Both the position numbers and the translations under genes were made by a program. The notes beneath the pieces are model-generated. The model did not search any database. It was not told the DNA's origin and saw nothing but the letters and a program-made list of their open reading frames with translations. A DNA stretch of 64,000 nt from Sphingomonas insulae (GTDB lineage: Bacteria > Pseudomonadota > Alphaproteobacteria > Sphingomonadales > Sphingomonadaceae): contig NZ_CP048422.1 in assembly GCF_010450875.1 (NCBI RefSeq), forward strand, positions 1,047,001 to 1,111,000. The letters are read 5' to 3'. Position 1 is the first letter of the stretch; every line of letters begins with the position of its first letter. Shown piece after piece: positions 1-64,000 of this stretch.

Positions 1-717
1 CGCGAGGCAGGCGATGAGGAAGCCGAGCGTCACGCCGAGGCTGACCGCGATATCGACGTCGCCCTTGCCAAAGAAGCTCCAGCGAAAGCCGCTGACGAGA
101 TAGACGACAGGGTTGAACAGGCTGACCGTTCGCCATGCCGGGGGCAGCATGTCGATCGAGTAGAAGCTGCCGCCAAGAAAAGTTAGCGGCGTTATCAATA
201 GCATAGGCACGAAGTTCAGCTGTTCGAAGCTCTTCGCCCAGATGCCGAGGATGAAGCCGAACAGGCTGAATGCCACGGCGGTGAGCAGCAGGAATGCGAC
301 CATCGCAAGCGGGTGCATCACCTGCAACGGCACGAAGAAAGACGATGTCGCGAGGATGATGACGCCAAGCACGACCGACTTGGTCGCGGCGGCGCCGACG
401 AAGCCCAGCACCATCTCCATCGCCGAGACGGGGGCCGACAGCAGTTCGAAGACGGTGCCGGTGAATTTGGGGAAGTAGATCCCGATCGAGGCGTTGCCGA
501 CGCTCTGGGTGAGCAGCGACAGCATGATGAGCCCGGGCACGATGAAGCTGCCGTAGCTGACGCCGTCGACGGTCTGCATGCGGCTGCCGATCGCGCCGCC
601 GAAGACGATGAAATAGAGGCTGGTGGTGAGGACGGGCGCGACGAGGCTCTGCCACAGCGTGCGCAGCGCGCGGGCCATTTCGAAGCGATAGATCGCCCAG
701 ATGCCATGTAGGTTCAT
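1..717 (-). CDS. ABC-2 type transporter permease, 3' end cut by window edge
   Basis: This is the membrane subunit of an ABC-2 exporter. Read from the ATG at 717, the protein starts [20 protein letters not shown] and continues into several hydrophobic segments (for example [13 protein letters not shown] and [15 protein letters not shown]), as in ABC-2 permeases, where six membrane helices form the translocation path. About 239 codons are visible; the C-terminus lies beyond position 1. The partner ATPase is immediately upstream on the same strand (770-1699), so the pair forms one exporter. The substrate cannot be read from the sequence. The 52 nt between the two genes holds a 19-codon frame that overlaps both. 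Confidence 0.9.
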
Positions 718-773
718 GCGCGTACCGCCCGTTCGAAAGTCACGAAAGTCATGCTTGTGGAGGCGGGCGTCAT
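714..773 (-). CDS. possible 19-residue coupling mini-ORF between ABC ATPase and permease
   Basis: A short frame opens with ATG at 773, inside the ATGA that ends the ATPase gene, and closes with TGA at 716-714, inside the ATGA that starts the permease. The peptide would be [19 protein letters not shown]. It fills the gap exactly and has a 4-nt overlap at each end. The likely role, if any, is a translational relay that passes ribosomes from ATPase to permease. There is no homology evidence, and a chance frame cannot be excluded. Confidence 0.25.
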
Positions 774-1699
774 GCCCGTTCCCCGACCAGGTCGACGAAG
801 ATATCCTCAAGGCTCGATTTCGAGGTTTCGAGGTCCTTGAAGGCGATATGGCGTTCGGCGAGTTCGCGCAGCAGCGATGGAATGCCGGTATGTTCCTCGG
901 TCGCATCGAAGACGTAGCGCAGCGTGCGCCCGTCGTTGACGAGGCCCAGCTGCCAGCGTTCCATGCCGGCGGGCACCGCATCGAGCGGATCGACCAGCGC
1001 CAGGTCGAGTTCGCGCTTGCCGAGCTTCTTCATCAGCGCCGCCTTGTGTTCGACCAGCAGCAGCTTGCCCTGGTTGATGACGCCGACGCGGTCGGCCATC
1101 TCCTCGGCCTCTTCGATGTAATGCGTCGTCAGGATGATCGTGACGCCACGTTCGCGCAGACCGTGCACCAGCTTCCACATGTCACGGCGCAGCGCGACGT
1201 CGACACCGGCGGTGGGTTCGTCGAGGAACAGGATTTCCGGTTCGTGCGCCAGCGCCTTGGCGATCAGCACGCGGCGTTTCATGCCGCCCGACAATTCCAT
1301 GATCTTGGCATCGCGCTTGTCCCACAGCGACAGGTCGCGCAGCACCTGTTCGATATAGGCGCTGTGGCCCGAGCGGCCGAACAGCCGACGCGAGAAGGTG
1401 ACGGTGGCGAGCACGGTTTCGAACATGTCGACCGACAATTCCTGCGGCACCAGCCCGATGCGGCGGCGCGCGGCCTTGTAGTCGGTCAGCGCATCGTGAC
1501 CGGCGACGGTGATCGTGCCGGTTGATGGCGTGACGATGCCGCAGATGATGCTGATGAGCGTGGTCTTGCCGGCACCGTTGGGGCCGAGCAGCGCGAAGAT
1601 CTCACCCTTTTCGATTTTCAGATCGACGTGGTGGAGCGCGGTGAAGCCGCCCTTGTACGTCTTGGACACGCCGGCAACGGCGAGGATCGGTTCTGGCAT
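770..1699 (-). CDS. ABC transporter ATP-binding protein (ABC-2 exporter)
   Basis: A 309-residue ATPase that powers the adjacent ABC-2 permease. Walker A is GPNGAGKTT near residue 40, the ABC signature is LSGGMKRR, and Walker B is [12 protein letters not shown], followed by the switch histidine in TTHYIEEAE. The order and length fit the CcmA/drug-exporter ATPase class, which usually carries a C-terminal extension of about 80 residues, as seen here. The ATG at 1699 is chosen because [17 protein letters not shown] matches the normal start of the domain; the frame stays open further upstream but that part resembles nothing. It is transcribed with the permease. The substrate is unknown. Confidence 0.93.
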
Positions 1700-1791
1700 G
1701 CGGCAGGCCCCCTTGTCGCGCGGAGATAGGGGGTGGCTGGGGCGAGTGCTAGGGGGCGGGTGGTCCGCAGCCATCGCCTCGCCTACCGTCC

Positions 1792-1892
1792 GTCCGTCAT
1801 CCCCGCGCAGGCGGGGACCCAGACCCGCAATCTTTTCGATAGAAGCGGAACGTCAGCGTGTATGGATCCCCGCCTGCGCGGGGATGACGGAC
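1792..1892. repeat. palindromic REP-like doublet (CGTCATCCCCGC family)
   Basis: Two arms of about 30 bp (1792-1821 and 1863-1892) are inverted copies differing at about one position. Each arm also holds a small internal palindrome, CCCCGCGCAGGCGGGG. The doublet sits between the ABC ATPase start and the dsbA-like gene end. The same unit recurs at 28541, 47631, 48375 and 56783, always between genes, so it is a dispersed REP/BIME-type element rather than a gene-specific terminator. Confidence 0.85.
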
Positions 1893-1912
1893 GCTGGGGG
1901 CGTTATGCGCTT

Positions 1913-2626
1913 CTAAGCCCCCCGCGCCGCGGCGATCGCCTTCTCGATCTCCTCGATCGGCAGCGCGCCGGACAGGATGCGGTCGCCCACCACCCAGCTG
2001 GGCGTGCCGTTCATGCCGAGCTTGGCGGCGGTCTGCATGTTCCTGGCGATCTCGGCATCGACGACCGGCACGTCGATCTGGGCCAGCGACACGCCGGATT
2101 TGGCGGCGGCGGCCTGGATCGAGGTCTGGCTGACCGGGCCGCCGGCATAGAGCGCGTCGTGGAAGGCCTGGAACTTGCCCTGTTGCGCCGCGGCGAGGCT
2201 GGCGCGGGCGGCGACGCGGCTTTCGTCCGAGAGGATCGGCAGGTCGCGATAGACCACGCGCAGCTTCGGATCGCGCTTGATGAGGTCGGCGATCAGCGGC
2301 AGCGATGCGCGGCAATACCCGCAATTGTAATCGAAATATTCGACGAGGGTGACATCCCCCTTGGGATTGCCGGCCCAGGCGCTGGCGTAGGGCGTGGTGA
2401 TCGCGTCGCGGTTGGCGGCGACCGCCTGTCCCGATTGCTGGTCCTGCAGTTTCTGCATCGCCTGGGGAATGATCTCCGGATGGGCGAGGACATAGTCGTG
2501 GACGACGCGTTCGATGCGGGCCTGGTCGGCGCCGCCCGGTGCGGTGAGGCGATCGTAGCTCCACACGGCGCCGGCACCGATCACCGCGCCGAGCCCGGCG
2601 ATCAGTGCTAATGTTTTGTTTTTCAA
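1913..2626 (-). CDS. DsbA family thiol:disulfide oxidoreductase
   Basis: A 237-residue periplasmic thioredoxin-fold protein. It has a hydrophobic N-terminal segment (about residues 5-22), a disordered helix region, then a redox centre CGYC in the context YFDYNCGYCR, and a cis-proline loop NGTPSWV near the C-terminus. These are the hallmarks of the DsbA/Com1-like group that oxidises or isomerises cysteines of exported proteins. The start is a TTG at 2626 that overlaps the stop codon of the M48 protease gene (TTGA), so the two are probably translationally coupled and may act together in envelope protein quality control. Confidence 0.9.
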   Translation of the reverse strand: MKNKTLALIAGLGAVIGAGAVWSYDRLTAPGGADQARIERVVHDYVLAHPEIIPQAMQKLQDQQSGQAVAANRDAITTPYASAWAGNPKGDVTLVEYFDYNCGYCRASLPLIADLIKRDPKLRVVYRDLPILSDESRVAARASLAAAQQGKFQAFHDALYAGGPVSQTSIQAAAAKSGVSLAQIDVPVVDAEIARNMQTAAKLGMNGTPSWVVGDRILSGALPIEEIEKAIAAARGA

Positions 2627-3972
2627 CGCTTTTTATACTTCTTTGGATTGTCTTCCATGTCATTCTGCGCGGCCATGGCGATGTCCTGCGCGCGAATCCA
2701 GTCGGACGTGTTGGCAGGAATGTTGGCGAGCGCGTAGCGGGCGCTCTGCGCGGCCGTGCGGTGGTCGCCGTTCATGCTGGCGCGTTCGGCGGTGGCGAGC
2801 GCGGCGCGGGCCGTATCGCCGGTCAGTTCATAGGCGGTGCCGAGCTGATACCAGGCGAAGGGGTTTTCGTCGTCGCGGCCCGTGGCGACGCGCAGGACGC
2901 GGATCGCCTCCGGGTAATTCGCCTTGTCCTCGGTCGCGATCAGGGCGTGGCCAAAGGTGGTGGCAATCAGGGCATTGTTGCGCGTACCCTCGGTCGCGGC
3001 GCGCAAGGGCGCGATGGCGTCGGCGGGGCGCCCGGCCTCGAGCAGGATCTGGCCGCGGACCTCCTGAAAATAGGGATCGCCCGGATCGGCCTTGATCAGC
3101 GCCAGCGATTCGGCGTCGGCCTTGTCGGGATATCCCGCCTTGTGGAAGGCGTAGGCGCGGGCGTAATGGCCGTAGACGCTGGTGTCGGTTTCCGGAAAGT
3201 CCTTCAGCGTGCGGTCGGGCGTCATCACATAGCCCTCAAGCTTGGCCTTCACCCGGCGGAAGCGTTCCTCCAGCGCCGGGTCGGACGGCTTGTTCCAGGC
3301 GGGCGAGGCCTGAAGGTCGGCGGTCAGGTGCGCGATCCGTTCGCCGGACAGCGGGTGGGTCTGCATGAACGGGTCAATATTCTCGACGCCGTAGCGATAT
3401 TCCTGTTGCTGCAACGTCTTGAAGAAGCTGAGCATGCCCTTGCCGGTGATGCCGGCGGTGGTGAGATAGCGCGCGCCGGCGGCGTCGGCGGCGGATTCCT
3501 GCGTGCGGCTGAACGACAGGTATTTGCCCATGCCGGCGGACTGGCCGAGCGCCATGATCCCGGCACCCGCTTCGCCCGCACCGGCGGCGATGGCGGCGAG
3601 GCCGAGGACCATCGACAGCAAAGTGATGTTCATCGCCGGCTTGATCCCGGCATCGGCCAGCACGACGTGGCCGTCGGCGATATGGCCGAGTTCGTGGGCG
3701 ATGACGCCCTGCACCTGGTTGGCGTTGACCGCCGCCTGCAACAGCCCCGAATGGACGTAGACGGTCTGGCCGCCGGCGACGAAGGCGTTGATCGAATCAT
3801 CGTTGATGAGGACGACCTTGACGTCGCGCGGGGACAGGCCGGCGGCCTTTACCAGCGGCACCGCCATGTCGGCGAACATCGCCTCCGTCTCGGCATCGCG
3901 CAGGATCGACTGCGCCTGCGCCGGCTGCGCGGCGAGCAAGGTGGCGATGGCGGCGAGGGCGAGGCGCTTCAT
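2623..3972 (-). CDS. M48 family zinc metalloprotease with TPR region (BepA-like)
   Basis: A 449-residue secreted protease. The signal peptide MKRLALAAIATLLAAQPAQA ends at an AQA cleavage site; the catalytic zinc motif is HELGH in VIAHELGHIADGH near residue 120, with a downstream glutamate in QESAADAAG. The C-terminal half consists of helical TPR-type repeats, including the stretch FAWYQLGTAYELTGD. This order matches BepA/YfgC, which degrades or assists outer-membrane proteins in the periplasm. The ATG at 3972 gives a clean signal peptide; a GTG nine bases upstream is possible. It shares a 4-nt overlap with the downstream DsbA-like gene. Confidence 0.92.
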   Translation of the reverse strand: MKRLALAAIATLLAAQPAQAQSILRDAETEAMFADMAVPLVKAAGLSPRDVKVVLINDDSINAFVAGGQTVYVHSGLLQAAVNANQVQGVIAHELGHIADGHVVLADAGIKPAMNITLLSMVLGLAAIAAGAGEAGAGIMALGQSAGMGKYLSFSRTQESAADAAGARYLTTAGITGKGMLSFFKTLQQQEYRYGVENIDPFMQTHPLSGERIAHLTADLQASPAWNKPSDPALEERFRRVKAKLEGYVMTPDRTLKDFPETDTSVYGHYARAYAFHKAGYPDKADAESLALIKADPGDPYFQEVRGQILLEAGRPADAIAPLRAATEGTRNNALIATTFGHALIATEDKANYPEAIRVLRVATGRDDENPFAWYQLGTAYELTGDTARAALATAERASMNGDHRTAAQSARYALANIPANTSDWIRAQDIAMAAQNDMEDNPKKYKKR

Positions 3973-4119
3973 GGCTGGCACGGAACGGTCATAGGCGCAG
4001 GCGGGGGCGAGGTCACGGCGAAATGGTGGAGCATGCCGGCTGAACGCCGGGTGAGCGAGGTGCTGTTCCTGTCCCGCCCGTTGCGCAGGGGGAAGGAGGC
4101 TTTCCGGTCTGCCCTGCCA

Positions 4120-4218
4120 CCGCGGGGCTCGTTCCGGGGTCCACCGTCCCGCACGGGCAAGGCAAGAGCCTCTATGTGCTCGCCTTGCCGCACGGTGGAG
4201 CCCGGAACGGGTTCGCGG
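4120..4218. repeat. long imperfect palindrome upstream of PBP1A
   Basis: The stretch folds into one long hairpin: CCGCG at 4120 pairs with CGCGG near 4217, GTTCCGGGGTCCACCGT pairs with ACGGTGGAGCCCGGAAC (one mismatch), and GGCAAGGC pairs with GCCTTGCC around the loop near 4165-4182. It lies in the 353-nt gap between the divergent M48 and PBP1A genes, which otherwise holds no gene. The fold is too long for a simple terminator and looks like a dispersed palindromic element. Confidence 0.6.
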
Positions 4219-4325
4219 CGTCGAGGTATTGGAAATGGGTTCGTCGCGAAGTCGGGAGGCGTACCGATCCGCGTCCCAGAGGCTGGCAACCCGCGGTGAA
4301 CCTGCTACACGCCGATGCCAGTATC

Positions 4326-6839
4326 ATGGCGTCCGAAGCACCCCGCACCACCCGTTTCTCCGTGTTCCGCGACAATGGCGGCCTGCGCGGCCTTGCGCGT
4401 CGGTCATGGCGCCGGTGGTGGGTGAAGGGGCTGGCCATCCTCGCCGTGCTGGCGGTGATCGGTTATGGCGTGTTGTGGGTGACGATCCTGCGCGGCCTGC
4501 CCTCGGTCGATCAGCTGCGCACCTACGAACCACCGCTGCCGACCAACGTGCGCGGCATCGACGGCACGCCGATCCAGTCCTACGCCCGCGAGCGGCGCGT
4601 CGAGCTGAGCTATGCCGAATATCCGCCGCTGCTGGTGCGGGCGTTCCTGGCGGCGGAGGACAAGACGTTCTTCGAACACCACGGCGTCGATTATCCCGGT
4701 CTGGCCGGTGCGGTGATCGATTACGTGCAGAAGTACGGCAGCGGCCGCCGCGCCAAGGGCGGATCGACGATCACCCAGCAGGTCGTCAAGAACCTGCTGA
4801 TAAACAACGAATATTCGCCGACGCGCAAGCTGAAGGAAGCGATCCTCGCCTATAAGATCGAGGATACGCTGACTAAGCCGCAGATCCTGGAATTGTACCT
4901 CAACCAGATCGCGCTCGGGCGCAACGCGTTCGGCGTCGAGGCGGCGAGCCACGCCTATTTCGACAAGGAGCTGGACGAGCTAGACCTGGCGCAGCTCGCC
5001 TATCTGGCGATCCTGCCCAAGGGGCCGTCGAACTATGATCCGGTGCGCCATCCCGAACGCGCGATGGAGCGGCGCAACTATGTGCTGGGCGAGATGCTGC
5101 GCAACGGCTTCATCACGCCGGCGCAGCACGATGCCGCGGTCGGCGAGCCGCTCGGCACGATCCTGCGGCGGACGCCGAAGTTCGAGCGGGTCGGCGGCTA
5201 TTTCGTCGAGGAGGTGCGGCGGCAGCTGATCGACAAGTTCGGCGAGACGGCGCGCGATGGACCCTATGGCGTCTATCAGGGCGGGTTGTGGGTGCGCACC
5301 TCGCTCGACACGCGGTTGCAGGACCTGGCGGCGCAGGCGCTGCGCGACGGCCTGCTGCGCTACGATCGCGGCCGGGGCTGGTCGGGGCCGCTGGCGCACA
5401 GGGATATCGATGGCGATGCCTGGTTGCAGACGCTGCTCAACACCAACCTGGGGCTCGATTACGAGAACTGGCGGGCGGCGATCGTGATCGGCCGGGACGG
5501 CGATGCCTGGAGCCTGGGCTTCGCCGACGGCAAGACCGGGCGGCTGCCGCGCTGGGCGGCGCAGATGCCGGTGCGCGGCAAGGGCGGCACCAGCTTTGCA
5601 GCGATCAAGCCGGGCGACGTGATCGCGGTGGCGCCCGAGGGCGACGATTATGCGCTACGGTCGGTGCCGAAGATTTCGGGCGGCTTCGTCGTCGAGGAGC
5701 CCGCGACGGGCCGCGTGCTGGCGATGCAGGGCGGGTTCGACAGCCGTCTGGCGGCGTTCAACCGCGCCACGCAGGCGCTGCGCCAGCCGGGATCGACGAT
5801 CAAGCCGATCGTCTATTCGGCGGCGCTGGAAAACGGGATGACGCCGGCATCGATCATCGTCGACGGGCCGTTCTGCGTCTATCAGGGCGCGCGGCTGGGG
5901 CAGAAGTGCTTCCGCAACTTCGGCAACATGCGCGCGGCAGGGCCGCACACGATGCGCTGGGGCATCGAACAGTCGCGCAACCTGATGACGGTGCGTGCCG
6001 CGGCGACGACGGGCATGCCCAAGGTGGTCGACACGATGAAGCGGATGGGGGTGGGCGACTATCAGCCCTATCTCGCCAATGCGCTCGGCGCCGGCGTCAC
6101 CACCGTCGCGCGGATGGTCAACGCCTATGCGACGCTCGCCAACAACGGGCGCGCCCACAATCCGACGCTGATCGATTTCGTGCAGGACCGGCACGGCAAG
6201 GTGATTTTGCCCGAGAATTGGCGCGCCTGCGACGGGTGCAACGGCAAGGATTGGAACGGCAAGGCGATGCCGCGGCCGGGCGATCGCACCCGGCAGGTGA
6301 TCGATGCGATGACCGCCTATCAGATGGTGCACATCACCGAAGGCGTGATCCAGCGCGGCACCGCGGTGGTGCTGCGCGATCTCGACCGGCCGATGTTCGG
6401 CAAGACGGGCACGACGACGGGGCCGACCGACGTCTGGTTCGTCGGCGGCACGCCGCAATTTGTCGGCGGGCTGTACGTCGGTTACGACACGCCGACGAAC
6501 CTGGGCGGCTATGCCCAGGGCGGCACGTTCGCGGCGCCGATCTTCAAGGAATTCGCGGTCAAGGCGTATGAGGGGCTGGAAAAGCTGCCGTTCCGCGCGC
6601 CCGCCGGCATCCGCATGGTGCGCATCGACCGGGCGAGCGGGCGGCCGGTGTACGGCACCTTCCCGACCGATGCTGATCCCAAGGCGGGCGTGATCTGGGA
6701 GGCGTTCAAGCCGTCGAGCGAACCGCGGCGTGCGATCCGGCGCGGGCCGGCGCCGGTGGCGGCGGCGACCGCCGCGGCCAAGCGCGCCGATACGCCGCGC
6801 GACAGCGATTTCTTGCAAAGGGAAGGCGGAATCTACTAG
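4326..6839 (+). CDS. mrcA: penicillin-binding protein 1A (transglycosylase/transpeptidase)
   Basis: An 837-residue bifunctional peptidoglycan synthase. It has an N-terminal cytoplasmic tail, one membrane anchor (about residues 36-58), a GT51 glycosyltransferase domain with AAEDKTFFEHHGVD and GGSTITQQ, then an OB-like insert and a transpeptidase domain. The transpeptidase has the active serine in PGSTIKP (S490), an SRN motif and KTGTT. Length and insert fit the class A PBP1a of Gram-negative bacteria, which elongates the cell wall. The ATG at 4326 is preferred because upstream in-frame codons run through the palindrome region. The gene stands alone, followed 56 nt later by prfB. Confidence 0.96.
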   Translation: MASEAPRTTRFSVFRDNGGLRGLARRSWRRWWVKGLAILAVLAVIGYGVLWVTILRGLPSVDQLRTYEPPLPTNVRGIDGTPIQSYARERRVELSYAEYPPLLVRAFLAAEDKTFFEHHGVDYPGLAGAVIDYVQKYGSGRRAKGGSTITQQVVKNLLINNEYSPTRKLKEAILAYKIEDTLTKPQILELYLNQIALGRNAFGVEAASHAYFDKELDELDLAQLAYLAILPKGPSNYDPVRHPERAMERRNYVLGEMLRNGFITPAQHDAAVGEPLGTILRRTPKFERVGGYFVEEVRRQLIDKFGETARDGPYGVYQGGLWVRTSLDTRLQDLAAQALRDGLLRYDRGRGWSGPLAHRDIDGDAWLQTLLNTNLGLDYENWRAAIVIGRDGDAWSLGFADGKTGRLPRWAAQMPVRGKGGTSFAAIKPGDVIAVAPEGDDYALRSVPKISGGFVVEEPATGRVLAMQGGFDSRLAAFNRATQALRQPGSTIKPIVYSAALENGMTPASIIVDGPFCVYQGARLGQKCFRNFGNMRAAGPHTMRWGIEQSRNLMTVRAAATTGMPKVVDTMKRMGVGDYQPYLANALGAGVTTVARMVNAYATLANNGRAHNPTLIDFVQDRHGKVILPENWRACDGCNGKDWNGKAMPRPGDRTRQVIDAMTAYQMVHITEGVIQRGTAVVLRDLDRPMFGKTGTTTGPTDVWFVGGTPQFVGGLYVGYDTPTNLGGYAQGGTFAAPIFKEFAVKAYEGLEKLPFRAPAGIRMVRIDRASGRPVYGTFPTDADPKAGVIWEAFKPSSEPRRAIRRGPAPVAAATAAAKRADTPRDSDFLQREGGIY

Positions 6840-6895
6840 CGCCGCTTCCTATATGGGCGCTTCCCCGCCCCGACGACCTATTCCGGAGAGTGTTC

Positions 6896-8023
6896 ATGCG
6901 CGCCGAAGCGCAATCCCACGTCGACAGCATCAAGGACGCACTGGCGTTGCTGCGCCGGTTCCTCGACTGGGATCGCGCACTCCGCCGTCTCGACGAGCTG
7001 AACGCGCGCGTCGAGGACCAGGCCCTGTGGAACGACCCCAAGGCCGCGCAGGAGGTGATGCGCGAGCGGCGCCGGCTGGACGAGGCGGTCACCGCGACGC
7101 GGGCGATCCAGTCCGAGATGGACGACACCGTCGAGCTGATCGAGATGGCCGAGGCCGAGGGCGACACCGCGATGGAGCTGGAGGGCGTCGAGGCGCTCGC
7201 CGCGCTGGCGAAGCGCGCCGACCACGACAAGATCCAGGCGCTGCTGGCCGGTGAGGCGGACGCCAACGACACCTATGTCGAGATCAATTCGGGTGCGGGC
7301 GGCACGGAGAGCCAGGACTGGGCGGGCATGCTGCTGCGCATGTACACGCGCTGGGCCGAGCGCCGCGGCATGAAGGTCGAGGTGATCGACTATCATGCCG
7401 GCGAACAGGCGGGGATCAAGTCGGCGACGCTGCTGGTCAAGGGCGAGAATGCCTATGGCTATGCCAAGACCGAAAGCGGCGTGCATCGCCTCGTCCGGAT
7501 CAGCCCGTACGACAGCGCGGCACGGCGGCACACGAGCTTTTCGAGCGTGTGGGTTTATCCGGTCATCGATGACGACATCCAGGTCGAATACAACGAGAGC
7601 GACCTGCGCATCGACACCTATCGCGCATCCGGCGCCGGCGGACAGCACATCAACACCACCGATTCGGCGGTGCGCATCACGCACATCCCGACGGGCATCG
7701 TCGTGCAGTGCCAGAACCAGCGGTCGCAGCACAAGAATAAGGCGGAGGCGTACAATCAGCTGCGCGCGCGCCTGTACGAACGCGAGTTGCAGATCCGCGA
7801 ACAGGCGGCGAATGCCGAGAACGCCAGCAAGACCGACATCGGCTGGGGCCACCAGATCCGCAGTTATGTGCTGCAGCCGTACCAGCTGGTGAAGGACCTG
7901 CGCACCGGCACCACGTCGACCGCGCCCGGCGACGTGCTGGACGGCGACCTCGACCCGTTCATGGCGGCGGCGCTGTCGCAGCGCGTGACCGGGGAAAAGG
8001 TCGAGGTGGAGGACGTGGATTGA
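6896..8023 (+). CDS. prfB: peptide chain release factor 2 (RF2)
   Basis: A 375-residue class I release factor. The GGQ motif that triggers peptidyl-tRNA hydrolysis lies in SGAGGQHINTTDSAV. The stop-codon recognition segment reads RISPYDSAARRHTSF, so the tripeptide is SPY where E. coli RF2 has SPF. The gene is one open frame without the in-frame TGA and +1 shift that control prfB in many other bacteria, so autoregulation by frameshifting is absent here. The ATG at 6896 fits the family N-terminus; a GTG lies six bases upstream. Its stop overlaps the TTG start of the next gene. Confidence 0.96.
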   Translation: MRAEAQSHVDSIKDALALLRRFLDWDRALRRLDELNARVEDQALWNDPKAAQEVMRERRRLDEAVTATRAIQSEMDDTVELIEMAEAEGDTAMELEGVEALAALAKRADHDKIQALLAGEADANDTYVEINSGAGGTESQDWAGMLLRMYTRWAERRGMKVEVIDYHAGEQAGIKSATLLVKGENAYGYAKTESGVHRLVRISPYDSAARRHTSFSSVWVYPVIDDDIQVEYNESDLRIDTYRASGAGGQHINTTDSAVRITHIPTGIVVQCQNQRSQHKNKAEAYNQLRARLYERELQIREQAANAENASKTDIGWGHQIRSYVLQPYQLVKDLRTGTTSTAPGDVLDGDLDPFMAAALSQRVTGEKVEVEDVD

Positions 8024-8754
8024 TCCGCGCGCGGACCCTGATCGTGGCGGCGGCGACGGGCGCATCGTGCCTGCTGCTGGTGGCGTGCGACGGGTCCAAG
8101 CCGCTGATCAAGCGCGAGGAGAAGCCCGTTCTGTTCCCCGCCGCCGACCGGCCGGTGGCGCACATCGTGTCGTCGCGGTGGTCGAACGAGGAGGCGCGCG
8201 ACCGGCTGAACGAGGCGGGCGAGGTGATGGACAAGGCCGGGATCGCGCCCGGCATGACCGTCGCCGACATCGGCGCGGGCGAGGGCTATTACACGATCCG
8301 GCTGGCGAGCCGCGTCGGCGAGCATGGCCGGGTGCTGGCCGAGGACATCGTCGCGGGCGTCCGCGATGCGCTGGCCGAACGCGTCGCGCGCGAGGATCTG
8401 GAGAACGTGTCGGTCCGGCTGGGCGCGCCGGCCGATCCCAAGCTGCCGGCGGCGAGCTTCGACCGGGTGCTGATGGTCCACATGTACCATGAAATCGCGC
8501 AGCCGTACGAATTCCTGTGGCGGCTGCGGCCGTCGCTGAAGCGCGACGGGCTGGTCGTGGTGGTAGACGCCAACCGCCAGACGAAGAACCACGGCACGCC
8601 GCCCGCGCTGCTGACCTGCGAGTTCGCGGCGGTGGGGTATCGCCAGGTGTCGACGGCAGAGATGCCGTCGGCCGGCGGCTATGTCGCGACGTTCCGCGCG
8701 GTGGGCCCGCGGCCGGAGCCGGCCGCGATCAAGCCGTGCGTGATGCGCGACTAG
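8020..8754 (+). CDS. class I SAM-dependent methyltransferase-like lipoprotein
   Basis: A 244-residue protein with a Rossmann methyltransferase core: motif I is VADIGAGEGYYT, followed by an acidic post-II strand and a family-typical MVHMYHEI segment. Unusually, the N-terminus carries a lipoprotein-like signal ending LLLVAC, which would place the enzyme in the envelope, where SAM is not normally available. The TTG start at 8020 overlaps the prfB stop (TTGA), so it is translated with RF2. The acceptor is unknown; it could also bind a different ligand with the same fold. Confidence 0.75.
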   Translation: MIRARTLIVAAATGASCLLLVACDGSKPLIKREEKPVLFPAADRPVAHIVSSRWSNEEARDRLNEAGEVMDKAGIAPGMTVADIGAGEGYYTIRLASRVGEHGRVLAEDIVAGVRDALAERVAREDLENVSVRLGAPADPKLPAASFDRVLMVHMYHEIAQPYEFLWRLRPSLKRDGLVVVVDANRQTKNHGTPPALLTCEFAAVGYRQVSTAEMPSAGGYVATFRAVGPRPEPAAIKPCVMRD

Positions 8755-8959
8755 CGCCGGCGCGAGGCTGCCGGCGTGGGCGGCGCCGGCCAAGTGCGGC
8801 CCATCGGGAGTCTGTCGACGCGGGGCCTGGACGTCCCGTGGATGATGGGGTTTGGCGTCAAATCGTAACGGGGACACGATCCGATTCGATCGATGGCGTG
8901 CCGGACGCGCGAGGGAAGAGACCCCCCGTGACGGAGCCGTTCCCATCGCCCGCCATCCG

Positions 8960-9349
8960 TTACATCAAGCCGGCGTCGCGCAGGCTGGTGACGGCATCGC
9001 CAGCGACGATCAGGTGATCGGCCACGACGATGTCCAGCGCGGCGGCCATGCGGATCAGCGCGCGAGTGAAGGCGATGTCGGGCGCGCTCGCCTCGCTGTT
9101 GCCGTGCGGATGGCTGTGCGCGAAGACCAGTGCGGCGGCATCGAGGCGCAATGCCGCCGCGAAGATCGTGCGGAACGGCGGAGTGACCCGGTCGAGCGTA
9201 CCGGTGAAGTCGGCGCGGCCCAACAACCTCCATTCCGGATCGAGATAGAGGACGGCAGCGCGCTCGACGGGTGAACCGCGCAACCCGGCAAGCAGTGCGG
9301 CGGCCTGACCGGCGTCGGTAACGAACAGGGACGGGGCAGGATCGCTCAT
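8960..9349 (-). CDS. stand-alone RadC-type JAB/MPN domain protein
   Basis: A 129-residue protein made almost entirely of the RadC C-terminal JAB domain. The metal-binding signature is seen in FAHSHPHGNSEASAPDIAFT, with the H-x-H and downstream S/D residues in place. Full RadC proteins are about 220 residues and begin with helix-hairpin-helix repeats, which are missing here. JAB domains are metalloproteases in other settings, but the role of bacterial RadC proteins is not settled. It is divergent from thyA and not in an operon. Confidence 0.75.
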   Translation of the reverse strand: MSDPAPSLFVTDAGQAAALLAGLRGSPVERAAVLYLDPEWRLLGRADFTGTLDRVTPPFRTIFAAALRLDAAALVFAHSHPHGNSEASAPDIAFTRALIRMAAALDIVVADHLIVAGDAVTSLRDAGLM

Positions 9350-9457
9350 CCGCCCTGTCTTGTCGGCATGCCGCGGACGCGCACGTGCGGGCGCATCCGT
9401 TTCGGAGCGAGCCCGGCGACACTAGGCGACTCGTGCGGCACACGGTAGGTCGGCGGC

Positions 9458-10252
9458 ATGCGCCAATATCTCGACCTCATGGACCGCGTGCTGACCAGCG
9501 GCACCCAGCAGATGGACCGGACCGGCACCGGCACGCTGTCCGTGTTCGGGGCGCAGATGCGGTTCGATCTGGCCCACGGCTTTCCGGTGCTGACCACTAA
9601 GAAGCTGCACCTGCGATCGATCATCATCGAATTGCTGTGGTTCCTGCGCGGCGACACCAACGTGCGCTGGTTGCAGGACCGCAAGGTGAGCATCTGGGAC
9701 GAATGGGCGAACGAGCAGGGCGACCTGGGACCGGTCTATGGCAAGCAATGGCGCGACTGGCAGACCGCGGACGGGCGTCATATCGATCAGATTCGCGAGC
9801 TGATCGAGCAGATCAGGACGCAGCCCGCCTCGCGCCGGCAGATCGTGTCGGCGTGGAACCCCGGCGATCTGCACGCGATGGCGCTGGCGCCATGCCACTG
9901 CCTGTTCCAGACGCATGTCGCCAACGGGCGGCTGTCGCTGCAATTGTACCAGCGGTCGGCGGACATTTTTCTGGGTGTGCCGTTCAACATCGCGAGCTAT
10001 GCGCTGCTGACCCACATGCTGGCGCAGCAATGCGGGCTGGAGGTCGGCGAGTTCGTCTGGACCGGCGGCGATTGCCATCTGTATTCCAACCACCTCGACC
10101 AGGCGCGGCTGCAATTGACGCGCGATCCGGGGCCGTTGCCACGGCTGGAGATCGTGAGGACGCCGCCCGCGATCGATGCCTACGAATATGAGGATTTCGT
10201 GCTGCACGATTATGTCGCGCAGCCGCATATCAAGGCGCCGGTGGCGGTGTGA
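9458..10252 (+). CDS. thyA: thymidylate synthase
   Basis: A 264-residue enzyme that methylates dUMP to dTMP using methylene-tetrahydrofolate. The family blocks are intact: [11 protein letters not shown] near the N-terminus, the catalytic cysteine in LAPCHCLFQ, the substrate-binding [16 protein letters not shown] and the C-terminal IKAPVAV. Length equals the E. coli enzyme. The stop overlaps the GTG start of folA (GTGA), so the dTMP-forming step and the enzyme that recycles the resulting dihydrofolate are translationally coupled. Confidence 0.97.
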
Positions 10253-10752
10253 TCAGCTTTCACCTGGCGCGGGCCGACAATGGCGTGATCGGGCGGGACG
10301 GCGGATTGCCGTGGCGGCTGCCGGCCGACCTGAAGCGGTTCAAGGCGCAGACGATCGGCCGGCCGATGGTGATGGGGCGCAAGACGTTCGAAAGCTTTCC
10401 GGCACCGCTGCCGGGGCGGCGCCACATCGTGCTGACCCGCGATCGCGACTGGAACGCGGCGGGTGCGGACGTGGTGCATTCGGTGGATGAAGCGCTGGCG
10501 AGCGCCGGCGGGGACGTCGCGGTGATCGGCGGCGCGGAGGTGTTCGCGCTGTTCCGCGACCGGGCGGACCGGGTGGAGCTGACCGAGGTCCATTGCGATG
10601 CGATCGGCGACGTCCGCATGCCGGGGTTCGACGACTGGCACGAGGTGGCGCGCGAGGATCACGCGGCCGAGGGCGAGCGGCCGGCGTATAGTTTCGTGAC
10701 GCTGGTGCGCGAGGGAAGCGTCCGTCGTTTCGAAGTCGAGCCGTCGGGCTGA
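10249..10752 (+). CDS. folA: dihydrofolate reductase
   Basis: A 167-residue reductase that regenerates tetrahydrofolate with NADPH after thymidylate synthesis. It begins [20 protein letters not shown], followed by [20 protein letters not shown] and the nucleotide-binding [11 protein letters not shown], all in the standard DHFR order. The start is GTG at 10249, inside the thyA stop. Its length is normal for bacterial DHFR. Confidence 0.96.
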
Positions 10753-10947
10753 CTTTACTCGGAGCCGGTTCTTGTCGGACCTTGGTGCATGCCCTGCGAC
10801 GCGGACGTGGGAGAGACACCCGCCCGGCTGCGTTTCGATCGATTGCAGGCCCGGCCCGACCGCGGCGGGATGGGTATCGTCTTCTGCCGTATTCCCGCAT
10901 AATCCATCCGCCGGGAGCGTCCGACTCCGCGGCTGGGGGAGGGGCGG

Positions 10948-12165
10948 ATGCGGAAATGGCTGGTCGCGGGCGGGGTGATCGTCGTCCTGGCGCTGCTCGG
11001 CTTCTTCGGCCTTGCGCCCATGCTGGTGGAGCGATCGATGAACCGGGTCGAGCCGGTGCCGATCCGGGTGACGCCGGAGGCGCGCGCGCTGCACCGCCGT
11101 CTGTTCATCGCCGACATGCATGCCGATACGCTGTTGTGGAACCGCGACCTGCTCGATCGCAGCGGACGCGGGCAGGTCGACCTGCCGCGGCTGGAGGACG
11201 GCCATGTCGCGCTCCAGATCTTTTCGTCGGTCACCAAGACGCCGAAGCACCAGAATTACGATGCCAACGGCGCGGACACCGACAACATCACGCTGCTGAC
11301 GGTGGCGCAGATGCAGCCGCCGCGGACGTGGACGTCGCTGCTGGAGCGATCCTTGTGGCATGCCGAAAAGCTGCGCCGCTCCGCCGCCGCGTCCGAGGGG
11401 CGGCTGCGGCTCATCCGCGGGCCGGCCGATCTCGACGCGCTGTTGCGCGCCCGGGCGGAATGGACGCGGTGCTTCGATGATGCGTGCCTGACCGGGCCGC
11501 CGGTCGGCGCGATGCTGTCCGTCGAGGGATTGCAGGATCTGGAGGGGGCGATCGGCAACCTCGACCGGCTCTATGCCGCGGGATTCCGCATGGCGGGGAT
11601 GGCGCATTTCTTCGACAACGACGTGTCGGGATCGATGCACGGGATCGCCAAGGGCGGGCTGACGCCGCTGGGGCGACAGGTGATCGCGCGGATGGAGGCG
11701 AAGGGCATGATCGTCGACGTCGCACATGCCAGCCACGCCGCCGTCGCCGACATCCTGCGCATCGCGCGGCGGCCGGTCGTGTCGAGCCATGGCGGGGTGC
11801 AGGCGACGTGCAAGGTCAACCGCAACCTGACTGACGACGAGATTCGCGGCATCGCGCGCACCGGCGGCGTGATCGGCATCGGTTATTGGGAGGCGGCGGT
11901 CTGTTCGACCCGTCCGGCGGCGGTGGCACGCGCGATCGCGCACGTCCGCGATCTGGTGGGGGTGGAGCATGTCGGTCTGGGATCGGACTTCGACGGCGCG
12001 GTGACGACGGGGTTCGACGCCAGCCAGTTGGCCGGCGTTACCCAGGCGCTGATCGACAGCGGCTTCACCGCGGACGAGATCGGCAAGGTGATGGGCGGCA
12101 ACGTGCTGCGGCTGTTGCACGCCGGACTCGCGCCCGCTGTTGCCCCGCGGGCGACCCAGCCCTAA
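10948..12165 (+). CDS. membrane-anchored dipeptidase (peptidase M19, renal dipeptidase type)
   Basis: A 405-residue zinc dipeptidase. After an N-terminal membrane anchor (about residues 5-27) come the metal ligands of the M19 family: H-x-D in ADMHADTL, a bridging glutamate in LSVEG, and histidines in VAHASH and SSHGG. The late segment GSDFDGAV is also typical. Such enzymes hydrolyse dipeptides, including some with D-residues, in the periplasm. A strong ribosome site (GGGGAGGGG) precedes the ATG. The 195 nt upstream hold no gene; ribF follows 10 nt downstream. Confidence 0.93.
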   Translation: MRKWLVAGGVIVVLALLGFFGLAPMLVERSMNRVEPVPIRVTPEARALHRRLFIADMHADTLLWNRDLLDRSGRGQVDLPRLEDGHVALQIFSSVTKTPKHQNYDANGADTDNITLLTVAQMQPPRTWTSLLERSLWHAEKLRRSAAASEGRLRLIRGPADLDALLRARAEWTRCFDDACLTGPPVGAMLSVEGLQDLEGAIGNLDRLYAAGFRMAGMAHFFDNDVSGSMHGIAKGGLTPLGRQVIARMEAKGMIVDVAHASHAAVADILRIARRPVVSSHGGVQATCKVNRNLTDDEIRGIARTGGVIGIGYWEAAVCSTRPAAVARAIAHVRDLVGVEHVGLGSDFDGAVTTGFDASQLAGVTQALIDSGFTADEIGKVMGGNVLRLLHAGLAPAVAPRATQP

Positions 12166-12175
12166 GGCGCCGCGG

Positions 12176-13099
12176 ATGGAGCGGCTGGACGGCGGCTCGG
12201 CGGTGCCGCCGCATCTGGCCGGCGGGATCGTCGCGCTCGGCAATTTCGATGGTTTTCACCTCGGTCACCAGGCGGTGGTCGGGCGCGCGGTGGCGCGGGC
12301 GCGGGCCGAGGGGCGGCCGGCGCTGGTCGCGACCTTCGATCCTCATCCGGTCCGGCATTTCCGGCCCGGCACGCCGCCGTTCCGGCTGACGACGCTCGAC
12401 CAGCGGCAGCGGCTGCTCGCCGCGGCGGGGGTGGATGCGATGGCGGTGTTTAAGTTCGATGGCGCCTTCGCACGGCTGTCGGCCGAACGGTTCATCGCCG
12501 AGCGGCTGCACGCCGACCTGCAGGTCGCCGGCGTGGTGACCGGCGAGGATTTCACGTTCGGCACCGCCAAGCGCGGCGACGTGGCGATGCTGGCGGCGCG
12601 GGGCGCGGCGCACGGCTTTATCGCCGAGACGGTCGGTGCGGTGACGCTGGATGGCGAGCCGGTGTCGTCGACGCGCATCCGGACCGCGCTGCGCGAGGGG
12701 GATCCGCGGACGGCGGCGCGGCTGCTGACCCGGCCGTTCGCGATCGAAGGGGTGGTGCAGCACGGCGACAAGCTGGGGCGCACGATCGGCTACCCGACCG
12801 CGAACGTCGACATGGGCAAGTATCTGCGTCCCGCTTATGGCATCTATGCGGTGACCGGGCGGCTGGCCGACGGGCGCCTGCTGAAGGGCGCGGCGAACCT
12901 GGGCATCCGGCCGACCTTCGATCCGCCCAAGGAACTGCTGGAGCCGTATTTCTTCGATTTCGCCGGCGACCTGTACGGGCAGCCGATCGAGGTGGCGCTG
13001 ATCGACTATCTGCGCCCCGAGGCGAAGTTCGACAATCTGGATGCGCTGACCGCGCAGATGGAGCGCGACTGCGCACGGGCGCGTCATCTGCTGGCCTGA
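12176..13099 (+). CDS. ribF: bifunctional riboflavin kinase / FAD synthetase
   Basis: A 307-residue enzyme that phosphorylates riboflavin to FMN and then adenylates it to FAD. The N-terminal FAD synthetase half shows GNFDGFHLGHQ and ATFDPHPVRHF; the C-terminal flavokinase half shows GRTIGYPTANVD and GIYAV. The ATG at 12176 matches the usual start just before the first strand; the longer frame would run into the dipeptidase gene. It is probably co-transcribed with the dipeptidase. Confidence 0.96.
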   Translation: MERLDGGSAVPPHLAGGIVALGNFDGFHLGHQAVVGRAVARARAEGRPALVATFDPHPVRHFRPGTPPFRLTTLDQRQRLLAAAGVDAMAVFKFDGAFARLSAERFIAERLHADLQVAGVVTGEDFTFGTAKRGDVAMLAARGAAHGFIAETVGAVTLDGEPVSSTRIRTALREGDPRTAARLLTRPFAIEGVVQHGDKLGRTIGYPTANVDMGKYLRPAYGIYAVTGRLADGRLLKGAANLGIRPTFDPPKELLEPYFFDFAGDLYGQPIEVALIDYLRPEAKFDNLDALTAQMERDCARARHLLA

Positions 13100-13139
13100 C
13101 GCGGCGTGACGAAACGGCCGGTCGCACGTTGACCCCCGC

Positions 13140-14039
13140 ATGATCCCGATCCTTTCGCTTTCGCCGTTGCCCGAAACGCTCGCACCCGCCCTGCGCGAAC
13201 GCTATGCGGTGCATGTCGGGGCGGGCGGCGCGCCGCTGCCGGCCGTGCGCGCGCTGGTGGGTGGCGGGTCGATGACCGTCGATCCGGCATTGCTCGACCG
13301 GCTGCCGCGGCTCGAGATCGTCGCGGTGCACGGCGTCGGGCATGACGGCATCGACAAGGCGGCGCTGGCGGCGCGCGGCATCGTGCTGGCGATCACCAGC
13401 GACGTGCTGACCGAGGATGTCGCCGATCTGGCGATCGGATTGTGGCTGGCGGTGGAGCGGCGGATCGCGGCGAACGACCGGAGCGTGCGCGCGGGTGGAT
13501 GGTCGGTGCCGCTCGCGCGGCGGGCGTCGGGACGGCGGATCGGCGTCTATGGGCTGGGCGCGATCGGGCGGGCGATCGCCGCGCGCGCGGCGCCGTTCGC
13601 GGGCGAGGTGCTGTATGGCGGGCGGTCCGCCAAGCCCGATGTGGCGTGGCGGTTCGTCCCCGACCTGACCGCGCTGGCGGCGGCGAGCGACGTCCTGTTC
13701 CTGGCGGCGGCGGCCGATGCGGGCAATGCCGGCGTAGTGGATGCGGCGGTGCTGACCGCTTTGGGGACGGGCGGCGTGCTGATCAATGTGGCGCGCGGAT
13801 TGCTGGTCGATCAGCCGGCGCTGGTTGCGGCGCTGGCGAGCGGGACGATCGCCGGGGCGGGGCTGGACGTGTTCGCCGACGAACCGAGCGTCCCGGCGGC
13901 ATTGCATCGCGATACGGTGGTGCTGTCGCCGCACCAGGGATCGGCGACAACCGAGGCGCGGGCGGCGATGGCGGCGATGGCGGTCGCCAACCTCGATGCG
14001 CATTTCGCGGGCATGCCGCCGCCCGGGCTGCTGCGCTGA
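13140..14039 (+). CDS. D-isomer-specific 2-hydroxyacid dehydrogenase
   Basis: A 299-residue NAD(P)-dependent dehydrogenase of the glyoxylate/hydroxypyruvate reductase branch. The cofactor-binding motif is GVYGLGAIGRAIA, the arginine-bearing active-site strand is NVARGLLVDQ, and the catalytic histidine lies in SPHQGSATTEA. The protein is slightly shorter than GhrB-type enzymes. It follows ribF by 40 nt and is probably read with it. The exact substrate cannot be assigned. Confidence 0.9.
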   Translation: MIPILSLSPLPETLAPALRERYAVHVGAGGAPLPAVRALVGGGSMTVDPALLDRLPRLEIVAVHGVGHDGIDKAALAARGIVLAITSDVLTEDVADLAIGLWLAVERRIAANDRSVRAGGWSVPLARRASGRRIGVYGLGAIGRAIAARAAPFAGEVLYGGRSAKPDVAWRFVPDLTALAAASDVLFLAAAADAGNAGVVDAAVLTALGTGGVLINVARGLLVDQPALVAALASGTIAGAGLDVFADEPSVPAALHRDTVVLSPHQGSATTEARAAMAAMAVANLDAHFAGMPPPGLLR

Positions 14040-14112
14040 TACGCGGTGCAACCTTCGGCCGCGTGGCCGGGTTGTGACGGCGATCATCCCTTCCGTGACA
14101 GGACCCAAAGCC

Positions 14113-14562
14113 ATGCTCCGTTCGATCCTCATCGGCCTGATCGCCGGCCAGCGCGCGATGACCCCGCTCTCGATCGTCGCGGGCGAAGCGGCGAAGGGGC
14201 ATGTCGGTGCCGATATGCCGGGCGCGGCGCTGATCGCGCATCCGCTGGGCCGGGCGGGGGCGGTGACGCTCGCTGCCGCCGAAATGGCGGGCGACAAGAT
14301 GAAGACGGCGCCGGACCGGACGGTCCTTGCTGGGCTGAGCGCGCGGGCGTTGACGTCGGGCTTCGCCGGTGCGGCGCTGGCCAGGCCGGGGCAGCGCAGG
14401 GTCGGGGCGGCGCTGGCGGTAACTGCGGCGATCGCCAGTTCCTACCTCGGCCTGGCGCTGCGCAAGCGCGCGATGCAGCGGTTCGGCCAGACAGCGACGG
14501 GTTTCGTCGAGGATGCGGCGCTGCTCGCCGGCGGGCTGGCGGTGGCGAACATGCGGCGCTGA
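14113..14562 (+). CDS. DUF4126-type membrane protein
   Basis: A 149-residue hydrophobic protein beginning MLRSILIGLIAGQRAMTPLS. Alanine- and glycine-rich segments suggest three or four membrane helices, and the N-terminal GQRAMTPL motif is typical of the DUF4126 group. No function is known for that group. The ATG at 14113 is preceded by a usable purine-rich site (GACCCAAAG). It lies between the dehydrogenase and the head-group cluster and could belong to either transcript. Confidence 0.7.
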   Translation: MLRSILIGLIAGQRAMTPLSIVAGEAAKGHVGADMPGAALIAHPLGRAGAVTLAAAEMAGDKMKTAPDRTVLAGLSARALTSGFAGAALARPGQRRVGAALAVTAAIASSYLGLALRKRAMQRFGQTATGFVEDAALLAGGLAVANMRR

Positions 14563-14615
14563 CGACGCCGGGCGGGCGTGTTTCGCATGGCGGCGCTTTG
14601 TTCTAAGGCGCGGGC

Positions 14616-15326
14616 ATGCAAGCTGTCATCCTCAGCGCGGGCATCGGCTCGCGGTTGTTGCCGCTGACCCGCGAGATACCGAAATGCCTGGTCGAGGTGG
14701 GCGGACGCAGCATCCTTGACCACCAGATCGATGCCCTGCATGCGGCGGGGATCGAGCGCGCTGTAATCGTCGGCGGCTATCGCTACCGCCAGATCGGCGC
14801 GCATCTGGCGCGCGCACGGCCGCCGTTGCCGGTGCGGCTGGTGTTCAACCCGTTCTGGTCGGTGGCGAGCAGCATCGGCAGCGTGTGGATGGCGCGCGAC
14901 CTGCTCCACGATCCGTTCTGCCTGATGAACGGCGACACCGTGTTCGACACGGATCTGGTCGCGGCGGCGGTGCAGGCGCCGGGCGAGGGCGTCGGCCTGC
15001 TGGTCGAGCCGCTGCGCGATGCGGCGCTGGACGACATGCTGGTGACCGTTGCCAACGGGCAGGTGTGTGCGGTGGCGAAGGACCTGGCGCCCGACGTGGC
15101 GACGCACCGGTCGCTGGGGGTGATCGTCTCGAACGGCGGCGATGCCTATGCCGGTGCGCTGGAGAGCGTCATCGCGCGGCCGGGCGGGCTCAACGCGTTC
15201 CACCATGCGATCATCGCCGACCTCGCCGGATATGCACCGGTCCGCGCGATCGTCGCGGGTGCGGGGGCGTGGCAGGAGATCGACCAGCCCGAGGATATCG
15301 CGGCCTGGACCGGACAGCACGGGTGA
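14616..15326 (+). CDS. sugar/alcohol-phosphate nucleotidyltransferase (LicC/IPCT-like)
   Basis: A 236-residue NTP transferase. The nucleotide-binding start is AVILSAGIGSRLLPLTREIPKC, with conserved K in PKCLVEVGG and the metal-binding aspartate in LMNGDTVFD. Length and the VASSIGSVWMA segment resemble cytidylyltransferases that make CDP-choline or CDP-inositol (LicC, IPCT) more than the longer GDP-mannose enzymes. The stop overlaps the ATG of the glycerophosphotransferase-like gene. As first gene of the lipid/phosphodiester cluster it probably activates the head-group alcohol; the substrate is inferred only. Confidence 0.82.
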   Translation: MQAVILSAGIGSRLLPLTREIPKCLVEVGGRSILDHQIDALHAAGIERAVIVGGYRYRQIGAHLARARPPLPVRLVFNPFWSVASSIGSVWMARDLLHDPFCLMNGDTVFDTDLVAAAVQAPGEGVGLLVEPLRDAALDDMLVTVANGQVCAVAKDLAPDVATHRSLGVIVSNGGDAYAGALESVIARPGGLNAFHHAIIADLAGYAPVRAIVAGAGAWQEIDQPEDIAAWTGQHG

Positions 15327-16438
15327 TGGCGAGCGACGTCGCGTTCCTGTTCCTGGGCGAGACGCTGCTGATCCCGCACCTGTTTCCGGTGCTGGAGGCG
15401 CTGGCCGCGGCCGAGCCGACATGGCGTATCGATGCCTGGGTGGCGACGTCGATGCACGAGGCGCTGATCGGCGGCTGGCTGGGCGCCGACACGCGCGTGC
15501 GGATCCGGCGGGCGCCGGGGTTTCGCGATCTGGGCGCATGGGATGCCGGGCGCAATCCGCCCTTGCCGGCGAAACTGCCGGTGCTCGCCCGGTTGGCGCC
15601 GCGGCTGTTGCGGACCCGGGTGGTCGTGACCGCGGAACAGACCAGCCTGTGGATACCCGCGATGCTGCCGACCCGTGCGCGGTTCGTGAACATCCTGCAC
15701 GGCGCGGGATCGATGATGAACCGCGACGACCGGCGGCGCAAGGCGGCGGCGCTGACCATCGTCGCGTCGATACGCGAGCGACAGGCGCTCGCGGCGCATG
15801 GCGTCGACCCGGCCAGCGTCGCGGTCACCGGTTATATCAAGGCGGGATTCCGCCAGCGCACGCATGTCGCGCTGGATTTCGCCGAACCGCGTGCCACGGT
15901 ACTGTATGCCCCCCATTGGCAGCGGCATCGCTCGTCCTGGTGGGAGTGGGGCGAGGCGGCGGTACGCACGGTGCTCGCCACCAACCGCTACAATCTCATT
16001 TTTGCACCGCATCAGCGGCTGGTCGAAAAGGCGCCGGAGGTGCGTGGCTTTGCGGCATCGCTGGCGGGACGCGGCGACGTGCATGTCGACCTCGACAGCT
16101 TTGCGATGGTCGATGGCAGCTATACCGCTGCGGCCGACCTGTATCTGGGCGATACGTCGAGCCAGGTCGTCGAATTCCTGATGCGGCCGCGGCCCTGCGT
16201 GTTCCTGGACCCGCGCGGCGTCGTGTGGCGGGGCGATCCCAGCTACGACATGTGGACCGCGGGCGAGGTGGTGAGCGACCTTGCCGCGCTGCCGGATGCG
16301 CTGGAAGGAGCAGCGGCGCGGCATCCGGCGTTCGTCGCCGCACAGCGGACGTTCGCCGCCGATTCCCTCGGCAACACCGACGGAACCGCGCCCCGGCGTG
16401 CGGCAGAGGCAATTTCACGCGTGTCGACAGACGGTTGA
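15326..16438 (+). CDS. CDP-glycerol glycerophosphotransferase-like protein
   Basis: A 370-residue GT-B-fold protein. It shows the family segments VLYAPHWQRHR near the middle and AADLYLGDTSSQVVEFL near residue 275, the latter corresponding to the conserved donor-binding block of TagB/TagF-type poly(glycerol phosphate) transferases. Those enzymes move glycerol phosphate from CDP-glycerol to an acceptor. Here the gene overlaps the upstream nucleotidyltransferase (TGATG), which fits donor synthesis followed by transfer. Gram-negative examples are not well characterised, so the product is uncertain. Confidence 0.7.
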   Translation: MASDVAFLFLGETLLIPHLFPVLEALAAAEPTWRIDAWVATSMHEALIGGWLGADTRVRIRRAPGFRDLGAWDAGRNPPLPAKLPVLARLAPRLLRTRVVVTAEQTSLWIPAMLPTRARFVNILHGAGSMMNRDDRRRKAAALTIVASIRERQALAAHGVDPASVAVTGYIKAGFRQRTHVALDFAEPRATVLYAPHWQRHRSSWWEWGEAAVRTVLATNRYNLIFAPHQRLVEKAPEVRGFAASLAGRGDVHVDLDSFAMVDGSYTAAADLYLGDTSSQVVEFLMRPRPCVFLDPRGVVWRGDPSYDMWTAGEVVSDLAALPDALEGAAARHPAFVAAQRTFAADSLGNTDGTAPRRAAEAISRVSTDG

Positions 16439-16485
16439 CGGCTGCCGACTATCCCGAACGCGTGGTGGACGCTATCGGGCCGGAC

Positions 16486-17616
16486 ATGGCCGCATCCGCA
16501 TCATCGCATCAGCCGATCGTCATTCCGGTCGGCGCCAATCCGACGCCGATCTGGGGCATGACCGCCGCCGAGCGGCTGCGCCGGATGGCGGCGGCACGCG
16601 GGTTGCCGCTGGCGGGCGATGCGGATGCGGCGGGTGCGCTGCTCGCCAACCTGCGATTCGCATTCGATCCGGCGTGGTTGCCGTACCTGATCGCCCGGCC
16701 GGGCACGGTCCTGACGCGCGAGGGGGTGCCGGTGCTGGCGCATGTCACGACGCCGGCGGATCGCGCCCGCGTCATGGCGGCGATGGAGGCGGACGGGCCG
16801 CTCGATCCCGGGACGCTGGCTGTGATCGCGGCGGAGGCGGACGAGGGCATCTTCAACGAGGCGCTGCGCAAGCGCGAGAAGCCGTTCGCCGAGCGGCTGG
16901 TGCCTGCCGCCGTTCCGGCCATCGAACGGGCGAGTTACACCGGTGCCTACAAGGGCGTCACCGACCTATTGACCAAGTATCTGTGGCCGGAATGGGCATT
17001 GTGGATCACGCGGCTGTGCGCGCGGGCCGGCATTTCGCCCAACCAGGTGACCGCGGTCGGATCGGTATTGTGCATCATCGCCACCATCGCCTTCTGGTAT
17101 GGCTGGTTCTGGAGCGGGCTCGCGATCGGCCTCGTCTTCATGGTGCTGGATACCGTGGATGGAAAGCTGGCGCGCTGTACGATCACGTCGTCGGCATTGG
17201 GCAACGCCTGGGATCATGGCGTCGACCTGATCCACCCGCCCTTCTGGTGGTGGGCCTGGGCGGCGGGCTGTACCCCCTACGGCCATCCGCTGAGCCATGA
17301 CGGCTTCGTCGCGGTGATCGCAGCGATGCTGTTCGGCTATGTCGCGCAGCGGCTGATCGAGGGCGCGTTCATCGCGCGGTTCGGCATGCACATCCACGTC
17401 TGGGAACGGTTCGACAGCCGATTCAGGCTGGTGACCGCGCGGCGCAACCCCAACATGGTGATCCTTTTCGCGGGCCTGGTGGTGACGCGGCCCGATTGGG
17501 GGATCGTCGCGGTCGCCGTCTGGACGATGGCGTCGCTGGTGGTACATCTGGTCCGGTTGTTCCAGGCGATGGTTGTCGCCAGACAGGGCAGAAGGATCGT
17601 CAGCTGGCTGGCATGA
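16486..17616 (+). CDS. CDP-alcohol phosphatidyltransferase with extra N-terminal domain
   Basis: A 376-residue membrane enzyme. The C-terminal half has the CDP-alcohol phosphotransferase signature D-x2-DG-x2-AR-x8-G-x3-D-x3-D, read here as DTVDGKLAR...GNAWDHGVD, plus several membrane helices. The N-terminal 165 residues (start IPVGANPTPIWG) resemble the nucleotidyltransferase half of bifunctional IPCT/DIPP synthases but lack the G-x-G-x-R loop, so this part may be non-catalytic. Homologues join a CDP-activated group to an alcohol. A TTG at 16435 overlapping the previous stop is an alternative start. Confidence 0.85.
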   Translation: MAASASSHQPIVIPVGANPTPIWGMTAAERLRRMAAARGLPLAGDADAAGALLANLRFAFDPAWLPYLIARPGTVLTREGVPVLAHVTTPADRARVMAAMEADGPLDPGTLAVIAAEADEGIFNEALRKREKPFAERLVPAAVPAIERASYTGAYKGVTDLLTKYLWPEWALWITRLCARAGISPNQVTAVGSVLCIIATIAFWYGWFWSGLAIGLVFMVLDTVDGKLARCTITSSALGNAWDHGVDLIHPPFWWWAWAAGCTPYGHPLSHDGFVAVIAAMLFGYVAQRLIEGAFIARFGMHIHVWERFDSRFRLVTARRNPNMVILFAGLVVTRPDWGIVAVAVWTMASLVVHLVRLFQAMVVARQGRRIVSWLA

Positions 17617-17620
17617 CGCG

Positions 17621-18964
17621 ATGACCAGTGCGATGTTCCGGGGCGGGCCGCAGGGCGGACCGATGCGCGCGATCGCGCGCAACCTCGGCTGGATGCTGGC
17701 GAGCCGGGGCGTGCTCGCGGTCCTCAGCCTCGTCTATCTCGCGATCGTCACGCGGACGCTGGGCGTGGCCGGCTTCGGCCGGTTCGCGCTCATCACCGGT
17801 GCCAGCCAGGCGCTGGCGACCGTGGTCGGTTTCCAGACGTGGCAGATCATCGTCCGCTATGGTCACCAGCATCTGAAACCCGGCGACGAGACGCGGCTGG
17901 CACGCCTGTTCAAGGCGTGCGGCCTGCTGGACATCGGCAGCGCGGCGATCGGCGTGGTCCTGGCGGCGGTCATCATCCACACCTGGGGCGAGGCGCTGGG
18001 CGTACGGCCGGTCCATGCGCGCGCGACGATGATCTTCACCGTCGCGCAATTGCTGTCGATCCGCTCGACGCCGCTCGGTATCCTGCGGTTGCGCGACCGG
18101 TTCTCGATCGCGGCGGCGGCGGACAGCGTGACGCCGGCGACCCGGCTGGTCGGCGCGGTGCTGGCGGCGCTGTTCCTGCCCAGCGTCACCGGATTCCTGA
18201 TCGCCTGGGGCCTGGCGGAGGTGCTGACCGCCGCGGCCTATTGGGCGGCGCTAGCGCGCAGCGGCGACCTCAAGCTGCTGTTCGCACCCGGTATCGGCGT
18301 GCGCGACGTGGTGACCGATCACCCCGGTATCGTCCGCTTTTCCCTCGCGACCAACGCCAGTTCCTCGCTCGGCCTTTCGAGCAAGCAGATCCCGCTGCTG
18401 CTGGTCGGCGGCACCGTCGGTACCGCATCGGCAGGCGCGTTCCGGCTGGCGTTGCAGCTGGCGCAGGCGCTGACCAAGGTGTCGCAACTGCTCGCCCGCG
18501 CGGCGTTTCCGGAAATCGTCCGGGCCGTCGCCGCCGGTGGGCTGGCGCGGGTGCGGCAGATGATTCTGCGCTCGTTCCTGATGGCGACGGTGGTTGCCGC
18601 CTTTGCGTTCCTGATCGTCGTGGTGTTCGGCCACCCCGTGCTGACGCTGATGGGCGGCAAGGAATTCGGCCGCGCCTATCCGATCCTGCTGTGGCTGGCG
18701 GCGGCGGGGTGCATCGATCTGGTCACCGTCGGATTCGAACCGCTGCTGCTGGCGGCTAACCGGATCGGCGCGACCTTCGTTGCCCGGCTGGTCGGGATCG
18801 CGGCGCTGTTCATGGTCAGTTTCTGGCTCAGCCCGTCGTTGGAGGTGATCGGCGTGTCGATCGCCGTGCTGGTCAACGCGGTGATCGTCGCGCTGCTGCT
18901 GGGGCTCGCCATCCAGTCGCTGCTCCAGTCCGAACAGCCCGAAATCCGGTCAAGTGACCAATAG
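17621..18964 (+). CDS. polysaccharide/lipid flippase (MATE/Wzx-like)
   Basis: A 447-residue protein with about 12 predicted membrane helices, starting MTSAMFRGGPQGG and then NLGWMLASRGVLAVLSLVY, the usual first helix of the oligosaccharide-flippase family. The TRTLGVAGFGRFAL loop after helix 1 is a family hallmark. Such proteins flip lipid-linked glycans or related amphiphiles across the inner membrane. It starts 4 nt after the phosphotransferase stop, so it is probably in one operon and a good candidate to export the cluster product. Confidence 0.85.
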   Translation: MTSAMFRGGPQGGPMRAIARNLGWMLASRGVLAVLSLVYLAIVTRTLGVAGFGRFALITGASQALATVVGFQTWQIIVRYGHQHLKPGDETRLARLFKACGLLDIGSAAIGVVLAAVIIHTWGEALGVRPVHARATMIFTVAQLLSIRSTPLGILRLRDRFSIAAAADSVTPATRLVGAVLAALFLPSVTGFLIAWGLAEVLTAAAYWAALARSGDLKLLFAPGIGVRDVVTDHPGIVRFSLATNASSSLGLSSKQIPLLLVGGTVGTASAGAFRLALQLAQALTKVSQLLARAAFPEIVRAVAAGGLARVRQMILRSFLMATVVAAFAFLIVVVFGHPVLTLMGGKEFGRAYPILLWLAAAGCIDLVTVGFEPLLLAANRIGATFVARLVGIAALFMVSFWLSPSLEVIGVSIAVLVNAVIVALLLGLAIQSLLQSEQPEIRSSDQ

Positions 18965-19082
18965 AGCGGGATAATTCCGCCGAATCATACCAATCGGCAT
19001 CAATTTTCTTGTTGGGGCCGCAATCCTGCCCATATTTGCTCCTGTGACAGTTCGATGAAGAACGCGTGACGGAGGGCGTAAC

Positions 19083-20147
19083 TTGGCCACGGTAATCAAC
19101 AGGCGACCCTCCGCCGGCGAGGCATGGGTGAGTGCGGCCGGACGGGCGATGTTCCGGCGCCCCGATACCGCGCTCGACGTGGTCGGCGAGGCGCGGATCG
19201 CGCGCGGCCCGGCGGCGATCGGCCCGGCGCCCGCACCGCTGCTGGTCGGGGTCATCGCCAATATCCGCAGCCATCGCAATATGAAGCACGGCATGCGGCT
19301 CGATCACTGGCCGGACGTGCTGTACACCGCGCCGGAAACGTTCGAGGCGCTGGAAGAGGCGCTGCGCGACTATGCGGCGCGTGGCATCGGCCTGCTGGTG
19401 GTGAACGGCGGCGACGGGACGTTGCGCGACGTGATGACCGCGGCGGCGCGGGTGTTCGACGTGATGCCGCCGATGGCGATCATCCCGTCTGGCAAGACCA
19501 ACGCGCTGGCACTGGACCTCGGCATTCCCGAAGGCTGGACGGTGCGCGATGCGATCGCCGCGGCGCAGGCCGGGCGATTCGTCGAGCGTGCGCCGGTGCA
19601 GGTGTGGCGCGGGGATGCCGCCCGGCCGGACGCATGCGGGTTCCTGCTGGGCATGGGGGGATTCGTGCGGGCGACCGAGTTGGCGCAGAGCACGCACCGC
19701 GCCGGCGCCTTCAACGGCGTGGCGGTGGCATTGTCACTCGGCTGGAGCATCGCGCAGACGCTGTTCGGCGGTGCCGGCAACGCCTGGCGCCGCGGGACCG
19801 CGGTGCGCGTGCAGGCGGACGACGAGGCGCCGGCGACGCGGCAATTGTACCTGCTGCTCGCGTCCACGCTGGAACGGATGCCGGTCGGGTTGAAGCCGTT
19901 CGGGCCGGCCCGCGCCGGGCTGAAGATGCTGACCGTGAATGCCCCGCCCCGGCACCTGTTCCGCATGCTGAAGCCAATCCTGTCGGGGACGACGGGCAGC
20001 CCCGCGGTGGCGGCAGGCTTTGCCAGGACCGACCCCCGGACGGTCCGTGTGCAGCTGGACGAGGCGTTCATCCTGGATGGCGAACATTATGCCGGGGGCG
20101 ACCTGACGATCCGTGCGGGAGCGCCGATCCGGTTCGCCGCGGCTTGA
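19083..20147 (+). CDS. diacylglycerol/sphingoid lipid kinase family protein (DAGK/LCB5)
   Basis: A 354-residue protein of the DAG-kinase catalytic family. The phosphate-binding loop is VNGGDGTLRDV and the second block is PSGKTNALALDL; near the C-terminus a DGEHYAGGD segment matches the family's closing DGE motif. Relatives phosphorylate diacylglycerol, undecaprenol, sphingoid bases or ceramide. The start is a TTG at 19083 with a strong GGAGGG ribosome site. The stop overlaps the next gene (TTGA). In a sphingolipid-making order, ceramide is a plausible acceptor, but this is inference. Confidence 0.85.
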   Translation: MATVINRRPSAGEAWVSAAGRAMFRRPDTALDVVGEARIARGPAAIGPAPAPLLVGVIANIRSHRNMKHGMRLDHWPDVLYTAPETFEALEEALRDYAARGIGLLVVNGGDGTLRDVMTAAARVFDVMPPMAIIPSGKTNALALDLGIPEGWTVRDAIAAAQAGRFVERAPVQVWRGDAARPDACGFLLGMGGFVRATELAQSTHRAGAFNGVAVALSLGWSIAQTLFGGAGNAWRRGTAVRVQADDEAPATRQLYLLLASTLERMPVGLKPFGPARAGLKMLTVNAPPRHLFRMLKPILSGTTGSPAVAAGFARTDPRTVRVQLDEAFILDGEHYAGGDLTIRAGAPIRFAAA

Positions 20148-21069
20148 GCCAAGCGGTGGCGACGACGCTGTTATCGTTCGTCGCGGACGAACTCGACGCG
20201 GCGGTGGCGCCGCCGATCGCGGCGGCGGCGCGCGCGGTGGTGAACCGGCTGCACGGCCTTGCCGTGTTGTTCTATGGATCGGTGTTGCGCACCGGCGACC
20301 TCGACGGCGTCCTCGACTTCTATGTGCTGACCCCCCGCCGCGCGGATGGGGCATGGGCGCCTGGGCGACGCGGACGCTGTGGCCGGACGTCAGCTTTCAC
20401 GAGGTCGAGGTCGGCGGCCGGATCGTCCGGGCGAAGGTCGCATCGATGCCGCTCGACACCTTCTGCCGTGCGGCGGAGGGGCGGACGATCGATACGACGG
20501 TATGGACCCGCTTCGCCCAGCCCGCAGCTCTGGTGTGGACTGCGGATCCGACGGTCGGTGCGCGCGTCGTGCGCGCCGTCGCCTATGCCGCCGCCACCGC
20601 GGCGCGGTTCGCTGCGGTGTTAGGACCGGAGAGCGGCAGGCCGGCCGATTTCTGGCTGGCGCTGTTCCGCCAGACATATTCCGCCGAATTGCGCGTCGAG
20701 GCGCCCGGGCGCGAGCGGCAGATCATCGCCTTCGACCCCGGCCGGTTCGACACGCTGCTGCCGCTGGCGTGGCAGGGGGCCGGGATCGGTCACCAACGCC
20801 GCGGAGAGCTGTACGCCCCCCTCGTGCCGGAACGCGACATGCGGGCGACGCTGGCGGCGTGGTGGTGGCGCCAGCGGCTGGGCAAGTGGCTGAACGTCGC
20901 GCGGCTCGTGAAGGCGGCGTTCACCTTCGACGGTGCCGCCCGTTACGGCCTGTGGAAGTTGCAACGCCACACCGGCATCGACCTGCCGCTGACGCCGTGG
21001 CGCGAACGGCACCCCATCCTCGCGGCCCCTGGCGTGATGTTGCGGGTGTGGCATAGGCGCGCGTCATGA
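20144..21069 (+). pseudogene. Tam41-like nucleotidyltransferase, interrupted by a frameshift at a C6 run
   Basis: The frame opens with TTG at 20144, inside the kinase stop, and encodes FYGSVLRTGDLDGVLDFYVL, a GS...D-x-D type NTase core. At CCCCCC (20331-20336) the reading continues sensibly only in the -1 frame: WPDVSFHEVEVGG, then KVASMPLDTF, to the stop at 21069. Joined, the product is about 308 residues. Its order (GYGS core, late NG/KV-S strand, then a W...P segment) resembles Tam41/Mmp37, the mitochondrial CTP:phosphatidate cytidylyltransferase. Unshifted translation would end at 20623. A mutation, a read error or -1 recoding are all possible. Confidence 0.7.
20331..20336 (+). other. six-C run at the frameshift point
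   Basis: The codons are CTG ACC CCC CGC in the upstream frame. A slip of one base backwards on CCC would re-pair fully and enter the downstream frame (CCC CCG CCG CGC). Alternatively one lost C from an original run of seven gives the same result. The run is therefore the natural site of the shift whatever its cause. Confidence 0.6.
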
Positions 21070-21839
21070 GCTTTCATGCACTGGTGCTGGCGGGATCGCG
21101 CGGTGGACCCGACCCGGTCGCCGATCATGCCGGCGTGGCCGACAAGGCGCTGATCCGGATCGATGGTGCGACGATGCTGGAGCGCGTGGTGACCGCCCTG
21201 CGCGAGGCGGGCGCGGTGCGGATCGCGGTGTCCGCCAACGCGCCTGCGGTGCGTGCCGAGGCGCTGCGGCTGGGCACCGAACCGCTGGCCGCCGCCGCCG
21301 GGCCGAGCGCGAGCACGCTGCTCGGTCTGCAGACACTGGGCGCGCCGCTGCTGGTGACGACCGCGGACCATGCCTTGTTGCGGGCGGAATGGGTGCGCGC
21401 GTTCCTGGCCGATGCACCGGGCGACAGTGACGTCGCCGCGCTGCTCGCCAGCCGCGACGCGATCGAGCGCGATTCGCCGCCGACGCGGCGCACCTACCTC
21501 CGCTTCGCCGACGGGGCATGGTCGGGGTGCAACCTGTTCCTGTGCCGCACCCCGGCAGCCGAGGCGGCGATCGGCCTGTGGATGTCGGTCGAACGGGATC
21601 GCAAGCGGCCGTGGCGGATCGTCCGGCGGTTGGGGCCGGGAACGCTGCTGCGCTACGCGACCGGGCGGTTGACCTTGCAGGCCGCGCTGGCCCGGCTGGG
21701 CGCGACGGTGGGCGTGCGGGCGGCAGCGGTGGCGGCGCGGAACGGCCTGGCGGCGGTGGACGTCGACACGCCGGCCGATCTCGACCTCGTCCGCGCGATC
21801 CTCGCCGACGGGGCGGCTCAGCCGTTCCAGTCGACCTGA
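21066..21839 (+). CDS. MobA-like NTP transferase domain protein
   Basis: A 257-residue protein with a variant nucleotidyltransferase start, ALVLAGSRGG, and the conserved lysine in DKALIRIDG. Downstream LLVTTADHALL carries the metal-binding aspartate, and a VDVDTPADLDL tail is typical of MobA/IspD-like proteins. The group transfers a nucleotide to a phosphorylated or cofactor substrate. Its start overlaps the stop of the Tam41-like gene (ATGA), tying it to the lipid cluster. The substrate is unknown. Confidence 0.75.
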   Translation: MSFHALVLAGSRGGPDPVADHAGVADKALIRIDGATMLERVVTALREAGAVRIAVSANAPAVRAEALRLGTEPLAAAAGPSASTLLGLQTLGAPLLVTTADHALLRAEWVRAFLADAPGDSDVAALLASRDAIERDSPPTRRTYLRFADGAWSGCNLFLCRTPAAEAAIGLWMSVERDRKRPWRIVRRLGPGTLLRYATGRLTLQAALARLGATVGVRAAAVAARNGLAAVDVDTPADLDLVRAILADGAAQPFQST

Positions 21840-22519
21840 CGCCAGCCGCGCTGCGCGGCGACGCGGCGCAGGGCGGCGTGGGGATTGACCACCACCGGCT
21901 CGTCCGCCCATTCGAAGCTCGGCACGTCCGAGACATGGTCGGAATAGAAGCGCACGGTCGCCCGATCCCGCGCGATGCCCTGATCCGCGAACCAGCGTTC
22001 GATCATGTCGCGCTTCGCCGGGCCGTAGCAATTGTCCCCCTCGATCCGCGGCAGCAGCCGGCCGAGACTGTCGATGGCGGTATGCGTCGCGATCAGCGCA
22101 TCGGCGCCGACGTCCCGCGCGATCGCCTCGGCATAAAAGCCATAGGCGGCGGTGGCGATGACGATGCGATGGCCATGGGCGCGGTCGGCGGCGATCTGCG
22201 CGCGCGCGCCGCGGCGGATATGGGCCGGGCCGAAGCGTGCCAGCCAGCCGGCGGCGATGTGTTCGGCGCGCGCCGGCGTCAGCGTGCCGAGCGCGGCGCG
22301 GTGCATCACCTGCTTCAACCGGTCGCGGTGGATCAGGCCCAGCGCCCTGAGCGCCGCCGCGCCGATCACCGCCGGCAGCAGCGCCAGCCGCCAGGGCGCA
22401 TGATGCGTCACCGCGTGCAGCAGGAACGGCGTCCACGTCGGCGCGCGGGTGATCGTGCGATCGAGGTCGTAGATCGCGATTTTGGCGGGCGTCGGCATCG
22501 GGTCGGCGGATGTGTCCAT
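21818..22519 (-). CDS. HAD-IB family phosphatase (PgpC/SerB-like)
   Basis: A 233-residue HAD hydrolase. The nucleophile motif is YDLDRTIT, the second motif IVIATAAYG, and the final acidic motif YSDHVSDVP. A helical cap lies between them. The HAD-IB class includes PgpC, which dephosphorylates phosphatidylglycerophosphate, and SerB. It converges on the NTP transferase, the two genes overlapping by 22 nt at their 3' ends. In this context removal of a terminal phosphate from a lipid intermediate is plausible. A second possible start lies at 22498. Confidence 0.82.
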   Translation of the reverse strand: MDTSADPMPTPAKIAIYDLDRTITRAPTWTPFLLHAVTHHAPWRLALLPAVIGAAALRALGLIHRDRLKQVMHRAALGTLTPARAEHIAAGWLARFGPAHIRRGARAQIAADRAHGHRIVIATAAYGFYAEAIARDVGADALIATHTAIDSLGRLLPRIEGDNCYGPAKRDMIERWFADQGIARDRATVRFYSDHVSDVPSFEWADEPVVVNPHAALRRVAAQRGWRQVDWNG

Positions 22520-22621
22520 CGCGCCGGATTGGCGGGTGAAGGTGGCATCGGCATGGCAGCGCCGCCGACCGCGTGCGAACCAGTTGCGGCGGCCCGCGGC
22601 GCGCGCTAGGCGCGGCGTTCC

Positions 22622-23386
22622 ATGCGGTCCTATCAGCCTTCGTCGGACCGTCGCCGGGCGTTTTCGCTGGCACTGACGATCGCCGCGCACATCCTGATCG
22701 CGGTGCTGCTCTGGCGGCTGGCGCCGACGCTCGATCCGCCGTCGGAACCCGGCCGGTCGCTGACGGTGAACATGCTGCCCGTCGGTGACAACAATTCCAC
22801 CGCCACCAAGAGCGCCAAGGCGCCCGCCCGCGCCGCCCGGGCGAGCCGTCGCACCGCGCCCGAACCACCCGCCGCGCCGAAGCCGCCGACGGAGGATACG
22901 CCGGTGCCGCCGGTGACGACGACCTTTCCCGGCTATCTGGTACTGAGCAAGAACGAGTTCGCCGCATCCGACGTCGGCAAGATCCCCTCGCGCAAATCCG
23001 GTGGCAGCGCAGGCAAGCAGGTCGCGGCGGCGGACGGGCAGGGCGACGGCGACGCCGGCGAGACGAGCGCATCGGCAGGCACCGGGCCGGGCGGGCAGCG
23101 ACTGTTCGCGGCGGAATGGTACGTCGAACCGGCGCAATCGCAACTGTCGCCCTACCTTCCCGCCAACGTGCCGCTGGGTTCGTGGGCCGAGATCGCCTGT
23201 CGTACCGCCGCCAATTACCGGGTGGAGGATTGCGTCCAGCTCGGCGATTCGCAGGCGGGATCGGGGTTGGCGCGCAGCATTCGCGAAGCGGCATGGCAGT
23301 TCAAGGTTCGTCCGCCCCGCATCAACGGCAAGGCCCAGATCGGCGCATGGGTGCGGATCAGAATCGATTTCAGCCGCAAGGGATGA
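22622..23386 (+). CDS. TonB-like energy-transducing protein
   Basis: A 254-residue protein with one N-terminal membrane anchor (about residues 13-32), a long Ala/Pro-rich spacer, and a C-terminal domain resembling TonB: a cysteine-bearing strand VEDCVQLGDSQAGS, then SIREAAWQFKVRPPRING and a closing beta strand. TonB-type proteins couple the proton-motive force to outer-membrane receptors. No exbBD or receptor gene is nearby, so the partner is unknown. It is divergent from the HAD gene. Confidence 0.7.
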   Translation: MRSYQPSSDRRRAFSLALTIAAHILIAVLLWRLAPTLDPPSEPGRSLTVNMLPVGDNNSTATKSAKAPARAARASRRTAPEPPAAPKPPTEDTPVPPVTTTFPGYLVLSKNEFAASDVGKIPSRKSGGSAGKQVAAADGQGDGDAGETSASAGTGPGGQRLFAAEWYVEPAQSQLSPYLPANVPLGSWAEIACRTAANYRVEDCVQLGDSQAGSGLARSIREAAWQFKVRPPRINGKAQIGAWVRIRIDFSRKG

Positions 23387-23395
23387 GGCGCCGTC

Positions 23396-23411
23396 CTCCC
23401 CCGGCGGGGAG
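23396..23411. terminator. small hairpin between convergent genes
   Basis: CTCCCC (23396-23401) pairs with GGGGAG (23406-23411) around CGGC in the 27-nt gap between the convergent tonB-like and pheA genes. There is no T run, so it is a weak candidate for stopping transcription from both sides. Confidence 0.3.
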
Positions 23412-23413
23412 AA

Positions 23414-24304
23414 TCACCCCCGATCCCGCGCGCGTCGGTACGTTCCCAGCACCCGCACCCATTTGGAGTGGAAGCCCAGTTCCTCCAGCGCGCGATCGAC
23501 CGCGGCGTCGCCGGGCTTGCCCTCGATATCCGCGAAGAACTCGGTCGCCACGAACTGCCCGCCGCGCTGGTAGCTTTCCAGCTTGGTCATGTTAACGCCG
23601 TTGGTCGCGAAACCGCCCATCGCCTTGTACAGCGCGGCGGGAATGTTCTTCACCTCGAAGATCAGCGTGGTCATCCACGGACCGGGGCCGACCGGCGGCT
23701 TGCCCCCCCGCGCCAGCACGACGAAGCGCGTCGTGTTGTGATCGGCATCGGCGATGTCCAGTCCCAGCAGGTTGAGACCGTAGATGGCGGCCGCACCGGG
23801 CGGGGCGAGCGCCGCGACCGCCGGATCGCCCAGTTCGGCGACATAGGCGGCGGCGCCAGCGGTATCCGGATAGGCCATCTGGCGAATGCCATGCGCCTTC
23901 AGCCAGTGGCGGCACTGGCCGATCGCCTGCGGGTGGCTCATCGCCTCGCGCACGTCGTCGCGGGTGCCGGTGCCCATCAGCGCGTGGCGGATCGACAGGA
24001 AATGTTCGCCGGTGATGACCAGCCCCGATTCCGGCAGCAGGAAATGGATGTCGGCGACGCGGCCGTGCAGCGAATTCTCGATCGGGATCACCGCGCAATC
24101 GGCCCGTCCGTCCCGCACCGCGTCGATCGCATCCTCGAACGCGAAGCAGGGCAGGGGCAAACCGTCGGGAAAGCATTCCAGCGCGGCGACGTGGCTGTTG
24201 GCCCCCGGCGCACCCTGGAAGGCGACGGCGCGCCCCGGCTCGGCGGCGGCGGCGGCGGTCATCGCGGCGACGATCGGGCGGGCGGGGGCGGCGTAGGTTT
24301 CCAT
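23414..24304 (-). CDS. pheA: prephenate dehydratase
   Basis: A 296-residue enzyme that converts prephenate to phenylpyruvate in phenylalanine synthesis. It has the substrate motifs FQGAPGANSH and PIENSLHGRV, the TTRFVVL block that holds the key threonine, and a C-terminal ACT domain with LESYQRGGQ for feedback by phenylalanine. There is no chorismate mutase fusion. The ATG at 24304 (METYAAP) gives the family length. It is divergent from the cytochrome c gene. Confidence 0.95.
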   Translation of the reverse strand: METYAAPARPIVAAMTAAAAAEPGRAVAFQGAPGANSHVAALECFPDGLPLPCFAFEDAIDAVRDGRADCAVIPIENSLHGRVADIHFLLPESGLVITGEHFLSIRHALMGTGTRDDVREAMSHPQAIGQCRHWLKAHGIRQMAYPDTAGAAAYVAELGDPAVAALAPPGAAAIYGLNLLGLDIADADHNTTRFVVLARGGKPPVGPGPWMTTLIFEVKNIPAALYKAMGGFATNGVNMTKLESYQRGGQFVATEFFADIEGKPGDAAVDRALEELGFHSKWVRVLGTYRRARDRG

Positions 24305-24351
24305 GACGCCCGCGGCGGTAGAGCGCCGGCGCACGCCCAGCAAGCTCGCGC

Positions 24352-24380
24352 TTGCGGTCGGACACGCCGTTTCCTATGGG
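24352..24380 (+). promoter_or_regulatory. candidate sigma-70-type promoter for the cytochrome c gene
   Basis: TTGCGG (24352-24357) and TATGGG (24375-24380) are separated by 17 bp in the divergent region between pheA and the cytochrome c gene, about 50 nt before its ATG. Spacing is ideal, the hexamers are moderate matches. No experimental support. Confidence 0.3.
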
Positions 24381-24431
24381 TTTGCCGCGCGCGCAATTGA
24401 CGCGAAGGATAACAGGGGCAGCGTTAGGCAG

Positions 24432-25124
24432 ATGGATAACCGCACCAACACGATCGCCGGGTGGACGCTGGCAGCCTGCGGGCTCGCGCTCGGACTGTCG
24501 ATCGTCGGCGGCATGGCCTTCCACAGCGAACGCCCCGAGAAGATGGGCTATGCGATCGAGGGCGTCGAGGCGGAGGGCGCCGAAGGCGGCGCCGCCATCG
24601 TGCCGATCGCGACGCTGCTGCCGACCGCCGACGTCGCCAAGGGCGCGGAAGTGTTCAAGAAATGCGCCGCCTGCCACACCGCGACGCAGGGCGGGGCGAA
24701 TGGTATCGGCCCCAACCTGTACGGTACGCTGGGTGAGGGCATCGGCCAGGGCAAGGGCGGCTTCGCCTTCTCCGATGCGTTGAAGGGTGTCGGCGGCAAC
24801 TGGGACTTCGACAAGATGAATGCGTGGCTGACCAGCCCGCGCAAGTTCGCGCCCGGTACCAAGATGACCTTTGCGGGTCTCGGCAATGCGCAGGATCGCG
24901 CCAACGTCATCGCCTATCTGAATGCGCAGGGATCGAACCTGCCGCTTCCGGCGGCCCCGGCTGCCGGTGCCGCCGCTCCGGCCGACAAGACGCCTCCGGA
25001 AGGCAAGGATTCGGTCACCAACACCGATGCGGTCAACAACCTCGCCAACACCGGCACGCCGGCATCGGGCGCCCCATCGGTCGACCCCGCCGCCGCCAAG
25101 GAAGGCGCCAAGGCCGGCAAATAA
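24432..25124 (+). CDS. membrane-anchored class I cytochrome c (CycM-like)
   Basis: A 230-residue monoheme cytochrome. An uncleaved N-terminal anchor (about residues 10-30) is followed by a linker, the heme motif CAACH in FKKCAACHTATQ, and the axial methionine in PGTKMTFAG. The C-terminal 60 residues are Ala/Pro-rich and probably disordered. This layout matches CycM/cytochrome c552, which carries electrons between the bc1 complex and the aa3 oxidase in alphaproteobacteria. The ATG at 24432 is chosen because it gives a short, positively charged lead before the anchor. Confidence 0.92.
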   Translation: MDNRTNTIAGWTLAACGLALGLSIVGGMAFHSERPEKMGYAIEGVEAEGAEGGAAIVPIATLLPTADVAKGAEVFKKCAACHTATQGGANGIGPNLYGTLGEGIGQGKGGFAFSDALKGVGGNWDFDKMNAWLTSPRKFAPGTKMTFAGLGNAQDRANVIAYLNAQGSNLPLPAAPAAGAAAPADKTPPEGKDSVTNTDAVNNLANTGTPASGAPSVDPAAAKEGAKAGK

Positions 25125-25219
25125 AGGGCGTTGCCGCCCCTTTCCCGGCGGGAGAGGGGTCTGAACGCAGTGCGTCACGATACGACCATGGCTGTTCTGG
25201 CGCGACGCCCCGCCCCATC

Positions 25220-25631
25220 CTCACCCGTCGCCGGCTGCGCCGTCTCTCCCCTCTCCCGGCGGGAGAGGGGATCAGGTGCGTGAGCACCGCAGGATGAGGC
25301 CGGGGCGGAACGTTCGTTGTGACGGGCGGTATGGAGCGCCGCCCGTTCCGTCCGACCCTCACCCGTCGCCGGCTGCGCTGTCTCTCCCCTCTCCCGGCGG
25401 GAGAGGGGATCAGGTGCGTGAGCACCGCAGGGTGAGGCCGGGGCGGAACGTTCGTTGAGGCGGGCGGGATCGCGTGCCGCCGCTCCGTCCGACCCTCACC
25501 CATCGCCGGCTGCGCCGTCTCTCCCCTCTCCCGGCGGGAGAGGGGATCAGGTGCGTGAGCACCGCGGGGTGAGGTCGGGGCGGAACGTTCGTTGTGGCGG
25601 GCGGGATCGAGTGCCGCCTGGCATGGCCGGA
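25220..25631. repeat. three tandem copies of a ~137-bp unit with perfect internal hairpin
   Basis: Units begin at 25220, 25358 and 25495 with CTCACCC(G/A)TCGCCGGCTGCG. Each contains the 23-bp palindrome CCCCTCTCCC-GGC-GGGAGAGGGG, then GATCAGGTGCGTGAGCACCG and GCGGAACGTTCGTTG. A fourth, degenerate hairpin lies at about 25135-25157, directly after the cytochrome c stop. Between-copy differences are scattered substitutions, so the array is not a very recent duplication. No credible gene lies in the 530-nt gap. Confidence 0.9.
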
Positions 25632-25657
25632 CGGTGCGAAGGCGGCACCGTCCCGGA

Positions 25658-26533
25658 TCAGTCGTCCTTCTTCGCCTGTTCCTCGTAAAAATTGCGCACC
25701 ACGTCCCACGCCTCTTCGGCGCTCTCGACATAGGTAAAGATGCCAAGGTCGCGCTGGCTCACCACGCCCTCGTCGACCAGCGCCTGGAAATTCACCACCT
25801 TTTCCCAGAATTCGCGGCCGAACAGCAGGACCGGGATCGGCTTGATCTTGCCGGTCTGGATCAGCGTCAGCAATTCGAACAATTCGTCGAACGTTCCGAA
25901 GCCGCCGGGGAAGGCGGCCAGAGCGCGCGCGCGCAGCAGGAAGTGCATCTTGCGCAGCGCGAAATAGTGGAACTGGAAGCTCAGCGACGGCGTGACATAG
26001 GGATTGGGCGCCTGTTCGTGCGGCAGGACGATGTTGAGGCCGATCGATTCGGCGCCGACTTCGGTCGCGCCGCGGTTGGCGGCCTCCATGATCGACGGGC
26101 CGCCGCCCGAACATACGACGAACTGGCGCATGCCGTTCTGGTCGCGCGGCACGCGGCTGGCGATCTGCGCCAGTTCGCGCGCGACGTCGTAATACCGGCT
26201 CTTGGCGACCAGCCGCTCGGCGATCGCCCGGGACGCATCGTCGGTGGCGAGGTCCACCATCGCCTGCGCCTTGGCCGGTTCCGGGATCCGTGCCGAACCG
26301 TACATGACGAAGGTGGAGGCGATCTTCGCTTCCTCCAGCAGCAGTTCCGGCTTCAGCAGTTCGAGCTGGAAGCGGACGGGCCGCAAGTCTTCGCGAAGCA
26401 GGAAGTCCATGTCCTGGAAGGCGAGCTTGTAGGCGGGGTGTTCGGTCTGCGGCGTCGAGATCGCCTGGCTGGCGCTGGCGGCGTCCTGGCTGGCGCGCGG
26501 AAAGACCCGTTCGGGTAAGCGTGTGTCGGTCAT
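25658..26533 (-). CDS. LOG family protein (TIGR00730-type)
   Basis: A 291-residue Rossmann-fold protein. It has the nucleotide-binding stretch VVCSGGGPSIMEAANRGA and the family motif PGGFGTFDE. Proteins with this motif (LOG) act as nucleotide 5'-monophosphate phosphoribohydrolases; in plants they release active cytokinins. The N-terminal 90 residues are an extension seen in the longer bacterial subgroup. It stands alone on the minus strand, with the tandem repeat at its 3' side. Confidence 0.9.
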   Translation of the reverse strand: MTDTRLPERVFPRASQDAASASQAISTPQTEHPAYKLAFQDMDFLLREDLRPVRFQLELLKPELLLEEAKIASTFVMYGSARIPEPAKAQAMVDLATDDASRAIAERLVAKSRYYDVARELAQIASRVPRDQNGMRQFVVCSGGGPSIMEAANRGATEVGAESIGLNIVLPHEQAPNPYVTPSLSFQFHYFALRKMHFLLRARALAAFPGGFGTFDELFELLTLIQTGKIKPIPVLLFGREFWEKVVNFQALVDEGVVSQRDLGIFTYVESAEEAWDVVRNFYEEQAKKDD

Positions 26534-26579
26534 CCGCAGGCGTTAGAACAAAGCGGGAAGCCGCTCAACGCCCGAAATC

Positions 26580-27245
26580 CTATCGACAAAACCCCGCGCG
26601 ATCGTCCTCGAGATGCAGGTGATCGCGGTGTGCGGCGTTATAGGCGGGCGACAGCACGGTGCCGAAGCGACGGCACGCCGAATCGTGGATCGTGGTGAGA
26701 AACCGCTGCACCTGCGGGTCGGGGGAGGTCCAGTCGCGCAACACGGTGACGCGCCGCCCGTCCTTCAGCGTGACACCGGCGAAATCGATCGCATTGGCGA
26801 TGGCATGACCGGATCGCCGGCCACCGGCACGGGCGGTGCCGACGACGTTGCGGCAGGCGTAGCTGCCCATGCTCTGGACGCTGGCGAGTTCGCTGCCCAG
26901 CAGCTGATATGCCGCCGGCGCGACCGCATTGCGGACCCAGGCGGAAAACGCCCGCGCCTCGCCGCAGCGCATCGCGGTGATGCCGGTGACCGGCACGCCG
27001 ATCTCGACCAGCTGCACGGCGCCGGACAGGCCGCAGCCATTGCCGAAATCCCTGTCCGGCAGCATGCGATAGGCGACACTCATCGCCCGCAGGTCGGCGA
27101 GGCATTGCGACGTCTCGCGCAGCGATGGCGTGGCGATCGTCGGGCGGGGCGCATTCGGCCGTTCGGGTGCGCTGCCGCAACCGGCGAGCAAGGCCGGCAT
27201 GGCGACGGTGGCAATGGCGGGAAAGCGATACACGTCCACGACCAT
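26580..27245 (-). CDS. extensin-like C-terminal domain lipoprotein
   Basis: A 221-residue exported protein. Its N-terminus MVVDVYRFPAIATVAMPALL leads to a lipobox-like LLAGC. The body matches the extensin-C domain: SGHAIANAIDFAG with a metal-type histidine, and a final HRDHLHLE motif, arranged as in zinc-dependent peptidase folds. A cell-wall role is likely for the family but the substrate is not known. The ATG at 27245 is chosen since it gives the signal; the gene diverges from serC. Confidence 0.8.
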   Translation of the reverse strand: MVVDVYRFPAIATVAMPALLAGCGSAPERPNAPRPTIATPSLRETSQCLADLRAMSVAYRMLPDRDFGNGCGLSGAVQLVEIGVPVTGITAMRCGEARAFSAWVRNAVAPAAYQLLGSELASVQSMGSYACRNVVGTARAGGRRSGHAIANAIDFAGVTLKDGRRVTVLRDWTSPDPQVQRFLTTIHDSACRRFGTVLSPAYNAAHRDHLHLEDDRAGFCR

Positions 27246-27310
27246 GCGGCAGGACGATATGGCGAAACAAGTCCGACCCGGACGAATTCGGCTTGCCCGG
27301 GACACGATGC

Positions 27311-27377
27311 ATCTCTAGAGCGGTCGACGGGCCACGCCGCCCCAACGCGGCGCGTGCTCTCTGTGAGGAGAGATACA
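27311..27377 (+). promoter_or_regulatory. serC leader RNA with mutually exclusive hairpins over the ribosome site
   Basis: Hairpin A closes AGAGC (27317-27321) with GCTCT (27356-27360) and contains CACGCCGC pairing with GCGGCG. Hairpin B pairs CTCTC (27357-27361) with GAGAG (27368-27372) and buries the GAGGAG ribosome site. A and B share bases, so they cannot form together. ATCTCT (27311-27316) can also pair with AGAGAT (27369-27374). An RNA element called the serC motif is known upstream of serC in alphaproteobacteria; this is probably an example. The ligand or signal is unknown. Confidence 0.6.
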
Positions 27378-28532
27378 TTGACGGATACCGCGACCGCACC
27401 CGCATTGGGTGTGACGAAGCCGAGCACCAAGCCTGCTCGCCCTTTCTTCAGCTCCGGCCCCTGCGCCAAGCCTCCGGGCTGGGATGCGTCGAAGCTCGCC
27501 ACCGATTCGCTCGGTCGCTCGCACCGATCCAAGATCGGCAAGCAGCGCCTGCAATATAGCATCGACCTGATGCGCGCGTTGCTGAACCTCCCCGACACGC
27601 ACCGGATCGGCATCGTCCCCGGCAGCGACACCGGCGCGTTCGAAATGGCGATGTGGACGATGCTGGGTGCGCGCCCCGTCACCACGCTTGCCTGGGAAAG
27701 CTTCGGCGAAGGCTGGGTGACCGATGCGGTCAAGCAGCTCAAGATCGATCCCACCGTGATCCGTGCCGATTACGGCCAGCTCCCCGACCTGACGCAGGTC
27801 GACTGGTCGACCGACGTGCTGTTCACCTGGAACGGCACCACCAGCGGTGTGCGCGTGCCGAACGCCGACTGGATTCCCGCCGACCGCGAAGGTTTGTCGT
27901 TCGCCGACGCGACGTCCGGTGTGTTCGCCTATGACATCGACTGGGCGAAGATCGACGTCGCGACGTTCAGCTGGCAGAAGGTGCTGGGCGGCGAGGGCGC
28001 GCATGGCGTGCTGATCCTCGGCCCGCGCGCCGTCGAGCGGCTGGAAAGCTATACCCCCGCCTGGCCGCTGCCGAAGGTGTTCCGCCTGGTTTCCAAGGGC
28101 AAGCTGACCGAAGGCGTGTTCAAGGGCGAGACGATCAACACGCCCTCGATGCTTGCGGTCGAGGACGTCATCGTCAGCCTCGAATGGGCAAAGTCGTTGG
28201 GTGATCGCGGTCTGATCGGCCGGTCGGACGCCAATGCGGCGGCGCTCGACAGAATCGTGGCGGAACGCGACTGGCTTGGCCATCTCGCCGCCGATCCGGC
28301 GACACGGTCGAAGACGAGCGTCTGCCTCACCGTCGAAGGCGCCGACGAGGCGTTCATCAAGGCGATGGCCGGTGCGCTCGAGAAGGAAGGCGCGGCATAC
28401 GACGTCGCCGGCTATCGCGACGCGCCGCCGGGGTTGCGCATCTGGTGCGGCGCGACGGTCGATACCGCCGATATCGAGGCGCTCGGACCGTGGCTCGACT
28501 GGGCCTATGCGACCGCGAAGGCGGCGGCTTAA
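27378..28532 (+). CDS. serC: phosphoserine transaminase
   Basis: A 384-residue PLP enzyme, second step of serine synthesis (3-phosphohydroxypyruvate to phosphoserine). It starts at TTG 27378 behind a GAGGAG site and shows FFSSGPCAKPPGW, GSDTGAFEMAMW, and the PLP lysine in SWQKVLGGEGAHG. The length fits the alphaproteobacterial long form rather than the 360-residue E. coli type. It is followed by a REP doublet and serA, together forming the serine operon, probably governed by the leader RNA. Confidence 0.96.
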   Translation: MTDTATAPALGVTKPSTKPARPFFSSGPCAKPPGWDASKLATDSLGRSHRSKIGKQRLQYSIDLMRALLNLPDTHRIGIVPGSDTGAFEMAMWTMLGARPVTTLAWESFGEGWVTDAVKQLKIDPTVIRADYGQLPDLTQVDWSTDVLFTWNGTTSGVRVPNADWIPADREGLSFADATSGVFAYDIDWAKIDVATFSWQKVLGGEGAHGVLILGPRAVERLESYTPAWPLPKVFRLVSKGKLTEGVFKGETINTPSMLAVEDVIVSLEWAKSLGDRGLIGRSDANAAALDRIVAERDWLGHLAADPATRSKTSVCLTVEGADEAFIKAMAGALEKEGAAYDVAGYRDAPPGLRIWCGATVDTADIEALGPWLDWAYATAKAAA

Positions 28533-28540
28533 CTCCAAAT

Positions 28541-28634
28541 CGTCATTCCCGCGAAGGCGGGGATCCATACACGCAGGTCGTCGAAGGAGCCGCAACGTCA
28601 GCGGATCTGGATCCCCGCCTTCGCGGGGATGACG
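28541..28634. repeat. REP-like doublet between serC and serA
   Basis: Inverted arms at 28541-28566 and 28608-28634 (CGTCATTCCCGCGAAGGCGGGGATCC and its complement) flank a 40-bp centre. Same family as 1792-1892. Being inside the serC-serA transcript it could attenuate or stabilise the upstream message. Confidence 0.85.
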
Positions 28635-28657
28635 GCTGGTAGTCGAAGGAAATACCC

Positions 28658-30235
28658 ATGCCCAAAGTCCTCATCAGCGACAAAATGGACCCCAAGGCCG
28701 CGCAGATCTTTCGCGAGCGCGGCGTCGAGGTCGACGAGATCACCGGCAAGACGCCCGAAGAACTGATCGCCATCATCGGCGACTATGACGGCCTCGCCAT
28801 CCGCAGCTCGACCAAGGTCACCAAGGCGATCCTCGAACACGCCACCAATCTGAAGGTCGTCGGCCGCGCCGGCATCGGCGTCGACAATGTCGATATCCCC
28901 GCCGCATCCGCCAAGGGCGTGGTGGTGATGAACACGCCGTTCGGCAATTCGATCACCACCGCCGAACACGCCATCGCATTGATGTTCGCGCTCGCCCGCC
29001 AGCTGCCCGAGGCCGACGCCTCGACGCAGGCCGGCAAGTGGGAGAAGAACCGCTTCATGGGGGTCGAGCTGACCGCCAAGACACTGGGCCTGATCGGTGC
29101 GGGCAACATCGGCTCGATCGTCGCCGATCGGGCGCGCGGCCTCAAGATGAAGGTCGTCGCGTTCGATCCGTTCCTGACGCCCGAGCGGGCGCTGGAGATG
29201 GGCGTCGAGAAGGTGACGCTGGACGAACTGCTCGCCCGCGCCGACTTCATCACGCTGCACACGCCGCTGACCGACCAGACCCGCAACATCCTGTCGGCCG
29301 AGGCGCTGGCGAAGACGAAGAAGGGCGTGCGGATCATCAACTGCGCGCGGGGCGGCCTGATCGACGAGGCGGCGCTGAAGCAGGGCCTCGACAGCGGCCA
29401 TATCGGCGGCGCGGCGCTCGACGTGTTCGTCGAGGAGCCGGCGAAGGCATCGCCCCTGTTCGGCACGCCCAATTTCGTCAGCACGCCGCACCTCGGCGCC
29501 TCGACCACCGAAGCGCAGGTCAACGTGGCGATTCAGGTCGCCGAGCAGATGGCCGATTTCCTGGTGTCGGGCGGCGTCACCAACGCGCTCAACATGCCGA
29601 GCCTGTCGGCGGAGGAGGCGCCCAAGCTGAAGCCGTACATGGCGCTCGCCGAAAAGCTCGGCAGCCTCGTCGGCCAGCTCACCACCGGCGCGATCACGCG
29701 CATTTCGGTCCATACCGAGGGCGCCGCGGCGGAGCTGAACGCCAAGCCGATCACCAGCGCGGTGCTGGCCGGATTCCTCGGCACGCAGACCGCGACCGTC
29801 AACATGGTCAATGCGCCGCTGCTGGCGCGCGACCGCGGCGTCGAGGTGCGCGAAGTGCGTACCGAGCGCGAGGGCGATTACCACACGCTGCTGCGCGTGT
29901 CGGTGAAGACCGCCGATGGCGAACGGTCGGTGGCCGGCACCCTGTTCGGCGATCAGGCACCGCGGCTGGTCGAACTGTTCGGCATCAAGGTGGAGGCCGA
30001 TCTGGTCGGGCCGATGCTGTACGTCGTCAACGAGGATGCCCCGGGCTTCATCGGTCGGCTGGGAACGGCGCTGGGCGAGGCGGGCGTCAACATCGGCACC
30101 TTCCACCTCGGTCGGCGTCAGGCAGGCGGCGAGGCGGTGCTGCTGCTGTCGGTCGACGAGCCGGTCGATGGCGCGCTGCTGGCGAAGGTGAAGGCGCTCG
30201 GCGGCGTGAAGACGGCGATGGGCCTGACGTTCTGA
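28658..30235 (+). CDS. serA: D-3-phosphoglycerate dehydrogenase
   Basis: A 525-residue enzyme that commits 3-phosphoglycerate to serine synthesis. The NAD motif is GLIGAGNIGS, the arginine/glutamate centre is CARGGLIDE, and the histidine lies in STPHLGAST. The length shows the long type I form with an intervening regulatory domain and a C-terminal ACT domain (start MLYVVNEDAPGFIGRLG), through which serine feedback often acts. A GAAGGA ribosome site precedes the ATG. Confidence 0.97.
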   Translation: MPKVLISDKMDPKAAQIFRERGVEVDEITGKTPEELIAIIGDYDGLAIRSSTKVTKAILEHATNLKVVGRAGIGVDNVDIPAASAKGVVVMNTPFGNSITTAEHAIALMFALARQLPEADASTQAGKWEKNRFMGVELTAKTLGLIGAGNIGSIVADRARGLKMKVVAFDPFLTPERALEMGVEKVTLDELLARADFITLHTPLTDQTRNILSAEALAKTKKGVRIINCARGGLIDEAALKQGLDSGHIGGAALDVFVEEPAKASPLFGTPNFVSTPHLGASTTEAQVNVAIQVAEQMADFLVSGGVTNALNMPSLSAEEAPKLKPYMALAEKLGSLVGQLTTGAITRISVHTEGAAAELNAKPITSAVLAGFLGTQTATVNMVNAPLLARDRGVEVREVRTEREGDYHTLLRVSVKTADGERSVAGTLFGDQAPRLVELFGIKVEADLVGPMLYVVNEDAPGFIGRLGTALGEAGVNIGTFHLGRRQAGGEAVLLLSVDEPVDGALLAKVKALGGVKTAMGLTF

Positions 30236-30306
30236 GGCACGGGCGGGCAGCGCGCGCGCAATGCGCGTTGCCCGCCTGCCGCGGCGCGGATAGGGGATGG
30301 GACACG

Positions 30307-31413
30307 ATGACACCCTTGCTTCCCGAAGGTTTTCGCGACCGCCTGCCGCCACACGCCGATGCCGCCGCCGCCATCGAGGCGCGCGTCCTCGAGGCGGCAC
30401 GGCTGTACGGCTATGAACGTGCCGACCCGCCGCTGGTCGAATATGCCGACGCGCTCGGTTCGCGGCTGAAGGACGGGGCGCTGACCGACGCGGTGCGCTA
30501 CGTCGATCCGGTGTCGCAGCGCACGCTGGCGATCCGGCCCGACGTCACCGCCCAGATCGCGCGCATCGCGGCGACGCGCATGGGCCACCATCCGCGGCCC
30601 GTCCGTCTGTCCTATGCCGGCCCGGTGCTGAAGCTGCGCAGCCCCGAACTCGCACCCGCGCGCGAATGGCGGCAGATCGGCTGCGAATTGATCGGGCTCG
30701 ATTCGATCGCTGCGGCGCAGGAGGTGGTGGCGGTCGCCGTCTCCGCGCTCACCGCCGCGGGTGCCACCGGCCTGTCGATCGATTTCACCCTGCCCGATCT
30801 GGTGGCGACGCTGTCCGCCGGTCCGCTGCCGGTCGCACTGGAATCGGTCGAGACGCTGCAGGACCGGCTGGACGCCAAGGACGCCGGTGCCGTGGCCGCG
30901 ATCGCGCCCGCATATCTGCCGCTGATCGAAGCCGCCGGCCCGTTCGGCACCGCCATGGCCCGCCTACGCGCGTTCGACACCGGCCATGTCCTCGCCAGCC
31001 GCCTGGACGGCCTCGCCGCGATCGCCGCCGCATTGGGCGACGATGTCGCGCTGACGCTCGATCCCACCGAGCGGCACGGCTTCGAATATCAGTCGTGGCT
31101 CGGCTTCTCGCTGTTCATCGCCGGCGCCGCGCGCGAAGTCGGGCGCGGCGGCACCTATGCGCTGATGCACGAAGGCGGCGCAGAGGAAACCGCCACCGGC
31201 TTTTCGCTCTATGCCGACGCGATCGTCGCCACCGCGGGCACCGTCGACCGCCGCCGCCTGTTCCTGCCGTTCGGCACCCCGGGCGCGGATGGCGCGCGGA
31301 TGCGCGCTGCCGGCTGGGTGACCGTCGCGGCGCTCGAACCGGGCGACACGCCGGAAGCGCAACTCGCCACCCACCTGTATGCGGATGGTCAGGCGCGGCC
31401 GCTCGACGGTTGA
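30307..31413 (+). CDS. hisZ: ATP phosphoribosyltransferase regulatory subunit
   Basis: A 368-residue class II aaRS-like protein. It begins MTPLLPEGFRDRLPPHADAA and has AIRPDVTAQIARIAA (motif 2 region), as in HisZ, which activates the short HisG in histidine synthesis. True HisRS would carry an anticodon domain and is longer. No hisG lies in the window. The ATG at 30307 is chosen over the long upstream open frame, which is a shadow of serA. Confidence 0.92.
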   Translation: MTPLLPEGFRDRLPPHADAAAAIEARVLEAARLYGYERADPPLVEYADALGSRLKDGALTDAVRYVDPVSQRTLAIRPDVTAQIARIAATRMGHHPRPVRLSYAGPVLKLRSPELAPAREWRQIGCELIGLDSIAAAQEVVAVAVSALTAAGATGLSIDFTLPDLVATLSAGPLPVALESVETLQDRLDAKDAGAVAAIAPAYLPLIEAAGPFGTAMARLRAFDTGHVLASRLDGLAAIAAALGDDVALTLDPTERHGFEYQSWLGFSLFIAGAAREVGRGGTYALMHEGGAEETATGFSLYADAIVATAGTVDRRRLFLPFGTPGADGARMRAAGWVTVAALEPGDTPEAQLATHLYADGQARPLDG

Positions 31414-31522
31414 CCCGCGGGGCGCGGACCGGTAGGCGCGCCCCCGTAATTCAGGACAGTTCGTGTGCCGAGTCCTGTCGAAGGGCGCACGGATCAACGC
31501 CGGCAGGCGGAGACCTGTATCC

Positions 31523-32812
31523 ATGGCGAACGTAGCAGTCATCGGCGCGCAATGGGGCGACGAAGGCAAGGGCAAGATCGTCGATTGGCTCGCAGAGCGC
31601 GCCGACATGGTCGTACGCTTCCAGGGCGGCCACAATGCGGGCCACACGCTGGTCGTCGGCGACAACGTCTATAAACTGTCGCTGCTGCCCTCCGGCATCG
31701 TCCGTGGCACGCCCTCCGTCATCGGCAACGGCGTGGTGCTCGATCCCTGGGCGCTCAAGGCAGAGATCGAGCGGCTGGCGGCACAGGGCGTGTCCGCGAC
31801 GCCCGAAACGCTGCGCATCGCCGACACCTGCGCCCTGATCCTGCCGCTTCATCGCGACCTCGACGCGCTGCGCGAGGATGCGTCGGGCGCCGGCAAGATC
31901 GGCACCACGCGCCGCGGCATCGGCCCGGCCTATGAGGACAAGGTCGGCCGGCGGGCGATCCGCGTCTGCGATCTGGCGCATCTCGACGATCTAGGGCCGC
32001 AGCTCGACCGGTTGCTCGCGCATCACGACGCGCTGCGGGCGGGCTTCGGTTCGCCGGCGATCGACCGCGAGGAACTGCTGGGCGAATTGCGTGCGATCGC
32101 GGGCTTCGTATTGCCCTTCGCCAAGCCGGTGTGGCGCGATCTCAACGAAGCGCGCAGCCGCGGCAAGCGCATCCTGTTCGAAGGTGCGCAGGGCGTGTTG
32201 CTGGACGTCGACCACGGCACCTATCCGTTCGTCACTTCGTCCAACACGATCGCGGGTACTGCGGCGGGCGGGTCCGGGCTCGGGCCATCCGCGGTCGGCT
32301 TCGTGCTCGGCATCGCCAAGGCCTATACGACCCGCGTCGGTTCGGGGCCTTTCCCGACCGAGCTGGAGGACGAAACGGGTGAGCGGCTGGGCCAGCGCGG
32401 GCACGAATTCGGCACCGTGACCGGGCGCAAGCGTCGCTGCGGCTGGATCGACACGGTATTGCTGCGCCAATCGGCGGCCGTCGGCGGGATCACCGGCATC
32501 GCACTGACCAAGATCGATGTGCTCGACGGGTTCGACGAGGTGAAGATCTGTACCGGCTATCGTCTTCGCGGCGAGGCGCTGGACTATTTCCCCGCGCATG
32601 CCGCCGATCAGGCCGCGGTCGAGCCGATCTACGAAACCATGGAAGGGTGGCAGGAATCGACCGCCGGCGCGCGCAGCTGGGCCGACCTGCCAGCGCAGGC
32701 GATCAAATATATCCGCCGCGTCGAGGAATTGATTCGCTGCCCGGTCGCGCTGGTGTCGACCAGCCCGCAACGCGACGACACGATCCTGGTCCGCGACCCT
32801 TTCGCGGACTGA
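31523..32812 (+). CDS. purA: adenylosuccinate synthetase
   Basis: A 429-residue enzyme that joins IMP and aspartate with GTP in AMP synthesis. The P-loop is [11 protein letters not shown], followed by the catalytic block [11 protein letters not shown]-contacting [13 protein letters not shown] and the GTP-specificity TKIDVLDGF are intact. The ATG at 31523 gives the standard N-terminus. It follows hisZ at 109 nt, a gene order usual in sphingomonads. Confidence 0.97.
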
Positions 32813-32847
32813 TCGCAGCCACCGGCGACGTCGAGCAGGCACGAAAA

Positions 32848-32873
32848 AGCCGGGCGGCGGATGCCACCCGGCT
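32848..32873 (-). terminator. Rho-independent terminator for the Thr/Gly-rich gene
   Basis: On the minus strand AGCCGGGTGGC pairs with GCCGCCCGGCT and is followed by TTTTT, a textbook terminator 24 nt after the stop at 32897. It may also work weakly for purA from the other side. Confidence 0.75.
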
Positions 32874-32896
32874 GTTCGAGCATCGGGATGCGATGC

Positions 32897-33358
32897 TTAT
32901 TGCGGGGTGGTCGTGCCGCCGGTGGTCGTTCCGCCGGCCGTGCCGCCCATCGTCCCGGTCGTGGACGTACCGCCCATCGTGCCGGTCGTTCCGGTGCCGC
33001 CCATGGTACCGGTCGCCGTACCGGTGCCGGTGCCCGTCGTGCCGCTCATCGGGTCTGGCGTGGACGTGCCCATGCTGCCGCCCATGGTCGTGTCGGTCGT
33101 CGTGGACCCGGTGGTGCCGGTGGTCGTCGAACCGCTACGGCCACCACGCGTCCGCTTCGACGAGCGGGTCTGCGTCGTGGTCGACGGCGACATGGTCTGG
33201 TCGGTCGGCGAAGTGGTCGTCTGACCACCCATGGTGCCGCCCATAGTGCCCGAGGTCGTACCCGTCGTCGATCCGGCGGTGCCGCCGGTGGTCGTCTGGG
33301 CGTATGCTGCGGCTGGGATCAGCATGGCAGCCGCCATGATTGGAATGATCTTACGCAT
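32897..33358 (-). CDS. Thr/Gly-rich secreted low-complexity protein
   Basis: A 153-residue protein. A clear signal peptide (MRKIIPIMAAAMLIPAAAYA) is followed by almost nothing but Thr, Gly, Ser and Met, with repeated GTMGGT and TTGTTG-like units and one basic patch (SSKRTRGGR). No domain is recognised. A surface or matrix role is possible but unsupported. The ATG at 33358 is preferred over a GTG 33 nt upstream since it opens the signal peptide. It has its own terminator. Confidence 0.7.
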   Translation of the reverse strand: MRKIIPIMAAAMLIPAAAYAQTTTGGTAGSTTGTTSGTMGGTMGGQTTTSPTDQTMSPSTTTQTRSSKRTRGGRSGSTTTGTTGSTTTDTTMGGSMGTSTPDPMSGTTGTGTGTATGTMGGTGTTGTMGGTSTTGTMGGTAGGTTTGGTTTPQ

Positions 33359-33427
33359 CTGTTCTCTCCTGCAAAACTTGCCTCGCCCCAACGGGTCGGG
33401 CAGGAGAGGGTTCCATCGTGCCGCCGG

Positions 33428-34498
33428 CTAGCGGCCCGTCTGACCCCGATGCAGCAACGCCTGGTCGGCCAATACCAATGCCATCATCGCCTCCACGACG
33501 GGCACGCCGCGGATGCCGACGCACGGGTCGTGGCGCCCCCGGGTGGCGATATCGGCCGCCGCCCCATCGCGATCGATCGTCGCCACGGGCGTCAGGATGG
33601 AACTGGTCGGCTTGAACGCGACACGCAGCCGGATCGGCTGGCCGGTCGCGATGCCCCCGGTGATGCCGCCGGCGTGGTTCGCAAGGAATTCGGGCCCTGC
33701 GTCACCCGGACGCATCGCGTCGGCATTCGCCTCTCCGGTCAGCGCCGCGGCCGCGAATCCGTCGCCGATCTCGACGCCCTTCACCGCGTTGATGCCCATA
33801 CAGGCATGTGCCAGCTCGGCATCCAGCTTGGCATAGAGCGGCGCGCCCCATCCCGCGGGCACGCCCCCGGCTTCGCAGGCCACCACCGCGCCCAGCGATG
33901 ATCCGGCCTTGCGCGCGCCGTCGACCAGCGCCTCCCAGCGGATCGCGGCAGCGGGATCGGGACAGAAGAACGGATTGCCGTCGATCGCCGCATCGTCGAA
34001 CGCGGCATAGTCGATCGCATCGCCGCCGATCGCCTCGACCCAGCCGCGCACGCGCACCTGCGGGATCACCAGCCGTGCGACGGCACCCGCCGCGACGCGC
34101 GATGCGGTTTCGCGCGCCGACGACCGGCCGCCGCCGCGATAGTCGCGAAATCCGTATTTGGCGTCATAGGCATAATCGGCGTGGCCGGGGCGATAGGCGA
34201 GCGCCACCTCCGAATAATCCTTCGACCGTTGGTCGACATTCTCGATCATCAGGCTGATCGGCGTGCCGGTCGTCCGCCCCTCGAACACGCCGGACAGGAT
34301 GCGTACCTGGTCCGGCTCGCGCCGCTGCGTCGTGAAGCGCGATGTGCCGGGGCGCCGCTTGTCGAGCCACGGCTGTACGTCGGCCTCACTCAGCCGCAAT
34401 CCGGGCGGGCAGCCATCCACCACCGCACCGATCGCCGGCCCATGGCTCTCGCCCCAGGTGGTAAAGCGGAACAGGTGGCCGAAACTGTTGATGCTCAC
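33428..34498 (-). CDS. aroC: chorismate synthase
   Basis: A 356-residue FMN-dependent enzyme, last step of the shikimate pathway. It shows GESHGPAIG at the start, [21 protein letters not shown] and the late [11 protein letters not shown], in order. Start is GTG at 34498, inside the stop of the GNAT gene (GTGA). Last gene of the yihY-fabI-GNAT-aroC chain. Confidence 0.97.
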
Positions 34499-35022
34499 GC
34501 GCTGGTCCCCAATCGGGCGAAGGCCGCCGCATGGGCGGCGTTGCCGCGAACGCCGCAGGGGATCAAGCCACCCTGCAACGGCAGCGCCATGAAATGCTCA
34601 CCGGCATAAGGCGATGAGAACCCTGCGGCGATATCCGCCGCAAAGCCGAAGCGGCCATAGAAGGCCGGATCGCCGAGCACGAAGCACAGCACGATCCCTG
34701 CGGCCTCCAGATGTTCCAGCCCCGCCGCGATCAGCGCATCCGCCACGCCCCGGTGTCGCCACGCCGGGTCGACCGCGATCGGCGCCAGCGCCGCTGCCGC
34801 GACGGGGCGGTCGTTGATCGTCACCGCCATCCGGCTGAAGGCGACCAGTCCCGCCAGATCCGCCGACATGGCGTCATCCGCCACCAGGGTCAGCAGCATG
34901 TCGCCCTCGATGCAGAGGTCCCGCACAAGAACGGCCTCGGCCGGCGCCGGGAAACAGTGGCGCAGCAATGCATCGATGGCCGCGACGTCACCGCCGCCAG
35001 CCGGCCGGATCGTCATCGTCAC
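34495..35022 (-). CDS. GNAT family N-acetyltransferase (YhbS-like)
   Basis: A 175-residue acetyl-CoA-dependent transferase. The acetyl-CoA-binding motif A is [13 protein letters not shown], followed by [12 protein letters not shown] typical of the YhbS subgroup. The acceptor is unknown. Starts at GTG 35022 overlapping the fabI stop; an ATG six bases downstream is equally possible. It sits between fabI and aroC with 4-nt overlaps at both ends. Confidence 0.85.
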
Positions 35023-35822
35023 GCCAGCGCGATATCCGGCGCATCCTCTGCCTTCATGCCGATGACGTTGTACCCGGCATCGACATGGTGGATTTCGCCG
35101 GTCACGCCGCTCGCCAGGTCGCTGAGCATGTAGAGGCCCGCGCCGCCGACGTCCTCGATCGTCACCGTGCGGCGCAGCGGGGCGTTCAGCTCGTTCCACT
35201 TCAGGATATAGTTGAAATCGCCGATGCCGCGCGCCGCCAGCGTCTGGATCGGCCCTGCGGAAATCGCGTTGATGCGAATATTGTCCGGGCCTAGGTCGAC
35301 CGCCAGATATTTGACGCTCGTCTCCAGCGCGGCCTTGGCGACGCCCATGACGTTGTAATGCGGAATGACCTTTTCCGCGCCGTAATAGGTCAGCGTCAGG
35401 ATCGATCCGCCATCGGGCATCATCCGCCGCGCGCGCTGCGCCACCGCCACCAGCGAATAGGCGGAGATGTTCATCGTCATCAGGAAATTGTCGAGCGTGG
35501 TGTCGTAATAGCGCCCACGCAGCTGCGACTTGTCGGAAAAGCCGATGGCATGGACGACGAAGTCGATCGTCGGCCACTCCTGGCCGAGGCGGTCGAACGT
35601 CGCATCGAGTGCCGCCATGTCGGACACGTCGCAGTCGAACAGCCGCGCCACGCCCAGCTGTTCGGCCAGCGGGCGCACGCGCTTTTCCATCGCCGCGCCC
35701 TGGTAGGAAAAGGCGAGTTCCGCGCCATGTTCGGACAATTGCTTGGCAATGCCCCAGGCCAGCGACTTGTCGTTCGCCAGGCCCATGATCAACCCACGCT
35801 TGCCAGCCATCAAACCCGTCAC
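35019..35822 (-). CDS. fabI: enoyl-[acyl-carrier-protein] reductase (NADH)
   Basis: A 267-residue SDR enzyme of fatty acid elongation. It has the FabI-type cofactor loop GLANDKSLAWGIAK and the catalytic pair Y-x6-K in HYNVMGVAK, plus the AGPIQTLAARGI loop that covers the substrate. Start at GTG 35822, inside the yihY stop; ATG 35810 is the alternative. FabI is the target of triclosan-type inhibitors. Confidence 0.96.
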   Translation of the reverse strand: MTGLMAGKRGLIMGLANDKSLAWGIAKQLSEHGAELAFSYQGAAMEKRVRPLAEQLGVARLFDCDVSDMAALDATFDRLGQEWPTIDFVVHAIGFSDKSQLRGRYYDTTLDNFLMTMNISAYSLVAVAQRARRMMPDGGSILTLTYYGAEKVIPHYNVMGVAKAALETSVKYLAVDLGPDNIRINAISAGPIQTLAARGIGDFNYILKWNELNAPLRRTVTIEDVGGAGLYMLSDLASGVTGEIHHVDAGYNVIGMKAEDAPDIALA

Positions 35823-36769
35823 GCCGTCTTCGCCTCCATAGTCGTCGCGGTTCCCTGTAGCGCCGGTTCGGGCGGTTCCGCCAGTGCCGCGTTCAGATGC
35901 GCGCCGAACACCATTCCCAGCCCGATCAGATAGAAGAACAACAGCATGACGACGACGCCGGCAAGGCTGCCGTAGGTCAGGTCGTAGCCGCCGAGCTGCG
36001 CCAGCACGATCGGCAGCAGCGCCGTCATGCTGATCCACCAGCCGGCCGTGAACAGCGCGCCCGGCCATTTCGCGCACTTGGTGTAGCGATATTTCGCCGG
36101 CGTCACCGAATAGAACAGCAGGTACAGCGCGCCGAACATCACCAGCCCGGGAATGACTCGCGACAGCCCGACCCAGCCCGCCACGCCCTCTGCGAACGGC
36201 AGCAGGCGATAGATGAACTGTTCCGCGGCGGTGAGGATGCCCTGCACCAGGAAGCTCATCAGCGCGATGATGACCGACAGGATGATGACGCCGGATGACG
36301 ACAGGCGCGATCGCCAGAACGGCGCGGTCGCCTTGATCCCATAGGCGCGGTGGAAGATGTCGCGGATCGTTTCGACGAAGCTGCCGACCGTCCACAGGCC
36401 GACGAGACCGCCAAGCCACAGCAGCGATCCGGTGCGCGCGACGAGCACGTCGGCGATCGGCTTGCGCAGGATGTCGGCGACGTTGGGCGGCAGCACGTGC
36501 AGGAACGAGGCGACGGCGCGTTGCGTCTCCTCGCTCTGCCCGAGCAGCGACAGCACCGCCGCGGCGGTGATGAAGAACGGAAACACCGTCATCAGCGCCA
36601 GATAGGCGAGATTGCCGGCATGGATGAAGCCATCGTTGAACACGCCGAGCGCCGCGCGCTTGGTGACTTCCAGCACCGCGGGCCCCGGCTTCAGCCGGGC
36701 CAATGTGTGGCGGGCACCATGGCGCAGGTGCGCACGGTCTTCGGGCGTCAGGGCGGTGGTATCGGTCAC
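35819..36769 (-). CDS. YihY/BrkB family inner-membrane protein
   Basis: A 316-residue protein with about six membrane helices, beginning (GTG 36769) TDTTALTPEDR. The stretch FVETIRDIFHRAYG and the first helix AYLALMTVFPFFITAAA match the YihY/BrkB family, once called RNase BN by mistake and now considered membrane proteins of unknown function. The longer frame from 36850 would overlap dnaJ by 74 nt, so the GTG is preferred. Confidence 0.85.
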   Translation of the reverse strand: MTDTTALTPEDRAHLRHGARHTLARLKPGPAVLEVTKRAALGVFNDGFIHAGNLAYLALMTVFPFFITAAAVLSLLGQSEETQRAVASFLHVLPPNVADILRKPIADVLVARTGSLLWLGGLVGLWTVGSFVETIRDIFHRAYGIKATAPFWRSRLSSSGVIILSVIIALMSFLVQGILTAAEQFIYRLLPFAEGVAGWVGLSRVIPGLVMFGALYLLFYSVTPAKYRYTKCAKWPGALFTAGWWISMTALLPIVLAQLGGYDLTYGSLAGVVVMLLFFYLIGLGMVFGAHLNAALAEPPEPALQGTATTMEAKTA

Positions 36770-36776
36770 TGCGCGG

Positions 36777-37718
36777 TCAGACGCCCATCGCCGCCCGCGG
36801 GTTCCGCCCGTCGGTCCAGCTTGCCACGAACTGTTGCAATGCTGCATCATCCGCGGGGATGTCGATGATCAGCGTCACCAGCTGATCGCCGCGGCCGCCA
36901 TCCTTCTTGTGAAAGCCCTTGCCCTTCAATCGCAACGTCTTGCCCGATGTCGTGCCCTTGGGGACGGTGAGCATCACCGCCTTGTCGACGGTCGGTACGC
37001 GCACCGCGCCGCCCGCCACCGCCTCGGTCAACGTGATCGGCAGGTCGAGGCGCACGTCGTCGCCGTCGCGGGTGAAGACGCGGTGGCCCTGCACATCGAT
37101 CGACACGATCGCGTCGCCGGCGCCGCCGGGACCCTGCTCGCCCTTGCCGCCCAGCTTCATCTGGGTGCCGGTCTCGACGCCGGCGGGCAGCTTGAGGTCG
37201 ATCGTCTTGCCATCGCCCAGCGTCACCCGCTGGGGATGGAGCATGGCGGCATCGACGAACGGCACCTGCAACCGATAGGTGACGTTGGCGCCCTTGGGCT
37301 GCGGACGTCGGCCAAAGCCGCTGGCGAAGCCGCCGCCGCGGCTCTGGCCGCCGAACAACCCCTCGAAGATGTCGCTCATGTCGGCATCGCCGCCGCCGAA
37401 TTCGTAGCCGGCGCTGCTGAAGCCGCCGCCCGGCCCGCCGGCGCGTCCGCCGGCACCCGGCCGCGCGCCGCCGCCATAGCCGAACGGCGAGGCGGGGTTG
37501 CCATCGCCATCGATCTCGCCGCGGTCGAAACGGGCGCGCTTGTCCTTGTCGTTCAGCAGGTCATAGGCGTTGGTGACCTGGCTGAACTTCTCCGACGCCT
37601 TGGGATTGTCCTTGTTGCGGTCGGGATGCAGCTCCTTGGCGAGCTTGCGATACGCCTTCTTGATGTCCGCCTCGGACGCGCCGCGGGCAACGCCCAAGGT
37701 CTGATATGGATCGGCCAT
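36777..37718 (-). CDS. DnaJ class co-chaperone without zinc domain (CbpA-like)
   Basis: A 313-residue protein. The J domain (residues 1-65) carries HPD in [13 protein letters not shown]; a Gly-rich linker with [13 protein letters not shown] follows; then the two C-terminal substrate domains. The CxxCxGxG zinc repeats of DnaJ are absent, which marks type II (CbpA/DjlA-like B class). It stimulates Hsp70 ATPase. First gene of the minus-strand chain ending in aroC. Confidence 0.92.
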
Positions 37719-37814
37719 TGGTTCCCCGTTGGTGTATTACGCGCCTATGTGGGGGAGGGCGCGGCGCAACGCAATCTCGGCTTCGCTCGTTGGGCGGGCA
37801 GAGGAGATGCGATC

Positions 37815-38072
37815 ATGACCGACAAGCAGCCGATGCAGGCGATGAGTACCGATCACGGCGCGGACAAGGATGCCGCCGCCAGCCCGGCCGGCAAGTCGGA
37901 CGGCGAGAGCAATGGCGGCGCCTACCCCAATCCGCACACCGGCAAGGGCAAGCAGGACGATGTGGGTGGCGGCTTCATGGGCCATGGCGGGCAGAGCCAC
38001 GTCGAATATTCCGGCACCGGCGACGACGATACCGACGAGGATGTCGGCAACGGAAATGCGGTGACGAAATGA
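37815..38072 (+). CDS. small acidic Gly/Asp-rich protein of unknown function
   Basis: An 85-residue hydrophilic protein with no membrane segment, beginning MTDKQPMQAMSTDHG and ending with DDDTDEDVGNG. Rich in Gly, Asp and Lys and probably disordered. A GAGGAG ribosome site precedes the ATG, and codon use is like its neighbours, so it is likely translated. Divergent from dnaJ. Confidence 0.55.
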   Translation: MTDKQPMQAMSTDHGADKDAAASPAGKSDGESNGGAYPNPHTGKGKQDDVGGGFMGHGGQSHVEYSGTGDDDTDEDVGNGNAVTK

Positions 38073-38112
38073 GCGGGTGATCCCGCGAAGCCGCGAAAAG
38101 ACGAAGACGTCC

Positions 38113-38231
38113 GGTTCACGCGGAGGCGCGGAGATGGCCCGAGCGCGGCCGCTCTCTATGCTCGGCTCCGGTCGGTCGCGGGAAGCTATGGCAGGACTGG
38201 CGCGCAACACCTCCGCGCCTCCGCGTGAACC
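38113..38231. repeat. 21-bp perfect terminal inverted repeat, ~119-bp element
   Basis: GGTTCACGCGGAGGCGCGGA(G) at 38113 is perfectly inverted at 38211-38231. The arms enclose about 77 bp with no gene. The size, and perfect ends, suit a MITE-like or BIME element. No flanking target duplication was established by eye. Confidence 0.7.
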
Positions 38232-38276
38232 CCAATCCTCACATCATCGCGTTTCGCCCCGTCACCTGGACGCAAA

Positions 38277-39155
38277 CTAGTCCAGCGGCGCGACGTCCAC
38301 GCTCACCGCCATGTTCTGCGCCTGCGACCCCAGCACGACGCCATCGACCGGCGCGATCTCCGCGTAGTCGCGGCCCACCGCCATGACGATGTGGTCGCCC
38401 GCCATCCAGATGCCGTTGGTCGGATCGAGGCCGACCCAGCCCCGCGCCGGCCCGCACCACAGCAGGACCCAGGCGTGCGTCGCATCGGCGCCGACCAGTC
38501 GCGGCTGCCCCTCCGGCGGGATGGTGCGGATATAGCCACTCGCATAGGCCGCCGGCAGGCCGGCCGCACGCAGGCCGGTAATCATGATCTGCGCGAAATC
38601 CTGGCACACGCCCTTGCGTTGCAGGAACGCCTCGTGCGGCGGCGTGTCGACCAGCGTCGCCGTCGCATCGAAGGTGAATTCGTCCTGGATACGCCGCGCC
38701 AGCGCGATCCCCGCCTCCAGGCTGCCACGATCGGGATCGAGGTCCGGCGCGCAATAGGCAGCGATCGCATGGTCGAGGGGGATCAGCGGCGAGGGGAACA
38801 GGTAATTGGCCGGGCTCGCCGCCGACAGGTCGCGACTGGCGCGCCCCAGCGCGGCGATCTCGCCCAGTGTCGGGTCGCTGCCGTCCGGCACCGGCACCAG
38901 CCGGTCGACGCGCATCCGCGAACGGCTTTCGATCGTCAGTTCGCGCACCGGCGTATCGATCACCAGCCGGGTGACGTTGGCAAGCCCGGCCTCGGCGCGC
39001 GCCGGCATCGTACGGCCGACCGGCTCGACGGTGAGCGCATAGTCCTCCAGCGTCTGCCCCGGCCAGTCGATCGGCTTCAGGCGCAGGTTGCAGCGCGCGA
39101 ACTTGACGTTGCCGCCATAATCGAACCGGGTGATGTGGCGGATATCGTACAGCAT
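38277..39155 (-). CDS. transglutaminase-like family protein
   Basis: A 292-residue protein with an N-terminal beta domain (MLYDIRHITRFDYGG) and a transglutaminase core with the Cys-His-Asp triad in KGVCQDFAQ, ATHAWVLLW and LDPTNG. Starts with an ATG overlapping the stop of the ATP-grasp gene (ATGA). These three-part clusters (ATP-grasp, alpha-E, transglutaminase) are conserved in many bacteria and are predicted to build and cleave a small peptide tag or modified peptide; the product is unknown. Confidence 0.9.
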   Translation of the reverse strand: MLYDIRHITRFDYGGNVKFARCNLRLKPIDWPGQTLEDYALTVEPVGRTMPARAEAGLANVTRLVIDTPVRELTIESRSRMRVDRLVPVPDGSDPTLGEIAALGRASRDLSAASPANYLFPSPLIPLDHAIAAYCAPDLDPDRGSLEAGIALARRIQDEFTFDATATLVDTPPHEAFLQRKGVCQDFAQIMITGLRAAGLPAAYASGYIRTIPPEGQPRLVGADATHAWVLLWCGPARGWVGLDPTNGIWMAGDHIVMAVGRDYAEIAPVDGVVLGSQAQNMAVSVDVAPLD

Positions 39156-41627
39156 CACGCCAGCGTCAGCCCCCCGGCGCGCAGCGGCTCGGCGCCTTGC
39201 AAAAAATAGCGGCGCGCGACGCTTTCCGACAATTGCGCCAGTCGCCGCTCCAGATCGCCGAGCACGTCCGGCTCCAGCGTCGCCGCGGTGGTCATCGCCA
39301 ACGCCGCCGCCAGCGCGCGGCCGTGCGCCTGTTGCGGTTCGGGCATGCCGTCGTCGCTCAGCACCGGCAGGTCGCGCAGCCGTTCGCCGATCCGCTCCGC
39401 CTGATAGGCAAGGCTGCGCGGATTGCCCGGATCGAGTGCGACGAGGTCGACCACCGGCACCCGTGCGATGCCGGTCAGGTAGCGCTGGCGATAGCTGATC
39501 TGGCTGTCGGCAAGGTCGAGCAGCGTCGACAGATCGTCGGCGGTGGCGCCCGGCATGCCGAACAACCGGAGCGCCCGCGTCATCGCCATGGCGCGTTCCA
39601 CCCGGCGGCCCAGGTCGTGGAACCGCCACGCCGCCGTGCGCCCCATATGCTCCGCTGACAGGCCGGCGATCGCGACGTAGCGGCGCTGCAGCGCACCGGC
39701 GCGATCGAGCATGCCGCGGTTGGTGGGGAACGGCGCATCAAGCAGCCTTACCATGTCCGCCGACAACCGGTCGCGCGACCCTTCGCCGATGCCCCGCGCC
39801 AGCCGGTTGATCGTCGCCACCGAATGCCAGCCCTCGTCCTCCATCGCCACCTTGGCGAAGGCGGTGAGGTCGCCGCGCTTGAGCGACGTCGGGTGCGGCG
39901 CCGCCCCGCCGCCCGCGATCAGGCCGACCAGCTTGCCGACCGTTCCCGCGGACAAGGCCGCGCCGGCATCGGCATCGATCGAATTGCCCAGCATCACGCG
40001 GATCGCCGCCAGCAGCGCCTCGCCGCGCTCCAGATAACGGCCCAGCCAGTAGAAATTGTCGGCGACCCGGCTCGGCAGCGTACCGGGGTTGCGGCGGATG
40101 TGGTGCGAATCTGGTGCGGGGAGCAGCGACACCGGCTCGACCGTCTCGGCACCGTGGATGCAGACGTCGGCCGACCACGTTCCTTCGCCGAGCACGCTCG
40201 CCCGTGGATCGGTCGCCTCGCCGATCCGTGCGAAGCCGCCGGGCATGATCGTCCAGCCGCCGCTCGCATCGCGCGCCGCGAAGACGCGCAGGGTGAACGG
40301 GCGTGGCTCCAGCGTGTCCTCGATCACCACCGGCATCGTCGACAGGCGGACGATCTCCTGCCCGACATAATCCTGCGGTCGCCGCGTCATGTCGGCGAGC
40401 AGCTGCGCGCGCTGGCCCGCATCCAGTTCGCCGCCGTGCACCGTCCGCCCGCCGGGCAGGCCGAGCGGCACCGGGCCGAACGCCGATCCGATCAGCATCC
40501 GGTCGAGGTCCTCCTCGACCCGCGTCAATTCGGATGGCTGGCCGCACCACCATGTCGCGATGTTGGGCAGGTGCAGGCTCTCGCCGAGCAGCCTCGTCGC
40601 CAGTTGCGGCAGGAACGCGCCGAACGCCGGCGCCTCCAGCACGCCCGCGCCGGGCGCGTTGGACAGCACGACGTTGCCCACGGCATAGGCGTCGATCAGG
40701 CCCGGCACGCCGATCTGCGAATGCGAATCGAAGGCCAGCGGATCGAGCATCCGCGGATCGACCCGCCGCCACAGCGCATCGATGCGCTTCAGGCCGCCGA
40801 TGGTGCGGACATAGACCTGGTTTTCCAGCGCGGCGAGGTCGGCACCCTCGACCAGCAAGAGGCCGAGGTACCGGGCGAGATGCGCCTGTTCGGGATAGCT
40901 CGGGTTGAACCGGCCCGGCGTCAGCAGGCCGATGCGCGGATCGGTGCGGCGGCACATCGCCGCGATCCCTGCGCGGAAGGCGGCGAAGAACGGCGCATGG
41001 CGCTGGACGTTGATCCGCCCCTGCAACCCGCCCAGCGTGCGGCTGACCGCCAACCGGTTTTCCAATGCATAGCCGGCCCCCGCGGGCGCGCAGGTGGTCG
41101 GCGAGCACGCGCCATTCGCCGGTCGGGCCGCGCCCCAGGTCGATCGCGATGAAATGCAGGTGCTTGCCGCCCGGCGGTTCCAGCCCGACCATCGGCCGCA
41201 GGAAATAGGGGCTGCCGGTGACCAGCGCCGCGGGGATCAGCCCCCGCTCGACCAGCCGGCCGGGGCCGTAGAGGTCGGCGATCACCGCCTCCATCAGTTC
41301 GGCACGCTGGGTGACGCCGCGGACGATGCCGTCCCATTCCCGCGCGTCGATCAGCAGGGGGACGGGCGAGACGGGCCAGGGCCGCTCGTCCGCCTCGCCG
41401 ATGATGCGGAATCCCATGCCGATATCGGCGGCGTGGCGGCGCACCCGTTCGCGGACATGGTCTAGATCGTCGGACGCGACGGTGGCGAGTTCCTCGAACA
41501 TCGCCGCCCAGGCGGGATCGTCACTGCCGCACAGCACGTCGCCGGTGGTGGTGCGCGCGCAATAATCGTCGATCCAGCGCCGCGCATGCGTCGCGGCATC
41601 GAACAAGGGCGCAGCCTGCGTCGCCAT
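39155..41627 (-). pseudogene. circularly permuted ATP-grasp / alpha-E fusion, frameshifted near 41087
   Basis: The N-terminal part (ATG 41627) reads MATQAAPLFDAATHARR to about residue 180, where the frame is lost in GCGCGC near 41085-41092. It resumes in another frame at GAGYALENRLAVSRT. The expected junction (DHLRAPAGAGYALENR) is restored if two bases (CG) were deleted. Joined, the protein is about 824 residues: circularly permuted type 2 ATP-grasp, then the helical alpha-E domain (NFYWLGRYLERGE). It is coupled to the transglutaminase. A sequencing error is possible. Confidence 0.85.
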
Positions 41628-41765
41628 CGCTATAGCGTGTCACCCCATTGAACCCGCATGCACCGTGTTCGTTTGCGTGCTGCGAAGCAACACAAATTGG
41701 GGCTTCGCCCGTCTTCCCGCGCCGGAACGATGGCGACTGCGCATGACCGGCCCCGCGCCGGAACC

Positions 41766-44225
41766 TCACAGATCGGGCAGCACCTGATCCGCCACGCCCC
41801 ATCCCGCCAGCGCGCGCGATGTGGCGCGTTCCAGCAATTCGGTCGCATCGCGCACGCCCCAGCGGGCCGCGGTGTCGATGTCGCGCAATTCGGTCCACGA
41901 CACCGGCGCCGCGACCGGCGCGCCGGCCCGCGCCCGCGCCGAATAGGGCATGATCGCGGTGCTGCCGCGCTGGTTGCGCAGATAGTCGATGAAGATCTTG
42001 CCCTTGCGTTTCGCCTTGGTCATCACCGCGACGAAGCGGTCGGGCTCCGCCGCCGACAGCGCCCGCGCGAAGCGGTCGGCGAAGTCCCTCACCGCGGGCC
42101 ATTCCGCCTGCGGCGTCAGCGGCACGACGACGTGGACGCCCTTGCCGCCCGACAGCAACGGAAAGCTGACCAGCCCCAATTCCGCCAGTTGCGCGCTGAC
42201 ATGGTCCGCCGCACGCTTGGTGTCGGCGAAATCCAGCCCCTCGTCGGGGTCGAGGTCGATCACCAGCCGGTCGGGCTTTTCCAGATCGTCGATCGACGAT
42301 CCCCAACCGTGGAATTCGATCGTCCCCATCTGTACGCAGGCGACTAGGCCGTCCGTGTCGTCGACATACAGGTACGGCTCCACCGACCCATCCTTTTCGC
42401 GCACGTCGACATGGTGGACCTGTTCGCCGAAACTGCCCGCATCGTGCTTCTGGAAAAAGCAGGCCTTGGCCCGGCCCTGCGGACAGCGCACCAGGCTGAC
42501 CGGGCGCCGCCCCGCCCAGGGCAGCATGATCGGCGACATCTGCGCATAATAATCCGCCAGCTCGCCCTTGGTGACGTCGCTCTCCGGAAAGATCACGCGA
42601 TCGCGGTTGCTGACCGTCACGTGCACCGCCGGCGCGGCGGGCGCCGGCTCGGGAACCTCCGCGACCACCTCCTTCGCTGCCTTGTCGCCGCGCAGCCCCA
42701 GGAAGCTGGAGTGGCGCAGCACCTTGTCCGGCGTCACTTCGGCAAAGGCGATTTCCGCGACCAGCTTCGGCCGGACCCATTTCGCCCCGCGCAACGCCGC
42801 CTTGTGCGCTGCCAGGCTGGCCGCATCGACCGATGGCGTATCGACGCTCAGGTCGGCGAGCCGGTCGGACAGGTCCGCCATCAGCGCCTGGTCGAATCCG
42901 GTGCCGACCTTGCCCGCATAGCGGAAGCCCTTGCCTTCCCGCACCCCGAGCAGCAGCGACTTGAAGCCGCGGCTCTTGGTGGATGGCGTCCAGCCGACGA
43001 TGACGAATTCCTGCCGCTGGATGCACTTCGCCTTCAGCCACGTCCTGTTGCGCGCGCCGGCATAAGGCGCATCGGCGCGCTTCGACACGACGCCCTCCAG
43101 CCCCTCGCGGCACATCGTCGCGAACAATTCCTCGCCCGACCCCAGCACATGCTCGGCGAACTGGATGCGCGGTCCATTGGCGATCATCGCCTGCAGCCGG
43201 TCCTTGCGCTCGACCGTCGGCAGGCCGGTCAGGTCCTCGCCGTCGCAGGCGAGCAGGTCGAAGGCGAACAGCGTCATGTCGCCGCCGTCCGCGATCGCAT
43301 CCTTCAGCGTCGAAAAGTCGGGGCGCCCGTCCTTGAACGCGACGATTTCGCCGTCGATCAGCGCCGAATCGACCGGCAGCGCCGCCGCGGCGTCGGCGAT
43401 GGCGGCGAACTTGTCGCTCCAGTCGAGGCCGCTGCGGGTATAGACCCTGGCCTTGCCCCCGCCGATGGCGACCAGCGCGCGATAGCCGTCGTATTTCACC
43501 TCGTGCAGCCAGCCGCCGCCAGCCGGCACGCTGTCGACCAGGGTGCACAGCTGCGGTTCGCGGAACGCCGGCATCGCCTTGCCGGCGCCGCGGCGTTTCG
43601 GCGTCGTGGCGGCGGCAGGCTTGCCGCGCGCCTTCCGCTTCGCCGCGGGCGGGGCCTTGCCACTCGCGATCGCCGCCATCGTCCGGCCGGTGGCGACGCT
43701 GGTTAGCGCCTCTTCGACCAGCGTGTCGGTGCCGCCCGCGAACGCATCGTCGATCTTGCGCAACAGCCAGTTCTCGCGCTTCTCCTTGGCCCGCGGCTTC
43801 AGGCGGATCAGCAGCCATTCCCCCTTCATCCGCTCGCCGTCGAGCGTGAAGTGCAGGTGGCCTTTCTCCAGATCGCTCGCCGACTTGCCCGCGATCGGCG
43901 CCCAGGTGCCGCGATCCCACAGCATCACCGTGCCGCCGCCATATTCGCCCGCCGGGATCGTCCCTTCGAACGTGGCATAGGACAGCGGATGATCCTCGGT
44001 CCGCACCGCCAGCCGCTTCTCGCCGGGGTCCAGGCTGGGGCCCCGCGTCACCGCCCAGCTTTTCAGGACGCCGTCCACCTCCAGCCGGAAGTCCCAGTGC
44101 AGCCGCGTCGCATCATGCTTCTGCACCATGAAGCTGTTGCCGTGACCCGGCGCCAACGTACCCGCCGGCTCGGCGGTCTTCGCAAAATCGCGCTTGGCGT
44201 TGTAGCGGGCAAGCGGGTCAGGCAC
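41766..44225 (-). CDS. ligD: multi-domain ATP-dependent DNA ligase D
   Basis: An 819-residue non-homologous end-joining protein. Domain order is phosphoesterase (residues 1-160, with HDATRLHWDFRLE), ligase (about 225-530, active lysine in HEVKYDGYRAL), then polymerase (about 560-819, with LVIDLDPDEGLD). This PE-Lig-Pol order is that of Pseudomonas. Start is GTG at 44225, eight bases inside the end of the ku gene, so the two are made together. Confidence 0.97.
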   Translation of the reverse strand: MPDPLARYNAKRDFAKTAEPAGTLAPGHGNSFMVQKHDATRLHWDFRLEVDGVLKSWAVTRGPSLDPGEKRLAVRTEDHPLSYATFEGTIPAGEYGGGTVMLWDRGTWAPIAGKSASDLEKGHLHFTLDGERMKGEWLLIRLKPRAKEKRENWLLRKIDDAFAGGTDTLVEEALTSVATGRTMAAIASGKAPPAAKRKARGKPAAATTPKRRGAGKAMPAFREPQLCTLVDSVPAGGGWLHEVKYDGYRALVAIGGGKARVYTRSGLDWSDKFAAIADAAAALPVDSALIDGEIVAFKDGRPDFSTLKDAIADGGDMTLFAFDLLACDGEDLTGLPTVERKDRLQAMIANGPRIQFAEHVLGSGEELFATMCREGLEGVVSKRADAPYAGARNRTWLKAKCIQRQEFVIVGWTPSTKSRGFKSLLLGVREGKGFRYAGKVGTGFDQALMADLSDRLADLSVDTPSVDAASLAAHKAALRGAKWVRPKLVAEIAFAEVTPDKVLRHSSFLGLRGDKAAKEVVAEVPEPAPAAPAVHVTVSNRDRVIFPESDVTKGELADYYAQMSPIMLPWAGRRPVSLVRCPQGRAKACFFQKHDAGSFGEQVHHVDVREKDGSVEPYLYVDDTDGLVACVQMGTIEFHGWGSSIDDLEKPDRLVIDLDPDEGLDFADTKRAADHVSAQLAELGLVSFPLLSGGKGVHVVVPLTPQAEWPAVRDFADRFARALSAAEPDRFVAVMTKAKRKGKIFIDYLRNQRGSTAIMPYSARARAGAPVAAPVSWTELRDIDTAARWGVRDATELLERATSRALAGWGVADQVLPDL

Positions 44226-45102
44226 GCTTCTTGGCCGCCGTCTTCGCTGCCGAAGCCTTTTTCGCCGCGGCCTTCTTCGCCGGCGCCTTTTTCGGGGACG
44301 CCGGAGTCGCGCCCGATTTTTCCATCGACTTCTTCAACGCCGCCATCAGGTCGACGACGTTGCTGCCGGACTTGCCGCCGCCATCGTCCTTCTCTTCGAT
44401 GACCTTGCCGCCCTTCGCCTTGCGCTTGCGCGCGACGAGGTCCTTCAGCGCATCGACGTAGCGGTCGTGGAATTCCTGCGGATCGAAGGTCCCGCTCTTC
44501 TTGTCGATCAGCGCCTCGGCCAGGTCGAGCAGGTCGGCGTCCGGCTTGCTGTCGGGGATTTCGCGGAAATAGCTCTGCGCCTTGTTGACCTCGTCGGCGT
44601 AGCGCAGCGTTTCCAGCACCATGCCGCGGCCGCACGGCTTCAGGCTGACGACATATTCGCGGCCCCGCATCGCCAGCTGGCCCAGCCCGACCTTCTTGGT
44701 CCGCCGCAGCGCCTCCCGCAGCACGATGAACGACTCTTCCGCCAGGTCGTCGGCCGGCACGACGAAATAGGGCTTTTCGTAATAGAGCACGTCGATCTCG
44801 CTCGCATCGACGAACTGCGTCAGCTCCAGCGTCTTCTTCGATTCGAGCTTCACCGCATCGATCTCGTCCTGCTCCAGCAGCACGAATTCGCCCTTCGATA
44901 CCTCATATCCCTTCATGATCTCGTCGGTGTCGACCGGGCCGACGCCGGTGACGATCTTTTCGTAGTGGATCGGCTTGCCGGTGGGTTCGTGGATCTGCTT
45001 GAACGATACCGCCGCGCCGCTTTTGGTCGCGGCATAGATCTCGACCGGGATCGACACGAGCGCGAGCCGGATCTGTCCTTGCCAGTAAGCGCGTGCGGCC
45101 AT
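44218..45102 (-). CDS. ku: Ku-type DNA end-binding protein
   Basis: A 294-residue protein that forms a ring at double-strand break ends and recruits LigD. It begins MAARAYWQGQIRLALVSIPV, the bacterial Ku core, with the typical YYEKPYFVVP strand. The last 40 residues are Lys/Ala-rich (KKAPAKKAAAKKASA), a tail known to aid DNA binding. Overlaps ligD by 8 nt and is divergent from pdxH. Confidence 0.97.
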   Translation of the reverse strand: MAARAYWQGQIRLALVSIPVEIYAATKSGAAVSFKQIHEPTGKPIHYEKIVTGVGPVDTDEIMKGYEVSKGEFVLLEQDEIDAVKLESKKTLELTQFVDASEIDVLYYEKPYFVVPADDLAEESFIVLREALRRTKKVGLGQLAMRGREYVVSLKPCGRGMVLETLRYADEVNKAQSYFREIPDSKPDADLLDLAEALIDKKSGTFDPQEFHDRYVDALKDLVARKRKAKGGKVIEEKDDGGGKSGSNVVDLMAALKKSMEKSGATPASPKKAPAKKAAAKKASAAKTAAKKRA

Positions 45103-45225
45103 GATGTGCGGTCTTTCCGTTGCGGAAGCGATTCAATCCCCGGCGCGGGGAGTCGTTCCCCCCGGACCACGCCGTCCCGCCCGCATGCGTTCCCCCGGCG
45201 GCCGAATTGCGCTAAGGGCCGCCGC

Positions 45226-45804
45226 ATGGCCGACGATCCCTTCGCGCTGTTCGATGCCTGGTATGCCGAGGCACGGGACAGCGAGCCCAACGACCCCAAT
45301 GCGATGGCTCTCGCCACCGTCGATGCATCCGGCCAGCCGTCGGTGCGGATGGTGCTGCTGAAGGGGCACGGCCCCGACGGCTTCGTTTTCTACACCAACC
45401 GCGAGGGGCGCAAGGCCGCCGACCTCGCCGCGGTGCCGAAGGCGGCGTTGCTGTTCCACTGGAAGTCGCTGCGCCGCCAGGTGCGGATCGAGGGGCCGGT
45501 GACGCTCGCCACCGACGCCGAATCCGACGCCTATTTCGCCAGCCGCGGCCGCGATTCGCAACTCGGCGCCTGGGCGTCCGACCAGTCCCGCCCGCTCGAC
45601 AGCCGCGAGACGTTCGCGGCACGCTTTGACGCGATGACGCGGCGGTTCGAGGGCGGCGACGTGCCGCGCCCGCCGCATTGGGGCGGCTATCGCGTCACTC
45701 CGCAGACGATCGAATTCTGGCAGGACCGCGCGCACCGCCTGCACGAACGCCGCCTGTTCACCCGTGCCGGCGACGGCTGGCGCGAAGGATTGCTGTTCCC
45801 ATGA
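45226..45804 (+). CDS. pdxH: pyridoxamine 5'-phosphate oxidase
   Basis: A 192-residue FMN enzyme that makes pyridoxal 5'-phosphate. It has PSVRMVLLKGHGPDGFVFYTN, LFHWKSLRRQVR and the closing RLFTRAGDGWREGLLFP. Slightly shorter than E. coli PdxH at the N-terminus. Stop overlaps the next start (ATGA). Confidence 0.96.
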   Translation: MADDPFALFDAWYAEARDSEPNDPNAMALATVDASGQPSVRMVLLKGHGPDGFVFYTNREGRKAADLAAVPKAALLFHWKSLRRQVRIEGPVTLATDAESDAYFASRGRDSQLGAWASDQSRPLDSRETFAARFDAMTRRFEGGDVPRPPHWGGYRVTPQTIEFWQDRAHRLHERRLFTRAGDGWREGLLFP

Positions 45805-46748
45805 CCCGCGACGAACAGCGCCGCTTCCTGCCGCTGGCGACCCGTGCCGCGCTCGCCAGCGTGGCGATGGCGTGCTTCCTGCTGGCGTTGAAGAGCTTCG
45901 CGGCATGGCAGACCGGGTCGGTCGCGATGCTGGGCAGCCTCGCCGACACCGCGCTCGACCTGCTCGCCAGCCTCGTGACGCTGTACGGCGTCCGCCTCGC
46001 CGCGACGCCGGCCGACCACGACCACCGCTTCGGCCATGGCAAGGCAGAGGCGCTGGCGGCCCTGTTCCAGGTCGCGCTCATCACCGCGTCGGCCGGCGGC
46101 ATCGCCTGGCGCGCGATCACGGCGCTGGGCGAGGATGGCCCGACCGCGGACGCGGGCTTCGGCATCGGCGTGTCGATCGTCGCGATCGTCGCGACCGTCG
46201 TGCTGCTCTGGTATCAGCGGCGCATCATCCGCCAGACCGGGTCGGTCGCGATCATGGCGGACAACGTCCATTACCAGTCCGACGTGCTGCTCAACGGATC
46301 GGTCATCGTCGCGCTGGTGCTCGACCAGTATCTCGGCTGGCACAAGGCGGACCCGATCCTCGGCATCGTCATCGCGCTGTGGCTGGCGTGGGGCGCGTTC
46401 CAGGCATCGTCGAACGCGATCGACCAGCTGATGGACAAAGAATGGCCCGAGGACCAGCGCGCCGCGTTCCTTGATGTCGCCGCGCGCCAGCCGGGGCTGA
46501 AGGGCATCCACGATTTCCGCACCCGCCGCTCCGGCAGCCACGATTTCGCACAATTCCACATGGAGGTCGACCGCGACCTGACCGTCGGCGCCGCGCACGA
46601 CATCGTCGAATCGGTCGAACGCAACCTTCGCCAGACCTTCCCGAAGGTCGAGGTGCTGATCCACCTCGATCCTGAAGGGCATGTCGACACCGACAATCCG
46701 CTGGTCGAGGCGGACGTGACGCCGCACTGGTTCGGAAAGAGGCTATGA
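45801..46748 (+). CDS. cation diffusion facilitator (FieF-like)
   Basis: A 315-residue divalent-metal exporter. The six-helix domain has the metal site residues in SLADTALDLLASLVT and DNVHYQSDVLLN, and a cytosolic dimer domain follows with RRSGSHDFAQFHME. This resembles FieF/YiiP, which exports Zn or Fe by proton exchange. Overlaps pdxH and the next gene by 4 nt each. Confidence 0.92.
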   Translation: MTRDEQRRFLPLATRAALASVAMACFLLALKSFAAWQTGSVAMLGSLADTALDLLASLVTLYGVRLAATPADHDHRFGHGKAEALAALFQVALITASAGGIAWRAITALGEDGPTADAGFGIGVSIVAIVATVVLLWYQRRIIRQTGSVAIMADNVHYQSDVLLNGSVIVALVLDQYLGWHKADPILGIVIALWLAWGAFQASSNAIDQLMDKEWPEDQRAAFLDVAARQPGLKGIHDFRTRRSGSHDFAQFHMEVDRDLTVGAAHDIVESVERNLRQTFPKVEVLIHLDPEGHVDTDNPLVEADVTPHWFGKRL

Positions 46749-47578
46749 GGATCCCCTTCGCGCAGATCGATGCCTTCGCCGAAGCCGCGTTCGGCGGCAA
46801 TCCGGCGGCGGTGATGCCGCTGTCCGCATGGCTCGACGATACCGTGCTGCAGGCCATCGCGTCCGAGAACAACCTCAGCGAAACCGCCTTCATCGTGCCC
46901 TCCGACCCCGGCGAGAGCAAGGGCAAGGGCAACGGCGGCGTTGATGGCGACCGCACCGATTTCGACCTGCGCTGGTTCACCCCTGCCGGTGAAGTCGCCC
47001 TGTGCGGCCATGCGACGCTGGCGAGCGGCCATTTCGTGTTGTCGTCCGACGACGATCGCACCACGGTCCGCTTCCGGACGCGGCAGGCGGGCATCCTCGA
47101 AGTGACCCGCGAAGGCGATCGCTACCGCATGGCGCTGCCCGCCTGGGCGCCATCGCCCAAACCGCTCGACGCGATCGTCGCCGCGCTGGGCGTGGAGGCG
47201 GTCGAGACGCTGTGGCAGGACAAGGGCTATGCCCTCGTCGTCGTCGCCGACGAAGCCGCGGTACGTGCCGCGCGCCCCGACGACCGCGCGCTGATCGAGG
47301 CGGGCCCCATCGTCGCGATCGTCACCGCGCGCGGAAACGATACGGACATCGTCAGCCGCGCCTTCACGCCCTATTTCGACATTCCGGAAGACCCGGTGAC
47401 CGGCGCCGCGCATGCCGTCGCGGTGCCCTATTGGGCGGACAAGCTCGGCACCGACCGCTTCACCGCCTATCAGGCGAGCAAGCGCGGCGGCCTGCTCACC
47501 TGCGCGCTGGAAGGCGACCGCGTGATCCTGGGCGGGGCCTGCGTCACGGTCATCGAAGGTACGTTCCTGCTGCCATAG
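46745..47578 (+). CDS. PhzF family isomerase
   Basis: A 277-residue protein with two similar halves. It shows FGGNPAAVMPL at the start, the catalytic glutamate in NNLSETAFIV and the closing DPVTGAAHAVAV. PhzF isomerises a shikimate-derived ring in phenazine makers, but no other phenazine gene is near, so the substrate is different or unknown. ATGA overlap with the CDF gene. Confidence 0.9.
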   Translation: MRIPFAQIDAFAEAAFGGNPAAVMPLSAWLDDTVLQAIASENNLSETAFIVPSDPGESKGKGNGGVDGDRTDFDLRWFTPAGEVALCGHATLASGHFVLSSDDDRTTVRFRTRQAGILEVTREGDRYRMALPAWAPSPKPLDAIVAALGVEAVETLWQDKGYALVVVADEAAVRAARPDDRALIEAGPIVAIVTARGNDTDIVSRAFTPYFDIPEDPVTGAAHAVAVPYWADKLGTDRFTAYQASKRGGLLTCALEGDRVILGGACVTVIEGTFLLP

Positions 47579-47630
47579 GGGCCTGCCATAGGGGAAGGGG
47601 AGGCGCGCCCGCCGCCACCTACCATCGCCC

Positions 47631-47724
47631 CGTCATCCCCGCGCAGGCGGGAATCCAGACGCGCAACGGCCGCCCCCCATTGCTGCCGCCGGAACGTCCG
47701 GTGTCCCGTCTCGCAAGGATGACG
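47631..47724. repeat. REP-like arm with degenerate partner
   Basis: A good arm (CGTCATCCCCGCGCAGGCGG from 47631) faces a decayed inverse near 47702-47724 (CCCGTCTCGCAAGGATGACG). Same family as 1792. The rest of the 290-nt gap before the VOC gene shows no gene. Confidence 0.65.
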
Positions 47725-47868
47725 ACCGCGAGCGGCACCCCCTTCGCGCAACGACAACTCACGCCCAATAGCAGACAATCCACGGGCCGGGGTGACTGCA
47801 TGTTACCCGCCGGCTACGTGAGGCTGCTAATAGCGATCGGAAGTCGATCAGCCTTCAGGAGATTGCCT

Positions 47869-48267
47869 GTGCTTTTTCACACCATGGTCGGATCGAATGA
47901 CATCGAACGGTCCAAGCGCTTCTACGACACGGTGCTTGGCACCTTGGGTGCAGGGGAAGGGACGCGGAATATCGCCGACAGCGGCCATACACGGCTGATC
48001 TACAATAGCGGCAACGGAACGAACTTCATCGTCAGCCAGCCGATCAACGACGAACCGGCAAGCGTCGCCAACGGCAGCACTGTCGCCTTTTCCTGCGGGT
48101 CGCCCGAACAGGTGAAGCAGCTTCACGATACCGCCGTTGCCGCTGGCGGGACATCGATTGAAGCTCCGCCCGGACCGCGCGAAACTGCTTCCATGGGCAC
48201 CATCGAGCTGGCCTATTTCCGTGATCCCGACGGCAACAAATTGTGCGGAATTCATTTTCCTGCCTGA
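47869..48267 (+). CDS. VOC (glyoxalase/bleomycin resistance) family protein
   Basis: A 132-residue single-domain protein starting at GTG 47869 after a CAGGAGA site. It has the paired beta-alpha-beta units of the VOC fold: FHTMVGSNDIERSKRFYD and, at the end, AYFRDPDGNKLCGIHF with the late glutamate position altered to C/G. Members are metal enzymes or binding proteins; function is not assigned. Flanked on both sides by REP-like arms. Confidence 0.85.
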   Translation: MLFHTMVGSNDIERSKRFYDTVLGTLGAGEGTRNIADSGHTRLIYNSGNGTNFIVSQPINDEPASVANGSTVAFSCGSPEQVKQLHDTAVAAGGTSIEAPPGPRETASMGTIELAYFRDPDGNKLCGIHFPA

Positions 48268-48374
48268 TCTGTCCAACACGGGTCCGCTCCTGATTGTAGC
48301 GGACCCCGATCATGCGATCCCGCGAATGTCTGCTTTCCTCCTGCAAAAAGACACACCCACCACCAGACCTTATC

Positions 48375-48402
48375 CGTCATCCCCGCGCAGGCGGGGATCC
48401 AT
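48375..48402. repeat. single REP-like arm
   Basis: CGTCATCCCCGCGCAGGCGG plus GGATCCAT from 48375, same family as the doublets, without a clear second arm. It lies in the 280-nt gap after the VOC gene, which holds no other feature. Confidence 0.65.
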
Positions 48403-48546
48403 ACGCGCAACGGTTGCATCTCCCTCGCCGGCATAGCCGCGCCACAAACTCTTACTCCGGAAGCATGACGAACCACAAAAGCCCTCACGCGCAACGCTGA
48501 CCTGGTCCTCGGTAATCTCCGGGCCGCCGCAGCCCCGACCGCCGGG

Positions 48547-48801
48547 TTACCGCCGCCGCCCCTTGGTCATCGGATCGGGCTTCGCCGGTTTCACCCAGCC
48601 CTCCGGCGGCACCACGCGCTACTGGCTCGTGCCCAGCCCCATCGCCCCCGGCTGCTGCCGTTCCAGTCCGGCCGGATCGACATCCGCGCCGCCTGCCCGC
48701 AACAGGCTGATCCGGTCGCGCAACCGTCCCGCCGTCTCGAAGTCGAGCGCCGCGGCGGCGGCTTCCATCTCCAGCCGCAACGCTTCGATCGAGACTGTCA
48801 C
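48547..48801 (-). pseudogene. UvrB/UvrC-motif protein with in-frame amber codon
   Basis: The frame begins with GTG 48801 inside the mnmA stop and reads [17 protein letters not shown], then LDFETAGRLRDRISLL, a clear UVR helical hairpin. After GAMGLGTSQ comes TAG (48621-48619), but the same frame continues RVVPPEGWVKPAKPDPMTKG to TAA at 48549-48547. One CAG to TAG change explains this. The short form (60 residues) retains the UVR motif. Such small proteins probably bind a UVR-type partner; role unknown. Confidence 0.75.
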
Positions 48802-49910
48802 GCCGCCGCCGCCACCATCGCCGCTTCGGTCGATGCGATCCAGCCGCCGCCCAGCACGCGTTCGCCCGCGTACAGCACGGCCGCCTGGCCCGGCGCGACG
48901 CCATATTCGGGCGCGTCGAACACCAGCCGGTCACCGTCGAGATGGGCGCCGACCGGCTTTGCCATCGATCGCACCTTGGCGGTGATAGGGCCGACATGGT
49001 CGCCGCCGATCCAGTTCAGGCCGGTGATGCGCGCCGCGCCCACCGCCAGCGCCGCGCGCGGGCCGACCACGACCTGCCGCGCCGCCGCATCGACCCGGAC
49101 GACGTACAGCGGTTCCGCCGTGCCGCCGATCTCCAGTCCGCGGCGCTGGCCGACGGTGAAATGGATGATGCCGCGATGCGTGCCGAGCTTCGCGCCGTTG
49201 AGGTCGACGATGTCGCCGGCGGTGTCCGCCTCCGGGCGCAGCTTGCGCACCAGCCCGGCATAATCGCCGTCGGGGACGAAGCAGATGTCCTGGCTGTCGG
49301 GCTTGCCGGCGACGCCCAGCCCCAGGTCCGCAGCGATCGCGCGGACCCGCGATTTGGGCAGCGCACCTAGGGGGAAGCGGAGGTAGTCCACCTGCGCCTG
49401 CGTCGTCGCGAACAGGAAATAGCTCTGGTCGCGCGCCGGATCGGCGCCGCGGTGCAGTTCCGCGCCCGCCGGCCCGATCACGCGCTGCACGTAATGGCCC
49501 GTCGCCAGGCAATCGGCGCCGAGGTCCCGTGCCAGTTGCAGCAGATCGGTGAACTTCGGCCCGGTGTTGCACTGGACGCAGGGGATCGGCGTGCGCCCGG
49601 CGAGATATTCGTCGGCGAAGGTGTCGACCACCGTCTCCCTGAACCGCGTCTCATGGTCGAAGACGTAATGCGCGATACCCAACCGATCGCACACCGCGCG
49701 CGCATCGCGGATGTCGCGCCCGGCGCAGCAGCTGCCGGCGCGGCCGGTCGCTTCGCCATGGTCGTACAATTGCAGCGTCACGCCGATCGTCTCGGCGCCG
49801 GTCCGCGCCGCGAGCGCGGCCACCACCGAACTGTCGACGCCGCCGGACATCGCCACCACGATCCGCCGTGACGCGGCATCGCCGCCCAGCTGAAAATCCA
49901 CATCGAGCAT
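48798..49910 (-). CDS. mnmA: tRNA-specific 2-thiouridylase
   Basis: A 370-residue enzyme that thiolates U34 of tRNA Lys/Glu/Gln. The PP-loop is [11 protein letters not shown]; the catalytic cysteines lie in PIPCVQCN and [10 protein letters not shown]. The ATG at 49910 matches the normal lead; a GTG at 49988 would add a repeated PYFAVP peptide from the upstream direct repeat and is unlikely. Its stop overlaps the UVR gene start. Confidence 0.96.
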
Positions 49911-49935
49911 GCCGGCTTCATACCGCGTCCGCCGC

Positions 49936-49979
49936 GGAACCGCAAAGTAAGGCCTCCGCGGTGGAACCGCAAAGTAAGG
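49936..49979. repeat. 17-bp direct repeat upstream of mnmA
   Basis: GGAACCGCAAAGTAAGG occurs at 49936-49952 and 49963-49979, a 27-bp period, 26-69 bp before the mnmA start. It may be a paired protein-binding site or a local duplication. Confidence 0.7.
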
Positions 49980-50073
49980 AAGGTTCACATAATCTTTTCA
50001 CGGGCTTTACCCCGCCTTCATCGCCGGCCGCGTAAGCCTCTGCTCCCGAACGGACAATACGAGTGCATCAGCG

Positions 50074-50337
50074 TTGGATCTCAGCTTCCCCGGCTTCGAC
50101 AGAAATACGGAAGTCACCCAGCTTCCGGGCGATCTGGCGGTGCTCATGGTCGGGATCGCGGCACGGCAGACGGCGTCTCCGACCGCCGTTGCGCAGGCAC
50201 GGTTCGGCCGGATCGGCCATCCGTCCCGCTTGCTCCGGCCGCTCGACGGCGCCTTCAATGGCCCGACGGCGGCATCGCTGGCGCACTGGCGGGTAGAGGG
50301 TCGTCCGACCGGCGATCCTCCACCGCCGCGAGAGTAA
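50074..50337 (+). CDS. doubtful small ORF of unknown function
   Basis: An 87-codon frame from TTG 50074, reading LDLSFPGFDRNTEVTQLPGD and LAVLMVGIAARQ. It has no recognised domain and no clear ribosome site. The 530-nt gap between mnmA and sciP otherwise holds the direct repeat and a GTAAA-N7-TTTAC palindrome (50334-50350). Confidence 0.2.
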   Translation: MDLSFPGFDRNTEVTQLPGDLAVLMVGIAARQTASPTAVAQARFGRIGHPSRLLRPLDGAFNGPTAASLAHWRVEGRPTGDPPPPRE

Positions 50338-50440
50338 ATACGCCGTTTACCGTGGCGTTTCAGGCGATCTTCAAGACCGCCCGCTAAGGGAACAGTATCG
50401 CGTTTTGAGAGGGGGCCCCCGCCCCGATCGAGGTTGTATC

Positions 50441-50740
50441 ATGATCGAGAACCAGAAAATCCGTCCCGCCAAAGTCATCGGCCCCCTGGGTGAATCGCTG
50501 ACTTTGGATTCGCTGCCGCCGCCGTCGACGACGCGGTGGGTGGTACGTCGCAAGGCGGAGGTTGTGGCGGCGGTCAACGGCGGCCTGCTGAGCGTGGACG
50601 AGGTCTGCGCCCGCTACGGCCTGACCGTCGAGGAATTCGCCGGCTGGCAGCGGGCGATCGACCGGTCGGGCATGCCGGGACTGCGCGTCACCCGCATCCA
50701 GCATTACAAGTCGCTCTACGAGCGCCAGCAGAAATATTGA
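50441..50740 (+). CDS. sciP: SciP-type CtrA inhibitor (DUF1153)
   Basis: A 99-residue DNA-binding protein. The helix-turn-helix segment reads LLSVDEVCARYGLTVEEFAGW, and the basic region RRKAEVVAAVNGG precedes it. In Caulobacter, SciP binds CtrA and blocks CtrA activation in swarmer cells, so this points to a CtrA cell-cycle circuit. ATG 50441 gives the usual MIENQKIRPAKVIGP start. It is followed by the glsB-like gene. Confidence 0.92.
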   Translation: MIENQKIRPAKVIGPLGESLTLDSLPPPSTTRWVVRRKAEVVAAVNGGLLSVDEVCARYGLTVEEFAGWQRAIDRSGMPGLRVTRIQHYKSLYERQQKY

Positions 50741-50780
50741 GCAGGGCGAACGCCGTACGTCGCATAAACGAAACGCGTGC

Positions 50781-50810
50781 GGAACATTTATCCGGCCTCG
50801 TGAGTCTTTC
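50781..50810 (+). promoter_or_regulatory. possible EcfG (general stress) promoter for the GlsB-type gene
   Basis: GGAAC (50781-50785) is a perfect match to the -35 of alphaproteobacterial EcfG promoters; the -10 side (GTCTTT near 50804) is a weak match at about 18 bp. The product downstream is a stress-associated membrane protein, which fits. Confidence 0.35.
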
Positions 50811-50847
50811 CGCACAGAGCCCACGCCGGGCGTAAACGGAGGGACTT

Positions 50848-51105
50848 ATGGGTATCATTCTTTGGCTCATCATCGGCGGTGTCATCGGCTGGCTGGCCAG
50901 CATCATCATGCGCACCGACGCGCAGCAGGGCATCTTCCTGAACATCGTCGTCGGCATCGTCGGCGCGTTCATCGGCGGCCTGGTGATCTCGGGCGGCTCG
51001 ATCAACAACGCGCCGCTGAACGTGACGTCGTTCCTGGTGTCGCTGCTCGGTGCGGTGATCCTGCTCGCGATCGTCAACCTCGTGCGTCGCGGCAGCGTTC
51101 GCTGA
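50848..51105 (+). CDS. GlsB/YeaQ/YmgE family stress-response membrane protein
   Basis: An 85-residue protein with three membrane helices and the family start GIILWLIIGGVIGWLAS. The family is induced by stress in several bacteria, with no known biochemical role. A GGAGGGA ribosome site precedes the ATG. It ends before a strong bidirectional terminator. Confidence 0.9.
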   Translation: MGIILWLIIGGVIGWLASIIMRTDAQQGIFLNIVVGIVGAFIGGLVISGGSINNAPLNVTSFLVSLLGAVILLAIVNLVRRGSVR

Positions 51106-51179
51106 GATGACAGGCGACGGGCCGCGGCATCGGCCGTAGCCCTGTCGCCGGATTTCGCTTCGTCACGCGAACGATGAAA

Positions 51180-51207
51180 GGCCGCCCGGGCAACCGGGCG
51201 GCCTTTT
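51180..51207. terminator. bidirectional Rho-independent terminator
   Basis: GGCCGCCCGG (51180-51189) pairs perfectly with CCGGGCGGCC (51194-51203) around GCAA, with TTTT after it on the plus strand and a CTTT on the minus. It ends both the GlsB-type gene (+) and the SIMPL gene (-). Confidence 0.9.
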
Positions 51208-51210
51208 GCG

Positions 51211-51933
51211 TCATTGCAGCAGGAACCGGACCGAAACGCTGACCGTCACGTCCTTCTCGCCCGGCGCGATCTCGGTCTTGGCGTCCGCCGCCATCGCGCG
51301 GGCCATGAACACCGGCTGCGGGCCCGGCCCGCCCGCGTCCTGGCCGGTCTCTGCGATCGAGACGATGCGCACCACCTTCATCCCCGCCGCGCCGGCGTAC
51401 AGCTCCGCCCGTGCCCGCGCCTGCTTCACCGCATCGGCGCGGGCCTCGTTCAGCGCCGCCTCGGGCTGGTCGATCGACAGGTTCGGCCCGTCGATCTGGT
51501 TCGCGCCCTGCGCCACCAGCGCATCCAGCACGCCGCCGGCCCTGGCGACCTCGCGGAAGCGGATGGTGACGGTGTTGGTCGCCTGATATCCGGTGATCGC
51601 GGGCGCCTGCCCCTCGGTATACCGGTATTGTGGGCTGAGGCCGACGTTGGACGTGGCGAGGTCGCGCGGCGCGATGCCCGCCCGCTTCAGTGCCGCGATC
51701 ACCCGCGCCATCCGCTGCGCGTTGTCGGACAGCGCGGCGGCGGCGGTCGGCGCCTGCGACACCACGCCCGCGCGGATCGTCGCCAGGTCCGGCACGCGCG
51801 TCGTCCGGCCCTCCGCCTGCACGTCCAGCACCGTGCCTTGTGCCGGGACCAGCGGTTCGACCGTGGTCTGTACCGCCTGGGCCATCGCCCCTGCCGGCAG
51901 CATCACCGCCACCAATGCCGTCAGATAGTTCAC
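51211..51933 (-). CDS. SIMPL domain protein
   Basis: A 240-residue exported protein. Start is GTG 51933 (VNYLTALVAVMLPAGAMAQ signal peptide). The body matches the SIMPL (DUF541) fold: VQAEGRTTRVPDLATI, the repeated strand with VGLSPQYRYTEG, and a C-terminal VSVSVRF strand. Family members are secreted or periplasmic proteins with no clear enzyme role. Divergent from the RND pair. Confidence 0.85.
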   Translation of the reverse strand: MNYLTALVAVMLPAGAMAQAVQTTVEPLVPAQGTVLDVQAEGRTTRVPDLATIRAGVVSQAPTAAAALSDNAQRMARVIAALKRAGIAPRDLATSNVGLSPQYRYTEGQAPAITGYQATNTVTIRFREVARAGGVLDALVAQGANQIDGPNLSIDQPEAALNEARADAVKQARARAELYAGAAGMKVVRIVSIAETGQDAGGPGPQPVFMARAMAADAKTEIAPGEKDVTVSVSVRFLLQ

Positions 51934-52140
51934 GCGATCGTCTCCCGTTGCGTCGTTGCCATCCGCACCCTTTGACGCAGCGCGGGCAACGCCAGCTGAA
52001 CGGCGAAATCGTTGCGGCCGACACCGGTTTCGGGCATGGCGCGCCCATTGCGCCGGCGGGGGCTTGAGCGCAGTGATATATTCATATAACACAGCTGCGA
52101 ATGCGATGGCCGTGAACGGCCGGACGGGGATGGGACAGGC

Positions 52141-53319
52141 ATGAACGACTATCAGGGTTCGATCGGTCACGAGGAACGGCTGGCGCTGCCGGGCGAGCCG
52201 GCGCCGTCGGGCCGCGGCCGCAGGATCGTCGTCGTGCTGGTCGTCGTCGCGCTGCTCGCGCTCGTCACCTGGGCGATGTTCGGCCGCAAGAAGGCCGATC
52301 CCGCCGCCGGCGCCGCGAAGACCGAACAGATGCCCAGTGTCACCGTCGTCGTGCCCGGCCGCACCACCGTCGACCGCACCTTGTCGGCCACCGGCACGCT
52401 GGCGGCGCGGCGCGAGATGCCGGTCGGCGTCGCGGGCGAGGGCGGGATGATCACGCGCGTACTGGTCGAGCCGGGCCAGTGGGTCAACGCCGGACAGGTC
52501 CTCGCGACCGTCGACCGGTCGGTGCAGGCGCAGACCGCGGCGTCGCTCGCCGCGCAGGTGACGGTCGCCCGTTCCGACCAGACGATCGCGCAGGCGGAGC
52601 TCGACCGCGCCCAGCAGCTCGTCGACCGCGGCTTCATCTCCAAGGCCGACCTGCAGCGCAAGGCCGCCACCCGCGATGCCGCCGCCGCCCGCGTGCAGGT
52701 TGCCGCCGCCACCCTGCGCGAAGCGAATGCGCGCACCGGCCGGCTCGACATCCGCGCGCCCGCCGCCGGCCTGGTGCTCACCCGCGGGGTCGAACCGGGC
52801 CAGATCGTCAGCTCCGGCTCGGGCGTCCTGTTCCGCATGGCGCAGGGCGGCCAGATCGAGATGCGCGCCCAGCTTGCCGAGGCCGATCTCGCCTCGCTCC
52901 ACACCGGTGCCCGCGCGCAGGTGACGCCGGTCGGCAGCGACCGCGTCTTTGCGGGCGAGGTGTGGCAGGTGTCGCCGGTCATCGATCCGCAGACCCGCCA
53001 GGGCATCGCCCGCGTCGCGCTGCGCTACGATCCCGCGCTGCGGCCGGGCGGCTTCGCCTCGGCGACGATCGTCGGCGGCGCCGCGGTCGCGCCGCTGCTG
53101 CCGGACAGCGCGCTGCAAAGCGACGAAAAGGGCAGCTTCGTGTATATCGTCGACAAGGACGACAAGGTCGCGCGGCGCAACATCAGGATCGGCCAGGTCT
53201 CCGACGCCGGCGTCACGGTGATGCAGGGCCTCGATGGCAGCGAGCGCGTCGTGCGGGCGGCCGGCGGGTTCCTCGCGCCGGGGCAGAAGGTGAAGCCGGT
53301 CCTGCAGAAGGCGAGCTGA
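52141..53319 (+). CDS. RND efflux periplasmic adaptor subunit
   Basis: A 392-residue membrane-fusion protein. It has an N-terminal anchor (about residues 27-45), a lipoyl half-motif (GEGGMITRVLVEPGQWV), a coiled-coil hairpin (VARSDQTIAQAELDRAQQL), and beta-barrel domains. It links an RND pump to an outer-membrane channel. The permease starts one base after its stop. No outer-membrane factor gene is nearby. Confidence 0.95.
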   Translation: MNDYQGSIGHEERLALPGEPAPSGRGRRIVVVLVVVALLALVTWAMFGRKKADPAAGAAKTEQMPSVTVVVPGRTTVDRTLSATGTLAARREMPVGVAGEGGMITRVLVEPGQWVNAGQVLATVDRSVQAQTAASLAAQVTVARSDQTIAQAELDRAQQLVDRGFISKADLQRKAATRDAAAARVQVAAATLREANARTGRLDIRAPAAGLVLTRGVEPGQIVSSGSGVLFRMAQGGQIEMRAQLAEADLASLHTGARAQVTPVGSDRVFAGEVWQVSPVIDPQTRQGIARVALRYDPALRPGGFASATIVGGAAVAPLLPDSALQSDEKGSFVYIVDKDDKVARRNIRIGQVSDAGVTVMQGLDGSERVVRAAGGFLAPGQKVKPVLQKAS

Positions 53320-53320
53320 C

Positions 53321-56300
53321 ATGAGCTTCCGCAACATCTCCGCCTGGGCGATCCGCAATCCGGTCCCGCCGCTGGTCCTGTTCTTCGCACTGACGCTGGC
53401 GGGCATCGTCAGCTTCATGCGGATGGACGTGAACAACGACCCGGACATCGATTTCCCGGTCGTCATCGTCGTCATCAGCCAGCCCGGCGCCGCACCGACC
53501 GAGCTGGAGAACCAGGTCACCAACCGCGTCGAATCGGCGGTCCGCTCGCTCCAGGGCATCGACGAGATCACCTCGACCGTCACCGAAGGGTCGTCGACCA
53601 CCGTCGTCCAGCTCGCCATCGGCACGCCGATCGACCGCGCGGTCAACGACACCCGCGACAAGATCGCGCAGATCCGCAGCGACCTGCCCGAAGGCATTCT
53701 CGAACCCCAGATCTTCCGCGCGGATACCACGGACAACGATCTTGCCAGCTATTCGGCGATCGCCAGCGACATGACCGTCGAACAGCTCAGCTGGTACATC
53801 GACAACACCGTCGCCAAGGAACTCCTGTCGGTCTCCGGCATGGCCGCGGTCAACCGCAACGGCGGCGTCAGCCGCGAAATCCGCGTCATCCTCGATCCGC
53901 TGAAACTGCAGAGCCAGGGCCTCACCGCGAGCCAGGTCAACCAGCAGCTGCGCCAGATCAACCTCAACGCCGCCGGTGGCCGCGCCGAGATCGCCGGGTC
54001 GGAACAGTCTGTCCGCGTCCTCGGCAACGCCAAGAACGCCAACCAGCTGGCGCAGACGCTCATCAACGTCGGCGGCGGGCGCACCGTGCGACTGGGCGAC
54101 ATCGCCACCGTCCGCGACCTCTATGCCGAACAGCGCAGCCGCGCGGCGGTCGACGGGCGCCAGGCGATCAGCTTCGATTTCCAGCGCGCCAAGGGGGCAT
54201 CCGACGTCACCGTCTTCAACGAAGCCGTCAAGAAGCTGCAGGCGCTCGAGAAGCGCAACCCCAACGTCCACTTCATCCTGCGGTCCAACAGCGTCAAATA
54301 TACCGAGGCGCAGTACGAATCCGCGATCCACGCGATGATCGAGGGCGCGGTGCTCGCCGTGCTGGTGGTGCTGCTGTTCCTGCGCGACTGGCGCGCCACG
54401 CTGATCTCGGCACTGGCGATCCCGCTGTCGGCGATCCCGACCTTCTGGTTCATGGAACTGCTGGGCTTCAACCTCAACCAGATGACGCTGCTCGGCCTCA
54501 GCCTCGTCGCCGGCGTGCTGGTCGACGATGCCATCGTCGAGATCGAGAATATCGTGCGGCACATGCGGATGGGCAAATCCGCCTATCAGGCATCGATCGA
54601 TGCGGCGGACGAGATCGGCCTCGCCGTGCTCGCCACCACCATGTCGATCGTAGCGGTGTTCATGCCGGTCAGCCTGATGCCCGGCATCTCGGGCCAGTAT
54701 TTTCAGAACTTCGGCCTCACCGTCGTCGTCTCGGTGCTGATGAGCCTTGCCGTCGCCCGCCTCATCACGCCGATGATCGCCGCCTATTTCCTGAAGTCGT
54801 TCGGCCACGCCAGCCACGGCGAGGGCAGGCTGATGGACGCCTATATGGCGGTCCTGCGCTGGACGCTCGACAGCACCCGGCAAAAGGTGAGCGCGGCGCG
54901 GGGCGGCTATCACCGCGTCACCAGCCGCTGGCGCGATCACCGCGTCTGGATCATGGGCCTCGGCTTCCTCACGTTCGTGTGCACCGTCGTCATGTTCATG
55001 GTGGTGCCGATGCAGTTCCAGCCGCCGCAGAACAACGACGATTCCACCGCCACGATCGAAATGGTGCCCGGCACCACGCTGGCGCAGACCGACGCGGTCG
55101 TCACCCGCGTCGCCGACCTGCTGCGCCGCCAGCCGGAGGTGTCGTCGGTCTACGCCCGCACGGGCGGCGGGCAGGGGGTCAACACCGGTCGCGTCACCGC
55201 GACGCTGCGCGACGACCGCAAGGTCACCAGCACGGAATTCGAACGCAATCTCGCGCCCGAACTCGCCAAGATCGCCGACGCCCGCGTCGGCTTCCGGTCG
55301 CAGTTCGGCTGGGGATCGTCGGGTCGCGACATGACGATCGTGCTCGGTGGCGACGATCCCGATCTGTTGCAGAAGACGGCGAGCACGCTGGTCGACCAGA
55401 TGGCGACGTTGCCGACGCTCAGCCAGCCGCGCGTGTCCGGCAACCTCCAGCGGCCGGAGATCGTCATCCGTCCGCGCTTCGACCTCGCCGCCAATCTCGG
55501 CGTGACGACGCAGGCACTGTCCAGCGCGATCCGCATCGCGACGCTGGGCGACATCGACCAGAATTCGGCCCGCTTCTCGCTCTCCGATCGCCAGGTGCCG
55601 ATCCGTGTCGCGCTGGATCAGGGCGCACGCACCGAATTGTCGACGATCCAGAACCTGCCGGTGGCGACGCAGACCGGCGGGTCGGTCCCGCTCAGCCTGA
55701 TCGCCGATATCAGCCTCGGCTCCGGCCCGACGCAGATCGACCGCGTCAACCAGCAGCGCCGCATCGCCGTCGGCGCCGATCTGTCGCCCGGCGTCGTGTC
55801 CGGCATCGCGCAGAAACAAATCGACAATCTGCCGATCATGAAGAACCTGCCATTGGGCGTGAACCGGCTGACGCTGGGCCAGGCGAAGTGGCAGGCGGAA
55901 ATGCTGAAGAACTTCGTCGTCGCGGTGATCTCCGGCACCTTCCTCGTCTTTGCGGTGCTGGTGCTGCTCTATCGCCGCGCGCTGCCGCCGTTCGTCAACA
56001 TGGCCTCGCTGCTGCTCGCGCCGCTCGGCGGCCTGATCGCGCTGTGGGCGACGGGCAATCCGCTGTCGCTGCCGGTGTTCATCGGGCTGCTGATGCTGCT
56101 CGGCATCGTCGCCAAGAATTCGATCCTGCTGATCGACTTCGCGCTGGAGGAAATGAACAAGGGCGTCGATTCGCTCACCGCGATCCTGGATGCGGGCCAC
56201 AAGCGCGCGCAGCCGATCGTCATGACCACCGTCGCGATGGTCGCGGGCATGGTGCCGACCGCGCTGTCGCTGGGCGGCGACGGATCGTGGCGTGCGCCGA

Positions 56301-56551
56301 TGGGCATCGTCGTGATCGGCGGCCTGATCCTGTCGACGCTGCTGACGCTGGTGATCGTGCCTGCGGCCTTCAGCCTCGCCGTCGGGATCGAACGCTACGT
56401 CGGCCCGCGGCTTGGCAAGCGCCTGCTCACCTATCGCCCCGGCGACGACGGCAGCACGGTGGTCGGCATCGCCGGCCCCGATACGCCGTCGATCGGCCCG
56501 TTGCCGGGCCGGCTCGGCCATGACGATCCGGGGTCGCAGCCGGCGGAATGA
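53321..56551 (+). CDS. RND efflux transporter permease (HAE1-like)
   Basis: A 1076-residue pump with twelve membrane helices and two large periplasmic loops. The proton-relay aspartates lie in [16 protein letters not shown] (helix 4), and helix 10 region shows [16 protein letters not shown] with the late lysine. It uses the proton gradient to export drugs or lipophilic compounds. The C-terminal tail (about 50 residues) is Gly/Pro-rich and variable. Pair operon with the adaptor. Confidence 0.96.
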
Positions 56552-56655
56552 GGGGGGGGCGGGCGACCGCTTCTCTCGGTACGTCATGACGGGGTGTCGA
56601 GTGGATGCTGTCGCGTAATGCCGTCGCGTCAATAAGGTGCGCTCCCCCCTCCCTT

Positions 56656-56759
56656 CGTCATCCCGGCGAACGCCGGGACCCATGGACAGCGAGCCATCGG
56701 CGTTATGCATCCTGCCGCCTGCACACCCGTCATGGATGCCGGCGAACGCCGGGATGACA
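56656..56759. repeat. second REP family (CGTCATCCCGGCGAACGCCGGG)
   Basis: Arms at 56656-56685 and 56731-56759 are inverted copies, each with an internal GGCGAACGCC palindrome. It differs from the other family in the arm core. It lies between the RND genes and DUF445. Confidence 0.8.
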
Positions 56760-56782
56760 TAGGGGCCACTCCCATCTCGATC

Positions 56783-56877
56783 CGTCATCCCCGCGCAGGC
56801 GGGGATCCATGGTCGCCGGACGCGCAACGGCGCCGCGACGTCAGCCGGTCCGGATCCCCGCCCGCGCGGGAATGGCG
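56783..56877. repeat. REP-like doublet next to the second REP family
   Basis: Arms at 56783-56810 and 56851-56877 belong to the CGTCATCCCCGC family of 1792. Two families side by side fill the 400-nt gap between the RND operon and DUF445. Confidence 0.8.
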
Positions 56878-56955
56878 ACAGGTCGCAGGCGGGACATAAC
56901 GCCCTCAATCGCCATGCCACTTGAACTTCCCCCGCTTTCGGGGATTGTTTCGTCG

Positions 56956-58221
56956 ATGACCCCTATTCCCCGCGCCAGCGCCACAGAGGCGGCACCGCCC
57001 GCCCTCGTGCGGATGCGGATGATCGCGGGCGGGCTGTTGCTGGCGATGGCTGCCGTCTTCCTGACCAGCCGCCACTTTGCGCCGCTGTATCCCTGGGTCG
57101 GTTATGTGCAGGCGTTCAGCGAGGCGGCGATGGTCGGCGGCCTCGCCGACTGGTTTGCGGTCACCGCGCTGTTCCGCCATCCGCTCGGCCTGCCGATCCC
57201 GCACACCGCCATCGTGCCGCGCAACAAGGATCGCATCGGCGACACCCTCGCCCAGTTCCTGCGCACCAACTTCCTGCAACCCGCGGTCATCAGCCGGCGC
57301 ATGCGCCGCGTCGACGTCGCCGCCGCCATCGCGCGCTGGCTGACCGATCCGCCGGAAGGGGCAGGGGGTCGCTTTCGCCAGGGCGCGTCCAAACTCGTGG
57401 CGCAGGTGCTCGAGGGGCTGGACCCGCAGCGCCTGGGCGGCATGGTCAAGGCGGGGATCGCCGCACGGCTGCGCGAAACCGAAGTCGCGCCGATCCTGGG
57501 CGGCGTCATGAAGGCCGCGCTCGCCGAACAGCGTCACGCGCCGCTGCTCGACGGTGCGATCCGCTGGGGGGCAAAGGCGCTCGCCGCCAACGAACATCTC
57601 ATCCGTCAGATGGTGCACGACCGCGCCGGCTCGATCCTGCGCTGGACCGGGCTCGACGAAACCGTCGCCGACAAGCTGATCGCCGGCCTCGACAAACTGA
57701 TCGCCGACATGGTCGACGATCCGCAGCACCCGCTGCGACTGAAGGCGGAGGAGGGGCTGGATCGCCTCGCATGGGACCTGCAGTTCGATCCGGCGATGCG
57801 GGCGCGGGTGGAGGCGATGAAGGTCGAGCTCATCGCCAATCCGGCGATGCAGCGCTGGCTCGACGGGTTGTGGGAATCGGCACGCGCCGGCCTGCTCCGC
57901 ATCGCCCGCGATCCCGAAAGCGCGATGAACGGCCAGCTGGGCGACATGCTGCGGCAGCTGGGCAGCACGTTGACCCAGGACCCGCGGCTGGCGCGCACCA
58001 TCAACCGCTTCGTGCGCCGCGCCATCGTCGGTGTCGCGGCGGACTATGGCGATGGCATCGTCCGCCTGGTGTCCGAAACGGTGCGCGGTTGGGATGCGCG
58101 CACCATCACTTCGCGGCTGGAGAATGCGGTCGGCCGCGACCTGCAATATATCCGCATCAACGGCACCCTGGTCGGCGGGCTGGTCGGCCTCGTCATCCAC
58201 ACGGTGGATGTCCTGCTTTGA
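56956..58221 (+). CDS. DUF445 family membrane-anchored protein
   Basis: A 421-residue protein with an N-terminal helix (GGLLLAMAAVFLTSRHFAP), a long amphipathic/helical body and a C-terminal helix (GTLVGGLVGLVIHTVDVLL). The segment GGLADWFAVTALFRHPLGLP is the family signature. Function unknown. ATG 56956 opens the family N-terminus. It precedes the Mla operon. Confidence 0.85.
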   Translation: MTPIPRASATEAAPPALVRMRMIAGGLLLAMAAVFLTSRHFAPLYPWVGYVQAFSEAAMVGGLADWFAVTALFRHPLGLPIPHTAIVPRNKDRIGDTLAQFLRTNFLQPAVISRRMRRVDVAAAIARWLTDPPEGAGGRFRQGASKLVAQVLEGLDPQRLGGMVKAGIAARLRETEVAPILGGVMKAALAEQRHAPLLDGAIRWGAKALAANEHLIRQMVHDRAGSILRWTGLDETVADKLIAGLDKLIADMVDDPQHPLRLKAEEGLDRLAWDLQFDPAMRARVEAMKVELIANPAMQRWLDGLWESARAGLLRIARDPESAMNGQLGDMLRQLGSTLTQDPRLARTINRFVRRAIVGVAADYGDGIVRLVSETVRGWDARTITSRLENAVGRDLQYIRINGTLVGGLVGLVIHTVDVLL

Positions 58222-58303
58222 TGCGACGGATGGCGCGGAAACGCACTGTCGCGTATGTTAAACGCCTTGCCGTCCTCGCCGACTTGCCGCAGAAGCAGCT
58301 TCG

Positions 58304-59404
58304 ATGAGCGCCACAGCCGAATTCGAGCAGGACAGCGGCGGAACCCTTCGCTTTTCCGGTGACCTGCTGTTGCGGACGCTCGGCAAGTTGCCGGATCGGC
58401 TCGATTCGATCGATGGTCCGGTGCAGCGAATCGACCTCAGCGGGGTCGGGCGGATCGACACCGTCGGCGCCTGGGTCGTCCACCGGCTCGCGACGCGCCA
58501 CGATGCGCAGATCGATGGTCTGGACGACGATGGCCGCTACCTGCTCGATCAGGTCGTTGCCGCGGATCAGCCGGTGGCGCTGCCGGATCGGCCGTCGAAC
58601 GCCTTTGCCCGGTTGCTGGGTGAGATCGGCGATGCCGTCGTCATCACCTTCCGCACGCTCTATGGCCTGCTCGGGTTTCTCGGCGCGACGACGATCGCGT
58701 TCGTCAACGTCGTGCGCCATCCCAGCCGCTTCCGCTTCAACGCGACCGTCCACCGGTTCGAGGTCGTCGGCGTGCAGGCGCTCGCTATCGTCGGGTTGAT
58801 GAGCTTCCTGATCGGCATCGTCATCGCGCAACAGGGCGCGGTACAGCTGCGCCAGTTCGGGGCGGAGGTGTTCACGATCAACCTCGTCGGGCGGCTGACG
58901 TTGCGCGAACTCGGGGTGCTGATGACCGCGATCATGGTCGCCGGCCGCTCCGGCTCCGCCTTTGCGGCGCAGCTCGGCACGATGAAGCTGACCGAGGAGA
59001 TCGATGCGATGCGCACGATCGGAGTGTCGCCCATGGAGGCGCTGGTGCTGCCGCGCACGATCGCCGCGGTGCTGCTGATGCCGCTGCTCGGCTTCTATTC
59101 GTCGCTCATCGCGATCATCGGCGGTGGCCTTCTCGCCTGGGTGTCGCTCGACATCCCGCCGGTCACCTTCATCCAGCGCATTCGCGAAGTGGTGCCGATC
59201 ACCGACCTCTACATCGGCCTTATCAAGGCGCCGGTGTTCGGGGCGATCATTGCCATCGCCGGTTGCTTCCAGGGCATGCTGGTCGAATCGGACGCGGAGC
59301 AGGTCGGGCTGCGCACCACCTCGGCGGTGGTGCAGGCGATCTTCCTCGTCATCGTGCTCGACGCCTTCTTCGCGGTGTTCTTCACCTGGGTGGGATGGAA
59401 CTGA
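58304..59404 (+). CDS. mlaE: MlaE-type lipid ABC permease with N-terminal STAS-like domain
   Basis: A 366-residue protein. Residues 1-90 look like a STAS/MlaB domain (QRIDLSGVGRIDTVGAWVVH), and the rest is the MlaE permease with VGLMSFLIGIVIAQQGA and GTMKLTEEIDAMRTIGV. In E. coli MlaB is a separate subunit; here the two are fused. The complex moves phospholipids between membranes. Overlaps mlaF (TGATG). Confidence 0.93.
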   Translation: MSATAEFEQDSGGTLRFSGDLLLRTLGKLPDRLDSIDGPVQRIDLSGVGRIDTVGAWVVHRLATRHDAQIDGLDDDGRYLLDQVVAADQPVALPDRPSNAFARLLGEIGDAVVITFRTLYGLLGFLGATTIAFVNVVRHPSRFRFNATVHRFEVVGVQALAIVGLMSFLIGIVIAQQGAVQLRQFGAEVFTINLVGRLTLRELGVLMTAIMVAGRSGSAFAAQLGTMKLTEEIDAMRTIGVSPMEALVLPRTIAAVLLMPLLGFYSSLIAIIGGGLLAWVSLDIPPVTFIQRIREVVPITDLYIGLIKAPVFGAIIAIAGCFQGMLVESDAEQVGLRTTSAVVQAIFLVIVLDAFFAVFFTWVGWN

Positions 59405-60300
59405 TGCCCGCCTCCACCACCGATCGCGACGCCGACGAACATATCATCCAGGTCCGCGGCCTCAAGAACGCCTTCGGCGAACAGGTCATCCACGACGATC
59501 TCGACCTCGACGTTCGCCGGGGCGAGATCCTTGGCGTGGTCGGCGGCTCGGGCACCGGCAAATCGGTGCTGATGCGCTCGATCATCGGCCTCCAGACGCC
59601 GGTCGCGGGCGATATCACCGTCTTCGGCGAACCAACGGTCGGCCGGGAAGAGACCGAAGCGACCAACATCCGCAAGCGCTGGGGCGTGCTGTTCCAGGGC
59701 GGCGCCCTGTTCTCGACGCTGACCGTCTCCGAAAACGTGCAGGTGCCGCTGCGCGAATTCTACGGCGACATGAACCCGGCGCTGATGGCGGAGATCGCGG
59801 CGTACAAGGTCGTGATGACCGGCCTCAAGCCGGATGCCGGCCCGAAATTCCCGGCCGAATTGTCGGGCGGCATGAAGAAGCGTGCGGGGCTGGCGCGGGC
59901 GCTCGCGCTCGATCCCGAACTGCTGTTCCTCGACGAACCGACCGCCGGCCTCGATCCGATCGGCGCCGCCGCGTTCGACGACCTGACGAAGTCGCTGCAA
60001 AAGACGCTGGGGCTGACCGTCTTCCTCATCACCCACGATCTCGATACGCTCTACGCGATCTGCGACCGGGTGGCTGTGCTGGCGGACAAGAAAGTGATCG
60101 CGGTCGGCACGATCGACGAACTTCTCGCGCTCGACCACCCCTGGATCGAAGAATACTTCAAAGGCCCCCGCGGACGCGCCGCCGTGGCCACGAAGGATGC
60201 GCAGGCCGATGCGCATCCTACTGAAATCAAATCACGGCAGATCGCGGCAAGCCCGGCCGCCGCCACAGAACCGGCCGAACAGGCGAGGACCACCGACTGA
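59404..60300 (+). CDS. mlaF: MlaF-type lipid transport ATPase
   Basis: A 298-residue ATPase with Walker A GGSGTGKSVL, signature LSGGMKKRAGLAR and Walker [14 protein letters not shown]. The C-terminal 45 residues are a low-complexity tail. ATG 59404 overlaps the mlaE stop; ATG 59395 is in-frame upstream. It drives the Mla pathway. Confidence 0.94.
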   Translation: MPASTTDRDADEHIIQVRGLKNAFGEQVIHDDLDLDVRRGEILGVVGGSGTGKSVLMRSIIGLQTPVAGDITVFGEPTVGREETEATNIRKRWGVLFQGGALFSTLTVSENVQVPLREFYGDMNPALMAEIAAYKVVMTGLKPDAGPKFPAELSGGMKKRAGLARALALDPELLFLDEPTAGLDPIGAAAFDDLTKSLQKTLGLTVFLITHDLDTLYAICDRVAVLADKKVIAVGTIDELLALDHPWIEEYFKGPRGRAAVATKDAQADAHPTEIKSRQIAASPAAATEPAEQARTTD

Positions 60301-61262
60301 TGGAAACCCGTTCCAACCACGTGATCGTCGGCGCGGTCGTGCTGATCCTGCTCGCCGTCCTGGCGATATTCACCGTCTGGATCGCCCGTCTCGGCGGCGC
60401 GACCGAACGCGAATATGACATCTTCTTCAAGCAATCCGTCGATGGCCTCGCCAAAGGGTCGACGGTCACCTACTCGGGCGTCCCCACCGGGCAGGTGAAG
60501 ACGATCGCGCTGTGGAAGCCCGATCCCCAATTCGTCCGCGTGCGCGTGACGGTCAACGATGATACGCCGATCCTGCAGGGGACGACGGCCACCATCCTCG
60601 GCAGCTTCACCGGCACCAGCACCGTTGCGCTCGACGGTGCGCGCAAGGGTGCGCCGCCGATCGTCTGCCCGGAACAGCCCGATGCGACGCAATGTCCCTA
60701 TGGCGTTCCCGTGATCGCGACCAAGCAGGGGGGCATCGGTGCCATCCTGAACAGCGCGCCGCAGTTGCTCGAGCGCTTGTCGACACTGACCGAACGACTG
60801 ACCGGCCTGCTTACCGATCGTAACCAGGCATCGATCGCCGGTATCCTCGACAACACCAACCGCCTGACCGACGCGCTCGCCGATCGCGGGCCGGAGATCG
60901 CGGCGACGCTGGCGCAGACGCGGATCGCGATCCAGCAGGCGGGCGATGCCGCACAATCGATCGGCAAGCTGGCCGACACGACCAACGGCGTGCTGGCGGA
61001 CGACGTCAAGCCGACGATGCAGAACCTCAACAAGGCGATCGCATCGGCGCAGCAGAGCGCGGAGACGCTGAACTCGGCCATCCAGGATGCGCGTCCCGGC
61101 CTCCAGACCTTCTCGAAACAGACCATACCGGAAGCCAACCGGCTGGTCCGCGATCTGCGCGTCACCGCCACCGCGCTGTCGTCGATCGCGGACAAGGTCG
61201 ACCAGGGCGGTGCCAGCTCGCTGATCGGCCAGCAGAAGCTCCCCGACTACAAGGGCAAGTGA
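60300..61262 (+). CDS. mlaD: MlaD-type MCE domain protein
   Basis: A 320-residue protein: N-terminal helix (about residues 7-27), an MCE domain (FKQSVDGLAKGSTVTYSGVP) and a long helical tail to about residue 310. MCE rings carry lipid across the periplasm. Starts at the last base of the mlaF stop. Confidence 0.93.
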   Translation: METRSNHVIVGAVVLILLAVLAIFTVWIARLGGATEREYDIFFKQSVDGLAKGSTVTYSGVPTGQVKTIALWKPDPQFVRVRVTVNDDTPILQGTTATILGSFTGTSTVALDGARKGAPPIVCPEQPDATQCPYGVPVIATKQGGIGAILNSAPQLLERLSTLTERLTGLLTDRNQASIAGILDNTNRLTDALADRGPEIAATLAQTRIAIQQAGDAAQSIGKLADTTNGVLADDVKPTMQNLNKAIASAQQSAETLNSAIQDARPGLQTFSKQTIPEANRLVRDLRVTATALSSIADKVDQGGASSLIGQQKLPDYKGK

Positions 61263-61266
61263 GATC

Positions 61267-61854
61267 ATGAAGACCAGGCTTCTCATCCTCGCCGCAAGCT
61301 TGCCGCTCGCCGGCTGCATCAGCTTCGGTGCCAAGCCGCCGCCCTCGCTGCTGACGCTGGAGGCGACCGCCGCCCCGGCGGTCGGTGCGGAACAGAATTC
61401 CGCGAAAACGCGGTCGATCACCATTCAGGTGCCATCGACGCCGACCTCGATCGCCGGTGCGCGCGTGCCGGTGCAGGCGACGCCGACGACGATCGCATAC
61501 GTCAAGGATGCGCAATGGGCGGAACCGCCGGCGCGTCTGTTCGCGCGTCTGCTGTCCGATGCGGTATCGGCGCGCAGCAACATGGTCGTGCTGTCCACCG
61601 TCCAGTCGATCAGCGACCCCAGTGCGACGCTGACGGGCGAGTTGCGCCGCTTCGGACTGGACGCGACGGCGCGCGATGCGGTGGTGACCTATGATGCCGC
61701 GCTCACCCGCGCCGGCGGCGACACGGTGGAAAAGCGCCGGTTCGAGGCGCGGGTGCCGGTATCTGCTATCGACGCCACCAACGCCGGGACCGCACTCAGC
61801 CAGGCGGCCAACCGCGTCGCCGGCGATGTCGCCGCCTGGGTGGCGGCGCGCTGA
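61267..61854 (+). CDS. ABC-type transport auxiliary lipoprotein (PqiC/MlaC-region type)
   Basis: A 195-residue lipoprotein: signal MKTRLLILAASLPLAGC with a lipobox LAGC, then a small beta-alpha domain ending ANRVAGDVAAWVAAR. Fits the DUF330/PqiC-like family, which is linked with MCE systems at the outer membrane. Last gene of the Mla operon. Confidence 0.85.
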   Translation: MKTRLLILAASLPLAGCISFGAKPPPSLLTLEATAAPAVGAEQNSAKTRSITIQVPSTPTSIAGARVPVQATPTTIAYVKDAQWAEPPARLFARLLSDAVSARSNMVVLSTVQSISDPSATLTGELRRFGLDATARDAVVTYDAALTRAGGDTVEKRRFEARVPVSAIDATNAGTALSQAANRVAGDVAAWVAAR

Positions 61855-61857
61855 CGC

Positions 61858-62706
61858 TTACGGCGCCCGCCTGACCGCGGGCAGCACGTCGCACACGGCG
61901 GCACCACTCAGGCCGACCATCGGCGGCTTGGGGTGCTCGCGCCCGGCCACGGCGGCGGCGAAGCGCGGATTGTCCGCCGCGCGATACTGGAAATGCGGCC
62001 GGGTGGCGGCCGGTATGTCGCTCGCCAGCCGGACCGCCGTGATCGGCGTGCGTTCGCCGACGCTGGCATACATGCCCATTGCCGCGTCGCTCCTCGGCAG
62101 GGCGGACAGATATTGCATTCCATCGACGATCCGGCCGACGACGGTGTAATTGCGATCCAATCGCCGCGCGGACTGGCCGATCGGGGTGAACAACTCGGCG
62201 CCCGACCCGGTGCTCGGCAGGGCATCGCGCGCGACGCCGACCATGCCATAGCAATGCGTCAGCCACGCCTGCGCACCGTTCGTCGCCACCGGCCACCCGT
62301 CGGCGGTGATCCCCGACGCGGTCGAATAGCTGTCCGCCCTGCTCATCGACACGGCCGGCCGGAATGTCGGGACCTCGAATTCCGCGGCCGGGCGATCGGT
62401 GATCCCGGCGGGCAGCGGCTTCTTCTCGGTCGCATCGCCCCATTGCGCGACCCAATTTTCCTGCACCCGATACACGCTGGCGTCATCCCACCAGCGGGCG
62501 CGGGCCAGCGCGCGGATATTGCCGACGTGCTGCGGTGCCAGCGCAGCGGCCAGCCGGATCACGACCTGCCTGCCGTTGCCGAGCGTCACCACCAGCAGCT
62601 CATCGTCGGGGATCGCGCGCCAATCGGCCTCGATCGGGTCGCTCGGCGCAGCGGGGGGAGCGGTCTGCGCGAGGAGCGCGGCGGCGAAGAACATCACGGT
62701 CAGCAT
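61858..62706 (-). CDS. cyclophilin-type peptidylprolyl isomerase-like protein
   Basis: A 282-residue exported protein. Signal segment MLTVMFFAAALLA, then NIRALARARWWDDASVYRV and CYGMVGVARD, which match the cyclophilin substrate and core strands. Family members speed folding of proline-containing proteins in the periplasm. It converges on the Mla operon (3 nt apart). Confidence 0.8.
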   Translation of the reverse strand: MLTVMFFAAALLAQTAPPAAPSDPIEADWRAIPDDELLVVTLGNGRQVVIRLAAALAPQHVGNIRALARARWWDDASVYRVQENWVAQWGDATEKKPLPAGITDRPAAEFEVPTFRPAVSMSRADSYSTASGITADGWPVATNGAQAWLTHCYGMVGVARDALPSTGSGAELFTPIGQSARRLDRNYTVVGRIVDGMQYLSALPRSDAAMGMYASVGERTPITAVRLASDIPAATRPHFQYRAADNPRFAAAVAGREHPKPPMVGLSGAAVCDVLPAVRRAP

Positions 62707-62796
62707 AGCAGCGCCAAGCTGGCCGATCCGGCCGACATGCGCAATCACTTGCGGTGCGCCCAAGGACAGGCTAGGCGCGCCACTTCCAGGACATGC

Positions 62797-62887
62797 GGAG
62801 CGGTGGCCGAGTGGTCGAAGGCGCTCGCCTGGAAAGTGAGTATACGCCAAAAGCGTATCGAGGGTTCGAATCCCTCCCGCTCCGCCA
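62797..62887 (+). tRNA. tRNA-Ser (anticodon GGA)
   Basis: A 91-nt class II tRNA: acceptor GGAGCGG pairs with CCGCTCC, the anticodon loop reads CTGGAAA, the long variable arm has ATACGC paired with GCGTAT, and the T-loop is GTTCGAATC. The CCA end is encoded at 62885-62887. Reads UCC and UCU codons. Confidence 0.97.
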
Positions 62888-63388
62888 CTTTTCAGTGATA
62901 AGCCGTTGCGATAAATCGAATGTCGGTCAGCAGACAAAGCGGTCACCACAACCCTGCCACTGGCTGTCGAGCATCGACGTGGGTTGTGTGAGACGTGCGT
63001 GCGGCACGCATGGATCACCGGATGCATAGGCTTGACGTCGATTATCAGCGATCACGGTGCGCGCGGCGGTAGGTTCATCTAACCTGGAGGAGTGGCCAAT
63101 TCGGGTCCTGTTCCAAGCCTGCTGCGTCCCGCCCCGATTTCTGCAAGGCCCCGCACTGCCGTGAAGGGAGCGCAACACTTACGCGTTCCCCCGCGGCGAC
63201 GGTCTCGCCCGGGCTGCGCATGAGCATGTCATGGCCCAAGTCGGGGTGGGCGCTTGGGGAATAGGGGCAATCACTGCCGTATCAGGCACAGTCCCTGCGC
63301 CTTAGCCGAACGCGGGGTACGGCGGCCGCCGCGAGGCAGACCGCCGCACCGGCGCCGACGCCGCGCCGGCTGACGTTGTCGGCCCCGC
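62888..63388. other. gene-free 500-bp stretch after tRNA-Ser
   Basis: No convincing coding frame, repeat or terminator was found. Short frames on both strands lack domains, good starts or codon bias. The region begins directly after a tRNA 3' end, a common target of integrating elements, but no integrase or att duplication is visible. Confidence 0.5.
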
Positions 63389-64000
63389 TTATGCCTTGGC
63401 GCTGCCCGGCTCAGCCATCTTGCGATGCTGTTCGGCGAGGATCGATCCGGGAATGACGTTGGCCAGCACCCCCTGTACCTTTGTCATGAAGCCCGAGAAC
63501 ACCGACGCCTTGCCGCTCATCAGCGCGTCCCAGCCGTCCTTGGCCACATCGGCCGGGTCGCGCTTGTTGGGATCGGTGCCGACCGAGGTGTCATTCATAT
63601 CAGCGCGGTCGAAGAATTCGGTATCTACCGGGCCGGGCATCAGCGTCGTCAGCGTGACGCCGTCCGCCTCCTTGATCTCGTTACGCAGCGCTTCGGTGAA
63701 GCTGTCGATGAACGCCTTCGATCCGTTGTATACGGCTTGGAACGCGCCGGGGATGTACCCTGCGACCGAACCCGTAACGAGCACCTTACCATCGTTGCGC
63801 GCGACCATGGCGGGCATCACCTTCTGTAAAAGGTAAAGGGTGCCGGTAATGTTCGTGTCGATCACGTTGCGCCAGTCGTCGACCGCCTGGTCAAGGAAGC
63901 CGTGGCCGAGACCGTGACCCGCATTGGCGCACAGCACGTCGACTTTTCGTCCGTTGGTCGCGGCTAATAGCGTATCAACGCCCTCGATGGTCGAAAGGTC
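63389..64000 (-). CDS. short-chain dehydrogenase/reductase, 5' end cut by window edge
   Basis: The frame runs from beyond 64000 to the stop at 63389 (about 203 codons seen). The SDR core is present: CANAGHG (NNAG-type), VLVTGSVAGY, the catalytic Y-x3-K in YNGSKAFIDSF, and PGPVDTEFF. The glycine-rich cofactor loop lies outside the window. Substrate unknown. Confidence 0.9.
   Translation of the reverse strand, partial: DLSTIEGVDTLLAATNGRKVDVLCANAGHGLGHGFLDQAVDDWRNVIDTNITGTLYLLQKVMPAMVARNDGKVLVTGSVAGYIPGAFQAVYNGSKAFIDSFTEALRNEIKEADGVTLTTLMPGPVDTEFFDRADMNDTSVGTDPNKRDPADVAKDGWDALMSGKASVFSGFMTKVQGVLANVIPGSILAEQHRKMAEPGSAKA

Follow-up and report, generated by a model that had tools for sequence, protein, structure and literature searches.

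Eight tightly spaced genes in Sphingomonas insulae raise the question of which lipid they build. They lie in a window of 64,000 nucleotides (the whole stretch of DNA that was analysed), and the original prediction held that they make and flip a phospho- or phosphosphingolipid by a route parallel to PlsC/CdsA/PgsA. Judging from homology, synteny, conserved catalytic residues and predicted folds, the eight genes are instead very probably a variant of a published pathway, the Caulobacter cpg (ceramide phosphoglycerate) head-group pathway (PMC11324152, PMC12275187; these papers and PMC13228409 are cited from excerpts throughout). The genes are as follows.

g1, 14616..15326, forward strand: CpgD-like CTP:phospho-alcohol/acid cytidylyltransferase, 236 aa (Pfam NTP_transferase/NTP_transf_3)
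g2, 15326..16438, forward strand: CC_1167 relative, TagF-like (CDP-glycerol glycerophosphotransferase fold), 370 aa
g3, 16435..17616, forward strand: CpgA, CDP-alcohol phosphotransferase with an N-terminal extension (Pfam CDP-OH_P_transf), 376 aa from ATG 16486 or 393 aa from TTG 16435
g4, 17621..18964, forward strand: MOP/Wzx-type flippase, CC_1166 relative (Pfam Polysacc_synt)
g5, 19083..20147, forward strand: CpgB-type ceramide kinase of the DAGK_cat family, 354 aa, TTG start (Pfam DAGK_cat)
g6, 20156..21069, forward strand: CpgC, Tam41-like cytidylyltransferase, frameshifted in the assembly
g7, 21066..21839, forward strand: CC_1153 relative, MobA/CofC-like nucleotidyltransferase, 257 aa (Pfam NTP_transf_3)
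g8, 21818..22519, reverse strand: HAD-IB phosphatase, candidate replacement of the CC_1158 phosphoesterase, 233 aa (Pfam HAD, TIGR01490)

Gene families and Caulobacter counterparts

All eight genes are present between positions 14616 and 22519, the start of g2 overlapping the end of g1 by 1 base, g6 and g7 overlapping by 4 bases and the convergent g7 and g8 by 22. Their arrangement needs qualifying: seven share the forward strand, but g8 lies on the opposite one and g6 is split by a frameshift. The G+C content of the cluster (70.1%) is close to that of the window (68.4%). Pfam matches bear out the family calls for the lipid kinase, the CDP-alcohol phosphotransferase, the two NTP transferases and the flippase; g7 combines a MobA-like NTP_transf_3 match with a CofC match below the cut-off (Pfam/NCBIfam). 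The assignment of g8 to the HAD phosphatases also stands, by Pfam HAD and by the HAD-IB family TIGR01490, whose cut-off it barely exceeds (98.8 versus 98.3 bits). No Pfam family matched g2 or g6 above its cut-off.

A CpgA-alignment scan of named genomes, from which the best 80 of at least 572 confirmed matches were taken as loci, included Caulobacter vibrioides DSM 9893 among those 80. Gene order at this locus (L159) agrees with CC_1152-CC_1168 as given in the excerpts of PMC11324152, and its cpgD start is consistent with a primer printed in PMC12275187; CC_1166 and CC_1167 were assigned there by position. Seven genes of the cluster have one-to-one C. vibrioides matches: g1 with CpgD (35% identity), g2 with CC_1167 (35%), g3 with CpgA (43%), g4 with CC_1166 (30%), g5 with CpgB (43%), g6 with CpgC (53%) and g7 with CC_1153 (53%). 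The earlier guess was therefore largely right, though the system was already known in Caulobacter. When C. vibrioides CpgD is compared with the host genome, g1 ranks top at 133 bits and the next protein scores 46. The GGDGT motif of g5 is invariant in its alignment, as are D222, D225, G226, A229, R230, G239, D243 and D247 of g3 in the CpgA alignment, which we take to be the CDP-alcohol transferase catalytic motif.

Sequence families could not settle g6, since Pfam Tam41 had no match in the host genome and none above the cut-off in 14 control genomes (one fell below it). A CpgC sequence profile gave only two matches in the PDB, taken as chance (E 0.4 and 1.1), and a one-query search of viral contigs for CpgC confirmed nothing. 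The modelled structure of a CpgC homologue was placed with Tam41 at 11-14% identity, in line with the Tam41-like call. Structure models likewise place g2 with TagF, with the fold of the catalytic domain, and two of its relatives have PF04464 matches below the cut-off; both agree with the earlier label of CDP-glycerol transferase-like. Excerpts of published Caulobacter work call CC_1167 probably unrelated. A g2 gene occurs in all 12 Sphingomonas clusters, and g2/CC_1167 is, on these models, a TagF-like protein that travels with the cpg pathway, a departure from the published view. CDP-alcohol paralogues (cdpOH2) were considered as an alternative to g2 and set aside: the pattern across 115 loci is suggestive (g2 only in 33, cdpOH2 only in 21, both in 2, neither in 59), with duplicates and relatedness uncorrected.

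The frameshift in g6 lies at about 20,330-20,352 and adjoins a run of six C, to which the alignment also maps the difference in length from its relatives; the start and end of the gene are in different frames. In the relatives CpgC is a single reading frame, and an intact copy of g6 exists, since a database protein of 304 aa (P0243) matches both fragments exactly, over 59 residues of the first and the full 238 of the second, with the two matches six residues apart. A sequencing error or a strain-level indel is therefore preferred to a programmed frameshift.

Conservation and ancestry of the cluster

Co-inheritance in relatives had been set beforehand as a test that could refute the prediction, and the genes do occur together, with their gene content kept. 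Among 37 genomes of the genus, including the host (g3 at E<1e-100, g6/CpgC at E<=1e-10), full-length g3 is found in 12 and g6 in 13: both are present in 11, g3 only in one (G013, whose contig ends inside g5), g6 only in two (G001 and G006) and neither in 23 (Fisher p 1e-6, kinship ignored). Chance neighbourhood was considered and set aside. The stretches fetched from the 12 genomes with g3 all carry g1, g2 and g5; g6 and g7 are each found in 11, a g4-type flippase in 10 and g8 in 6, counting as present the genes split in two pieces (g5 of L040 and g6 of the window). The genes flanking the cluster in the window are common to two of these genomes (G008 and G017) and have no match in the fetched stretches of the other nine cluster genomes, so the cluster genes seem to stay together in different surroundings.

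Spt is present in 57 of 61 genomes and CerS in 60 of 61, so ceramide synthesis is widespread, and within the genus Sphingomonas the head-group cluster is an accessory, patchy trait. In the host, spt and cerS (found by search) and cerR (by profile, in stretch L193) lie elsewhere in the genome, away from the cluster. LptF/LptG relatives adjoin spt in L193 (285/196 bits, second and housekeeping copies not being told apart), an acyl-carrier-like ORF was picked out by eye only as a candidate AcpR, and AasR was not identified in the host genome. Among 24 order-mates of other families, g3 (E<1e-60) is found in 7 and CpgC in 20, and by coordinates CpgC lies within 2 kb of spt in 18 of those 20; it is near spt in none of the 13 genus genomes.

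In a CpgC tree of 86 rows, for which the groups were fixed in advance, the 13 genus rows and 16 from Caulobacterales form one clade (support 100/100), and an AU test rejects placing every Sphingomonadales row in a single clade (p 3e-6); the bootstrap is unsettled, some branches are long and letter composition is odd in places. Transfer between lineages and an old duplication followed by loss would both explain this grouping.

Proposed route, phosphatase and head group

In Caulobacter, CpgB has been shown to be a ceramide kinase and CpgD a CTP:phosphoglycerate cytidylyltransferase, and the anionic phosphosphingolipid can replace LPS (PMC12275187, PMC13228409). CpgA, CpgC, CC_1152 and CC_1153 are genetically needed, and CC_1158 contributes without being essential. 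CPG is still made without CpgA, CpgD or CC_1153 (PMC11324152, PMC12275187). CpgA is required only for the second phosphoglycerate (PMC11324152), which conflicts with a simple CdsA-then-PgsA logic, and because CPG forms without it, CpgA cannot be the sole user of CDP-ceramide.

In Sphingomonas, ceramide from Spt/CerS/CerR (encoded elsewhere) would be phosphorylated by g5 to ceramide-1-phosphate, which the Tam41-like g6 most likely activates with CTP to give the putative intermediate CDP-ceramide. A first phospho-head group would be completed from CDP-ceramide. The CpgD-like g1 would supply a CDP-activated small phospho-acid or phospho-alcohol, and the head group would be extended with CDP donors by g3 and probably also by g2; g7 may provide a further nucleotide-activated unit, g8 may remove a terminal phosphate, as CC_1158 would elsewhere, and g4, judged by its family, would flip the presumed end product. 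The host genome also encodes another DAGK and further NTP and CDP-alcohol transferases, which may contribute as well. The core claim, of a cluster making and flipping a phospho(sphingo)lipid, finds support, and the identities to CpgB, CpgC and CpgA (43/53/43%) together with the CpgC clade allow the lipid to be narrowed to a ceramide; the flipping part is read from the family of g4. The two genomes with g6 and without g3 bear on the order of steps. The G001 stretch holds a HAD gene, two g2-type genes, a flippase, cpgB, cpgC and g7, and the G006 stretch a flippase, cpgB, cpgC and g7; both lack cpgA and cpgD, and cpgA was not found genome-wide in either, save for one weak match in G001. Their gene content points to g5-g6-g7 as a first module, with g1-g2-g3 as an addition to it.

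The phosphatase step appears to be exchanged. Across 111 non-redundant, mutually related cpgA loci, left after merging four duplicates among the 115 fetched and scored with custom profiles at 80 bits, the CC_1158 family is found in 83, the HAD family of g8 in 15, both in none and neither in 13, several of which are short. The HAD gene sits between cpgA and cpgD in six of its 15 loci (L047, L048, L096, L112, L116 and L178). CC_1158 had no match in the host genome at E<=1e-10. At E<=1e-40 it had none in any of the 37 Sphingomonas genomes, six of which show weak similarity near 1e-11 (27-29% identity). The g8 phosphatase is thus a candidate to stand in place of the CC_1158 phosphoesterase of other loci, and its absence from half of the fetched Sphingomonas stretches argues against its being strictly required there. 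According to PMC11324152, CC_1158 is missing from Sphingomonas wittichii and Hyphomonas neptunium and from some of the beta- and gammaproteobacteria. Our family profile does match gammaproteobacterial loci (for example, L114), so the criteria for CC_1158 differ between the two studies.

Residues named for CpgD are R16, N90, T93, N110, S170, M147, K161 and W201, of which N90 and N110 contact glycerate (PMC13228409). The comparison covered 69 of the 71 loci that have a CpgD-type gene (L167 and L168 dropped out as weak or partial) and set 12 Sphingomonas clusters against 57 others, namely 6 from other Sphingomonadales and 51 from the rest, including C. vibrioides. R16, K26, N110, D112, M147, K161 and S170 are kept in all 12 Sphingomonas clusters, and the nucleotide site can, on its residues, still suit CTP. 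The same 12 all carry N90 to S, K148 to L, E169 to R, Y202 to H and L203 to H, each seen in 0 of the 57 others, where N90, K148 and E169 are always kept. W201 is F or Y in 12/12 (and is replaced in 6 of the 51), S170 is replaced in 2 of the 6 other Sphingomonadales and 2 of the 51, and T93 is S in the Sphingomonas clusters, as in 42 of the 57. By its residues the acceptor site is changed in a fixed way across the Sphingomonas clusters. We call g1 CpgD-like, not CpgD, because N110 is kept but N90 is S throughout, and with this glycerate-contacting residue lost the Sphingomonas head group may not be glycerate. Comparison of g1 with other solved nucleotidyltransferases pointed to no substrate. 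The 35% identity of g1 to CpgD and the replacement of N90 and W201 count against the cpg assignment, as do the missing CC_1158 orthologue, the dispensability of CpgA for the first phosphoglycerate in Caulobacter, the presence of g8 in 6 of 12 stretches, the search of the host that identified no AasR, and the further DAGK, NTP and CDP-alcohol enzymes of the host.

In a narrower version of the cpg assignment, the product would be exactly CPG2, the lipid of Caulobacter; neutral drift would account for the changes in g1, and g2 and g4 would be passengers. The retention of the g1 catalytic residues and of N110, M147, K161 and S170, which contact or adjoin glycerate, speaks for it, as do CpgC and CC_1153, each at 53% identity to the C. 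vibrioides protein; the five substitutions fixed in the Sphingomonas clusters and absent from the other 57 loci, and the presence of g2 in all 12 clusters, speak against it, and we give it somewhat less than an even chance. A bolder and rather doubtful proposal is a new ceramide-anchored lipid whose head group is non-glycerate or a short teichoic-acid-like phosphodiester chain: g1 would make CDP-X (X not being glycerate), g2 would transfer or polymerise it onto ceramide phosphate and the Wzx-type flippase would export the product. Were it true, Caulobacter too would have a transferase using CDP donors that has been overlooked, namely CC_1167.

Readings that dispense with ceramide fare worse. 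DAGK_cat, Tam41 and the CDP-alcohol family are named for glycerolipids, as a diacylglycerol-based head-group cluster would have it, yet g5 and the CpgB of C. vibrioides share 43% identity, the other strong DAGK of the host scores 28 bits on a CpgB profile against 413 for g5 (itself a profile member), and CpgC is close to spt in most CpgC-bearing order-mates; we hold a glycerophospholipid very improbable. Nor is the cluster at all likely to belong to a locus for capsule or another surface polysaccharide, with a TagF-like protein, a Wzx-like flippase and unrelated lipid enzymes. A second g2-type gene of the host does adjoin a flippase and a GINT1_N-domain protein, but the Pfam search found no glycosyltransferase family among the eight genes, and relatives of g3, g5, g6 and g7 sit with ceramide genes at loci of other genomes.

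Comparison with known systems

Judged by titles and the openings of abstracts, the papers found for Sphingomonas with ceramide phosphoglycerate or with phosphosphingolipid included no other work on the cluster. New here are the candidate g8/CC_1158 exchange, the TagF-like model of g2/CC_1167, the Tam41 model of CpgC, the altered CpgD-like pocket and the patchy cluster with a CpgC grouping with Caulobacterales. The excerpts cited assign no enzyme step to CpgC, CpgA, CC_1153 or CC_1158, and the comparison offers testable proposals: CpgC would be a CTP:ceramide-1-phosphate cytidylyltransferase resembling Tam41, either of two unrelated families would carry out the phosphatase step, and CC_1167, so far set aside, would gain a role. 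It also flags a lineage whose head group may have changed and whose end product may thus not be the known lipid.

The closest known system is the Caulobacter crescentus region CC_1152-CC_1168, with which the cluster shares CpgA, CpgB, CpgC, a CpgD-like protein and relatives of CC_1153, CC_1166 and CC_1167. The Sphingomonas cluster differs in being compact, with ceramide genes unlinked and an altered CpgD pocket, and in having a HAD phosphatase nearby in place of CC_1158. Unlike the Tam41 CDP-DAG synthase, g6/CpgC has no Pfam Tam41 match and presumably acts on ceramide-1-phosphate. With the TagF/TarL teichoic acid polymerases g2 shares the fold and the HG, PH and D.SS residues; it differs in its identity of about 12%, below the Pfam cut-off, and in its Gram-negative lipid locus, and a polymerase role is putative. 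Finally, g1 matches one half of NF041135 and g3 the other, both far under the cut-off, and together they recall the IPCT/DIPPS route of di-myo-inositol phosphate synthesis, which includes a phosphatase step, in the logic of CDP-X, CDP-alcohol transferase and phosphatase; here, by contrast, they are separate genes in the context of a lipid pathway.

The N-terminal extension of CpgA

AF2299, a CDP-alcohol transferase with a solved structure (4o6m), matches the CpgA profile from profile position 9 onwards. Because the match starts so early, the N-terminal extension of CpgA (window:16435-17000) may be an old accessory domain.

Related genes in this and other genomes

Additional genes of the same kinds were seen both in the S. 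insulae genome and in other cpg loci:

L192:3612-6315 (G000:C4, the S. insulae genome), about 15 kb from the ceramide gene cerS: NTP-transferase and CDP-alcohol transferase pair
L085, L086, L089, L091, L108-L111 and others: cpg loci with an additional CDP-alcohol transferase by lptG2

The first is this genome's second pair of its kind: a reading frame of 491 aa that encodes NTP-transferase domains lies next to a 304-aa CDP-alcohol transferase. The additional transferase adjoins lptG2 in the cpg loci of Dongia and some others, and in some genomes a third copy lies close by. S. insulae also carries another gene of the g2 (TagF-like) type (L210, G000:C4:2224500-2243500), transcribed divergently from a flippase; its neighbour is a protein containing a GINT1_N domain (glucosamine inositolphosphorylceramide transferase), and L210 is possibly a further envelope-lipid locus.

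Reduced clusters and taxonomic spread

Within Sphingomonas, two genomes carry reduced variants (L226 in G001, L227 in G006) in which cpgA and cpgD are absent within the fetched stretch; one of the two variants has two g2-type genes. In a third genome, G018, cpgB (L040:7330-8279) is split into two pieces, and since it reads this way it may, like g6 (cpgC) of the window, be frameshifted.

Among the matches listed, cpgA, cpgB and cpgC occur together in five loci (L151, L154, L161, L162 and L177) from metagenome-assembled genomes recorded under the titles Candidatus Binatia, Myxococcales, Desulfurellaceae and Polyangiaceae. By record title, these five loci lie beyond the alpha-, beta- and gammaproteobacteria named in PMC11324152.
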